Positions 1-47,501 of a DNA stretch of 47,501 nt are shown here, piece by piece. Under the pieces are notes generated by a model. That model did no database searches and had not been told where the DNA came from. It was given only the letters and a program-made list of their open reading frames with translations. The stretch's first letter is position 1; the number at the start of each line of letters is the position of its first letter. The DNA comes from Candidatus Omnitrophota bacterium. Its GTDB lineage: Bacteria; Omnitrophota; Gorgyraeia; Zapsychrales; Fredricksoniimonadaceae. Location: contig JABDCU010000005.1 of the NCBI GenBank assembly GCA_013287965.1, forward strand, positions 33,848-81,348, written 5' to 3'. The position numbers were made by a program, and so were the translations under genes.

Positions 1-458
1 CCCGGCATATAACGAGGGCGATAATTAACAGTCCGGGAGCCTTTATCAAGCATCTGTCCTTGCGCATCTATGTGTTTTATTATACCCGCGGCACTGGTAC
101 AATCCGGATTATCTCCAAAAAGCTTCACCATCTTTTCTACATAATCATTGGCCATCAGGTCATCATCAGATTGATAAAATACATAATCCCCGGTTGCCAC
201 TTTCAACGCGGCATTAAGACAAACCCTGTTGAGAACCTGGGTACCATTGGCCCAAAATTGGTTCTCTTTAAAATGGACAATTTTAACACGATTGTCCGCA
301 GTTTGCACGTTTATCAAATAATCCGTGATCTCCGGTGTTGCCCCGTTATTAACAACAATGATCTCTAAATCTTTATACGTTTGCCCCTGCATTGCCCCTA
401 AAGACTGCCGGGTATAATCAAGACGCTTATAGGCAATGGTTATGATGGTAAACAACAA
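1..458 (-). CDS. Glycosyltransferase family 2, N-terminal part (truncated by left window edge)
   Basis: Manual minus-strand translation from a TTG near 458: LLFTIITIAYKRLDYTRQSLGAMQGQTYKDLEIIVVNNGATPEI...YQSDDDLMANDYVEKMVKLFGDNPDCTSAAG...; open to edge; paralogous to the 466..1497 product. Not in the ORF track. Confidence 0.85.
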   Translation of the reverse strand, partial: MLFTIITIAYKRLDYTRQSLGAMQGQTYKDLEIIVVNNGATPEITDYLINVQTADNRVKIVHFKENQFWANGTQVLNRVCLNAALKVATGDYVFYQSDDDLMANDYVEKMVKLFGDNPDCTSAAGIIKHIDAQGQMLDKGSRTVNYRPRYMP

Positions 459-465
459 AAATCCC

Positions 466-1497
466 CTATTTTAGTACCCTGTTTTTAACAAGCTGAAGTT
501 TCGGTCTCAAATACCACCACAATTGTCTTCTTTCAGTCCAAAGGAGCATTGGCAATTTACGCCAAAAATAAAAACTACTTCTCGCATCCTTCAATATCTT
601 CAAGCAAGCCTTGAAACGAAAAAAATATAAATTAACCACGAACCAACTGGCTGCGGTCCCATAGATAGTTTCCCAAAGTCTTCGCATAACATATCGGGCG
701 ATGCCGTTCCCAAAAACCTGCCAGCGTTCTTCGATCTGCCAATCCTTGATCAACTCAACAGTTTCCCGCAACCCTATCCAACCTGTCAGCGTTGTAAATT
801 TATTTGTTTGGTCCTTATGGCGCCTCCAATAAAGGATAGCCGCTTCATCAAAACCAGTAGTACCAAAAGGGACTACCCCATACAATTGGCTGAATTCCAT
901 GGACTCATGATATCCCCCTGCCTTGACTAAATCCTCTCTCTTAAAAGTAAAAACAGTCCCTGGCGCGCTGAACATGACTTCATTCCCATATTCACCTTTA
1001 CAGAGCGTATTGAGCACCAATAGATGGCCCGGCATATAACGAGGGCGATAATTAACAGTCCGGGAGCCTTTATCAAGCATCTGTCCTTGCGCATCTATGT
1101 GTTTTATTATACCCGCGGCACTGGTACAATCCGGATTATCTCCAAAAAGCTTCACCATCTTTTCTACATAATCATTGGCCATCAGGTCATCATCAGATTG
1201 ATAAAATATATACTCCCCGGTTGCTTCTTTTAACGCGGCATTACAACAAACCCTAAGCATGATCTGATCACCATTATCCCAGAATTGATTCTCTTTAAAA
1301 TGGACGATTTTGACGCGATTATCCGAAGCTTTTACATTGATCAAATAATCTATGATTTCCGATGTTGCTCCGTTGTTAACGACAATGATCTCCAGATCCT
1401 TATATGTTTGGCTCCTCATTGCTTCTAAAGACTGCCGGGTATAATCAAGACGATTATAGGCAAGGGTTATGATGGTAAACAACGGTGGATTATTCAA
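466..1497 (-). CDS. Glycosyltransferase family 2
   Basis: FTIITLAYNRLDYTRQSLEAM...LEIIVVNNGA, YQSDDDL (GT-A fold, DxD-like motif); TTG start abutting the upstream stop. Confidence 0.9.
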   Translation of the reverse strand: MNNPPLFTIITLAYNRLDYTRQSLEAMRSQTYKDLEIIVVNNGATSEIIDYLINVKASDNRVKIVHFKENQFWDNGDQIMLRVCCNAALKEATGEYIFYQSDDDLMANDYVEKMVKLFGDNPDCTSAAGIIKHIDAQGQMLDKGSRTVNYRPRYMPGHLLVLNTLCKGEYGNEVMFSAPGTVFTFKREDLVKAGGYHESMEFSQLYGVVPFGTTGFDEAAILYWRRHKDQTNKFTTLTGWIGLRETVELIKDWQIEERWQVFGNGIARYVMRRLWETIYGTAASWFVVNLYFFRFKACLKILKDARSSFYFWRKLPMLLWTERRQLWWYLRPKLQLVKNRVLK

Positions 1498-2493
1498 TTA
1501 ACACCTGCTATCACAATCACTCACATAAATGATCTTGCTTCCCTGTGGTTCAAAACTAAAAGGGGTCTCTTTCAAGTCAGCGAGCGCTTTACGCACGCTG
1601 TTTTGTTTTTCTTCTTCGCAATAAAAAAGTAAAAAACCCCCGCCCCCGGCCCCTAAGAGTTTTCCGCCCACCGCTCCGGCCTTCAATGCCTTTTCGTAAT
1701 AACCATCGATCTCAACACTTGTGATCCCGCTAGCCAACTTTTTCTTAAGCCCCCATCCTTGATGCAGGGTCTCCCCAAACCCGTGGAGATCATCAGCCTG
1801 GAGTTTTTTTAAGAGCTGGCGTGAAAGGTCCACCATTTCGTCAAGATATCCCATGTTCTTGGGCGTATTTTGCCCCTGCTCTTTAAGGATTGAGGATGAT
1901 ATTCGCGTGGTGCCCGTATAAAACAAAAGGAGTTTCTTGTTCAGGTCTTTCTTTGTTTTCGACGGAAAAATAACAGGGTCCACAAACACACTCTCATCCG
2001 CGTTAAACTGGATATGCTGCAAGCCGCCGTACGCCGCGATGTACTGGTCCTGTTTCCCGATGGGGTTTTTCAGAATATTCAATTCGATCTCACAAGCTTC
2101 GCGCGCCAAACGGTCTGCTGATACGTGCCGTCCCTGATAGGCATAGAGCGCGTTAAGGACACCCACTGCCAGACTGCTTGATGATCCAAGCCCGATCCCC
2201 GCAGACCCCAAGGGGATGTCTCCCATATAAACTATTTCAATCCCTTTGGTAATGCCCACTAGCTTCAGGGCTTCACGGATAATGTTATGCTCAAGCTCTT
2301 CAATGGACTTGACCATTTCCGTTTTAGAATAACTTACGCGTATCAGATCATCAAATTTCTGGTTAACGGTGATATAAATGTATTTATCGATCGCCGTGGA
2401 CACAACAGCCCCCTGGCGGTGCCTGTAATAGTCCGGGATGTCTGATCCTCCCCCTGAAAAACTCATGCGAAGTGGTGTCCTTGAAATGATCAT
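1498..2493 (-). CDS. hddA: GHMP-family sugar kinase, D-glycero-D-manno-heptose 7-phosphate kinase (HddA)-like
   Basis: MIISRTPLRMSFSGGGSDIPDYY N-terminus and GSAGIGLGSSSSLAVGVLNAL GHMP ATP-binding motif. Confidence 0.8.
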   Translation of the reverse strand: MIISRTPLRMSFSGGGSDIPDYYRHRQGAVVSTAIDKYIYITVNQKFDDLIRVSYSKTEMVKSIEELEHNIIREALKLVGITKGIEIVYMGDIPLGSAGIGLGSSSSLAVGVLNALYAYQGRHVSADRLAREACEIELNILKNPIGKQDQYIAAYGGLQHIQFNADESVFVDPVIFPSKTKKDLNKKLLLFYTGTTRISSSILKEQGQNTPKNMGYLDEMVDLSRQLLKKLQADDLHGFGETLHQGWGLKKKLASGITSVEIDGYYEKALKAGAVGGKLLGAGGGGFLLFYCEEEKQNSVRKALADLKETPFSFEPQGSKIIYVSDCDSRC

Positions 2494-2558
2494 GCTTTTC
2501 CTTAACTATTTATGGAACTTTTGACATCAATTTACATGTATTTTTGGTGTTGCAAACA

Positions 2559-3455
2559 TCATTTTACATGTATTTCCGTTGTCTTAACATACCGACGCAA
2601 ACCTTCCTCAATATCAATTTTAGGGGACCAGCCAAGGGCATGGGTGGTCTTGGACATATCCGCCCAAAAATCTGCCGTCGGCTGGACTTGCGCCTCACGC
2701 AATCGCTTGGAGCAAAAAAGTTCGCGGCCCATGGCTCTCTCCAGATGTTCACAGACCTTCCACACCGGCACAGATCGGCCTGACCCAAGATTATAGATCC
2801 CCGTCGGCACATCCTTATGCACCATCAGCATAAGGGCTTCGGCAATATCATCCACATGGATAAAATCATTCGCATTGTGCGGTGTCTTGACCAACGGATG
2901 CTCATTTTTCTTTAAGGCATCTGCCATCATGGGTATAAGTGACCCTGCGCGCTGCCCAGGCCCATAGACATAGAATAAACGAAACCAGATGAACGAAACA
3001 TTATACTTTGATGCCAGCAATCTGCCAAGATTATAAAGAGCGTGTTTGGCCCAAACAAAATATGAATCCAATGTAATAGCTTCATTTTCATGGCAAGGGC
3101 CAAAGGTTTTGCCATATTCAAGGCAGCTTCCCGCCATCACGATCTTCCTGCACCCGCACTCTTCCACCAGGCAGCGCAAAAGCGCCGAACCATGCTGCAA
3201 ATTCTTTAGGGACATATTATAACCAAAATCAGGGATCCCTTCCCAGGCCAAATGCACGCAAACATCCGGTCGGATGACCTTTAACCTGTCAAGCAAACCG
3301 GCAGGCTCATTAAGGTCTGCTTCAATCACGGAAACATGGGCCGGTAATCCTGTCAGCGGCTTACGGCAAACCACAAAAACTTCATCGGCTGCACTGGTTT
3401 GAAGTAATAACCTTTGCCCGATAAATCCTGTTGCTCCGGTAATAAGGATTTTCAC
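2559..3455 (-). CDS. NAD-dependent epimerase/dehydratase (extended SDR)
   Basis: MKILITGATGFIGQRLL Rossmann motif; FYVYGPGQR; NDFIHVDDIAEA. Confidence 0.88.
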   Translation of the reverse strand: MKILITGATGFIGQRLLLQTSAADEVFVVCRKPLTGLPAHVSVIEADLNEPAGLLDRLKVIRPDVCVHLAWEGIPDFGYNMSLKNLQHGSALLRCLVEECGCRKIVMAGSCLEYGKTFGPCHENEAITLDSYFVWAKHALYNLGRLLASKYNVSFIWFRLFYVYGPGQRAGSLIPMMADALKKNEHPLVKTPHNANDFIHVDDIAEALMLMVHKDVPTGIYNLGSGRSVPVWKVCEHLERAMGRELFCSKRLREAQVQPTADFWADMSKTTHALGWSPKIDIEEGLRRYVKTTEIHVK

Positions 3456-3578
3456 AAAGCACCTTCAATTGATTAGACTTTACGATGATAACCTACAGTA
3501 ATCAAACATCTTAAGATCATTATTAATCAACTCAAGTACACATTCGTTTAAGAACTTATTGGATATAATAGGATGGAT

Positions 3579-3622
3579 TGTTCAATAATTGAACATTGTA
3601 ATATTATCCTTAAAAATGTCAA
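3579..3622 (-). promoter_or_regulatory. Predicted sigma70-type promoter (-35 TTGACA, 16 bp, -10 TACAAT) overlapped by 17-nt inverted repeat TGTTCA-ATTAT-TGAACA
   Basis: Minus strand: TTGACA 3622-3617, TACAAT 3600-3595, palindrome 3595-3579; upstream of SDR start 3455. Confidence 0.65.
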
Positions 3623-3645
3623 GAATTTACATGGAGCAGGAGGGA

Positions 3646-4542
3646 TTATTCATGGGCAGCCCCGGCATTTGATTCCAATTGGACAATGTCCTTGCATCCG
3701 ACGATGACCGAAGAAACCGCTGGATTTTTCAGGCACCAGGCCAATGCCCATTGGGCCATGTTCCGGCCGGACAGCAACTCCTCGTGACGGATTTTTTCGA
3801 CCTGCTCCAATAGCCGGTTGTTGAATTCGGCACCGTAAGCTGAGCGGGTGTCATTTTCGGGAAAAACTGCGCCCGGTCGGTAGTTCCCGCCTAAAAACCC
3901 CTTAGCCAGCGGAACCCGTGCCAAAACCCCCCATTGATGTGCCTGGCAAAAAGGAAAAACCTGTTCCTCCGCCTTTCTTTGAAGGCGGTTATAAACGGCT
4001 TGAACTACGCTAATGTTTGCTTTTGGCGCAGCGAAAAGCTGCTGAAGATCGTCCTTTAACATCAAATCAGCTGACAAGGACAACCCGAGAAACCTGATCT
4101 TCCCGGCGTGAACTTGGTCCTGCAACATGGCCCAAAGCTCTTCGTTCTGAAAAACTTCATTGCCACCGGAATGAAATTGGTAAAGGTCAATATGGTCCGT
4201 TTGCAACGCCCGCAGCGAACCCTCCAACTGCCGCCGGACCTGGTCTGCTGACCAGGCATCGGTTTTTTGCGTGGCCCCCTTATAGGCATGGCCAAATTTG
4301 GTGGCCACGATCCAATCCTCCCTGCAGTGTTTGATGCTTTTTCCGATCAGTGATTCCACGGCGTGGTCGCCGTAACACTCGGCTGTGTCAACGAAATTGA
4401 TACCCAACTCATGGGCGCGTTTAAGCATAAGCTTCACTTCAGCTTCCGAAAAATCTTTGGCCCATTCTCCCGAAAATTGATACGTGCCCAAACCAATAAC
4501 AGACACGTCAAGACCGGTTTTGCCCAAAGCTCGATATTTCAT
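3646..4542 (-). CDS. Aldo/keto reductase
   Basis: MKYRALGKTGLDVSVIGLGTYQF, NFVDTAECYGD, DLYQFHS motifs. Confidence 0.93.
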   Translation of the reverse strand: MKYRALGKTGLDVSVIGLGTYQFSGEWAKDFSEAEVKLMLKRAHELGINFVDTAECYGDHAVESLIGKSIKHCREDWIVATKFGHAYKGATQKTDAWSADQVRRQLEGSLRALQTDHIDLYQFHSGGNEVFQNEELWAMLQDQVHAGKIRFLGLSLSADLMLKDDLQQLFAAPKANISVVQAVYNRLQRKAEEQVFPFCQAHQWGVLARVPLAKGFLGGNYRPGAVFPENDTRSAYGAEFNNRLLEQVEKIRHEELLSGRNMAQWALAWCLKNPAVSSVIVGCKDIVQLESNAGAAHE

Positions 4543-4612
4543 GGATGCTTGATTTTTTTGATTTGATTTACTAAAGGCCAGAAGAAGCTATACGATTTCA
4601 CGCATCTGAAGA

Positions 4613-5623
4613 CTATTGAAGTACTTCCTTCTCTTGTCCGGCATAATACTTACCGGAAATCCGGCTTTGACCATATTTTCGACCTTCGATATTCGTCCAT
4701 ACTAAAGATTCTTCAACTTCATATAATTGATCACAGTTCTTGCACACATCGATCTCATCAAATGCTTCCCGCAAATGCACATCACGAAAATGTTCAAACT
4801 TTTCCCCATTGAGTATATCCAATAAAGATTCATCTTGGGTATGCCCCAAGACTGCCTTTGAATCCTGCCCCAAAACATACGGGCATGGCACGACAGCGCC
4901 TATCTTGCCGTCCAATCCTCCGGCACGAATTTCCATAATAGTCCCAAAAGGACGTCCACAAGTCCTGCGCTTGCGTCCCGGGAAATGTTTGTCTCTTTGG
5001 ACTTTTTCAAAATCATATTGTCCGCCCCAATTATGCGCCAGCCAAATTTCAGCTTGGACCCCTAAATAATTGATCCAGTTCTTTAAGTACATTTCTTTTT
5101 GATATTCAACATCATCAAATCCTTGAATGATATGATTCGTCTGCAATATGCTTGGATATTTTCTTTCTTTTAAAATAGCTAAATTAGCTTCCATATTAGA
5201 ACGGACTTTTTCAAACGCATCCACCGACATCCACTGTTTATAACTTTCCCTGTCCCATCCCTGGCAAGACACTTTAAAAACGCCTAATCCTGCCTGGCAT
5301 AAACGCTCAAAACGGTCGGGGGTCAACAGCACCCCGTTTGTATAGATCAAACTTTGAACATTGTGCTTTGTCAAATAAGCAATGGCTTGTTCCAGTTCTT
5401 TGTACAAAAGAGGCTCCCCGCTTCCGGCAACATTGGCAAATTTCAATCCTAAAGGAAGGGCTTGGTCGACGATCTTATAAAATTCTTCCAGGGGCATCTT
5501 TTTCTTGAATTCATCTTCCCGTCCCAAAGACTGGGGGCACATTTTACATTTTAAATTACAGCTTCCAATGGGCTCCCAATTAATTTGCGTGATTTCTTTT
5601 CTATAAATTTTAGACGGCATCAT
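4613..5623 (-). CDS. Radical SAM / SPASM-domain protein
   Basis: CNLKCKMC (CX3CX2C) near N-terminus; C-terminal Cys-rich region (CGRPFG, CPYV, CKNC). Confidence 0.9.
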   Translation of the reverse strand: MMPSKIYRKEITQINWEPIGSCNLKCKMCPQSLGREDEFKKKMPLEEFYKIVDQALPLGLKFANVAGSGEPLLYKELEQAIAYLTKHNVQSLIYTNGVLLTPDRFERLCQAGLGVFKVSCQGWDRESYKQWMSVDAFEKVRSNMEANLAILKERKYPSILQTNHIIQGFDDVEYQKEMYLKNWINYLGVQAEIWLAHNWGGQYDFEKVQRDKHFPGRKRRTCGRPFGTIMEIRAGGLDGKIGAVVPCPYVLGQDSKAVLGHTQDESLLDILNGEKFEHFRDVHLREAFDEIDVCKNCDQLYEVEESLVWTNIEGRKYGQSRISGKYYAGQEKEVLQ

Positions 5624-5666
5624 ATTTTAAAACCATTTAAATATACGTTGAAACACAAACCTATTT

Positions 5667-6014
5667 TTATTTCGTCTGCGCCCGTAAAGCATTTAAAGAC
5701 TTTGTGATCGCCGCCTGCTGTGCTGATAGTTTAGAGTCATTGGCTATCTGATTGGCAATCACTACTTGTAATGCCTGTTGGTCAAGGGCCTGTTGCTGCT
5801 TTGTTAGGGCTGTCTGGGCATCAATAGCGGCCTGTGCCGTTGCTTCTGCTTTTAACGTGGCTGCTGATGGGGTCGTATAAATTACTTTTGAATTTTTAGC
5901 ATCCGGGCAAGTCACATCCCCTGCCGCATTTGTCGTACAATTTGATTGGGCGAATGCTCCCGTACTCAAAACCAACAAACACACAGAAACAAATCCGATA
6001 ATATATTTTTTCAT
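5667..6014 (-). CDS. Small secreted Ala/Gln-rich protein, function unknown
   Basis: Signal peptide MKKYIIGFVSVCLLVLSTGAFAQ; helical AQ-rich C-terminal half. Confidence 0.7.
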   Translation of the reverse strand: MKKYIIGFVSVCLLVLSTGAFAQSNCTTNAAGDVTCPDAKNSKVIYTTPSAATLKAEATAQAAIDAQTALTKQQQALDQQALQVVIANQIANDSKLSAQQAAITKSLNALRAQTK

Positions 6015-6022
6015 AAATTTTC

Positions 6023-6727
6023 CTAATTCAGTTGGTATAAAGCCGCTGTTCCTGTCACTGTTCCCGCTGACGTTGAAAAAGTTATACTCGACAAGGAAGA
6101 AGCTCCCGTATATGTGCCCATAACATAATAAATTTCTTGGCCTCCATCATTGTATTGGGTGTTATAATTGACTAAAACAGTATCATTGTTTCCTGGCACA
6201 GTTTGGAATAGAATTTCTGCTTGCCCAAAAGTGCTTGAATTGGAAGAATTGGAAAACCAGAAAGAAGTTGTTGGGCCTGAAGCTTCACCGGCAGAAGCCC
6301 CACCTGAATTATAAAAAACTTTTGATTGATAATTTGTTCCTGAATCGCTGTTAAATATAAATGTACCGACAGCAGTTGACGTATTTTGTTCCCAAGTAAA
6401 AACTAATTTGTATCTATTCCCGGGGCTTAATCCACTGATCGTAAATGAAGAAGCCGCTGACGGAGTAGCCGTTGCGACAAGGGACAATGAATTTACATAC
6501 CCAAGGGCACGGACTGTTCCTTGGACGTCCAGCGCCTGGCCTGGATTCACAGAGCCGATGCCTACATTGCCCGCTACTTCTACTGTGCTAAATGGCGCGA
6601 CAGTGCTGATACCAACATACCCTGCAAAATGATTGACATCTGCATTGGCTTGGTGGGAAATAATTAAGGAGAATAATAAAAAAGCAATTAAACGGATGTG
6701 GAAGTCTTTGATGAATATAAATTTCAT
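6023..6727 (-). CDS. Secreted protein with tail-fibre/adhesin-like N-terminal repeat
   Basis: Signal peptide; VGISTVAPFSTVEVAGNVGIGSVNPGQALDVQGTVRALGYVNS; Ser/Thr/Gly-rich beta C-terminus; SD GAGAGAGG 5' of ATG. Confidence 0.75.
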   Translation of the reverse strand: MKFIFIKDFHIRLIAFLLFSLIISHQANADVNHFAGYVGISTVAPFSTVEVAGNVGIGSVNPGQALDVQGTVRALGYVNSLSLVATATPSAASSFTISGLSPGNRYKLVFTWEQNTSTAVGTFIFNSDSGTNYQSKVFYNSGGASAGEASGPTTSFWFSNSSNSSTFGQAEILFQTVPGNNDTVLVNYNTQYNDGGQEIYYVMGTYTGASSLSSITFSTSAGTVTGTAALYQLN

Positions 6728-6753
6728 ATATTCCTCTCTCTAAGATACTAAAT

Positions 6754-6790
6754 ATTCTAAGCACTGTCATAAAGAATGTCAAGAATTTAC
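6754..6790 (-). promoter_or_regulatory. Predicted promoter for secreted-protein pair
   Basis: Minus strand: TTGACA 6782-6777, 17-bp spacer, TAGAAT 6759-6754, then SD and ATG at 6727. Confidence 0.55.
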
Positions 6791-6946
6791 CCGGGCTTAC
6801 CTGGATACAATTAGTAATTTACCTAAAGTAAAAATCTTGACGCAGACAGGCGATAAATGTTCTTTTTATCCTGGCTGGCCACCCCTTCTTGATAACACAC
6901 TTGGACAACAGGGATCCCTCCTAACGCTTGCGCTGATAGTTTGGGG

Positions 6947-7150
6947 TCAGATCAGTGAAACCTGTAAAGGCTTCTGAGCAAGTTTACTGACATTCATAAT
7001 GGAAAAACCAAGTATGTGCCCCTTATCATCAACTTTTTCCATCACAGCATCATTCTTTGTTTGACGAAAAAAACCTGTTTTTTTCTCAAAAGAAACTTCC
7101 AAATAATCCCCCGCTTTGTCAAACCAAAGGTTAATTATTTTCTTAGCCAT
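6947..7150 (-). CDS. DUF2283-like small protein, possible antitoxin-type partner
   Basis: INLWFDKAGDYLEVSFEK...GHILGFSIMNVSKL pattern; overlaps upstream small ORF by 16 bp. Confidence 0.7.
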   Translation of the reverse strand: MAKKIINLWFDKAGDYLEVSFEKKTGFFRQTKNDAVMEKVDDKGHILGFSIMNVSKLAQKPLQVSLI

Positions 7151-7446
7151 ATGATTTCCCCTTTTTTAATCGAATCTGTTAAATAAGCTGTAAGGACAAA
7201 CGCCTCGTGTTCCACTGTTTTGACTACAACGCACAAATGTTTATTGCCTACTTTTGTTCCAATATAAAATCTATAATACAAATGAGCATCTTTATCGCTC
7301 AATGACTGGATAACTTGCTGAGGGTTAAGCAGAGTTTCCTGAATATACTTTACCATCCCCCTCATTTCAGGATGTTCGAGAATATGTTTTCGACGTTCCT
7401 CCGTTAAACGTACACTTTGACCGCAATAATCACGAAAGGTCTTCAT
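7135..7446 (-). CDS. Small protein resembling PBECR/DUF4258-type toxin-like partners of DUF2283 genes
   Basis: LTEERRKHILEHPEMRG...VIQSLSDKDAHLYYRFYIGTKVGNKHLCVVVKTVEHEAFVLTAYLTDSIKKGEIIW; coupled to DUF2283-like ORF. Confidence 0.55.
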   Translation of the reverse strand: MKTFRDYCGQSVRLTEERRKHILEHPEMRGMVKYIQETLLNPQQVIQSLSDKDAHLYYRFYIGTKVGNKHLCVVVKTVEHEAFVLTAYLTDSIKKGEIIWLRK

Positions 7447-7548
7447 CTATTAAAAGTTTATCATATTTTCGCAATTACGATAGCGTTTTCAATACTTACC
7501 ATATACAAACTCATTGAAACTTGTATTTGCAATTAGTAATTTATAAAG

Positions 7549-7580
7549 TGACTTTTTTAAATAGCCCTTTAAAAAAGTCA
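7549..7580 (-). terminator. Perfect 13-bp hairpin, putative terminator after the RfbC-like gene (possibly bidirectional)
   Basis: TGACTTTTTTAAA-TAGCCC-TTTAAAAAAGTCA, 16 bp past the stop at 7597. Confidence 0.5.
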
Positions 7581-7596
7581 TGCTTTGACCGGAGCT

Positions 7597-8160
7597 TCAA
7601 ACAGCGACCGCCCCTTCGCTGGCTAAAAAATCCTTTAATAAAGGTGCTGTTTTATCTTTATCAGATATGGTCGGCTTAGCCTTGAGCGGCCAGGTGATCC
7701 CTAAGGCAGGGTCATCCCATCGGATGGTCCGGGCAGCTTCAGGAACATAGATCGTGTCCATCTTGTATAAAAGAGAACAGCCATCGGTCAAAGTACACGT
7801 TCCCGTTGCCACCCCTTTGGGCACATACATCAGCCCAAAATCATCAAAGGCAAGTTCCCTACTGTCCCAACGGCCAAAGGTCGGCGACCCTTGGCGGATA
7901 TCCAGGATCGCCATGAATACCTTTCCCTGGACCACGCGGATCAATTTTGTCTCAGCATAAGGCTGTTGTTGAAAATGAAAACCCCGCACGGTATCCTTAT
8001 GGGCGGCAAAAGAATGACTTTCCTGTATCCATTCGGTCACAAGGCCGTGCTTGGCAAGAATATCACGGTCATAGGTGCGGACAAAAAATCCGCGATGGTC
8101 CCGGAATGGTGCCAGCTTTATCCAAAACGCCCCGGCAATTTTAAGAGGAATTATTTCCAT
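7597..8160 (-). CDS. rfbC: dTDP-4-dehydrorhamnose 3,5-epimerase family protein
   Basis: FRDHRGFFVRTYD, QESHSFAAHKDTVRGFHFQ, VVQGKVFMAILDIR, YVPKGVATG. Confidence 0.9.
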   Translation of the reverse strand: MEIIPLKIAGAFWIKLAPFRDHRGFFVRTYDRDILAKHGLVTEWIQESHSFAAHKDTVRGFHFQQQPYAETKLIRVVQGKVFMAILDIRQGSPTFGRWDSRELAFDDFGLMYVPKGVATGTCTLTDGCSLLYKMDTIYVPEAARTIRWDDPALGITWPLKAKPTISDKDKTAPLLKDFLASEGAVAV

Positions 8161-9419
8161 AGCTGTTTCTCCTTCAACGCGAGGCTTTCAATCACGCGCG
8201 GGTCGCCGGGAAAGGGCATGATGAACTCTCCCCCAAAGCCGCGCTTGGCGCATTCATCCATGATCTCCCGCCCGAAATTCCACGCCAGCACAAAAATCAC
8301 GTCCGGCTTTAAGGCCATCCCTTGCTCAAAGGAAACAATGGGCACGTCCCCCGCCGGTGTCATCAGCCCCTGCTTAAGAGGATTATTATCAATGATAGCC
8401 TTAAGATAATTTTTACCGATACCGCAAAAATTAATAAAGGTTGAACTGCGCGCTGAGGCCCCAAAACCAACGATCACCTTGCCCTTCAGCCTATTTAACA
8501 AGCCTAAAGTTTTTTCACGATGGGCTTTTGCCTCTTGGGCGAACTTTTCCCAGGCAAACCGTCCGTTAACACCGGATCTTTTCTCCTCATCGAGAACATC
8601 AAGATAAGCAGGCTCGGGGGCGCGTTTTGTTTTTGAAAAATAGAACACCAATGAACCGCCGCTGATAGGGCTTTTATCAACATCATAGGGATACAGGCCA
8701 TGGTTTTTCAATAACCATTCCATCGAATGGGCTGTAAAAAAACATAAATGCTCATGATAGATCGAATCATAGTGCAGCTCCTGCGCAATGACACTGCCGC
8801 TATGAAACTCAATGACTCCAACTCCCTCGTCGGAAAGCGCCTCGGCAATGCCCTCGATCACGCCATGCAGATCACTAACATGCGGGATAACGTTGCGCGC
8901 GATGACAACCTTGGGAGCTCCATATTGCCCGACCAAACGCTGGGCTGTTGCCGTGTTCCAATAAGCACAATCCGTGCGCACACCGTCTTGGAGGGCCATC
9001 TGCGCTATATTTTGAGCAGGCTCAATACCTACCACCGGCATGCCTTTAGCCATAAACTGTTTGAGCACTGTGCCGTCATTCGAGGCGATCTCGAATACCA
9101 GGTCATCTTTTTTAAGACCTGCCTTGTTGATCACCCTGCCAGCAAAAATCTTGGCATAATCCCGGGTGGCTTGCGCAGTGCCCGTGACCCAGACATATTG
9201 GTCAAAAAGGACTTCCTTGTTGACTGTTTCTTTGAGTTGAAAAAGGGCGCACTTGGTACAAAACGCCGTCGATAAAGAAACTTTTTTGATGGACTCGTGC
9301 CCAGGGCGCACCAGGGCATTGGCCAATGGCTGATCGCCCAGGTCCAAAATATCAACCAGGCCGCCTTGGCCGCAGGCACGGCAAGAGGGGATCGTTTCAA
9401 ACAACACAGAGATCTCCAT
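8151..9419 (-). CDS. SAM-dependent C-methyltransferase (NDP-sugar C-methyltransferase type with N-terminal zinc-binding domain)
   Basis: CRACGQGGLVDILDLGDQPLAN, CTKCALFQL; VFEIASNDGTVLKQF; C-terminal VIVGFGASARSSTFINF. Start moved from 9545 to Met at 9419 to reduce overlap with the upstream gene. Confidence 0.85.
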   Translation of the reverse strand: MEISVLFETIPSCRACGQGGLVDILDLGDQPLANALVRPGHESIKKVSLSTAFCTKCALFQLKETVNKEVLFDQYVWVTGTAQATRDYAKIFAGRVINKAGLKKDDLVFEIASNDGTVLKQFMAKGMPVVGIEPAQNIAQMALQDGVRTDCAYWNTATAQRLVGQYGAPKVVIARNVIPHVSDLHGVIEGIAEALSDEGVGVIEFHSGSVIAQELHYDSIYHEHLCFFTAHSMEWLLKNHGLYPYDVDKSPISGGSLVFYFSKTKRAPEPAYLDVLDEEKRSGVNGRFAWEKFAQEAKAHREKTLGLLNRLKGKVIVGFGASARSSTFINFCGIGKNYLKAIIDNNPLKQGLMTPAGDVPIVSFEQGMALKPDVIFVLAWNFGREIMDECAKRGFGGEFIMPFPGDPRVIESLALKEKQLWK

Positions 9420-10428
9420 TGATCTTATTGGTCTCTTGAAGGAGTTTAATTTTTTTAAGACGCACGCACATCTCCCCCCGAAAATGGTCTTCTGTGAATT
9501 TATTCTTTTTAAAGAACCCGACCAATTCTTTTCCGCCGCGGTCAAGGTCCCATTCCGGCTTGAAATGGTCTTTAAGCACGGTCAGGATCTTTTTGAAACT
9601 GACACGATACGTGCGGGAATCATTGCCATGCTCGCCGGTAAAAACCAGTGAACTTCCCGGCACGGCACGCTGGGCCGCTTCAGCCAGCTCGCGCACCGTG
9701 AAATTCCCGTCGGGCAGGCCCACATTGAACGCCTGTCCGGAAACAAGTGCCAAAGGCGCTTCCAGGCCGGCGATAAACGCGTTAGACACATCCCGTATAT
9801 GCACCACCGGGCGCCAAGGGGTCCCGTCGCTTTTGATCTCGATCTTTCCCGTCGTAAAGGCGCAAGCAACCAAATTATTATAGACAATATCACAGCGCAA
9901 ACGCGGGCTGGCCCCAAAGACCGTTGAAGGCCTGAAAGAAATCACATGAAAATCTTTATCAGCGATTTTAGCCAACGCGCACTCCGCTTCCCATTTCGTG
10001 CGCGCGTAAGCCGTCAAAGGATGTTTCTCGCTTTTATCCTCCTCAAGCTCCTCATCTAATGTTGAAATGCCGTACATGCTCTGGGAAGAAGAATAGATGA
10101 ATCGCTTGACCCCTGCCTTCTTGGCCGCTTGCGCCGCACGTACCGTCCCGCCAAAATTGATCTCTTCCGTCAGTCCGGGCGCCAATTCGCCAAGCGGGTC
10201 ATTCGAAAGGGCAGCCAGATGGATGACCGCGTCAATGCCTCTCATATCTTCTGCATCAATATCACGGATATCCTTGGTGATCTGTTTGATCTTGGGGCCA
10301 TAGGGATGCAGTAAACAATCCGCGTAATAACCGATGTCAAAGCCAACGACTTCATATTTTTTTTCCAACAGCATGTCCACCAGGACGCTGCCGATATAAC
10401 CCTGATTGCCTGTCACAAGGACTTTCAT
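9397..10428 (-). CDS. NAD-dependent epimerase/dehydratase (extended SDR)
   Basis: MKVLVTGNQGYIGSVLVDMLL; YSSSQSMYGIS; YARTKWEAE. Confidence 0.9.
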   Translation of the reverse strand: MKVLVTGNQGYIGSVLVDMLLEKKYEVVGFDIGYYADCLLHPYGPKIKQITKDIRDIDAEDMRGIDAVIHLAALSNDPLGELAPGLTEEINFGGTVRAAQAAKKAGVKRFIYSSSQSMYGISTLDEELEEDKSEKHPLTAYARTKWEAECALAKIADKDFHVISFRPSTVFGASPRLRCDIVYNNLVACAFTTGKIEIKSDGTPWRPVVHIRDVSNAFIAGLEAPLALVSGQAFNVGLPDGNFTVRELAEAAQRAVPGSSLVFTGEHGNDSRTYRVSFKKILTVLKDHFKPEWDLDRGGKELVGFFKKNKFTEDHFRGEMCVRLKKIKLLQETNKINGDLCVV

Positions 10429-11459
10429 AAACTCCCCCTAATTCCCTGAAGTTTCGGTCTCAAATACCACCAAAACTGCTTTTTTTCAATCCAAAGGAGC
10501 GCCGGTAATTTACGCCAGAAATAAAAACTTCTTCCCGCATCCTTCAACATCCTTAAAGCAGCTTTGAAACGAAAATGATATACACTCACCACAAACCAAT
10601 AACCGGCCCAAGCATAGGCATTTTCCAACATCCTTCGCACCACATATCGGGCAATGTCTTTACCGAAAACCTGCCAGCGTCCTTCGATCTGCCAATCCTT
10701 GATCAACGAAACACTTTCCACGGTGCCTACATGGCCTACTGCCAATATCTTTAAGTTTGCCTGGTCTTTATGGCGCCTCCAATAAAGAAAAGCTGTTTCA
10801 TCAAAACCGGTGATGCCAAAAGGGACTATCCCATACAAATGGCTAAGTTCCACCGCCATATGATACCCCCCGGCTTTGACTAAATCCTCTCTCTTAAAAG
10901 TAAAAATTGTCCCCGGCGCGTTAAACAACACGTCGTTGCCATATTCGCCTTCGCATAGCTTATTGAGCGCCAACAGATGCCCCGGCATATAGCGGGGGCG
11001 ATAATCAGTGGCCCGCGGGCCTTCATCCAGCAGGCGTCCTGTCCCATCCATGCATTTGACGAACCCCGCGGCACTGGTGCAATCCGGATCATCTTTAAAA
11101 AGTTTCACCATCTTTTCCACATAGTCATTGGCGATCAGGTCATCATCGGATTGATAAAATACATAATTCCCCGTCGCTATTTCTAACGCGGCATTAAAAC
11201 AAACCCTGGCAACCGCCAGGGGATCATCATCCGAGTATTGGTTCTCTTTAAAATGGACGATCTTGATGCGATCATCAGAAACTTTTGTATCGATCAAATA
11301 ATCAATGATCTCCTGTGTCGCTCCGCTATTAACGACAATGATCTCCAAATTCTTGTACGTTTGGCCCATGATCTCTTTTAAAGCCTGTCTTAAAAAATCA
11401 AAGCGGCTATGGGTAACGGTGATGATAGTAAACAAGGGAGTATCATTCAACGCCATCAA
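10425..11459 (-). CDS. Glycosyltransferase family 2 (paralogue of 466..1497)
   Basis: FTIITVTHSRFDFLRQALKEI...YQSDDDLIANDYVEKMVKLFKDDPDCTSAAG; same C-terminus SFYFWRKLPALLW...WWYLRPKLQ. Confidence 0.9.
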   Translation of the reverse strand: MMALNDTPLFTIITVTHSRFDFLRQALKEIMGQTYKNLEIIVVNSGATQEIIDYLIDTKVSDDRIKIVHFKENQYSDDDPLAVARVCFNAALEIATGNYVFYQSDDDLIANDYVEKMVKLFKDDPDCTSAAGFVKCMDGTGRLLDEGPRATDYRPRYMPGHLLALNKLCEGEYGNDVLFNAPGTIFTFKREDLVKAGGYHMAVELSHLYGIVPFGITGFDETAFLYWRRHKDQANLKILAVGHVGTVESVSLIKDWQIEGRWQVFGKDIARYVVRRMLENAYAWAGYWFVVSVYHFRFKAALRMLKDAGRSFYFWRKLPALLWIEKKQFWWYLRPKLQGIRGSL

Positions 11460-12010
11460 CGGGGCCCTTTTTTCCGGGGTTTTTCCGAGGCGATCTGGTC
11501 AACCACCGCTAAAAGCCATGCCTGATGGACTGTTTCAACAATGTTGTATTGGCTGCTGTCAGCCCAAAGATTGATGTCCCCCAATTTCTTCAAAGGATTG
11601 TCCTTGCGAAAACCCGATAAGGTGATGAGCGCGAGCCCCAAGGCTTTTGCCTTCAGGGCAGCGTTGAGCATGTTGGCCGATTGGCCGCTGCTGCTGATCA
11701 GGATGACCACGTCCTTGCCATCAGCATAAAAATCAAGGGCCTTCTCGATCCAGTGCTCATAACCATAATCATTGGCAAGACAGGTGATCAGATCAGCTTC
11801 ATTAAAATTAACGGCCCTGACGCCCGCGGCCTTGGTCAGGTCAACAGCCACGTGGCTGGCGATGGCCGCACTCGCCCCATTGCCCGCGATGATGATCTTG
11901 CCGCCCCGCGCTGATGCCGCCTTGATCAGGTCTTTTGCTTTTTGTAATCCCTTTAAATCAACCAAAAGAAGATGTTCAGCTACTGCTTTCAATTGCTTGC
12001 CTAGATCCAT
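11456..12010 (-). CDS. gmhA: SIS-domain sugar isomerase, GmhA-like (sedoheptulose-7-phosphate isomerase family)
   Basis: GGKIIIAGNGASAAIASHVAVDLTKA; VVILISSSGQSANMLNA. Confidence 0.75.
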   Translation of the reverse strand: MDLGKQLKAVAEHLLLVDLKGLQKAKDLIKAASARGGKIIIAGNGASAAIASHVAVDLTKAAGVRAVNFNEADLITCLANDYGYEHWIEKALDFYADGKDVVILISSSGQSANMLNAALKAKALGLALITLSGFRKDNPLKKLGDINLWADSSQYNIVETVHQAWLLAVVDQIASEKPRKKGPR

Positions 12011-12729
12011 AAATGGCCTTTCTGCTTAACCACCTGCTCAAAATGCTGTAAACTCTCCAAGGTAGTAATATAATGATACTGTTCGTCGGTGATAAACGCG
12101 CCTAATCGTCCCTGCCCCGCGATCCTTGCTACAATGACTTCCTCAAAAGAGATGTTACCGCCCTCACGGGGATCAATGATATTTTTGTCAACCAGGAAAA
12201 AACCTATATCCACGCCATTAAGCCCCTGCAAGCGGCGGCTTTTATCATAGGACTTCACCCTGCCATCGGGGCCGACCATCACATTGTTTTCAAAACCATA
12301 CTCACCGGTCCCGCTTTTATTGCTAAATACCGTCGTGGTCAAAGGGACTTGTAAATGTTCATAATTCTTCTTCATCTCGGCCAGCGGCACCGGCCAATAA
12401 TTGTCCCCGTACAAAAGCAGGAATTTCCCTTCCAATTTCTCATACGCATTGATCAAACGGCGCCCGGTCTGGTCTTCCTCTTTCCCGACCGAATAACTGA
12501 TCTCAAGACCCGGGACTTCCTTATTTTTGTAGTGATCGACTACACTTTGGGCCTTATATCCCAGCAAAAAAACAACGCGCCGGATACCGGCATCGCAGAG
12601 CATCCTTAAAAGATAATCAACGAACGGACGGCCATTGACCGGTGCCATTGGTTTGGGCAGTTCATCCGTCAATGGCCTCAACCGCTCACCACGCCCGCCG
12701 GCAAATATGACGGCCTGCTCAAAACTCAT
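12001..12729 (-). CDS. hddC: Sugar-1-phosphate nucleotidyltransferase, HddC-like
   Basis: AVIFAGGRGERLRPLTDELPKPMAPVNGRPFVDYLL; LLLYGDNYW. Confidence 0.78.
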   Translation of the reverse strand: MSFEQAVIFAGGRGERLRPLTDELPKPMAPVNGRPFVDYLLRMLCDAGIRRVVFLLGYKAQSVVDHYKNKEVPGLEISYSVGKEEDQTGRRLINAYEKLEGKFLLLYGDNYWPVPLAEMKKNYEHLQVPLTTTVFSNKSGTGEYGFENNVMVGPDGRVKSYDKSRRLQGLNGVDIGFFLVDKNIIDPREGGNISFEEVIVARIAGQGRLGAFITDEQYHYITTLESLQHFEQVVKQKGHLWI

Positions 12730-13724
12730 CGAAGGTCCTGTTTTAGCAGCGACTTTAAAAACAACTTTACCGTGCGTTTAATCCTGATAAACCTTAATAT
12801 CCATAAAACATGACGATAATGCCCCTTAAGGCCGGGCACCTTCGGGTCATGGCCCGGCTTGAAAATACCGAACATATGGATTTTCTCCGCCGGCCCAAAA
12901 GCAATTAAACGAAGTCCTGCCATGGAAGCATAATAATGGAATGTTTGGGGATCAAAATAATAAGTATGCGCGTTTTGGAACTGCCATAAAATGCCGTTGG
13001 TGACATTAGGCACGGCCATATAAATGATCCCCTCATTCTTCAAATGCTTGACGATCTTCTTTAAAGAGGCCACCGGGTCCAACAAATGTTCCCAGACATG
13101 GTTTAAAATAATGACATCAAACTGGCCTTGAATATCATCGGACGAACCCTGCCGCATGGGTATCCCATGCCTGCGGCCAAGATCAACCAGCGTTGGACTA
13201 TAGTCATACCCTAAACTTTCAGCGCCTGCTTTTAAAAACGGCAGTAGGTTCCACCCTCCGCCGGCCCCGATCTCCAGCACTGAAATGCCTGAAGATATCT
13301 TCTTGATCTTATCGATCGCTTTAAAAATAGATTGGCCGGCTTGCGCGGAATACTGTTTTTCGGAATCATTAAGATAATTACCGGAATCATAACAACGCCG
13401 GTAGGTGTCTGACGAATAAAAATCGGCATAGGCTTTCTGCGTCATGCGCGGATTGGACTGAATCAAGCCGCATTGCACGCATATGACCGTGGATTGGCGC
13501 ATCGCGTACCTGTCATAGGAAGCCAATAGCGTAAAATGACAAGAACCACAAAGGCATGGTACCGACTCAAAACCTACAACGCCATTCTCAATATGAAAAT
13601 TAAACGCTTTGACATGCTCCTGCTGGCCTTGCGTGTAGGGCAAAGATGGTTTGCCCGGAACATGCAGTTCCTTAAAAGGCAATATCTGTTCATGGCCCTG
13701 CATCGCTGAAATCTTGATCTCCAT
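12726..13724 (-). CDS. Class I SAM methyltransferase with N-terminal zinc-ribbon-like motif
   Basis: CLCGSC...CVQCGLIQSNPRM; VLEIGAGGGWNLLPFLKAG; HVWEHLLDP. Confidence 0.88.
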   Translation of the reverse strand: MEIKISAMQGHEQILPFKELHVPGKPSLPYTQGQQEHVKAFNFHIENGVVGFESVPCLCGSCHFTLLASYDRYAMRQSTVICVQCGLIQSNPRMTQKAYADFYSSDTYRRCYDSGNYLNDSEKQYSAQAGQSIFKAIDKIKKISSGISVLEIGAGGGWNLLPFLKAGAESLGYDYSPTLVDLGRRHGIPMRQGSSDDIQGQFDVIILNHVWEHLLDPVASLKKIVKHLKNEGIIYMAVPNVTNGILWQFQNAHTYYFDPQTFHYYASMAGLRLIAFGPAEKIHMFGIFKPGHDPKVPGLKGHYRHVLWILRFIRIKRTVKLFLKSLLKQDLR

Positions 13725-13737
13725 GCTCCCTCTTTAG

Positions 13738-15534
13738 CTAAAAATGCCCAACGCCGGCCATCTTGCGGAACTCCGGACATACGTTGGATAATTCGCCATA
13801 TGGGCCTTCGCTGATAAGCCGCCCGTCTTTTAGAAAGAAAATTTTATCGCATTGCTGCACTGTGGTGAGCCGATGCGCGATAATGATGATCGTCCTGTCC
13901 TTGGACAGGTCATGCAAGGCGCTCATAAATAAGCGTTCGGTCTCATTATCAAGGGCAGCTGTTGCCTCATCCATCACCAGCACTTGAGGGTCATGGTACA
14001 GGGCACGGGCGATCCCGATACGCTGCCTCTGCCCGCCTGAGAGACGAACGCCTTTCTCTCCGACCGTAGTGTCAATGCCCTGCGGCAATGACCGGACAAA
14101 TCCATCCAGTTGGGCCAAGCGCAGGCATTGCCAGACTTTTTCATCACTGATCTCTTTTGCCTCAAGCCCAAAAGCGATATTGCTTTTGATGGTGTCATCA
14201 CATAAATAGATCACCTGCGGGATGTATCCGATGGTGACCTGCCATGACCTTAAATGGCTATGGATATCCACCCCATCAACCTTGACCTTCCCGCTAGAGG
14301 GCTCTAAAAGGCCCAAAATAATATCAACGGTCGTTGTTTTGCCGGCACCTGAAGGGCCGATAAACCCCACCACGCTGTTTTTCGGTATCGTCAGGGAAAC
14401 ATGGTCCAGCGATGGGGTCGTTGTCTTTTCATAATAAAAAACAATGTCCTCCATCCTGATCTCTTCACGGAAAACCAAGGGCTCGCCGGTGGTACGGTCA
14501 CGCAGCTGGCGCTCAAATGCCTCACAGGCGATCAGGTCATCATAGATCGCGTTAAAGCTCGGCATAAAGAATTTCAGCCCTCCCCATGAACTGCTTATCC
14601 TGTTAAGACTCGGCATCAGCCTCAAGGTCACAAGGGCAAACACGGATATCGTCGCAAAAACGGTGCCCGGCGCCTGTCCGGACAAAAGGCAAATGGCCAT
14701 GGAAGACATCACAAGGGTAACAACAGTGGTTTCAATGAATAATCGGGGACTCCTGGCCGCAAGCTCACTTTTACATTGCTGGGCCGCCACCAGTTGGGCG
14801 TGATAACGATAACTGTTGACGAAAAAAAGTTCCTTGCCTAATAATTTGGATTCTTTAATGCTCCCTAATCCCTGGTTGACTTGTTGCCATACTAAAGCGC
14901 TGTGGTGGTGGCTGGTCTGGCCCCAGCGCCGGAGATTATCTTTAAGGAAATAAAAATAAAGCACAAGCCCGCCGGTCAAGACAGCCATGGCAACGCTGGT
15001 CAATAAAGGATTTGTCCTTAATAGGACAAAAAACAAACACAACACCAATAAGCCTTCCGTCAGGATGATCAGGATCGAAAGCACGCCATTCTGCATCAGG
15101 TCAGAGACCTTGTTTAATTTCTCTTGGAATTGCCCTAAATTCCTTTGCAGGTAAAAACTGTAGGGACTGAGCATATACGCCTTAAAAAGCCTGGTGCATA
15201 CGTACGTTTGTTTATTAAGGATAAACCTGCCCTGCATAAACGCTAAAAACAAAAGAACGGCATTTTTAATGACAAAAACAAGGATGATGACAATGTCCAG
15301 CACGATCATGAACTGCAAAAACGAATGAAAAGCAAAAAGCTGGTACACCTTATGCAGATAAGCGTTTTTCTCGATCATTTCCGGATGCGCTAGCAAGGAA
15401 ATAAAAGGGATGATCAGGGTGATGCCGAGCACTTCCATAAATGAATTAAGCAAGATGGCCAATGCAAGAAAGAAGAAATTCCAACGGTCTTCTTTCCCGA
15501 AAAGCACCCCCATGCGTTTTAATAATTGAAGCAC
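13738..15534 (-). CDS. ABC transporter, fused permease/ATPase (MsbA/PglK-like glycolipid flippase)
   Basis: TM N-terminal half; GPSGAGKTTTVD, LSGGQRQRIGIARAL, VLVMDEATAALD. Confidence 0.93.
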   Translation of the reverse strand: MLQLLKRMGVLFGKEDRWNFFFLALAILLNSFMEVLGITLIIPFISLLAHPEMIEKNAYLHKVYQLFAFHSFLQFMIVLDIVIILVFVIKNAVLLFLAFMQGRFILNKQTYVCTRLFKAYMLSPYSFYLQRNLGQFQEKLNKVSDLMQNGVLSILIILTEGLLVLCLFFVLLRTNPLLTSVAMAVLTGGLVLYFYFLKDNLRRWGQTSHHHSALVWQQVNQGLGSIKESKLLGKELFFVNSYRYHAQLVAAQQCKSELAARSPRLFIETTVVTLVMSSMAICLLSGQAPGTVFATISVFALVTLRLMPSLNRISSSWGGLKFFMPSFNAIYDDLIACEAFERQLRDRTTGEPLVFREEIRMEDIVFYYEKTTTPSLDHVSLTIPKNSVVGFIGPSGAGKTTTVDIILGLLEPSSGKVKVDGVDIHSHLRSWQVTIGYIPQVIYLCDDTIKSNIAFGLEAKEISDEKVWQCLRLAQLDGFVRSLPQGIDTTVGEKGVRLSGGQRQRIGIARALYHDPQVLVMDEATAALDNETERLFMSALHDLSKDRTIIIIAHRLTTVQQCDKIFFLKDGRLISEGPYGELSNVCPEFRKMAGVGHF

Positions 15535-15535
15535 T

Positions 15536-16762
15536 TTAACCCACTCCTTGCTTGGCCATCTTTAAATCCAACAGATCCTTGTTCTGCAGCAGGAATTTCG
15601 ACCCTACCCTTGCCTGTAAAACCCTTCCCGACGCGTAGGGCCTAAACAGCGCCCAAAATCTTTGCTGAAGCTCTTCGCATTCATCATTCGTCTGCCAACA
15701 ACCCCGTATGCTTTCTTCTTTTTCAATAACAACATCAAGAATTTCTTGCGGGGTATTATCAATGATCTCAAGCCCTAAATTTTTAAACTGCACAGGGTCC
15801 TGGTACATGTCCACATTAAAGCCAAGAATTTCCTTGAATGTCAGGGACCTCTTTTCCCGCGGTACCCAAATTTTCTTATAAATAACGGAATTATCCGGGG
15901 ACCAGGCGCAGGTATTGACCACCGGGATCATATTTAAGATGACCTGCGGCTTTCTAAAAAATGTCGCGATGAAATCTATCCCGCTGGACGTCCCGACATA
16001 AAAATGGCATCTTGACAGCAGATACATGTCCGCAAAATCACTGCGCCAGGAGCTCGTCGCGTAATCAATGACATGCGGGTGCTTCCATAAAAAAGGCTGG
16101 TTGACCACCCTGCCCATGCGGATGCAATAATAGCCTCGTGCCACCAGCTCCTTGATGGCCAAGGTATACGTATTGATGTCCGCGTCCCTGTAATTATGAT
16201 AGGACCAATTTTTTTCCGGCTTCAAGGCGTTTAAAAAAGAACTGTCCCTGGCCTGAAAACAAATGATCGGGCTGCCCGGAGGAATGCCCATCTCACGCAA
16301 AAGCTTTGCCCCGCGTTCCTCTTCTTTTAAGCTAAAAGATGCCGGCGGCGGAGTGTCATTCGTCAAGCCATGGGTGTCCTGGATATCAGGGGGAAGATCA
16401 TAATGATACGGCTCAAACCCCGGGACGTTCAGGCTTGCCCATGCGACCCAATAAGCAAAATCATACAAGGGAACCACTCTCTTCCACATTTTGACCATCT
16501 GCCGGTTACATTTCCATGGACGGTCAGGATAAAATATGTCCACGGCATCAGAAGGGCAGAACCCGGCCCTGCGCTCCTGCAAATAAATGTCCGTGGTGCC
16601 AAACCCATGCCCGATCCTTTCCAATATCGGAACGAACCTGATCTTAATGAAGGGACGAAGGGCCCTCATCAAAAGAACAAAAGGCAAGGCCAATAAAAAT
16701 ATAGGCAGCTTGGGCAGCATCCTGAACAACAACCATTTCATGTTTCGCTTTTGCGCCATCAC
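15536..16762 (-). CDS. TIGR04372-like putative glycosyltransferase
   Basis: N-terminal TM; CFQARDSSFL...YHNYRDADINTYTLAIKELVARGYYCIRMGRV...VIDYATSSWRSDFADMYLLSRCHFYVGTSSGID. Confidence 0.75.
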   Translation of the reverse strand: MMAQKRNMKWLLFRMLPKLPIFLLALPFVLLMRALRPFIKIRFVPILERIGHGFGTTDIYLQERRAGFCPSDAVDIFYPDRPWKCNRQMVKMWKRVVPLYDFAYWVAWASLNVPGFEPYHYDLPPDIQDTHGLTNDTPPPASFSLKEEERGAKLLREMGIPPGSPIICFQARDSSFLNALKPEKNWSYHNYRDADINTYTLAIKELVARGYYCIRMGRVVNQPFLWKHPHVIDYATSSWRSDFADMYLLSRCHFYVGTSSGIDFIATFFRKPQVILNMIPVVNTCAWSPDNSVIYKKIWVPREKRSLTFKEILGFNVDMYQDPVQFKNLGLEIIDNTPQEILDVVIEKEESIRGCWQTNDECEELQQRFWALFRPYASGRVLQARVGSKFLLQNKDLLDLKMAKQGVG

Positions 16763-17701
16763 TTAAACCTTTAGAAAGCTTTTTATTTTCGCCACGACCT
16801 GTGACCGTTCGAGCCCGTAGAGTTTGAATAATGACTCTTGCGTGCCGTACTCATGGATAAATTTATCAGGAAGGCCTATGCGATGCACCCGCGGCAGGTC
16901 TTTAGGATCAACGTTGTCCAGCAAGGCTTCCAGGCAGGCACTGCCTAAACCGCCGGCCAGGACGTGGTCTTCCATGGTCACGATCATCCTGGCCTTACGG
17001 GCGTGTTTAATGAGGGCTTCCTGGTCCAATGGTTTGATGGTGTGCACATGCAGTACCGTCGCTGATATCCCTTCTTTCTGAAGTTCATCCGCCGCGTAAA
17101 GGGCAGCGTGGGTCATCGGGCCTGTTGAGATGATCAATACATCACTGCTGGCTGGGTCGGTTTGATGATGGACCACGGCTTTCCCTATTTCAATCTTGTA
17201 TTCATCCTTGGTGATGATGGGCTTTCCATACCGGCCCATCCTGATATAGATCGGCCTGGGCCAATTGACCATTTGAGGCATTAATTTTTTCATCTCTGCG
17301 GCATCACAGGGAACGATCACCGTCATTTCAGGGATGGCGCGCATAATGGCAATATCTTCAGTGATCGTGTGTGTCGGCCCCAGATGGGCAGTGGCCACAC
17401 CAGCCCCCATGCCCACGATCCTGACAGGCCGCTCCTGCAGGCAAGTGTCCAGGACGATCTGCTCATAACACCGGCGCACACCAAAACTGGCATGGTTTAA
17501 AATAAAAGGGATAAACCCGTCGGCGGCCAAGCCTGAGGCCATGCCAACGTTATGGGCTTCGGAGATCCCTTCCGCGAAATATTGGTCAGGCATCTCCTTT
17601 TGCATATGCTCTATCCCTGTTTCAGCGTCAGTGCTGATAAGTACGACCCTTTTGTCGGCTTTTGCCAATTCATAGATGGAATCCCTGAATGTGAAAAACA
17701 T
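16763..17701 (-). CDS. Transketolase-like C-terminal subunit
   Basis: VLISTDAETGIEHMQKEMPDQYFAEGISEAHNVGMASGLAADG; TMEDHVLAGGLGSA. Confidence 0.9.
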   Translation of the reverse strand: MFFTFRDSIYELAKADKRVVLISTDAETGIEHMQKEMPDQYFAEGISEAHNVGMASGLAADGFIPFILNHASFGVRRCYEQIVLDTCLQERPVRIVGMGAGVATAHLGPTHTITEDIAIMRAIPEMTVIVPCDAAEMKKLMPQMVNWPRPIYIRMGRYGKPIITKDEYKIEIGKAVVHHQTDPASSDVLIISTGPMTHAALYAADELQKEGISATVLHVHTIKPLDQEALIKHARKARMIVTMEDHVLAGGLGSACLEALLDNVDPKDLPRVHRIGLPDKFIHEYGTQESLFKLYGLERSQVVAKIKSFLKV

Positions 17702-18579
17702 TATGACTCCTCCAATGCCAGCCGCATTTTTGTTAAAGTCGCTTCATCCAATCCGCTTTTCCAATGCCATTTATAATCGCCCTCGGCAAAGCCAAGGCCC
17801 CTGGCTTTGAGGGTATGGCAAATAATGGCTGAAGGTTTGTCACTTGAAAAAGGCAGGCTCTTGAACATTTTGCGCAAGGCAGCCACATCGTGGCCATCCA
17901 CTTCCTTTGTTTCAAATCCAAAACTTTCCCATTTATCCTTGAGGGGCTCGAGGTCCAGGATGTCCTTTGTCCGACCGGTGATCTGGCATTTATTGCAGTC
18001 AATGATGGCGGTCAAATGGGAGAGTTTATGTTTGGCCGCGCTCAAAGCCCCTTCCCATATGGAGCCTTCAGCTAATTCTCCGTCACTAAGGACCGCATAA
18101 ACACGGCTGGGCCTTTTTTGTATCCGGGCGGCAAGGGCCATCCCGATCCCCACTGCAAACCCGTGCCCTAAAGCGCCGGTGGTTGCCTCAACACCCGGGA
18201 CGATATTTTCACAGCACCCGCCTAATCTGGACCCTTCCATCGTATAGGTTTTTATTTCTTCCGGGTCTATAAAACCTTTGTCCGCCAACACCGCGTACAA
18301 AGCCAGACAGCCATGGCCTTTGCTTAAGATAAACCGGTCCCGGTCAGGCCACAGAGGCTCTTGAGGGCGGTAATTCATGATATCATCATAAAGGACGCGT
18401 ACAATTTCAACCAAGGACAAGGCTGACCCCACATGCCCTTTCTTTGTTCCCTCTAACCCCGTAAAGATCAATTGACGAAGATAACGGGACCTCTCGTCCA
18501 TGAGAGCGGCTTTTTCCGCGACATTGGGCCCTTGAGATTGACTGCGCATATTGATCCTTTCTTTAAAATTTAACAACAC
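17701..18579 (-). CDS. Transketolase-like N-terminal (TPP-binding) subunit
   Basis: GHVGSALSLVEIVRVLYD, RFILSKGHGCLALYAVLA, TTGALGHGFAVGIGMA, SDGELAEGSIWEGA...IIDCN. Confidence 0.9.
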   Translation of the reverse strand: MLLNFKERINMRSQSQGPNVAEKAALMDERSRYLRQLIFTGLEGTKKGHVGSALSLVEIVRVLYDDIMNYRPQEPLWPDRDRFILSKGHGCLALYAVLADKGFIDPEEIKTYTMEGSRLGGCCENIVPGVEATTGALGHGFAVGIGMALAARIQKRPSRVYAVLSDGELAEGSIWEGALSAAKHKLSHLTAIIDCNKCQITGRTKDILDLEPLKDKWESFGFETKEVDGHDVAALRKMFKSLPFSSDKPSAIICHTLKARGLGFAEGDYKWHWKSGLDEATLTKMRLALEES

Positions 18580-19612
18580 AGCGTCCGGAAATACCGCTTC
18601 GCATCGCGTCTATGGCTTCATTGATCTGGTCAAATTTAAAAACAGAAGACACTAATTTATCCAAATTCACTACACCTTCTCGATGAAGGGCAAAATACGC
18701 AGGGATGTCCCTTTCAGGAACGATCCCTCCGCCCTGGCTGCCGCGGATGGTCCTCTTGGATAAAATTGATGTCCCATCCACCGGGATCACAGCCCCCTTC
18801 GGCGGGTTGCCGATCATAATGCAATCACCGGGAGCAGAGCTCGTATTGATGCCCGTCTCTATGGCCTTGGGATGTCCCGTTGTAATGATCACTTTAGAAG
18901 CCCCTTTACCGCTGGTCAGATCACGCACCGCTTTAACAGGGTCCCCCTTCGATGGATTGATCGTATGCGTTGCCCCAAATTCTTTGGCTAAAGTAAGTGC
19001 CCGTTCATTAAGATCAACCGCGATCACACAGCGCGGATGGCGCATGCGCGCGGCCTGCACCGCGCAAAGACCAACACCGCCGCATCCATAAATGACCACT
19101 GTATCAAAGGGTTGGATATTCGCCTCATTGATCACCACCCCAACACCTGTTGTGCCCACACAACCCAATAGTGCTGCCACCACCGGATCTGCTTTACGGT
19201 CAACGGGCGTGACACGGTTCTCCGACACGATCGCGTACTCATTGAACGTCGTTACCCAGCCGGCATTTATCCTCTTGCCCTTATAGTAATACAAGGGCGA
19301 GGAGGACTGGATGCCGCTGCCTTTCATCCAATGCAAAACAACAACATCACCTTCCTTGACCTTCGTGACCCCAGGACCGATGTCAAGCACTTCACCACTG
19401 CCTTCATGCCCCAGCAAATGGGGAAGGAACGCATCAGGGCCAGGAGAACCGTTGATCTCCTCAAGCTGCTTGCCACAGATGCCGCTGTAAAAAAGTTTGA
19501 CCGCGACTTGCCCCGGCTGCAGCGGACCTGGAAATTCGATCTCCCTCATAACAAGAGGCTTGTTGTTTTCTTCCAGGATCGCGGCCCGAAAGGTGAACGG
19601 ACATTTAATCAT
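18563..19612 (-). CDS. Zinc-type alcohol dehydrogenase-like (MDR) protein
   Basis: YSGICGKQLEEINGSPGPDAFLPHLLGHEGSGEV; VVIYGCGGVGLCAVQAA. Confidence 0.9.
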   Translation of the reverse strand: MIKCPFTFRAAILEENNKPLVMREIEFPGPLQPGQVAVKLFYSGICGKQLEEINGSPGPDAFLPHLLGHEGSGEVLDIGPGVTKVKEGDVVVLHWMKGSGIQSSSPLYYYKGKRINAGWVTTFNEYAIVSENRVTPVDRKADPVVAALLGCVGTTGVGVVINEANIQPFDTVVIYGCGGVGLCAVQAARMRHPRCVIAVDLNERALTLAKEFGATHTINPSKGDPVKAVRDLTSGKGASKVIITTGHPKAIETGINTSSAPGDCIMIGNPPKGAVIPVDGTSILSKRTIRGSQGGGIVPERDIPAYFALHREGVVNLDKLVSSVFKFDQINEAIDAMRSGISGRCVVKF

Positions 19613-20807
19613 TCAATAACTCCTTGTTTTGCAGCAAAAATTTTGACCCCACCCGTGCCTTAAACACGCGGTTAAACCTGTCCGGCTTATAAAGTCCCCA
19701 GAACCTGCGCTGAAGCTCTTCGTATTCATCATTCGTCTGCCAACAGCCCCTCATGCTTTCTTCTTTTTCGATAATAGCATCAAAGATCTCTTCAGGCGTA
19801 TTATCAACGATCTCAATGCCGTATTCTTTATAGTCCTTCTTCTCCAGGTTCCCCAGCTCGGAATTGATGATCTCCCGGAACTTAAGGAATCTTTTTTCTT
19901 TTATCAGCCACAGTTTCTTAAAAATATTAAAATAATTCGGTGACCAGGCACTGACACCGCTCATGCGGATCATGTTCAATACGACCTGCGGCTTTCTAAA
20001 AAACCTGGCAATATCATCTACTCCGCAAGAGTTCCCAATGTAAAAATGGCATCTTGAGACCAAATAGATATCGGCAAAATCACTGCGCCAGGAGCTCGTC
20101 GCGTAATCAATGACCTGAGGGTGCTTCCAGGAAAAATCTTTTTCCGCCACCCTGCCCATGCGGATGCAATAATACCCGCGCGCCACCAGCTCCTTGATCG
20201 CCGGGACATAGGTGTCTATGTCCGTGTCCCTGTAATTATGGTATTCCCAATTTATCTCCGGCCGTAACGTCTTTAAATAAGCACTGTCCCTGGCGTGAAA
20301 ACAGACGATCCGGCTGCCCGGCACAATGCCCATCTGACGCTGCAGTGCGGCGCCGCGGTCTTCTTCTTTTCCGGTAAAAGACACCAGCGGCGGAGTGTTG
20401 TTGGACAGGCCATAAACGTCCCGGTCAGGATTGGGAGAGTCATGGGAATACTTCGCCAATAGAGGGTTTCTCCAGTTGGCCCATACGATCCAATAAACAA
20501 GATCATGCAAGGGGATCAGTTTTTTCCACATCTTGACCATCTGCCGATTACATTTCCAGGGACGATCAGGATAAAAAATATCAACGGTTTTACAGGGACT
20601 TAAGCCTGCCCTGCGTTCCATTAAATAAACATCAATATTCCCTATGGCATGCCCGATCCTCTCCGGTACCGGGATAAACCTTATCTCAATGAACGGACGG
20701 ATCACCCTCATTAAAACAACTAAAGGGAACGTCAATAAAAAGATCAGCCCCTTGGGTAAAGCCGCACAAAACAACCATTTTAAAACACCCTGTTTTTTAC
20801 TCATCAA
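19605..20807 (-). CDS. TIGR04372-like putative glycosyltransferase, paralogue of 15536..16762
   Basis: CFHARDSAYLKTL...YHNYRDTDIDTYVPAIKELVARGYYCIRMGRV...VIDYATSSWRSDFADIYLVSRCHFYIGNSCGVDDIA. Confidence 0.75.
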   Translation of the reverse strand: MMSKKQGVLKWLFCAALPKGLIFLLTFPLVVLMRVIRPFIEIRFIPVPERIGHAIGNIDVYLMERRAGLSPCKTVDIFYPDRPWKCNRQMVKMWKKLIPLHDLVYWIVWANWRNPLLAKYSHDSPNPDRDVYGLSNNTPPLVSFTGKEEDRGAALQRQMGIVPGSRIVCFHARDSAYLKTLRPEINWEYHNYRDTDIDTYVPAIKELVARGYYCIRMGRVAEKDFSWKHPQVIDYATSSWRSDFADIYLVSRCHFYIGNSCGVDDIARFFRKPQVVLNMIRMSGVSAWSPNYFNIFKKLWLIKEKRFLKFREIINSELGNLEKKDYKEYGIEIVDNTPEEIFDAIIEKEESMRGCWQTNDEYEELQRRFWGLYKPDRFNRVFKARVGSKFLLQNKELLND

Positions 20808-20812
20808 CTTCC

Positions 20813-22846
20813 TTAAACCTTCGCGAATTTCCGGTACATGATCTTTAAGTTCGAACGCTGCAGCACCCTTCCCAGACCGGAAGGCGTGTTTTTATACAGG
20901 TTCATTTGATTGATGATGTGCTTTTTCTGCTCATCATCGTGAAAAAACCTCAATTTGACCGGTTGCGCTGACTTGGGGTAATCATCCGGATTGATATGGA
21001 AACCCTCGGCCTGGATGGCCTCAAAATTATATTTAAAATCAGACACGGCATCAAACTCCACATCCACGAATATATTCCTCTTCCTTAACAGGATAAAAAG
21101 TTTTAACTCCTCCAGATAATTCTCGATACTGGGGCTTAATTTCCCTTTTTGTTCCAGGATCCTTTTTACCGCCGTGAATACCAGCTGTGTGATATCTTCG
21201 AATTCGGTAAATAACAGGGCCCGGTGGATCAAGAGCTCATTGATGCCCAATTCCCCTCCCACGTACCTTCCCACGATCTCGGGCGTCAGGACATAATTGT
21301 TGGCAGCATCAAATGAGTCATAAAGGGGAAGCATGGTCTGGCGCTTGAACTCTTCGATGATCTCAACGATCTTGGGGCTATACAATTCAGCATGGTCTTT
21401 GATGTAAAGCAGGCTGTCGAACCGGGAGATCCCCAACGTCTTGATCAGGGCAAAGACTTCATCAAAGATCGCGTTATTATGGAAGGTCTCGATGATCAGG
21501 TTCATGACCCGGCATTCCAGGTAATCTTCGACGGAAAGTGTCTTGCTGCCGATAATGATCTCTTCGACTTCAGCGACCGGATGTTGTTGGCCGAAAAATT
21601 CATAGATGCCGATGCAGCCGGGGATGATCCTGAATTTCGTAATATACCCGTACTGTTCACGCGTTGCTTTCGTGGCCATGTCCGTCCCTGCCAAGAGCAT
21701 GGCCTGGTACATCCGGACATTATTGACATCATTATCAACCCCGAAACGCAGGCATTCAAAATGCTTGTGCTTTGAATCTCCCGGTAATCCAAGGATGATC
21801 TCGGTATACGTTTTGCCTGTTTTCATTTTATTCCCGAACTCGATGAGCTCTTTATAAGCGTCACTGGAAATATTATTGCGCTTAATGGCTTTTAAGACCT
21901 CCGGGTCCGTTGATTGGATCGCGGCACCCAGCACAAAGCTCCCTTCCAGGACAGAGGCCACATCAATGACCATTTTGGGCTTATTTTTTCCGGCGGAGGC
22001 CCCTATGATGACAGGATACTTGTATTTGATCTTTGTCTCCGCGATCACATTGGCCGTGTCCAGGTCTTCCTTGTACATCGCAAAGTTAAGGTCAGTGATG
22101 ATCAATTCATCCACATTCTTGACGTGCTCGGCAATGTAATAAAGCTCCTTGCGGGTGCGTTCCTTGTCAAAACGGTGTATTTTGCTTTTGATCTGCAGGC
22201 CATCCGCGCAAAAGGTGCAGGAAAAAGGACAGCCGCGGGTGGTTTCGAGCATGGGGATAAGCGTCGCATCAAAAAATTGGTCCAAAACGCCGGTAAGATA
22301 GGGAGAAGGAATGATATTGATGTCATGGATACGTTCTATGGTCCCGAACACCAGTTCATCACCCACCAGGTAAGAGGTGTTTTTAGCGGTAACACGCTGC
22401 TCTTTAAATTTTTTGACATCGAAATGGCAGGATGATAATTGTTTGAGCAGATCAGCAAACCCTAATTCCCCTTCCAATTCGATATAAAAATCCACATTGG
22501 GCCATCGTTTAAAAAATTGGACCTTTTCATCATTAACGATCGGAAAATTGGGCCCTCCCATAACGACCACAAGCTTGGGGTCCCGCGCTTTGGCCAAAGA
22601 AGCCAGTTTGTAGCCGAGAGCGAAGTTCCAGCTGTAATTGGAAAGGCAGAGCATGACCGGCGCTTTCTCTTCTATCGCCCGGGCCAGGTCCGTCGGGAAT
22701 TTAAATAATTTAAAATCGTATTCATGGCCAAAATGCTCCTTGGCATAGCTCACCACAAAGCTGATCCCCAAAGGAAAGCTGGGCGAACTGACCCCTTGGG
22801 CGGTGTGCGATAGGTCGGCAAAATAAATTTTTGGTTTTGACAGCAT
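20813..22846 (-). CDS. B12-binding-domain radical SAM protein
   Basis: N-terminal B12-type Rossmann region (VVVMGGPNFPIV); ETTRGCPFSCTFCADG (CX3CX2C). Start set to MLSKPKIYF rather than 22912. Confidence 0.85.
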   Translation of the reverse strand: MLSKPKIYFADLSHTAQGVSSPSFPLGISFVVSYAKEHFGHEYDFKLFKFPTDLARAIEEKAPVMLCLSNYSWNFALGYKLASLAKARDPKLVVVMGGPNFPIVNDEKVQFFKRWPNVDFYIELEGELGFADLLKQLSSCHFDVKKFKEQRVTAKNTSYLVGDELVFGTIERIHDINIIPSPYLTGVLDQFFDATLIPMLETTRGCPFSCTFCADGLQIKSKIHRFDKERTRKELYYIAEHVKNVDELIITDLNFAMYKEDLDTANVIAETKIKYKYPVIIGASAGKNKPKMVIDVASVLEGSFVLGAAIQSTDPEVLKAIKRNNISSDAYKELIEFGNKMKTGKTYTEIILGLPGDSKHKHFECLRFGVDNDVNNVRMYQAMLLAGTDMATKATREQYGYITKFRIIPGCIGIYEFFGQQHPVAEVEEIIIGSKTLSVEDYLECRVMNLIIETFHNNAIFDEVFALIKTLGISRFDSLLYIKDHAELYSPKIVEIIEEFKRQTMLPLYDSFDAANNYVLTPEIVGRYVGGELGINELLIHRALLFTEFEDITQLVFTAVKRILEQKGKLSPSIENYLEELKLFILLRKRNIFVDVEFDAVSDFKYNFEAIQAEGFHINPDDYPKSAQPVKLRFFHDDEQKKHIINQMNLYKNTPSGLGRVLQRSNLKIMYRKFAKV

Positions 22847-22859
22847 GCTGTCCTTTCTT

Positions 22860-23639
22860 TTACGAACCACCACCGGTAACGGGAACAATGGACGCCGCCG
22901 CGAACCGGGCATGTTCAGAAGCCATAAAAAGGATAAAAGGAATAATATCTTCCAGCTCTCCCAAGCGTCCGATGGGTTGGTGCTCTTTTAAAAGGTTTTC
23001 TTTTCTTCGCAAAAAATCTTCCGGACATTTACGGTTAGCTTCGCTATTCTCATCCCATGTCCCCCCGGCAATTTTGACAATGCTATACTTCACCGCAGAC
23101 ACGACGATCCCGTCTTTCGCCAGTTTCCGGCCTATTGATTGTGTGTACGCATTCAAAAAAGCTTTGGCTGGCCCATAAGTAGCGGCACCCCGGAAATGCT
23201 CTGATGCCGTGGAAGACATATGGACAATACGGCCCCAGCCTTTGGCCTTCATCAGAGGAACAACAATATTATTGATCTCAATGGCAATGCCGATATTTAA
23301 CTTCCAAACTTCCTGCCATTCTTCCATTGATGCAAAATGGTCCCTGATATTCAATGTTCCGCCAAGATTATGGATGACAATATCAAATGCCCCGTCCCGT
23401 TTGACCAAGGCCTGCACGGCCTTGACCGCCGCGCCTTCAGCCATCAAATCTACGGCACAATAATCATGCCCCTTTTCTTGACCGCCCATTTCTTTAAGGA
23501 CATTTTTCAGATCTTTTTCATTACGGGCCACGACCGTGACGCGGCATCCTTCGGCTGCAAAAGCCAGGGCTATGCCCCGCCCCATGCCTCGAGAGGCGGC
23601 TGTGATCAAAACTCTTTTGCCTTTTATGCCCAGCTCCAT
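22860..23639 (-). CDS. Short-chain dehydrogenase/reductase
   Basis: GKRVLITAASRGMGRGIALAFA; HNLGG; YGPAK catalytic motif. Confidence 0.92.
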   Translation of the reverse strand: MELGIKGKRVLITAASRGMGRGIALAFAAEGCRVTVVARNEKDLKNVLKEMGGQEKGHDYCAVDLMAEGAAVKAVQALVKRDGAFDIVIHNLGGTLNIRDHFASMEEWQEVWKLNIGIAIEINNIVVPLMKAKGWGRIVHMSSTASEHFRGAATYGPAKAFLNAYTQSIGRKLAKDGIVVSAVKYSIVKIAGGTWDENSEANRKCPEDFLRRKENLLKEHQPIGRLGELEDIIPFILFMASEHARFAAASIVPVTGGGS

Positions 23640-23648
23640 ATCATCCCC

Positions 23649-24698
23649 TTATTTCTTTACCGAATTTCCCATCTTAATGATCACACGACCGCTTATGCCC
23701 GCTCGCACCTTATCCAATGCCGCATTGATCTGGTCCAACGGAAATTCATCGGTGATCAAACCCTCTAATGTCATCTTCCCTGCCTGGCACAGCGCCACAT
23801 AACGCGGGATATCCAGATGCGGCTGGCTGCTTCCCCCATGGGACCCTTTTAAGATCTTGTTAAAATGCAAGGGCAAGGAATAAATAGAAATGTTGTCACC
23901 CTTGCGCGGCACACCGACCAAAATAGTTTTTCCGTCGGGATGGGTCAACTCATAGGCAAGCTCAATGACCCGGGCATTACCGGTGGTGTCGATCACCACA
24001 TCAGCACCGGCCTTGGCAACAAATTGTTTTATCCACTCAGCAACCCCCGGCGTCTTTTTTGAATTTAACACATGGGTGGCGCCGAATTTTTTGGCCATCT
24101 CTAATTTTTCATCAAAAAGATCAATGGCAATGATCGGATTAGCCGAGACCATGGCCGCGGCCTGGACAATATTAAGCCCCACCCCGCCGACACCAAAAAT
24201 AACCACGGATTGCCCGACCTTGACATGGGCATCGTTATTGACCACTCCCATGGCCGTGGTCACGGCGCACCCGAATAAGGGGGCGATGCGCAGATCAAAA
24301 TCCTTAGGGATGGGCGTTAAACGGTTTTCGGAAATGATGGCCTCTTCATTAAACGTTGTCACCCATCCGGAATTGACCTTTCTTCCCTGCCAATCATAAG
24401 AAGGCGTTTCTGATTGAATACCGTTACTGGGGCGCCAATGCATGACAACATGGTCGTCTTTCTTGACCGTTTTTACACCCTGGCCGACATCCACCACGAT
24501 CCCCGAGCCTTCGTGCCCCAAAAGATGCGGCAGGAATTTATCCGGGCCCTTGGCCCCTTCAATTTCATTGATCTGGGCACCGCAGATCCCGCTGTAAAAA
24601 ACTTTTACCCTGACCTGGCCAAAGGAAAGTTGTTGCGGCAAGGAAATGTCCGCCACCACCAAAGGCTTATTCAATTCCGCTAAAATGGCTGCTTTCAT
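23649..24698 (-). CDS. Zinc-type alcohol dehydrogenase-like (MDR) protein, paralogue of 18563..19612
   Basis: YSGICGAQINEIEGAKGPDKFLPHLLGHEGSGIVVDVG; VVIFGVGGVGLNIVQAA. Confidence 0.92.
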   Translation of the reverse strand: MKAAILAELNKPLVVADISLPQQLSFGQVRVKVFYSGICGAQINEIEGAKGPDKFLPHLLGHEGSGIVVDVGQGVKTVKKDDHVVMHWRPSNGIQSETPSYDWQGRKVNSGWVTTFNEEAIISENRLTPIPKDFDLRIAPLFGCAVTTAMGVVNNDAHVKVGQSVVIFGVGGVGLNIVQAAAMVSANPIIAIDLFDEKLEMAKKFGATHVLNSKKTPGVAEWIKQFVAKAGADVVIDTTGNARVIELAYELTHPDGKTILVGVPRKGDNISIYSLPLHFNKILKGSHGGSSQPHLDIPRYVALCQAGKMTLEGLITDEFPLDQINAALDKVRAGISGRVIIKMGNSVKK

Positions 24699-24707
24699 GA
24701 CGTCCTT

Positions 24708-25370
24708 TCATTCGAAATAAATAAATTCATGGTCTCCGGTATAGCCAAATTGTTCATACAGCCACAGCCATTCCTGTTCATCAAAAAGCGATTCGGCGGT
24801 CAAGGCCCAACATTCAAGATTGAACATCTCCAGCTCATTGCGATAACTTTCCACCATGATATACTTTTGCTTGCCCACGCGTTCAATTTCTTTGACTGCT
24901 GCCGCGAGGTCAAAAACACGCAGATTATGCAAACTGCCCAAGGATATGACCAGGTCAAAACTCTTGTCCTTCCATGGATAGGGGTCCTGGGCGCGTTGAC
25001 GATGCAAGGAAGAACGGATGCCTTCCGGCGCATCAGCCAGCCCATGCTTGGAAACATCAAAACCCGTAAGCTCGGCTTGCGGCAATAATAGTCTTAATTC
25101 GTACAATAGGTGCGCCTTGCCGCAGCCCACATCCAATATTTTGGCATTGGGCTTCAAATCATAAATTTTGATCAATTGTTCGGCAACAGGCTTCCACCGG
25201 CCGTCGTATTTATACCCGCCGTAACCGTATTTACGGTCCCCGTCCCAATAATCGAATTCATATTCCTTGGCCTTGATCATGCAATGGACCTTGTCATTCA
25301 TCATGCGTTCGATATAATTACGTTTTGTTTTGCGATGAAGCGGTGTGAAAAGTTCCAGCTTTTTCCCCAT
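24708..25370 (-). CDS. Class I SAM methyltransferase
   Basis: DYWDGDRKYGYGGYKYDGRWKPVAEQL...KILDVGCGKAHLLYEL. Confidence 0.88.
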   Translation of the reverse strand: MGKKLELFTPLHRKTKRNYIERMMNDKVHCMIKAKEYEFDYWDGDRKYGYGGYKYDGRWKPVAEQLIKIYDLKPNAKILDVGCGKAHLLYELRLLLPQAELTGFDVSKHGLADAPEGIRSSLHRQRAQDPYPWKDKSFDLVISLGSLHNLRVFDLAAAVKEIERVGKQKYIMVESYRNELEMFNLECWALTAESLFDEQEWLWLYEQFGYTGDHEFIYFE

Positions 25371-26286
25371 GACTCTCCTTTATGATTGAAATAATTTTTG
25401 CCGCGTTGATCCCGTAATAATTCATCAGTGTTTCCTGGGAACCATATTGGTCCGGGAAAACATCAGGAATTCCTATACGTTTAAAACGTTTCGACGGGCT
25501 GAAGTTTGCCTCGGCGATCATTTCCGCGACAGCAGAACCTAACCCGCCCATGAGGGTATGCTCCTCAATGGTGACCACCACCGGTACTGAAGCGATATGT
25601 CCCAAGATCGTTTTTTGATCTAAAGGTTTGAGTGTCGGGACATGCAGGACAGCAGCTTCAATCCCTTCCTCATGCAGTTGCCCGGCAGCGTCAAGCGCGT
25701 GTTTTAAGGTGATCCCTGTTGTAATGACCAAAGCGTCCTTGCCTGCACGCATAGGAAAAACCTTGCCTATTTCAAAAGGCATTTGGTCATCTGTCACAAC
25801 CGGATCGCCTCCTTTGGCAATGCGTATATAGATCGGTCCTTGATGATCCAAACTTTTATCCATCAGCCGTTTCATCTCTTCTGCGTCCGCTGGAGCGACA
25901 ATGGTCATGTGAGGGATGGCCCGCAAGATCGCCATGTCCTCAATGGCCTCATGCGTGGGCCCCAGCGGCGCGTACACCAGGCCTCCGCCGCTGCCTAATA
26001 AACGGACATTCAGCTTATGCAGGCACAGGTCAACGACGATCTGTTCAAAACAACGCCGTGTCAAAAATGTGGCGATCGTATTGATATACGGGACCTTTCC
26101 TTCCATGGCCAGTCCCGCGGCCATGCCGATAATATTGGCCTCGCTGATGCCTTCCATCAAAAAACGCTCCGGCATCTCCTCCTTAAATTTCTGCAAGGTA
26201 CCGATACCTAAATCCGAGCCGATAAAAAGGACACGTTTGTCTTTTTGGGCCAGCTCATAGACCTTTTCCATACAGCTCTGGCGCAT
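25318..26286 (-). CDS. Transketolase-like C-terminal subunit
   Basis: VLFIGSDLGIGTLQKFKEEMPERFLMEGISEANIIGMAAGLAMEG; TIEEHTLMGGLGSAVAE. Confidence 0.9.
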   Translation of the reverse strand: MRQSCMEKVYELAQKDKRVLFIGSDLGIGTLQKFKEEMPERFLMEGISEANIIGMAAGLAMEGKVPYINTIATFLTRRCFEQIVVDLCLHKLNVRLLGSGGGLVYAPLGPTHEAIEDMAILRAIPHMTIVAPADAEEMKRLMDKSLDHQGPIYIRIAKGGDPVVTDDQMPFEIGKVFPMRAGKDALVITTGITLKHALDAAGQLHEEGIEAAVLHVPTLKPLDQKTILGHIASVPVVVTIEEHTLMGGLGSAVAEMIAEANFSPSKRFKRIGIPDVFPDQYGSQETLMNYYGINAAKIISIIKESHGEKAGTFHTASSQNKT

Positions 26287-26291
26287 ATTAT

Positions 26292-27122
26292 TTACTCCAA
26301 CTCTTTCAACATGGCATCGAGTTCTTCTTTGTTTAACTTATTCTTATGGTGCCACTTTAAATTATTCTCAACAAAGCTTATCCCTTTTCCTTTGACGGTG
26401 TGGCCAATGACCACGGTCGGTTTATCGGGGTCAAGGCAAGGCGCGCAAAATGCTTTTCTTAGACCGGCGATATCATGGCCATCGGCCTCAAGGACTGAAA
26501 AGCCGAACGCCTGCCATTTCTGCACGAACGGTTCCAAGTCCAATACTTCCTTTGTTGTTGAGTATGATTGGTGTTTATTGTAATCAACAATGACCGTCAG
26601 ATTGCTTAATTGATGCTTGCTGGCCGCCATCGCTGCTTCCCAAACAGAACCTTCATTGCATTCCCCGTCCCCCACGATCACAAAGGTACGGTAAGGCGCT
26701 TTGTCTATTTTGGCGTTCAGGGCCATGCCCACCCCTATCGGCAAGCCATGGCCCAAGCTTCCCGTTGAAGCTTCCACACCGGGGACTTTATGCTCAGGGT
26801 GTCCGCCTAAAAGCCCCGCCGGTTTACAAAATTGCCACATTTCCGCTTCAGGAAAAAATCCTTTGTCCGCAAGGACCGCGTAAAGCGCCAGGCAGCCATG
26901 GCCTTTGCTTAAAATACACCTGTCCCTCAAGGGCCACTTAGGATTTTTCGCGTCATACTTTAAGACGTCATCATATAAAACACGCAGGATCTCGATCAAT
27001 GAAAAAGCAGCACCGACGTGCCCGCGGCCGCATAATTCAAGGACACGGACGATCATCCGCCTTAAATCTTTGGATTTTGGGTCCAACCCCATGGGTTTAT
27101 CAACAATGGTCTTAGTATTCAT
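26292..27122 (-). CDS. Transketolase-like N-terminal (TPP-binding) subunit
   Basis: GHVGAAFSLIEILRVLYD, RCILSKGHGCLALYAVLADKGFF, GDGECNEGSVWEAAMAASKHQLSNLTVIVDYN. Confidence 0.92.
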   Translation of the reverse strand: MNTKTIVDKPMGLDPKSKDLRRMIVRVLELCGRGHVGAAFSLIEILRVLYDDVLKYDAKNPKWPLRDRCILSKGHGCLALYAVLADKGFFPEAEMWQFCKPAGLLGGHPEHKVPGVEASTGSLGHGLPIGVGMALNAKIDKAPYRTFVIVGDGECNEGSVWEAAMAASKHQLSNLTVIVDYNKHQSYSTTKEVLDLEPFVQKWQAFGFSVLEADGHDIAGLRKAFCAPCLDPDKPTVVIGHTVKGKGISFVENNLKWHHKNKLNKEELDAMLKELE

Positions 27123-28176
27123 AAGGGAATTTCTTATAAGAACTTCTTACCTGCGACAGAAGGTCTTGCGCTTTCTTTAACTGCCGTTGTTGTATCGTTG
27201 CTGTGTCCTTGACACCGACCATCGCGAATTGACGCCGCTTGAGGTCATTTTTAATGAACTCATTTAAAAAAATAAGGCACCACAAAAGCCCCAAAAGCGG
27301 ATAATAACAGGCGATCCTGCTTTTTAATGACGTGTCCTGTTTAAAAACTAAAAGCATTTTTTGATAAAAGCTTTGTTTTAATCCAAAGCTTAGTTCCATG
27401 GCCGGATGAAATGTAAAATCAACGATCATCTTGGCCGAATCATCCCAGCCGAAATATTCAAAATCCAAGAATGTGATCTCACCGTTGTCCTTACGCAAGG
27501 CGTTGTGAAAACCAAAATCTGAAGGGCTCAACGTCCTTAAATTGGCCCCAATGCCCTCATCAAAGCTGATGTCCCCTAAACTGGTCCTGACCCAGGACAA
27601 AATTTCATTTAAAAGCGGCGCAAAATCCTGGTCCAAATAAACCTTTAACCGCCTGAATTCTTCCGTGTCTGTTGGGCATGATTGGAATTTTTGCAGCTTG
27701 GTCTCAATATGGTCGATAATGTCCTTCACACAAAAACACCCGGCAGAAGCAGTATTAAATTGACGCGCGTCAGGATGATGGGACAACTTTTCTAATTGGG
27801 CCAAAAAATTGACGGCAAAATCGATATCATTGACCGTGACCGTATCCGCGGTGATCTTCCGGCCGTTGATCCACTCATAAACACCCATCAATTCCGCGCG
27901 GTCAACAAAAACAGGCTGGGGCACGGCACCAATGCCCTGCTCATCAATAAATTTCAAAGAGCCATATTCCGTGCCTAAACGGTCGCGCTGGTCATCCGGC
28001 GAGGAGAAGTAAAACTTTACACAATACCACTTCCCGTCCGCGCATTGGACTTTAAAGACCCTGCTGTTCCCGCCGCCGCCCACACGCTCTGTACGGACAA
28101 CAGGCGACTTTAAAGACACCATTTTCCGGGCTTTTAATGAAAATTCATTTTCTGATGTTTGTAAAGAGACTGTCAT
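27112..28176 (-). CDS. APH-like phosphotransferase family protein
   Basis: GGGNSRVFKVQCADGKWYCVKFY; LSPSDFGFHNALRKDNGEITFLDFEYFGWDDSAKM. Confidence 0.8.
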   Translation of the reverse strand: MTVSLQTSENEFSLKARKMVSLKSPVVRTERVGGGGNSRVFKVQCADGKWYCVKFYFSSPDDQRDRLGTEYGSLKFIDEQGIGAVPQPVFVDRAELMGVYEWINGRKITADTVTVNDIDFAVNFLAQLEKLSHHPDARQFNTASAGCFCVKDIIDHIETKLQKFQSCPTDTEEFRRLKVYLDQDFAPLLNEILSWVRTSLGDISFDEGIGANLRTLSPSDFGFHNALRKDNGEITFLDFEYFGWDDSAKMIVDFTFHPAMELSFGLKQSFYQKMLLVFKQDTSLKSRIACYYPLLGLLWCLIFLNEFIKNDLKRRQFAMVGVKDTATIQQRQLKKAQDLLSQVRSSYKKFPYEY

Positions 28177-28179
28177 ATA

Positions 28180-29280
28180 TTATTCATAAAATTTGTAAAC
28201 ACAGTCGATCATATAATCCATCTGGTCCTGCGTTAAGTGCTGGTGCACGGGCAATGTAATGATGTTACGGCAATGTGCCTCGCAAACAGGAAAGTCCCCT
28301 TTTTTATACCCTAAATACCGGGCCGCTTTCTGAAGATGGACCGGAATGGGATAATGAATTTTGGCACTGATCCCTTTGCCTATTAAATATTTCAACAAGG
28401 CATCGCGGCGCTTAGCATGGATAACATAGGTATGATAAACCCGTTTCATATTCTTACGGCGAGGCGGAATGGTAATTGATCCGGACAATCTTTTAAAAGC
28501 ACGATCAAATTGGTCAGCATAGCCAATGCGTTTGTCCGTGATGAAATGGGCCTCTTTAATAAGGCGGTTGGCAATGACCGCGTGCAAGGAGTCTAAGCGG
28601 CAATTGTGCCCGAAAAATTCAACCTCATCACGGTTGACTAAACCGTGATTACGAAATAGTTTTAATTTTTTGTAAAGGTCCTTAGAACGCGTGACAATGA
28701 TCCCCCCGTCGCCCCAGACATTCAAGTTCTTTAAAGGATGAAGGCTGAATCCCGCGGCATCTCCCCATGATCCCACGTGCTTGCCGTCAATAGAAGCTAA
28801 AATGGCCTGGGCCGCGTCTTCGACAACGCGCAAGTTATGGCGTTTGGCGATCTTCATCACCGCAGGCATGTCAGCGGGAGTACCGCTTAAATGGACAGGC
28901 ATGATCGCCTTTGTTTTTTTCGTGATGGCCGCCTCGATCTTGGCCACATCAATGGTATGTTCCGCGTTATTATCAACGAAGACCGGCCTCGCCCCTGTCA
29001 TGGCAATGGCCCCGACGGTGGCGATAAAGGTATTGGGTGTTGTGATGACCTCATCGCCAGGGCCGACCCCCAGCATTTTTAAAGATAAGATAAGCGCGTC
29101 TGTCCCTGAACTCACGCCGAGCACATAAGGAATGCCAGTAAGTTTCGAAAAACGCTCCTCAAACTCCTGGACCGGTTTTCCTAAAGTCAGGTCTTCACTG
29201 AGAATGAGTTTCTTAACATCGTTTAAATACGGACCAATGCCGGCAAATTGCTGCCTTAAATAAGAATATTCAACTTTCAT
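28180..29280 (-). CDS. DegT/DnrJ/EryC1/StrS sugar aminotransferase
   Basis: GVSSGTDALILSLKMLGVGPGDEVITTPNTF; VEDAAQA; FSLHPLKNLNVWGDGG (PLP Lys). Confidence 0.95.
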   Translation of the reverse strand: MKVEYSYLRQQFAGIGPYLNDVKKLILSEDLTLGKPVQEFEERFSKLTGIPYVLGVSSGTDALILSLKMLGVGPGDEVITTPNTFIATVGAIAMTGARPVFVDNNAEHTIDVAKIEAAITKKTKAIMPVHLSGTPADMPAVMKIAKRHNLRVVEDAAQAILASIDGKHVGSWGDAAGFSLHPLKNLNVWGDGGIIVTRSKDLYKKLKLFRNHGLVNRDEVEFFGHNCRLDSLHAVIANRLIKEAHFITDKRIGYADQFDRAFKRLSGSITIPPRRKNMKRVYHTYVIHAKRRDALLKYLIGKGISAKIHYPIPVHLQKAARYLGYKKGDFPVCEAHCRNIITLPVHQHLTQDQMDYMIDCVYKFYE

Positions 29281-30385
29281 AAAATTCCTTTATCATCTGG
29301 ACGATATATGCCAAATTTTCCTGGCTTAGCTCCGGATAGACCGGGAGACTCAAAATCTCCTGCGACTGCTTTTCTGTGACTGGTAAATCCCCTTTTTTAT
29401 ACCCCAACTCCTGTGCAACCGGCTGTAAATGGACAGGGATAGGATAATGGATCTTTGTCCCTATCCCTTTTTGGGCGAGATAGTCTATTAACGCCTCCCG
29501 CTTATCAGCTTGGATAACAAAGGTATGATAAACAGCCTTTTCATAAGGTTGATCAACGGGAAAACGGATGGAATCCAATTTTGATAATTCTTTTTGATAA
29601 AATTTCGCGTTCTCGATCCTTTTTTCCGTCCACTGCTTTAAGCAATCTAATTTCACTAATAAAATGGCCGCCTGAATGGTATCCAGCCTGGAATTACCAC
29701 TCCAGGCCACACATTCACTGCGGTTTTTCATCCCATTGTCACGTAAGATCTTGACCTTCTGATAAAACTGCTCATCGTTGGTCACAATGGCCCCGCCGTC
29801 TCCGCAGGCATTAAGTGTTTTTAAAGGGTGAAAACTAAAACACCCTATATCGCCCAAAGACCCCACCTTTTGTCCTTTGTATTCAGCGCCAACAGCCTGG
29901 GCGCAATCTTCAACTACTTTTAGATGGTGCTTTCTTGCCACGCTCACGATGGGATCCATGTCCGCCGGCCTGCCTGTCAAATGCACGGGCAATAAAGCCT
30001 TGGTCCGTGGGGTGATGGCCTTTTCAATGAGACGGGGATCGATATTATAATCATCCCGGACATCCACCAAGACAGGTTTGGCACCGACAGCAATGATACT
30101 GCTCACCGTTGAAACAAAGGTATTGGCAACAGTGATCACCTCGTCCCCCGGCCCGACACCGACGGCTTTAAGCGCCAAAATAATGGCATCCGTGCCATTG
30201 CCGACACCAAGGGCATGTTTTGTTTGGCAAAGTTGCGCAAAGCGTGACTCAAACTCTTCGACTTGCGGGCCTAAAACAAATTTTCCATGGTCGATCACCC
30301 GCTCAACAGCCGCCAGGAGCTTCTCCTTGATCGCGGCATGTTGTTGGGAAATGTCGGTATAAGGGATTTTAGTGAGGCACGTCAT
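29270..30385 (-). CDS. DegT/DnrJ/EryC1/StrS sugar aminotransferase (paralogue)
   Basis: GVGNGTDAIILALKAVGVGPGDEVITVANTF; VEDCAQA; FSFHPLKTLNACGDGG. Confidence 0.95.
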   Translation of the reverse strand: MTCLTKIPYTDISQQHAAIKEKLLAAVERVIDHGKFVLGPQVEEFESRFAQLCQTKHALGVGNGTDAIILALKAVGVGPGDEVITVANTFVSTVSSIIAVGAKPVLVDVRDDYNIDPRLIEKAITPRTKALLPVHLTGRPADMDPIVSVARKHHLKVVEDCAQAVGAEYKGQKVGSLGDIGCFSFHPLKTLNACGDGGAIVTNDEQFYQKVKILRDNGMKNRSECVAWSGNSRLDTIQAAILLVKLDCLKQWTEKRIENAKFYQKELSKLDSIRFPVDQPYEKAVYHTFVIQADKREALIDYLAQKGIGTKIHYPIPVHLQPVAQELGYKKGDLPVTEKQSQEILSLPVYPELSQENLAYIVQMIKEFYES

Positions 30386-31344
30386 TTGAGCACCAATTTG
30401 TCCTTGATAAAGATCTTGTCGATCTCCGACATAACATCCGCTACCTTGATCTGCGCGATACAGCCGTCCTTGTCCTTATACTTCTGGCAAGTGTCCAGCC
30501 GGCAGGGGAAAAATTCACAATCCAGGTCCTTGAGGTGCAAGGCCTTTCCTGAATCATAAAAATAAATTTCCCTGTGACGGGTCGGCCCAAAAATAACAAT
30601 GACCTTCTTTTTAAGCGCCAGGGCGATATGCAGGCCAAAAGAATCATTGCTGATCAACAAACGGCAGGAATTGATCCACTCAAAATAATCTTCCATGTTA
30701 TGCAGCCCTTGCTGCCAGGAGATCGAATATTTTTTACCTGCCGATGCCTCCAGCTGTTTCCAGGACGCCATAGGCCAGCCTTTCAGGGGCCATTTATCAC
30801 CGACCTGGCAATTAAAACCAATATCATGCTGTTCTTTTGTTTTCGGCTTATACCCAAGGACATATTCTTCACCTTTCCACTGCGCGCCCACCATTTCAAA
30901 AAGGCTCTCCTGCCAATAGGCTTCGCGCTTACGTTTCTTGTCGATATCGCGGCAGCCTTCCAGCGCGTCATGGGAGTGGTCGTACGCCTCCGCCTCTCCG
31001 GAATTGACATCCAGGCGAAACCCGTAGCGGCGCCAGGCATTCACAGAGTCTGCCAAAGCGCACAGGCCAGGGACTTTTTCAAGATTAATGACCGTGTCGA
31101 AATGTTCCGCCTGCAGCTGTAAAACAGAAGTCAGGTTATAGATCAGGATGCGGTCAATATAAGGATTGCCTTTAAGGACCGGAAGTGCCCTTTCATCAAC
31201 AAGCCAGGTCACGTGGTCTTCTTTATAAAGGTTTAACAGCACGGTGGAACGTAAAACATCCCCGAAACTGGTGATGGTGCTGATCTCCGCATCGAGTGTT
31301 TCAGAATATCCGACCTTAATGATCAGGATCTTGTGTTTTTTCAT
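30382..31344 (-). CDS. Glycosyltransferase family 9 (heptosyltransferase-like)
   Basis: KILIIKVGYSETLD...GDVLRSTVLLNLYKEDHVTWLVDERALPVLKGNPYIDRIL; SNDSFGLHIALALKKKVIVIFGPT. Confidence 0.9.
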   Translation of the reverse strand: MKKHKILIIKVGYSETLDAEISTITSFGDVLRSTVLLNLYKEDHVTWLVDERALPVLKGNPYIDRILIYNLTSVLQLQAEHFDTVINLEKVPGLCALADSVNAWRRYGFRLDVNSGEAEAYDHSHDALEGCRDIDKKRKREAYWQESLFEMVGAQWKGEEYVLGYKPKTKEQHDIGFNCQVGDKWPLKGWPMASWKQLEASAGKKYSISWQQGLHNMEDYFEWINSCRLLISNDSFGLHIALALKKKVIVIFGPTRHREIYFYDSGKALHLKDLDCEFFPCRLDTCQKYKDKDGCIAQIKVADVMSEIDKIFIKDKLVLK

Positions 31345-31351
31345 AGATCAC

Positions 31352-32887
31352 CTAACATTTTAATAATCTCGTCATGAATTTTATTAAATCCACCATCATG
31401 ACCGGTTCGCGGTTACAAACGATCTGGACAGCCAGGGAGCCGACCGCGTTGCCTATGAATGATGCCAGCTCCTGGGGCATGCCGCCGGCAAAACATGGTG
31501 CCACAAAGGCAAAGAACGCGTCCCCGGCGCCTATGGGGTCTACCACCCGGTAAGCAAAAGCCGGTGTCTCATGGTAGCCGTCTTTACGTGAATAGCAAAA
31601 AGAGCCATGCGGCCCTCTGGTGGCAATGATATGGTCGCATCCGATCTGGTTATAAATACTTTTAGCCAAAGGCCGCAGGTCGCTGAATTTATCGTGCGCC
31701 GCGAAGCGCAGCTCAAGCTCGTCGATGCAAACGCAGTTGGCGCGCGGGTACTTGGTCACCATGTTAAAGCCGATATTGGCACTGTTTGTCTGGGCGTTGA
31801 CTGCCAGGTACTTGGCCTTGGCACAGATCAGGTCGATGATCTTCTTGGTCAATAAGCCGTGGCCAAAATCGGAAACCACCACCAGGTCATAATTGCCGAT
31901 CACCTTTTCCAAGTGGCGGACGATCTGAGACTCCTCACGTTCGGCAATATCGTTGTCTTTCATGAAACAAATCTCAAAAAGCTTGCGGTTACTGCCTTCA
32001 CCGACAAAACGGCGTTTGATGATCGTATTGGTATCAGGACGAAAGAAGAAACGCGGCCTGATGTTAGGGGCCAGACGGCTTCGGATAAAATCTTCCTTGG
32101 AATTTTCCCTGCCCAAAACAGTCACCAGGTCCACCTGGCCGCAGACGCTGGCCACATTATTGGCCGTGGCCAGGCTTCCCCCGGCAAACATCTCTTCAGA
32201 AGTATAGCGGTTGACCACCAAATGTTCTTTGGAAGATTTCCCCATGGGCAGGCAATAATGGTACTCGTCGATAATGGCATCCCCGATCACCAGCACCTTA
32301 AGTTTCTTCAGTTTCTCAATGGACCCAATGATAAACTCGATAGGATAGCGCTTCTCGATGGCCTGCAGGTAGCGTGCTGTACGCTGGGGAAAAACATCCA
32401 GGTAGCTGTTAATGATCTGTGATGAACTAAAGGTAATATCGTCCGTATAGACGATCTTGCCGCCGACAGATTTAATGGCATCTTCTTCTTCGGAAATTTT
32501 TCCGGTAACATCTTTTTTATGGTTTTTATACTCTACCCCTTTGGCATAAAAATCCGGTTTCAGGGCCTTAATGCTTTCCGTGGCCGTGTCCGCGCTGACG
32601 ATCCCCACATGATCCACCATTGACAGAGAAGCCAAATACTCGGCCCGTAACTGTTCATTAAAGATCGGCCGCCCCGGGCCGCGCTTGACATACCGGTCAG
32701 CGGTCAGGGTGACGAGCAGGACATCGCCTTCCTTTTTGGCCATATTAAAATGACGGATATGCCCCAAATGCACAATGTCAAAGACCCCATGGCATTGCAC
32801 CACCTTCTTGCCTTTGTTTTTAATGTCCTGGACCCGTTGGGCCAGTTCTTTGAGCGGCAATATCTTTTTACTTGTCTTATCGTCCAT
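31352..32887 (-). CDS. Bifunctional cytidylyltransferase (N-term) / PfkB carbohydrate kinase (C-term), HldE-like with reversed domain order
   Basis: CHGVFDIVHLGHIRHFNMAK nucleotidyltransferase motif near N-terminus; PfkB half VLVIGDAIIDEYHY ... DPIGAGDAFFAF at C-terminus. Confidence 0.88.
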   Translation of the reverse strand: MDDKTSKKILPLKELAQRVQDIKNKGKKVVQCHGVFDIVHLGHIRHFNMAKKEGDVLLVTLTADRYVKRGPGRPIFNEQLRAEYLASLSMVDHVGIVSADTATESIKALKPDFYAKGVEYKNHKKDVTGKISEEEDAIKSVGGKIVYTDDITFSSSQIINSYLDVFPQRTARYLQAIEKRYPIEFIIGSIEKLKKLKVLVIGDAIIDEYHYCLPMGKSSKEHLVVNRYTSEEMFAGGSLATANNVASVCGQVDLVTVLGRENSKEDFIRSRLAPNIRPRFFFRPDTNTIIKRRFVGEGSNRKLFEICFMKDNDIAEREESQIVRHLEKVIGNYDLVVVSDFGHGLLTKKIIDLICAKAKYLAVNAQTNSANIGFNMVTKYPRANCVCIDELELRFAAHDKFSDLRPLAKSIYNQIGCDHIIATRGPHGSFCYSRKDGYHETPAFAYRVVDPIGAGDAFFAFVAPCFAGGMPQELASFIGNAVGSLAVQIVCNREPVMMVDLIKFMTRLLKC

Positions 32888-32889
32888 AT

Positions 32890-33768
32890 TTAATTCCTGT
32901 TCCCATAAGCCATTTTAGGGCTTCCCGTTATAAAAAGTGATCCGTCTTTATAGCTATGGGGCATTGCCTCCAGGGAGGCGGCCCTTTGCCAATTTGTTTT
33001 TTGAGAAAAAAGATTTATCTTCATCTTTTTAAAATGTTTTAAAATAGCACGGGCATTGTCCTTGTTTTGGACTTCAACCATGGCATCTGTACCTTCCCAG
33101 TCCGACCGTTGAGTGGCCAACAGGATATCTTTTTCATGGCCTTCGGCATCAATCTTGACCAGGTGGGCCCAACGCATGATCTCCCGGATCGCCTCGGTCC
33201 TCACCGCAAAGCGCTCAAGCTTTCCATAAAGATTGCTCCGTGATCCCGCGATGTGACTGCCCGTCGTATTGCCCAAGACCCTGACAAATTCCTTGGTCGC
33301 CGCGTCATTCGACACGGCTGTATTATTCGCCGTCACATGGGCACATTTATTAATGGTCAGGTTCCTTTTCAGAATTTTATAGTGCCCGGGATCCGGCTCG
33401 TAAGAGCGCACTTTAAAACCGCAGCGGCTCAACAAGACCGAATGAAGGCCAAGATTGGCCCCGATATCCGCCACATTTTTATACCGTTTACGGTTTTCCC
33501 AATAAAAACTGAAAATGATCAACTCATCAAGATCAAAAAGATTCAGCGAAGAAACCGTTCCCATTTGGTGATACGGGAAAACTATTTTTCCAAAAGGGCC
33601 AAGATCAACCGGCCGCGACCCGGATGAAGACCCAAAAGCTTGTTCCACTTCAGCCCTGGCTGTTTTTTTTAACAACTGATGTAACGCATCACTTGGCGCG
33701 TGATGTTGTGATAAAGACGGTGCTATCCGGATCAAATCAGTTAATATTGTCATTCCAATCATTCCCAT
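32890..33768 (-). CDS. FkbM family methyltransferase
   Basis: VADIGANLGLHSVLLSRCGFKVRSYEPDPGHYKILKRNLTIN; VKIDAEGHEKDIL. Confidence 0.88.
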   Translation of the reverse strand: MGMIGMTILTDLIRIAPSLSQHHAPSDALHQLLKKTARAEVEQAFGSSSGSRPVDLGPFGKIVFPYHQMGTVSSLNLFDLDELIIFSFYWENRKRYKNVADIGANLGLHSVLLSRCGFKVRSYEPDPGHYKILKRNLTINKCAHVTANNTAVSNDAATKEFVRVLGNTTGSHIAGSRSNLYGKLERFAVRTEAIREIMRWAHLVKIDAEGHEKDILLATQRSDWEGTDAMVEVQNKDNARAILKHFKKMKINLFSQKTNWQRAASLEAMPHSYKDGSLFITGSPKMAYGNRN

Positions 33769-34567
33769 GCCTGCGTAACTTATACATATGAGGGTCTTCT
33801 GCCAGCTTTTTTACCAATGGGCCTGCTGACTGCCACTTGTCAGAAACCACGCTGAAATTGCGCCCGCTCACGCTACGGCGGTCAGCTTTAACGATCCAGT
33901 CACAGCAATCCAAGACTGTTTCCATCGGCGTGCACTCATCCCCGGCCAGCTTGGAAATGGTCTTCTGATGGTTCGCCCCTGCTTTTTTCTCTCCTGCATC
34001 CAGGGTCTCTTGATGGATCTTGGTCTTGACCCATCCCGGACCTAAAATGACAAAATTCGTGTCCGGGACCTCCGCATCCAGCAATTCGCACATTTTGATC
34101 AAGGCGATCTTGGATACCGTATACGCCGAATAATTCACCGTCGCGTTATTCGTCCCGCCGCCCGCGAAAAATAATACGACCGGAGGGTGCTCTCCTGCCT
34201 TGTTACGCAATGGCAGCAATTCATGGACGAACCGCAGCTGTCCTGTAAAATTCACTTCCACTGACTTGGCCCATTCTGCAAAATCCCCCTCCTCAAAAGT
34301 CCCGACCGGTTCCAGTGTCCCGGGGCATAGGACCAGGTGGTCCCATTGGGAAGCGGCCAAACGCAGCTGGGCGCAGGCATTACGGACAGACAGATCATTT
34401 CCCACGTCACAATGAACGATCTTGATGCCGGAACTGTTCAAATCATCCACTAAGGAAGAAGGGCCCTTATAATACGTGCCGCAAACTTCCATGCCGCGCT
34501 GCCGCCACCTTTTGGCCAAGGCATACCCAATGTCGCTGGAGATCGAAACAATCACCGCTTTCATCAA
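33737..34567 (-). CDS. Short-chain dehydrogenase/reductase
   Basis: AVIVSISSDIGYALAKRWRQRG; YSAYTVSK; GPGWVKT. Confidence 0.88.
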   Translation of the reverse strand: MMKAVIVSISSDIGYALAKRWRQRGMEVCGTYYKGPSSLVDDLNSSGIKIVHCDVGNDLSVRNACAQLRLAASQWDHLVLCPGTLEPVGTFEEGDFAEWAKSVEVNFTGQLRFVHELLPLRNKAGEHPPVVLFFAGGGTNNATVNYSAYTVSKIALIKMCELLDAEVPDTNFVILGPGWVKTKIHQETLDAGEKKAGANHQKTISKLAGDECTPMETVLDCCDWIVKADRRSVSGRNFSVVSDKWQSAGPLVKKLAEDPHMYKLRRHGNDWNDNIN

Positions 34568-34572
34568 TTAAC

Positions 34573-35595
34573 CTAAAATGGCCCGTTAAACTTGACCTTC
34601 TCTGTTTTTTCTTCAACCATTGAAACAGACCTGCCTAAAACTTTTAAACAAGCCTCCCCTATGTCCTTAACAGAAGGATAAAAAACTTCTTCCAGGGCCA
34701 CACTCGTCGGTGCCGGCATATCAGGCCACATCACGCGTATGGGTGCCGCCTCAAATATCTTCGGGTCTCTTTCTGTCAATGAAGCGATGATCTCGCCGGA
34801 AACACTGCAGGGTTTCCAATCACCCTCGACAAGGACCAAATGACCTGTTTTTTTAACGGAAGAATACACGGTCTGGATATCCAACGGCCTTAAACTGCGC
34901 AGGTCGATCAATTCCACCGAGATCCCGTGGGCCATCAGCGACCGGGCAGCTTTCTTGGCTTCGGACACCATATGGGATGAAGCGACCAGGGTAACGTCCT
35001 TGCCCTCAATGGCCACGTGGGCCTGGCCGAAAGCGACACGATAAATACCCTCGGGGACATCCTGGGTCTCCTCATAAAGCTGGCGGTGTTCGATCATCAC
35101 CACCGGGCCGCCTTCCTGCAAGGCGGAAATGATCATGCCTTTGGCATCATAAGGTGTCGCCGGAGCTGCCACCTTAAGGCCGGGGATATGCGCGAAGAGG
35201 GCATGCATGCTTTGTGAATGCTGCGGCCCTTGTCCCCATCCCCGTCCCACAATAAGCCGGACCAAAACTGACATTTCCTGCTTGCCCGCGAACATATACT
35301 TCCATTTAGAAGCTTGATTGATCAGTTGATCAAGAGCGAGCAAAAAGAAATCAACCCGTTGATTGACCATGATGGGGCGCATCCCTTGTTGGGAGGCGCC
35401 GAGCAAAAGCCCCAAGGTCCCGTTTTCGCTGGCAGGAGTATCAAAAACACGTTGATCGCCGAATTCTTCTTTCAGCCCGGCGGTCGATCCGAACACCCGC
35501 CCGGGAGCAGGGACACCTAACCCGCAAAGAAAAACCCGTTTGTCCTCACGCATCATCACTGCTTGTGCGTCCCGTATGGCTTCTGAGTATTTCAT
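34573..35595 (-). CDS. Alpha-ketoacid dehydrogenase E1 beta-like subunit
   Basis: DKRVFLCGLGVPAPG...FDTPASENGTLGLLLGASQQGMRPIMVNQRVDFFLLALDQLINQASKW; ELIDLRSLRPLD. Confidence 0.9.
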   Translation of the reverse strand: MKYSEAIRDAQAVMMREDKRVFLCGLGVPAPGRVFGSTAGLKEEFGDQRVFDTPASENGTLGLLLGASQQGMRPIMVNQRVDFFLLALDQLINQASKWKYMFAGKQEMSVLVRLIVGRGWGQGPQHSQSMHALFAHIPGLKVAAPATPYDAKGMIISALQEGGPVVMIEHRQLYEETQDVPEGIYRVAFGQAHVAIEGKDVTLVASSHMVSEAKKAARSLMAHGISVELIDLRSLRPLDIQTVYSSVKKTGHLVLVEGDWKPCSVSGEIIASLTERDPKIFEAAPIRVMWPDMPAPTSVALEEVFYPSVKDIGEACLKVLGRSVSMVEEKTEKVKFNGPF

Positions 35596-36530
35596 GCCTT
35601 GACCGTTTCCTTCCGGGGAAATGCCGCTTGACGGGCAAACACAAGAGCATCGTCAATTTCTTTTTCAAATTCATCCCTGTAAGACTGTACTTCCTGGGCC
35701 GGGAATTCCGCGGCCAAGGCCTTGATCGGACAATGTTCCATCCACCCTTCTACCTCTTGTTTTGTCCGATAACCGGCATCCCAATCATAATTAGGGCCCA
35801 CATGTTCCCGCCACCGGTAGGTCATGACTTCGATCAAACCGGGACCTTCCCCGCGCCTCGCCCGGTCAACAGCCTCGAGCGCCTTGGTATAAACATCCCC
35901 CACATCATTGCCGTCACAACGCGCACCAGGCATGCCATAGCCTTCAGCACGCTTATAAATATCAACAGAAGTCTGGCGGCTGCCAAGAGGCGTTGTCGTC
36001 GAATAAAGATTATTTTCACAAACAAAAACAACAGGAAGTTTCTTCAGTGACGCCCAGTTTAAGCTCTCATGAAAAACACCTTCTTCAATAGCAGCGTCCC
36101 CGGCAGAAGCAATGGCAACCCTGTCTTCACCTTTCATCCGGAATGCCAACGCCGCGCCTACGGCATGAGGGACCGTTGCCGCAAGGATGGACGACGAGCC
36201 CATCACACCGGCAGCCGCGTCCAAAAGATGCATGGACCCGCCCCAGCCGCCGCTACAGCCAAGTTCTTTGCCCATCAACTCTGCCATCATCGCGTTGAGG
36301 TCTCCGCCCTTGGCAATATACCAGCCATGCGAACGGTGATAGGTGGAAACAGTATCGCCGGGGGCCAAAGCAGCACAAACTCCGACGGCAGCAGCCTCCT
36401 GCCCTGTATAAAGGTGCATCGGCGTCTTGATCTCATCGGCTTGGTGATAAATAGCAGCCAGCCTCTCCTCAATGAGACGTAAACGGAGCATGCCGCGCAG
36501 CAATTTCTTTTTTAAATCTTTAGCGATCAT
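35592..36530 (-). CDS. TPP-dependent dehydrogenase E1 alpha-like subunit
   Basis: GQEAAAVGVCAALAPGDTVSTYHRSHGWYIAKG; ASAGDAAIEEGVFHESLNWASLKKLPVVFVCENN. Confidence 0.93.
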   Translation of the reverse strand: MIAKDLKKKLLRGMLRLRLIEERLAAIYHQADEIKTPMHLYTGQEAAAVGVCAALAPGDTVSTYHRSHGWYIAKGGDLNAMMAELMGKELGCSGGWGGSMHLLDAAAGVMGSSSILAATVPHAVGAALAFRMKGEDRVAIASAGDAAIEEGVFHESLNWASLKKLPVVFVCENNLYSTTTPLGSRQTSVDIYKRAEGYGMPGARCDGNDVGDVYTKALEAVDRARRGEGPGLIEVMTYRWREHVGPNYDWDAGYRTKQEVEGWMEHCPIKALAAEFPAQEVQSYRDEFEKEIDDALVFARQAAFPRKETVKA

Positions 36531-37552
36531 ACCTTCGCTTCTGCCTCCAGGGACTTGACCATCTTGATATTAAAATAACGGATGTTATTCATGGCATCCT
36601 GGAATTTATTGGCCCGGAAAGCTTTGAGCAAGTCCCGCACCGCGTCTTCAATGGTAAAGCGAGGGACAAAGCCCAATTCTTTTTTGATCTTCTCGGAAGA
36701 GATCCGGTAAGAACGGATATCATCTGAAGGTAAGGTTTCAATAGTAGGTTGAGGCCGTTGAGGGAATTCCTGGGCCATTATTTTTTGCACGATCAAGGCA
36801 ATGTCCCCCACCGCGCGATTTTGATAACCGGCATTATAAATTTTACCGGCGATCTTGGCACTGGGCATCTCCAATAACTGCACATATAGATCAGTAATGT
36901 CGCCGATATGGATATTGGGACGCTCCTGCTTGCCGCCAAAGACCTTGATACGGTTATTATGAAAAGCATGATTGGTCAAAATATTAACGGTAAGGTCAAA
37001 ACGCTGCCGGGGAGAATACCCGCAGACCGTGGCCGGGCGTATGGTGATCGTTGTAAACTCCGGTGATTGATATTTCGCCAAGATAGGTTCGCACATCCCC
37101 TTGTATTTATTGTAATCCGTGATCGGCAGCAAGGGATGGTCTTCGGTCACTTCCGGAGCATCGCTGACCCCGTATACACTGCAGGTCGAAGCGTAAATAA
37201 ACCGTTTAACCCCGCTGTCTTTGCTGATACGTACCAACGGCTCAAAAGCTTCATAATTGACCTTTAAACTCAAACCCGGATTTAATTCAAAAGACGGATC
37301 ATTGGAAATACAAGCCAGATGAATAACAGCATCACAGCCTTTAAGTGAACTGCGCAATAAACCCTGGTCACAAATATCACCTTTGATCTCAACCAAATTG
37401 GACCTGTCCTTGATATCATCAAAAACATCCTCGCCGTAAGTGTAAAGGTCCAGGCATTTGACACGGTAACCTTTATCTAAAAGCTTGGGGACCAATACAG
37501 CGCCCACATATCCGGCGCCGCCGGTGACTAGAACAGTTTTAATTGGGTCCAT
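36527..37552 (-). CDS. NAD-dependent epimerase/dehydratase (extended SDR)
   Basis: [41 protein letters not shown]. Confidence 0.92.
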   Translation of the reverse strand: MDPIKTVLVTGGAGYVGAVLVPKLLDKGYRVKCLDLYTYGEDVFDDIKDRSNLVEIKGDICDQGLLRSSLKGCDAVIHLACISNDPSFELNPGLSLKVNYEAFEPLVRISKDSGVKRFIYASTCSVYGVSDAPEVTEDHPLLPITDYNKYKGMCEPILAKYQSPEFTTITIRPATVCGYSPRQRFDLTVNILTNHAFHNNRIKVFGGKQERPNIHIGDITDLYVQLLEMPSAKIAGKIYNAGYQNRAVGDIALIVQKIMAQEFPQRPQPTIETLPSDDIRSYRISSEKIKKELGFVPRFTIEDAVRDLLKAFRANKFQDAMNNIRYFNIKMVKSLEAEAKV

Positions 37553-37572
37553 TTTCCTTGATCATCCTTTCC

Positions 37573-38571
37573 TTAGTTAACTAAATATTTAAACCAGTCC
37601 TTTGTCGCGTCCTGTATGCTCTCCGGCGTCCACACCGGCGCTTCGCGCCAATACTCAATGTGTTTTAATATCTTCTGCACACCTTCTTCAAACGAAACCT
37701 TCGGCTGCCAGCCCAACTGGGACTGGATCTTACGGATATCCGCCCAAGTGCACGCCGGCTCTCCGGGCCTTTTGGGGATATGGACTTTTTCTCCTCCTAA
37801 AAGAGACACCAGCTTATTAACACTTTGCGGCTTGCCTGTCCCCACATTAAAGATCTCCTGGTCGACGGAGGAATACCCGGCAGCGACAAATGCCTCCGCC
37901 ACATCACTGACATAGGTAAAATCACGGGTCTGCTCACCGTCACCCACGACGGTAAAAGGCTTGCCGTTGAGTTTTTGGCCCAGAAAAACGCCGAACACGG
38001 CCCCATAGGTGCCTGAAGTGCGCGAGCGCAGTCCATAAACATTGAACAAGCGCAGTGAAACTACCGGCAGATGGTATACGCCTGCCCAGTGCAAGGCCGT
38101 GCATTCGCCTAAATATTTAGTCAAGGCGTAAGGGTATTGCATGCTGATGGGTGCTGTCTCAGAGGTGGGGTAATGTTCTTTCGAGGGAATGCCGTAACAG
38201 GAGCCGGAGGCCGTATAAACAAATCTTCCAACCCCCGCCAGACGGGACGCCTCCAGGACATTCATCGTCCCTAAAACATTCACCGCGTAATACCCTCTAG
38301 GATTGACGATCGAAGGCACGATATCTGCCAATGCCGCCAAATGAAATACGATCGCCTGTCCCTCAAAGTACGGGTGGATCTGCTCAAAATCAGTAATGTC
38401 CGCTTTAATAAATTTGAACCGGGGATTGCCTTTAAGATGTTCCAAATTAGCCATGCGGCCGGTGGATAAATTATCAATAACACTGACAGTATGCCCGTCA
38501 TTTAAAAGATGGTCTACCAAATGGCTTCCGATAAAGCCAGCGCCACCCGTTACTAAAACATTCTTCCCCAT
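37573..38571 (-). CDS. NAD-dependent epimerase (UDP-glucose 4-epimerase/WbpP-like extended SDR)
   Basis: [69 protein letters not shown]. Confidence 0.93.
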
Positions 38572-38576
38572 CTTCC

Positions 38577-39146
38577 TTACCCCTTTAGCGACAACTCATT
38601 GTTTTCCTGGCTGGCCAGCTCTTTGATCAAATCCACACAACGGCCTTGCGGAGGCTGCGGGATGTCCATCTGTTCCCTGCAGATAAAAACGATCCCTTCA
38701 GGATGGTCAGGGACCTTTTCCACCCGGCTAAATTTCACCCCCACCCATTGCGGCTGGCTCAAAGACATTTCCACCAACTCCACCAGATCTGAATTGCCCA
38801 AAATAAAAAAGACCCGCTCTCCCTGCTCATACAAGCGCCGGATAACGATATTTAATTGGTTACGGATCAACCCTATGGAGCGTATGGTTTTAAGTGTGTA
38901 ATGGACGGATTTGTGATATTTTTCATTGAAGCCCTTAGAGGTAAGGATATACTCGGTTTTTTTCTTATTGAGCTGACGGATACGGATATATCCCTTGGTA
39001 ACAAGGCGGCGGACCAGGAGATTTGTCATGCCCAGGGAAATATCCAGTTGTTTAGACAGATCTCTTTGATTGGCACCGAGTTGGGCGCCAATGATATTGA
39101 TCAATTCGAATTCGCGTTCGTTTAGGGAGTCTTCAGGTGTATTCAT
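38577..39146 (-). CDS. EPS-associated MarR-family (winged HTH) transcriptional regulator with C-terminal extension
   Basis: [67 protein letters not shown] (TIGR04176-like). Start set to ATG 39146 rather than TTG 39158. Confidence 0.85.
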
Positions 39147-39149
39147 ATG

Positions 39150-39195
39150 AATGTTCAATTTGTGAACATTATATAAAAGATGAGAATAATGTCAA
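39150..39195 (-). promoter_or_regulatory. Predicted promoter (TTGACA-16-TATAAT) overlapped by inverted repeat TGTTCA-CAAAT-TGAACA, candidate MarR operator
   Basis: Minus strand: TTGACA 39195-39190, TATAAT 39173-39168, palindrome core 39168-39152 (8-bp arms AATGTTCA/TGAACATT 39150-39170). Confidence 0.72.
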
Positions 39196-39215
39196 TATAA
39201 AATATGCTTAGAAGA

Positions 39216-40262
39216 CTACCATTTAAATGCCACGCCTGAGCGTTGGCATTGGCTGCAGATAGGCATGGATTTACGCCCTTTGGTGGCCATCAATTCACGG
39301 GTGGCTATGGCAGCGGGACCATTCCAAATGGCACGGACATTCTTGTCACCGGTTTTGTAGGTGGTGTAGGGTTTGAGATCGCTCCAGATCACCCCTTCGC
39401 AGCATTGCAGCATGTCCCCATTGAAATTGACCTGCATGGCTTTCCATAACCAATCGCAGGAAATGGGAAGGGTCTGAGTGGGAAGGGGCGTTTCTTTATC
39501 TTCCAATCCTCCCCGGGCATTTCCCTGACGGAAACTCAACATCACGCCCAATTCCTGGCAGAATTGACGGATCAGCGGGATTTGATGGCGGTTATAGTTA
39601 TAGGTTATCCAATCGATCATGATCAAGGTGGACTTGTTCAATTCTTTCTTGATACGTGCCACCATGCGGATATTTTCTTTCAGTTTCTCCACCTCGCCGT
39701 AGCGGATCTGGATGCTGTAAATGTCCTGGGTGAACCCGCCTAACTGGATCTTGATAAAGTCCAAGCCTGCCTCCAGTATCTCCCGGGCATTTTGCTCGGT
39801 GAATAACAAGCCATTCGTCGAGATCATGGTCATTACCTTGCGCTGGGTGGCAAACCGGATCACTTTTCCAAGATCTTTATATAATAACGGCTCGCCGTTG
39901 GTGTAGAGCACGGCGATCAAAACGTCTTTGCTGACCTGGTCAATGATGTCCATGGCCATTTCAGCCGGCATTTTCCCTTTGGAGATGCTGCCGAACGTCG
40001 TGCTGTCAGGATTGATGTTATAAATATTCCCTTTTTTATCGCGGCAGAATAGGCAGCCCGCGTTACATTCATTCCATAATTCAAGGCTGAGGATAAAAGG
40101 AGAACCCGCTGATCTTCTTGTTTTTAATAAATAGGCGCTCGTGCACAAGACCACGTTCCAAAGTTTACGGAAAGTGATCTTGCCGCTGAGCATTCCGGTC
40201 AGGAAAAGCCTGGCCTTAAGACGGCGGTAACTGTTACGCGCGGGCGCGGGGGCTGATTCCAT
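39216..40262 (-). CDS. Radical SAM / SPASM-domain protein
   Basis: LSLELWNECNAGCLFC (CX3CX2C); C-terminal CDWLW, CC, CSQCQRSG Cys set. Confidence 0.9.
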   Translation of the reverse strand: MESAPAPARNSYRRLKARLFLTGMLSGKITFRKLWNVVLCTSAYLLKTRRSAGSPFILSLELWNECNAGCLFCRDKKGNIYNINPDSTTFGSISKGKMPAEMAMDIIDQVSKDVLIAVLYTNGEPLLYKDLGKVIRFATQRKVMTMISTNGLLFTEQNAREILEAGLDFIKIQLGGFTQDIYSIQIRYGEVEKLKENIRMVARIKKELNKSTLIMIDWITYNYNRHQIPLIRQFCQELGVMLSFRQGNARGGLEDKETPLPTQTLPISCDWLWKAMQVNFNGDMLQCCEGVIWSDLKPYTTYKTGDKNVRAIWNGPAAIATRELMATKGRKSMPICSQCQRSGVAFKW

Positions 40263-41208
40263 AGGTCGACTCGATGATATAATTAGGACGCATTTTACTT
40301 TGTTCGTGGACAGAATTTAAATACAGGCCGATCATGCCGATACAAAACAACTGTACGCCGCCGATAAAAATGATGACCAGCATCAGGGCTGTCCAGCCGG
40401 GAATGGCCACACCGCTGATCTTTTGGACCAAGGCATGGATGGCAAATAAAATATCTATTAAAATAGCGCATAAACCGCAATAAGAAGCGATCTTTAAAGG
40501 CACAGAGGAAAAATTAATGATGGCGGAGTTTAAAAAATTAGAGACCACCTTTTTGCCCAGCACAAAAAATTTGCTTTTTCCCGCGAACCGCGCCTGACGG
40601 TCATAGGCAATGAAAACCTGCTTAAACCCCACCCAGGCCACCAAGCCGCGCATGAACGGATTGATCTCTTTAAACTGCAGCAAATGGTCAATGACCCGGC
40701 GGGAAAGCAGTTTAAAATCCCCTGCTTCCCGGGGGATGGGCACGCTGGAATACCTGTTGAGTATCTGGTAGCCGATCTTGGTGACAAACAGTTTAAAGCC
40801 GCTTTCCCCCTGGCGCGAACGGCGCACGGTATGCACCACATCAGCGTTTTGTTCGCGCATGGCCTTAAGCATTTCAGGGACCAATTCCGGAGGGTCCTGC
40901 AGGTCAGCATCCATATAAATGGCCGCGTCTCCCTGGGCATGGGCCAGGCCCGCCATGACACAGGGAGCCACGCCAAAGGTCCTGGACATGGTAATGATCT
41001 TGATGTCCCCGGTATTCTGGGCATGCTGCAAAAGGACCTCCAAAGACCTGTCATCTGAAGCGTCATTGACAAAAACCAATTCCCATCCGGCAATGGTCTT
41101 GTCTTCTTTTTCTTTGGTCAATACGGCCCTGGTGCGCGCGATCAATTCCCGGAGGACATCCTCTTCATTACGGAAAGAAAAAATGATAGATATCATCGGT
41201 GATGGCAT
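40234..41208 (-). CDS. Glycosyltransferase family 2, DPM1/GtrB/ArnC-like polyprenyl-phosphate type
   Basis: MISIIFSFRNEEDVL...WELVFVNDASDDRSLEVL; YMDADLQDPPELVPEML; C-terminal TM segments. Confidence 0.93.
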   Translation of the reverse strand: MPSPMISIIFSFRNEEDVLRELIARTRAVLTKEKEDKTIAGWELVFVNDASDDRSLEVLLQHAQNTGDIKIITMSRTFGVAPCVMAGLAHAQGDAAIYMDADLQDPPELVPEMLKAMREQNADVVHTVRRSRQGESGFKLFVTKIGYQILNRYSSVPIPREAGDFKLLSRRVIDHLLQFKEINPFMRGLVAWVGFKQVFIAYDRQARFAGKSKFFVLGKKVVSNFLNSAIINFSSVPLKIASYCGLCAILIDILFAIHALVQKISGVAIPGWTALMLVIIFIGGVQLFCIGMIGLYLNSVHEQSKMRPNYIIESTYGISPRARA

Positions 41209-41217
41209 ATAGGTAAT

Positions 41218-42303
41218 TTATGGTACAACTTTCTTGCGTAAATTCAAGAAGTACTTTTCTATGGTCACTGTTGATAAATATCCCGCCCCTAAGGACAATA
41301 AAAAGGTCGACAATATAATGAACCAATCCGTCCGGTTAACCAAATGACGTACGGTCAACATCAGCGGATAATGCCAGATATAGGTCCCGTAAGAATGCCT
41401 TCCGATCGATCTCACCAGACGGTTCTGTGTCAGTGCCAGCAGCGGACCAAAACCGCACAAAGCCGAGACCAACAACAAGCCGCTGGCCAAATAAACACAG
41501 ACATAACTGGAAGACCTGCAAGCGTCAAAGTGAAGGAACACTTTATAAAATAACCCTCCGCTGGCCAAAAAACAGGCCAAGGGAAAAAGTTTCAACCGGG
41601 CAACAAAAGGCCCTGTCAAAAACCCCTCAAGCAATTTGATGACACACCCGCAAAGCAAGGCGTCAAAGCGAAGGTGTGACATTTGAAAAAGCATGAGCGG
41701 GTTATAGGGAAATGCAACGAACGTGGCACGCCGGATAAAAAAGATGAGCCCCATCATCACAAAAAAAGCCGCCAGCAAAACCCTCCTTTGACGTTCTACA
41801 GAGCGCACCAACACAACAATAGCTTGTAAGAATAAAGGATAAAGGAAATAAAAATGTTCTTCCACCGCGATCGACCAGAGATGGGCAAGATATCCGTTGG
41901 ACTGGACGTAATTCTGGAACAGGAATAAGTAGCTGGCCATCGAAAAAAGTAAATGCGGCTGTGTAGGCTCAAAAAGGATGGTCAAGATAAAACCAACAAC
42001 AACGACTGAAATATACTGCGGCACGATCTTAAAGGCCCTTCTTAAATAAAACCGCCGTATCCTTATTTTTCCGGGCAGGTCTTCAAAGAGCAGGCCGCTG
42101 ATGAGAAAACCGCTGATAACAAAGAAAATGTCAACTCCCAAACGTCCAAGATAGGCAAACCGGTTTAAAATACCGGCAACAGGGTCAAGGAATAATGGTG
42201 CCGGATGAAAAAAATAATTAAGATGATGGACCAGGACCCATATAATGGCCAGGGCCCGGAACCCATCCAGGAAAGGATAATATTGTTTTTGCGCGGGATC
42301 CAA
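41218..42303 (-). CDS. Acyltransferase family 3 (OafA/YrhL-type)
   Basis: YYPFLDGFRALAIIWVLVHH; GRLGVDIFFVISGFLISGLLFED; SIAVEEHFYFLYP. Confidence 0.95.
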   Translation of the reverse strand: MDPAQKQYYPFLDGFRALAIIWVLVHHLNYFFHPAPLFLDPVAGILNRFAYLGRLGVDIFFVISGFLISGLLFEDLPGKIRIRRFYLRRAFKIVPQYISVVVVGFILTILFEPTQPHLLFSMASYLFLFQNYVQSNGYLAHLWSIAVEEHFYFLYPLFLQAIVVLVRSVERQRRVLLAAFFVMMGLIFFIRRATFVAFPYNPLMLFQMSHLRFDALLCGCVIKLLEGFLTGPFVARLKLFPLACFLASGGLFYKVFLHFDACRSSSYVCVYLASGLLLVSALCGFGPLLALTQNRLVRSIGRHSYGTYIWHYPLMLTVRHLVNRTDWFIILSTFLLSLGAGYLSTVTIEKYFLNLRKKVVP

Positions 42304-42382
42304 GCGGCCATATTAAAACACTACCTATTTTCTGTCAAATGCAAAAAATTTCATATAAATCATCAAAAAGCTATGCTAAGCT

Positions 42383-44341
42383 TTGGTCATGGTCAACTAT
42401 TTTCAGATGGCCCTATGCGCCATTGTCATTCTTTCCATCCTGGTCCTCGGCATCAAGGTTTATCAATGGCTCGATCCCCGCCAAAGATCATTGCTTAACA
42501 GGTATCTGTATTTAGGCGAAGTTCTTTTGCTCGGCGCCACTGCCCTCATCGGCGCCTTTTTATTCTTGTCCCTGGTGGGCTTGTATAGGTCCCCTTTTCT
42601 CCTGGCAGTGACGGGCCTTAATTTTTTGTGGCTGTTTGACCCGGCTGTCCGGCATGACTTAAGAACGTATATTTTCAAACCCATCCGTTGGGACATAGGG
42701 ACAGCACTCTTCCTGGCGGCCGCGGGCTTTTTTATTTTCAGGAATTGTTCTTTTTTGACCGACGTCGACTCCTTTTCAAACTACCTTTTCACCCAGCAGT
42801 TATGGTTACAGCATGGCAGCAGCTTGGTCGGCACTCCGTCAGAGGCTTATTCCATCTTTTTGCCCCAATTCGATTATGTCCTCGACAGTTTGGGACTGGC
42901 CCTTTGGGGCCACGAAACATTATACCCTGCCCTGATCAATTTATTCTGGCGGGTCACTGTCCTTTTATTGCTCTTTGGTTATACGAAATACCGTCTGCAG
43001 GGATCGCTCATCGCGTCAGCCGCTGTGTTACTGACACTGTTCAATGAACACTTTTTCTATTCAGGGGTAGGCCATTCCGTACTGCTTAATGGCGCTTTAC
43101 TCGCCTTGTTGTTCGCCTCGATCTATAATTTTTGGGAAGCCCAAAGACGGCAGGACCATACCAGGCTTGTTTTGGCTTTTATCTTTTTAAGCCAGCTTCT
43201 GGCCAATAAATACCAGATGATGTATGTGACGGTTTTTGTGGCCATTGCAGGCGTCCTTATCCAGAAAAACAAAAAACTACTCTTGAAAGCCGTATGGGGC
43301 GACAAGATCAAGGTCTTGAGTCTGGCCATTTCCGTTGGGATCTTATCCATGTGGTTTTTAAGGAATTATTTAATGACCGGGGACCCTATTTATCCCGGTT
43401 ATGCCGGGCAATTACACGCTTTTGGCTGGACACAGGAAAAACAAGCCGTGTTCATGCAGGTAATGGGCGGCATCAGCGTCAATGTTTTCTTAAAATACAT
43501 GAGTTTTTTATTTATTTGGCCGGGTATTAAAGCTGCCAAACTCGTGCTGATCCTGGTGTATGTTTTCCCGATGGCTTTATTTTTTCTTAATGACAAGGTT
43601 TGGGACCATGAAAAGGACAAGATCAAAGAAATAGGTTTTTGGCTGGGGACCTCGATGCTGGTATTGTTAGGTATTTGCATGATGAGCCATCAGGACTCAC
43701 GGTTTTACCGGTACCCCATTGCGATCTTTAGTTTTACCGCTGTTTTTGGCTGGTACTTCTTCCTGGTCAAGTTATGCCGGTTGCCGACGCTATTAGCAGC
43801 CGTGCTCCTGCTGGCCTTCGCTGCCCTAAACACGGGCAATGAAGGTTACCATATCGCCTTCGCCCAAGGGGGAAACGAACACTACCCTACGATCAAAGAA
43901 AATATGGCCATATTAAAAGGGCAATTATTCACCCGGCAAGCCATTGAAGAGAGTTACCCGGCAGTTGAAAAAGTGCTGCAGCTGGCCCAAAAAGACCCCG
44001 ATAAATTCAGCCGTGGGGCTTTGGACATGGATGGTTCATTTGGCTTCAATACCCCTCAATTCTGGCTGCCCCGAAGGCCGGTGGCGTCACTGTGGTGTTC
44101 CAACCTGGCCCATTGGGACTCCTACGGGGATCCAAAAAAGATCGTCCGGGATTTTCATGACCAGCATATTGATTGGGTGATCGCGATGGATCAAGATGGT
44201 GTGTGGGGATTTATCCCTGTTGAGGAATTTGCCAACGGACTATCCGGCCAGATGCGTTACCCTTCCAAGAAATTCTTCGCGTATTCCCACATCCCTGAGC
44301 TTGATGACGTGAATCTCCCGCCATCATCCCGCCATCATTGA
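42383..44341 (+). CDS. Multi-pass membrane protein, ArnT/GT39-like glycosyltransferase or O-antigen polymerase-like
   Basis: Many TM segments; early DVDSFSNYLFTQQLW acidic loop; YPGYAG; soluble C-terminal domain. ATG at 42389 is an alternative to TTG 42383. Confidence 0.75.
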   Translation: MVMVNYFQMALCAIVILSILVLGIKVYQWLDPRQRSLLNRYLYLGEVLLLGATALIGAFLFLSLVGLYRSPFLLAVTGLNFLWLFDPAVRHDLRTYIFKPIRWDIGTALFLAAAGFFIFRNCSFLTDVDSFSNYLFTQQLWLQHGSSLVGTPSEAYSIFLPQFDYVLDSLGLALWGHETLYPALINLFWRVTVLLLLFGYTKYRLQGSLIASAAVLLTLFNEHFFYSGVGHSVLLNGALLALLFASIYNFWEAQRRQDHTRLVLAFIFLSQLLANKYQMMYVTVFVAIAGVLIQKNKKLLLKAVWGDKIKVLSLAISVGILSMWFLRNYLMTGDPIYPGYAGQLHAFGWTQEKQAVFMQVMGGISVNVFLKYMSFLFIWPGIKAAKLVLILVYVFPMALFFLNDKVWDHEKDKIKEIGFWLGTSMLVLLGICMMSHQDSRFYRYPIAIFSFTAVFGWYFFLVKLCRLPTLLAAVLLLAFAALNTGNEGYHIAFAQGGNEHYPTIKENMAILKGQLFTRQAIEESYPAVEKVLQLAQKDPDKFSRGALDMDGSFGFNTPQFWLPRRPVASLWCSNLAHWDSYGDPKKIVRDFHDQHIDWVIAMDQDGVWGFIPVEEFANGLSGQMRYPSKKFFAYSHIPELDDVNLPPSSRHH

Positions 44342-45324
44342 TGTGAGTTTAAAAGCTCTTCTTTGATAACGCGCGCCAGATTTTCTGCCATGAGTATGTT
44401 ACCCGCGGTGGTGGTATGCCCCCAATGGTCCGAGATATACGCCTGAAGGCACGTCTTATTGATCGCTTCCCTGAAATTCGTCTCATTACTCACAAAGATG
44501 GTCCCCTTACGAAAATAGAGGATCTCCTTTAATGATTTTATATCGCGCAGGGGCGATTGCATGACTATGAGCTTTGCCCCATGGCTCAGGACTGTTTCAA
44601 CAATATCATTGGCATTGCGCACAGTCAAAGGGTGGAACACTTTGCGCACATACAGATCATCGACGGAAAACGTGGGGATGGCCTTGCAGGCTTCAATATT
44701 TTGCTGCTCTGATATGCCCTCCTGGGTTTTTTCCCCTCCCCCGGCCTCTGGAGAGGAAATGGGGCTGCTCACGGACCTTTTGGTCAGATCAGCCTGTTCT
44801 CTTGTAAAAAAATGAAGGCCCTTTATTTTCCCGGCCAGATCACCGCATACTTTCTTAAAAAGACGGTACGTCTTTAGCCGGTCTAAAAATAAAAATTTTA
44901 ATTTTGCCGCAAACGTGTCAGAAACCACATGGGTAATTGATTCCTCATTATATCCGCCCATCATGACGATGACCATGTCCGGCTGGTATTGGTCCAGGCT
45001 GTCTTTGGCTTGCCTTAATATCTCCGTTGTTGAAGCCGCGGGAATGCCTTTATTAATGACCTTAAAATGCACACCCATTTTCCCTTCATTGAGGACCCGC
45101 TCCAGTTGTTTCGGATACGAATTCTCTCCGCCGTAAGCCGTATCCGATGAACCGAGGCAGATGATCTGATACTCCCCCTTGGCCTTGGCCCGGATATCAT
45201 TTTGATAGGCCTGGACCAATAAAAAAATAAAACCGCCGCACCTTAGGAATACCTCTATAAGCAGCAGCCCAAGGAATAACCGAAAAACAACTCTCATCAT
45301 TCTTTCCTTATTGATCATTCTCAA
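44335..45324 (-). CDS. SGNH/GDSL-hydrolase-like membrane-anchored protein
   Basis: N-terminal TM; IICLGSSDTAYGGENSYP; VIVMMGGYNEESI; SDHWGHTT C-terminal D-x-H region. Confidence 0.75.
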   Translation of the reverse strand: MRMINKERMMRVVFRLFLGLLLIEVFLRCGGFIFLLVQAYQNDIRAKAKGEYQIICLGSSDTAYGGENSYPKQLERVLNEGKMGVHFKVINKGIPAASTTEILRQAKDSLDQYQPDMVIVMMGGYNEESITHVVSDTFAAKLKFLFLDRLKTYRLFKKVCGDLAGKIKGLHFFTREQADLTKRSVSSPISSPEAGGGEKTQEGISEQQNIEACKAIPTFSVDDLYVRKVFHPLTVRNANDIVETVLSHGAKLIVMQSPLRDIKSLKEILYFRKGTIFVSNETNFREAINKTCLQAYISDHWGHTTTAGNILMAENLARVIKEELLNSHQ

Positions 45325-45330
45325 ACAACT

Positions 45331-46767
45331 TTAAAACTGAAAATAGATAAATTCTTCCGTGCTCATGACACCCCAGCCAAGGATAAGATGCAGCATTATC
45401 GCATAGATCACCGTCTTGACCAGCCAATGCCTGTGATAGATGAACATTAGATCACCCGTTTTATATTGGCCGAACTGGATGATAAAAACAGGGCAGGCAA
45501 ACGCGAGGAATTGAAATAGCAAGGCCTTGGGCGCCCCCCCGTTAAATTGAAAAATAAGCCTGTGGAGAAGAAAAAATAAATGGCTCGCGGATTGGGCCCT
45601 GAAGATCATCATCCCAAAGGCTATCAATTGGAACATGAAAAAAATCCTCACCCAAACCCAAAGTTGCTGGCCGAACACGCTTTTAGGTTGAATGTAACGT
45701 TTAATGTGAAATCTTGACCGCAATATGATATAGATCACAAGAAGAGCCCCGTGATAGAGCCCGAAGAACAAAAATGTCCATTCCGCCCCGTGCCAAAGGC
45801 CCATGAGCGACATGGAAACGAGCAAGGTGATATATATCCTTGGATTTCCCCTAATAAAACTTAACGCGTCAAAAAGAGGCGTGTAGAGATAGTCCCTGAT
45901 CCAGGTGCTTAAGCTGATATGCCACCTGTTCCAAAAATCCTGGATATTCACCGCAAAGAAAGGCAGGTTAAAATTGAGCATGATGTCAAAACCCATGACC
46001 CTTCCCAGGCCCCTTGCCATAGAACTATACCCCTCAAAATCACAGAACAGTTGGAATGTAAAGGCATAGGAAGCCAATAAGATCTCGGCCCCGCTGCAGG
46101 AAGAATTCAGGGCAAACACGGGTGCCACGACTTTCGACAGATTGTCCGCGACAAAGATCTTAAGGAAAAGTCCCCAGAAAATAAGCGAGCACCCCTCATA
46201 GAAATCATTTAAACCGATCCTTCTGGGAGCCGTGATCTGGGGAAGCAGGTCCTTGGCCCTTTGGATAGGCCCGGCAATGAGCTGCAGGAAAAAGCTCACA
46301 TAAAGGGCGAAATCAAGGATATTCTTCGTCGGCTTCATTTTTCCCCGGTATATGTCGATGGGGTAAGTTAAAGTCTTAAAGATATAAAAAGATATGCCCA
46401 TCGGCAGGATGATATTCAAGGCGTGGTATTCAACCGGGGCCCCGAAAGCTTTCAATAGCCCGGCCAGGTTAGAAACAAAAAAATTAAAATATTTAAAAAA
46501 TCCAAGGATGGCCAAACTGGAAACGACGCTTAAAGACAAGAACAGTTTTTTTGTTTTGGCTTCTTTGGACCCGTCGATCTTCATGCCGCAGAAATAACCG
46601 ATGCAGATGAGCAGAATGATGAGCGAAAAAAAACGCCAGTCCCAGGAACTGTAAAAAATAAAACCAGCCGCAAGGAGCAGCTTGTTCTGCCATTGATGGG
46701 GAAGGACGAGGTACAGGCCATAGACAATGGCAAAAAATATGGCAAATTCCAGGGAATTAAACAGCAT
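45331..46767 (-). CDS. MBOAT family O-acyltransferase (AlgI-like)
   Basis: MLFNSLEFAIFFAIVYGLYL; MGISFYIFKTLTYPIDIYRG; FWNRWHISLSTWIRDYLYTPL; LMGLWHGAEWTFLFFGLYHG. Confidence 0.96.
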   Translation of the reverse strand: MLFNSLEFAIFFAIVYGLYLVLPHQWQNKLLLAAGFIFYSSWDWRFFSLIILLICIGYFCGMKIDGSKEAKTKKLFLSLSVVSSLAILGFFKYFNFFVSNLAGLLKAFGAPVEYHALNIILPMGISFYIFKTLTYPIDIYRGKMKPTKNILDFALYVSFFLQLIAGPIQRAKDLLPQITAPRRIGLNDFYEGCSLIFWGLFLKIFVADNLSKVVAPVFALNSSCSGAEILLASYAFTFQLFCDFEGYSSMARGLGRVMGFDIMLNFNLPFFAVNIQDFWNRWHISLSTWIRDYLYTPLFDALSFIRGNPRIYITLLVSMSLMGLWHGAEWTFLFFGLYHGALLVIYIILRSRFHIKRYIQPKSVFGQQLWVWVRIFFMFQLIAFGMMIFRAQSASHLFFLLHRLIFQFNGGAPKALLFQFLAFACPVFIIQFGQYKTGDLMFIYHRHWLVKTVIYAIMLHLILGWGVMSTEEFIYFQF

Positions 46768-46772
46768 ATGGC

Positions 46773-47027
46773 TTATCCTATCACGCGTTCACAGAGGAGG
46801 TCGAGCATTTCACCCACATTTTTAAGCTCACCGACTTCAGCGGCGTTCAAAGTGACCTTGAACTCTTTCTCGGTGGCAACAACGAGGACAATGTGCATCA
46901 GCGAATCCCATTCTCCGATATCTTTCGCGGTCATCTCATCAAAGATCTCGATCTTCTCATCGTCAAACACTTCCCCAAAAACGCGGTTCAATCTTTTTTT
47001 GATCTCGTTTCGCTTAGCTTCCATCAT
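46773..47027 (-). CDS. Acyl carrier protein
   Basis: 84 aa; IFDEMTAKDIGEWDSLMHIVLVVATEKEF with DSL phosphopantetheine site. Confidence 0.92.
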   Translation of the reverse strand: MMEAKRNEIKKRLNRVFGEVFDDEKIEIFDEMTAKDIGEWDSLMHIVLVVATEKEFKVTLNAAEVGELKNVGEMLDLLCERVIG

Positions 47028-47501
47028 TGGGCCCCTTCCTTTTTTTAATAAATGACTTGTATGCCGGTTTTTCGCCGCTTAAAGGTAATTCCCAGAAAAC
47101 AGCCGCCTGGTCTTCCTTCTTTAAAGTAAAACCCAATCTGCCGTACAAGCCCTCCACCAATTGGTTTTTCTTCGTTGGTATATATTTACCTTCGATGTGT
47201 TTGACACCGAGGTCCTTGCCCAAGGTGACGATCTCCCGCATAATAAAATCTTCCACTCCCCGGGACAGCACCCGGCAGCTCATGACCCAGGTGTCAATGG
47301 ACAAACTTTTGTCCTTCTGTTTTTCAAGGATAACAACGGAAATAAGGCCGTTATTGCCGAAGCGGTCCGTCAACGTAAAGCACCGCAGGAATTTATCCTT
47401 TTGTTCCTGGAACGCTTTTATTTCATTCGCGTTGTATCTTGTCGTGGTCAGGTGGAACTGGTTGCTTTTATTGATCAATTGGGCCGCCCGGGACAAGTTA
47501 A
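47014..47501 (-). CDS. C-terminal part of FkbH-like HAD-IIIC protein (truncated by right window edge)
   Basis: Open to edge: NLSRAAQLINKSNQFHLTTTRYNANEI... matches the FkbH C-terminal signature; the ORF-track Met is an internal TTG. Confidence 0.8.
   Translation of the reverse strand, partial: NLSRAAQLINKSNQFHLTTTRYNANEIKAFQEQKDKFLRCFTLTDRFGNNGLISVVILEKQKDKSLSIDTWVMSCRVLSRGVEDFIMREIVTLGKDLGVKHIEGKYIPTKKNQLVEGLYGRLGFTLKKEDQAAVFWELPLSGEKPAYKSFIKKRKGPNDGS

Follow-up and report, generated by a model that had tools for sequence, protein, structure and literature searches.

Closest described systems

In the classical MarR-family autorepressors (MarR, MexR, MepR, and HpaR), a palindromic operator overlaps the promoter of the regulator gene itself. 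The regulator described here is encoded in a window of 47,501 nt (the whole stretch of DNA that was analyzed) from a Candidatus Omnitrophota genome. It resembles these proteins in its modeled winged-helix fold and in the palindromic putative operator over its own promoter, and by analogy it may work like a classical MarR autorepressor. It differs from them in heading its own operon, with no divergent target gene, and in that the fold matches are limited to its N-terminal part. FabT (NF050133; PDB 6jbx) is the top sequence match in PDB; its NCBIfam model matches the DNA-binding part weakly, at 23.5 bits against a cut-off of 200, and the FabT pathway is unrelated.

With the TIGR04176 (MarR_EPS) family, the window protein shares a homologous winged-helix region, a polysaccharide-cluster setting, and the motif GTTCA-N5-TGAAC at the gene's own promoter. 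It differs from the family in its score (46 bits; cut-off, 88) and in having an extra C-terminal domain, whereas members in other orders are mostly open frames of about 110 to 150 codons. We found no published operator for the MarR_EPS family in open-licence PMC papers, in agreement with the first-pass annotation, which knew of no described operator; the sole literature trace found in the same collection was a passing mention of "EPS-associated MarR" (PMC10599003).

The regulator gene and its product

The regulator gene (38577..39143, minus strand) starts with ATG and encodes a protein of 188 to 189 amino acids; an alternative start, TTG at 39158, lies within the operator. Its product scores above the gathering thresholds of the MarR superfamily models PF01047 (25.5 versus 24.6) and PF13412 (HTH_24; 29.5 versus 21.9). 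The TIGR04176 model is matched by all 15 aligned homologues (best E = 4e-15), and sugar-nucleotide and glycosyltransferase genes flank the regulator on both sides, corresponding to the exopolysaccharide gene cluster setting of that family. Judged by sequence, the regulator appears to be a longer relative of TIGR04176, a nonmember by the curated cut-off, that has the same operator. Homologues were matched in 43 of 56 related genomes, and the named matches are mostly from Candidatus Omnitrophota.

The predicted structure (mean pLDDT of 84) consists of a MarR-type winged helix-turn-helix, a long helix of 38 residues, and a C-terminal alpha/beta domain, and with this model Foldseek finds MarR proteins, whose alignments span the N-terminal part. 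The C-terminal domain is conserved (GxRxFYxLGxSDLAxLIE) and uncovered by the Foldseek matches to PDB; it is possibly the effector domain.

Two promoter-operator copies in the window

We observe two exact copies of TTGACA-N16-TAYAAT overlapping TGTTCA-N5-TGAACA in the window, both on the minus strand, at 3579-3622 and 39152-39195, each with a 16-nt spacer and a T that belongs both to the -10 hexamer and to the operator. The composite pattern was absent from all 100 dinucleotide shuffles of the window, and the exact palindrome TGTTCA-N5-TGAACA has just these two copies genome-wide (genome of 1.52 Mb, about 70% complete). The description in the first-pass annotation of one promoter/operator architecture occurring twice, about 35.5 kb apart, is thus exact in coordinates, strand, spacer, and shared T, as is its claim that the window holds only two intergenic occurrences. 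The -35 extension that it described as shared matches exactly in both window copies, but relatives do not keep the TT that follows TTGACA.

At the regulator promoter, the -35 hexamer TTGACA (39190..39195) and the -10 hexamer TATAAT (39168..39173) are followed by the operator TGTTCA-CAAAT-TGAACA (39152..39168, all minus strand), which lies 8 nt upstream of the regulator ATG, a position conserved in relatives. The second promoter consists of the -35 hexamer TTGACA (3617..3622) and the -10 hexamer TACAAT (3595..3600), with 11 of 12 consensus matches between them, and the last T of the -10 overlaps the operator TGTTCA-ATTAT-TGAACA (3579..3595, all minus strand), inside which the predicted transcription start falls. 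The first gene after this promoter is an SDR/NAD-epimerase gene with a GTG start (2559..3455), followed by an hddA-like GHMP kinase gene (1498..2493; NF049969, 136 bits against a cut-off of 600) and a GT2 glycosyltransferase gene (466..1497), all on the minus strand.

Operator conservation across relatives and phyla

Searching for GTTCA-N5-TGAAC with at most one mismatch, we found the operator for 56 of 60 regulator homologues in the 300 nt ahead of the gene, compared with 20 of 2604 control windows (0.8%). Across these 60 loci both half-sites are nearly invariant and the letters of the N5 spacer are free, and the -10/operator offset in relatives ranges from 0 to 8 nt, with 0 and 1 being the most frequent. 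An operator-promoter is present in 38 of the 56 related genomes and in none of the 13 genomes without a regulator match (Fisher, P = 5e-9). Regulator and operator presence are also strongly associated phylum-wide (386 genomes), and 101 of 138 operator-promoters are followed within 300 nt by a MarR_EPS-family gene, at a median distance of 33 nt. Twelve of the 138 occur in the ten genomes without a listed regulator, several of them at contig ends or without a -10; the G006 C1 match and several in regulator-free genomes, all without a -10, look like chance and were set aside. In a second phylum, that of a "Deltaproteobacteria" genome, GTTCA-N5-TGAAC lies within 200 nt upstream of 16 of 24 TIGR04176-type genes.

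The site is thus located at the regulator's own promoter and conserved there in homologues, by the locus count (56/60) as well as the phylum count (101/138), and we conclude from this conservation that TGTTCA-N5-TGAACA is the predicted autoregulatory operator of the family, kept before its own gene in at least two bacterial phyla. The same association with homologues supports the earlier proposal that the palindrome is the operator of the encoded MarR-type regulator, on two promoters of one polysaccharide cluster. Many copies at unrelated loci were named as grounds for abandoning that proposal, and it withstood this check, the sites being located at the regulator or, where examined, mostly at the heads of polysaccharide genes.

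In many of the short MarR_EPS regulators, the start ATG falls within the operator, in the spacer in Omnitrophota and in the second half-site in the other phylum (loci L161, L163, L164, L169, L170, L172, L173, L176-L180, L186, L187, and L190), and in Omnitrophota short-regulator loci it follows the -10 by about 8 to 10 nt. A start codon inside the operator and so close to the -10 suggests that the predicted autoregulated mRNA is leaderless or near-leaderless.

A decayed regulator copy at the second site

The leader between the second operator and the start of the SDR gene is 123 nt long and contains the remnant of a second regulator copy (3472..3576, minus strand; blastn and gapped alignment). 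By blastn, a 70-nt match of the site to the start of the regulator gene in a congeneric genome (G002) has 84.3% identity and runs more than 40 nt beyond the operator; identity to other regulators is lower (71% for G001 and 67.5% over 80 nt for the window's own). With the operator removed, the best match in 1.09 Mb of loci, the window itself apart, is again the G002 regulator head (E = 1.5e-5, in a set of loci that already contains regulator genes). In register, the second site and G002 share 16/16 positions in the operator, 37/47 in the next 47 nt, and 17/33 in the -35 to -10 region. A colinear gapped alignment to later parts of the regulator gene scores 92, compared with a maximum of 72 in 1000 shuffles, and its second part alone (beyond about 58 nt) narrowly surpasses the shuffle maximum (46.0 versus 45.05; 1000 shuffles).

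The remnant is short and shows disabling changes, with the start ATG changed to ATA, internal deletions, and stops. As similarity runs past the operator in register together with such changes, the second site has the character of a pseudogene and, on this alignment evidence, is what survives, at the 5' end, of an additional regulator gene that was lost. It had been taken for an internal promoter; the promoter-operator is indeed intact, but it is not simply internal, being instead the head of a decayed gene. Because the remnant is nearer to G002, we rejected its origin by plain duplication of the regulator in the window; for the same reason, the protein now encoded is not necessarily the remnant's former partner. 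Despite this closeness to G002, the half-sites at the remnant and at the present regulator are identical. The idea that the SDR-hddA block is itself akin to G002 was likewise dropped, a close SDR relative being found in G007 only and hddA relatives in G010, G004, G054, and G036.

Extra operators in other genomes

Two further genomes carry an extra operator on a regulator remnant. In G028, an intact operator sits on a regulator copy that carries stop codons and a frameshift (E = 1e-18), and it survives where both this copy and the promoter hexamers look degraded. In G011, a near-consensus promoter and an operator with one outer mismatch precede a 12-codon regulator stump, MPKEVLNKLELC, of which MPKEVLNKLEL is in register with the regulator (E = 0.002), followed by a SIS (gmhA-like) gene and sugar genes. 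Intact tandem units, with two regulators 11 to 12 kb apart that each have an operator-promoter, are present in G224 (L160, C5) and G361 (L161, C46), and they likely show what the arrangement in the window looked like before it decayed.

Not every extra operator sits on a regulator remnant, since none was detected at those of G042, G054, G021, G212, and G367. In two of these genomes, G042 and G054, sugar genes are headed by the operator and the regulator lies 2 to 3 kb downstream of it; the G367 operator stands before a neuB-like gene. Such operators can thus front polysaccharide genes directly. At three loci (L139, L119, and L165), we observe the operator-promoter heading polysaccharide genes (wbpG-hisH-hisF-like, two SDR genes, and neuB-like) rather than a regulator gene.

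Proposed history and alternatives

We are fairly confident in a reading in which the palindrome serves the adjacent MarR-type regulator as its operator, the second site derives from a decayed G002-like unit, and the surviving regulator probably acts on both promoters. A regulator dimer would bind the dyad over the transcription start and block its own promoter, and the regulator gene, which heads the polysaccharide gene cluster, would behave together with its promoter-operator as a cluster-head module. A second, G002-like regulator-headed unit would once have been joined downstream of the present one; its redundant regulator gene would have decayed through loss of the start codon and deletions, and its promoter and perfect operator would have persisted to front SDR-hddA-GT2. 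From a distance of 35.5 kb, the surviving regulator would then probably control both promoters in trans, and its control of the second is likely. The operator-regulator association, the remnant, and the tandem arrangements elsewhere are read directly from the sequences; from them we infer binding, repression, an effector, and a second promoter that is still active and regulated.

The history could have ended otherwise, with the second site left as the dead scar of a regulator copy that decayed recently, and with transcripts of SDR-hddA-GT2 coming from upstream read-through. The leader of the SDR gene is a pseudogene, the upstream aldo-keto reductase gene is co-directional with no terminator-like site found between, and the G028 operator has outlasted its degraded-looking regulator copy and hexamers. 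We nevertheless consider a dead scar unlikely, given that the window hexamers keep 11 of 12 consensus positions, that the operator is fully identical to G002 where the adjoining promoter region and remnant are not, and that in G011, too, the promoter on the regulator stump is close to consensus and lies directly before a gene with a Shine-Dalgarno-like sequence. The perfection of the second operator may reflect recency and not selection.

An independent origin of the second operator as an internal promoter, by convergence or as a promoter-only copy, with the leader similarity arising by chance, has precedents of a kind in the operator-promoters placed directly before polysaccharide genes in G042, G054, and G367. 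It is already disfavored, and in our view very improbable, because the 37/47 identities follow the operator in exact register and because the extra sites of G011 and G028 carry remnants. Least credible is that the palindrome belongs to an unrelated regulator or forms a transcribed hairpin and neighbors MarR_EPS genes incidentally: in two phyla it accompanies a single gene family, at a constant place in the promoter, it is absent in regulator-free relatives, and its free N5 between near-invariant half-sites is as expected of a dimer binding site.

Returning to the favored reading of a decayed regulator unit, this recognizable fossil illustrates how, in a simple way, a repressor that regulates itself may acquire a second promoter as a target. 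We give roughly equal credence for and against the broader view that regulons grow by decay, in which clusters are joined, the redundant regulator erodes, and its operator is kept as a target, so that a one-site autoregulator would become a multi-site regulon, with a single operator code shared across phyla and the start codon often inside it. Such a DNA-binding code for a polysaccharide-cluster regulator family would be usable for regulon prediction in uncultured phyla.

The cluster in the window is interrupted at 5667-7446 by genes unlike polysaccharide genes, among which are a secreted repeat protein without family matches (6023-6727) and a PBECR2-domain nuclease-like ORF (7135-7446).
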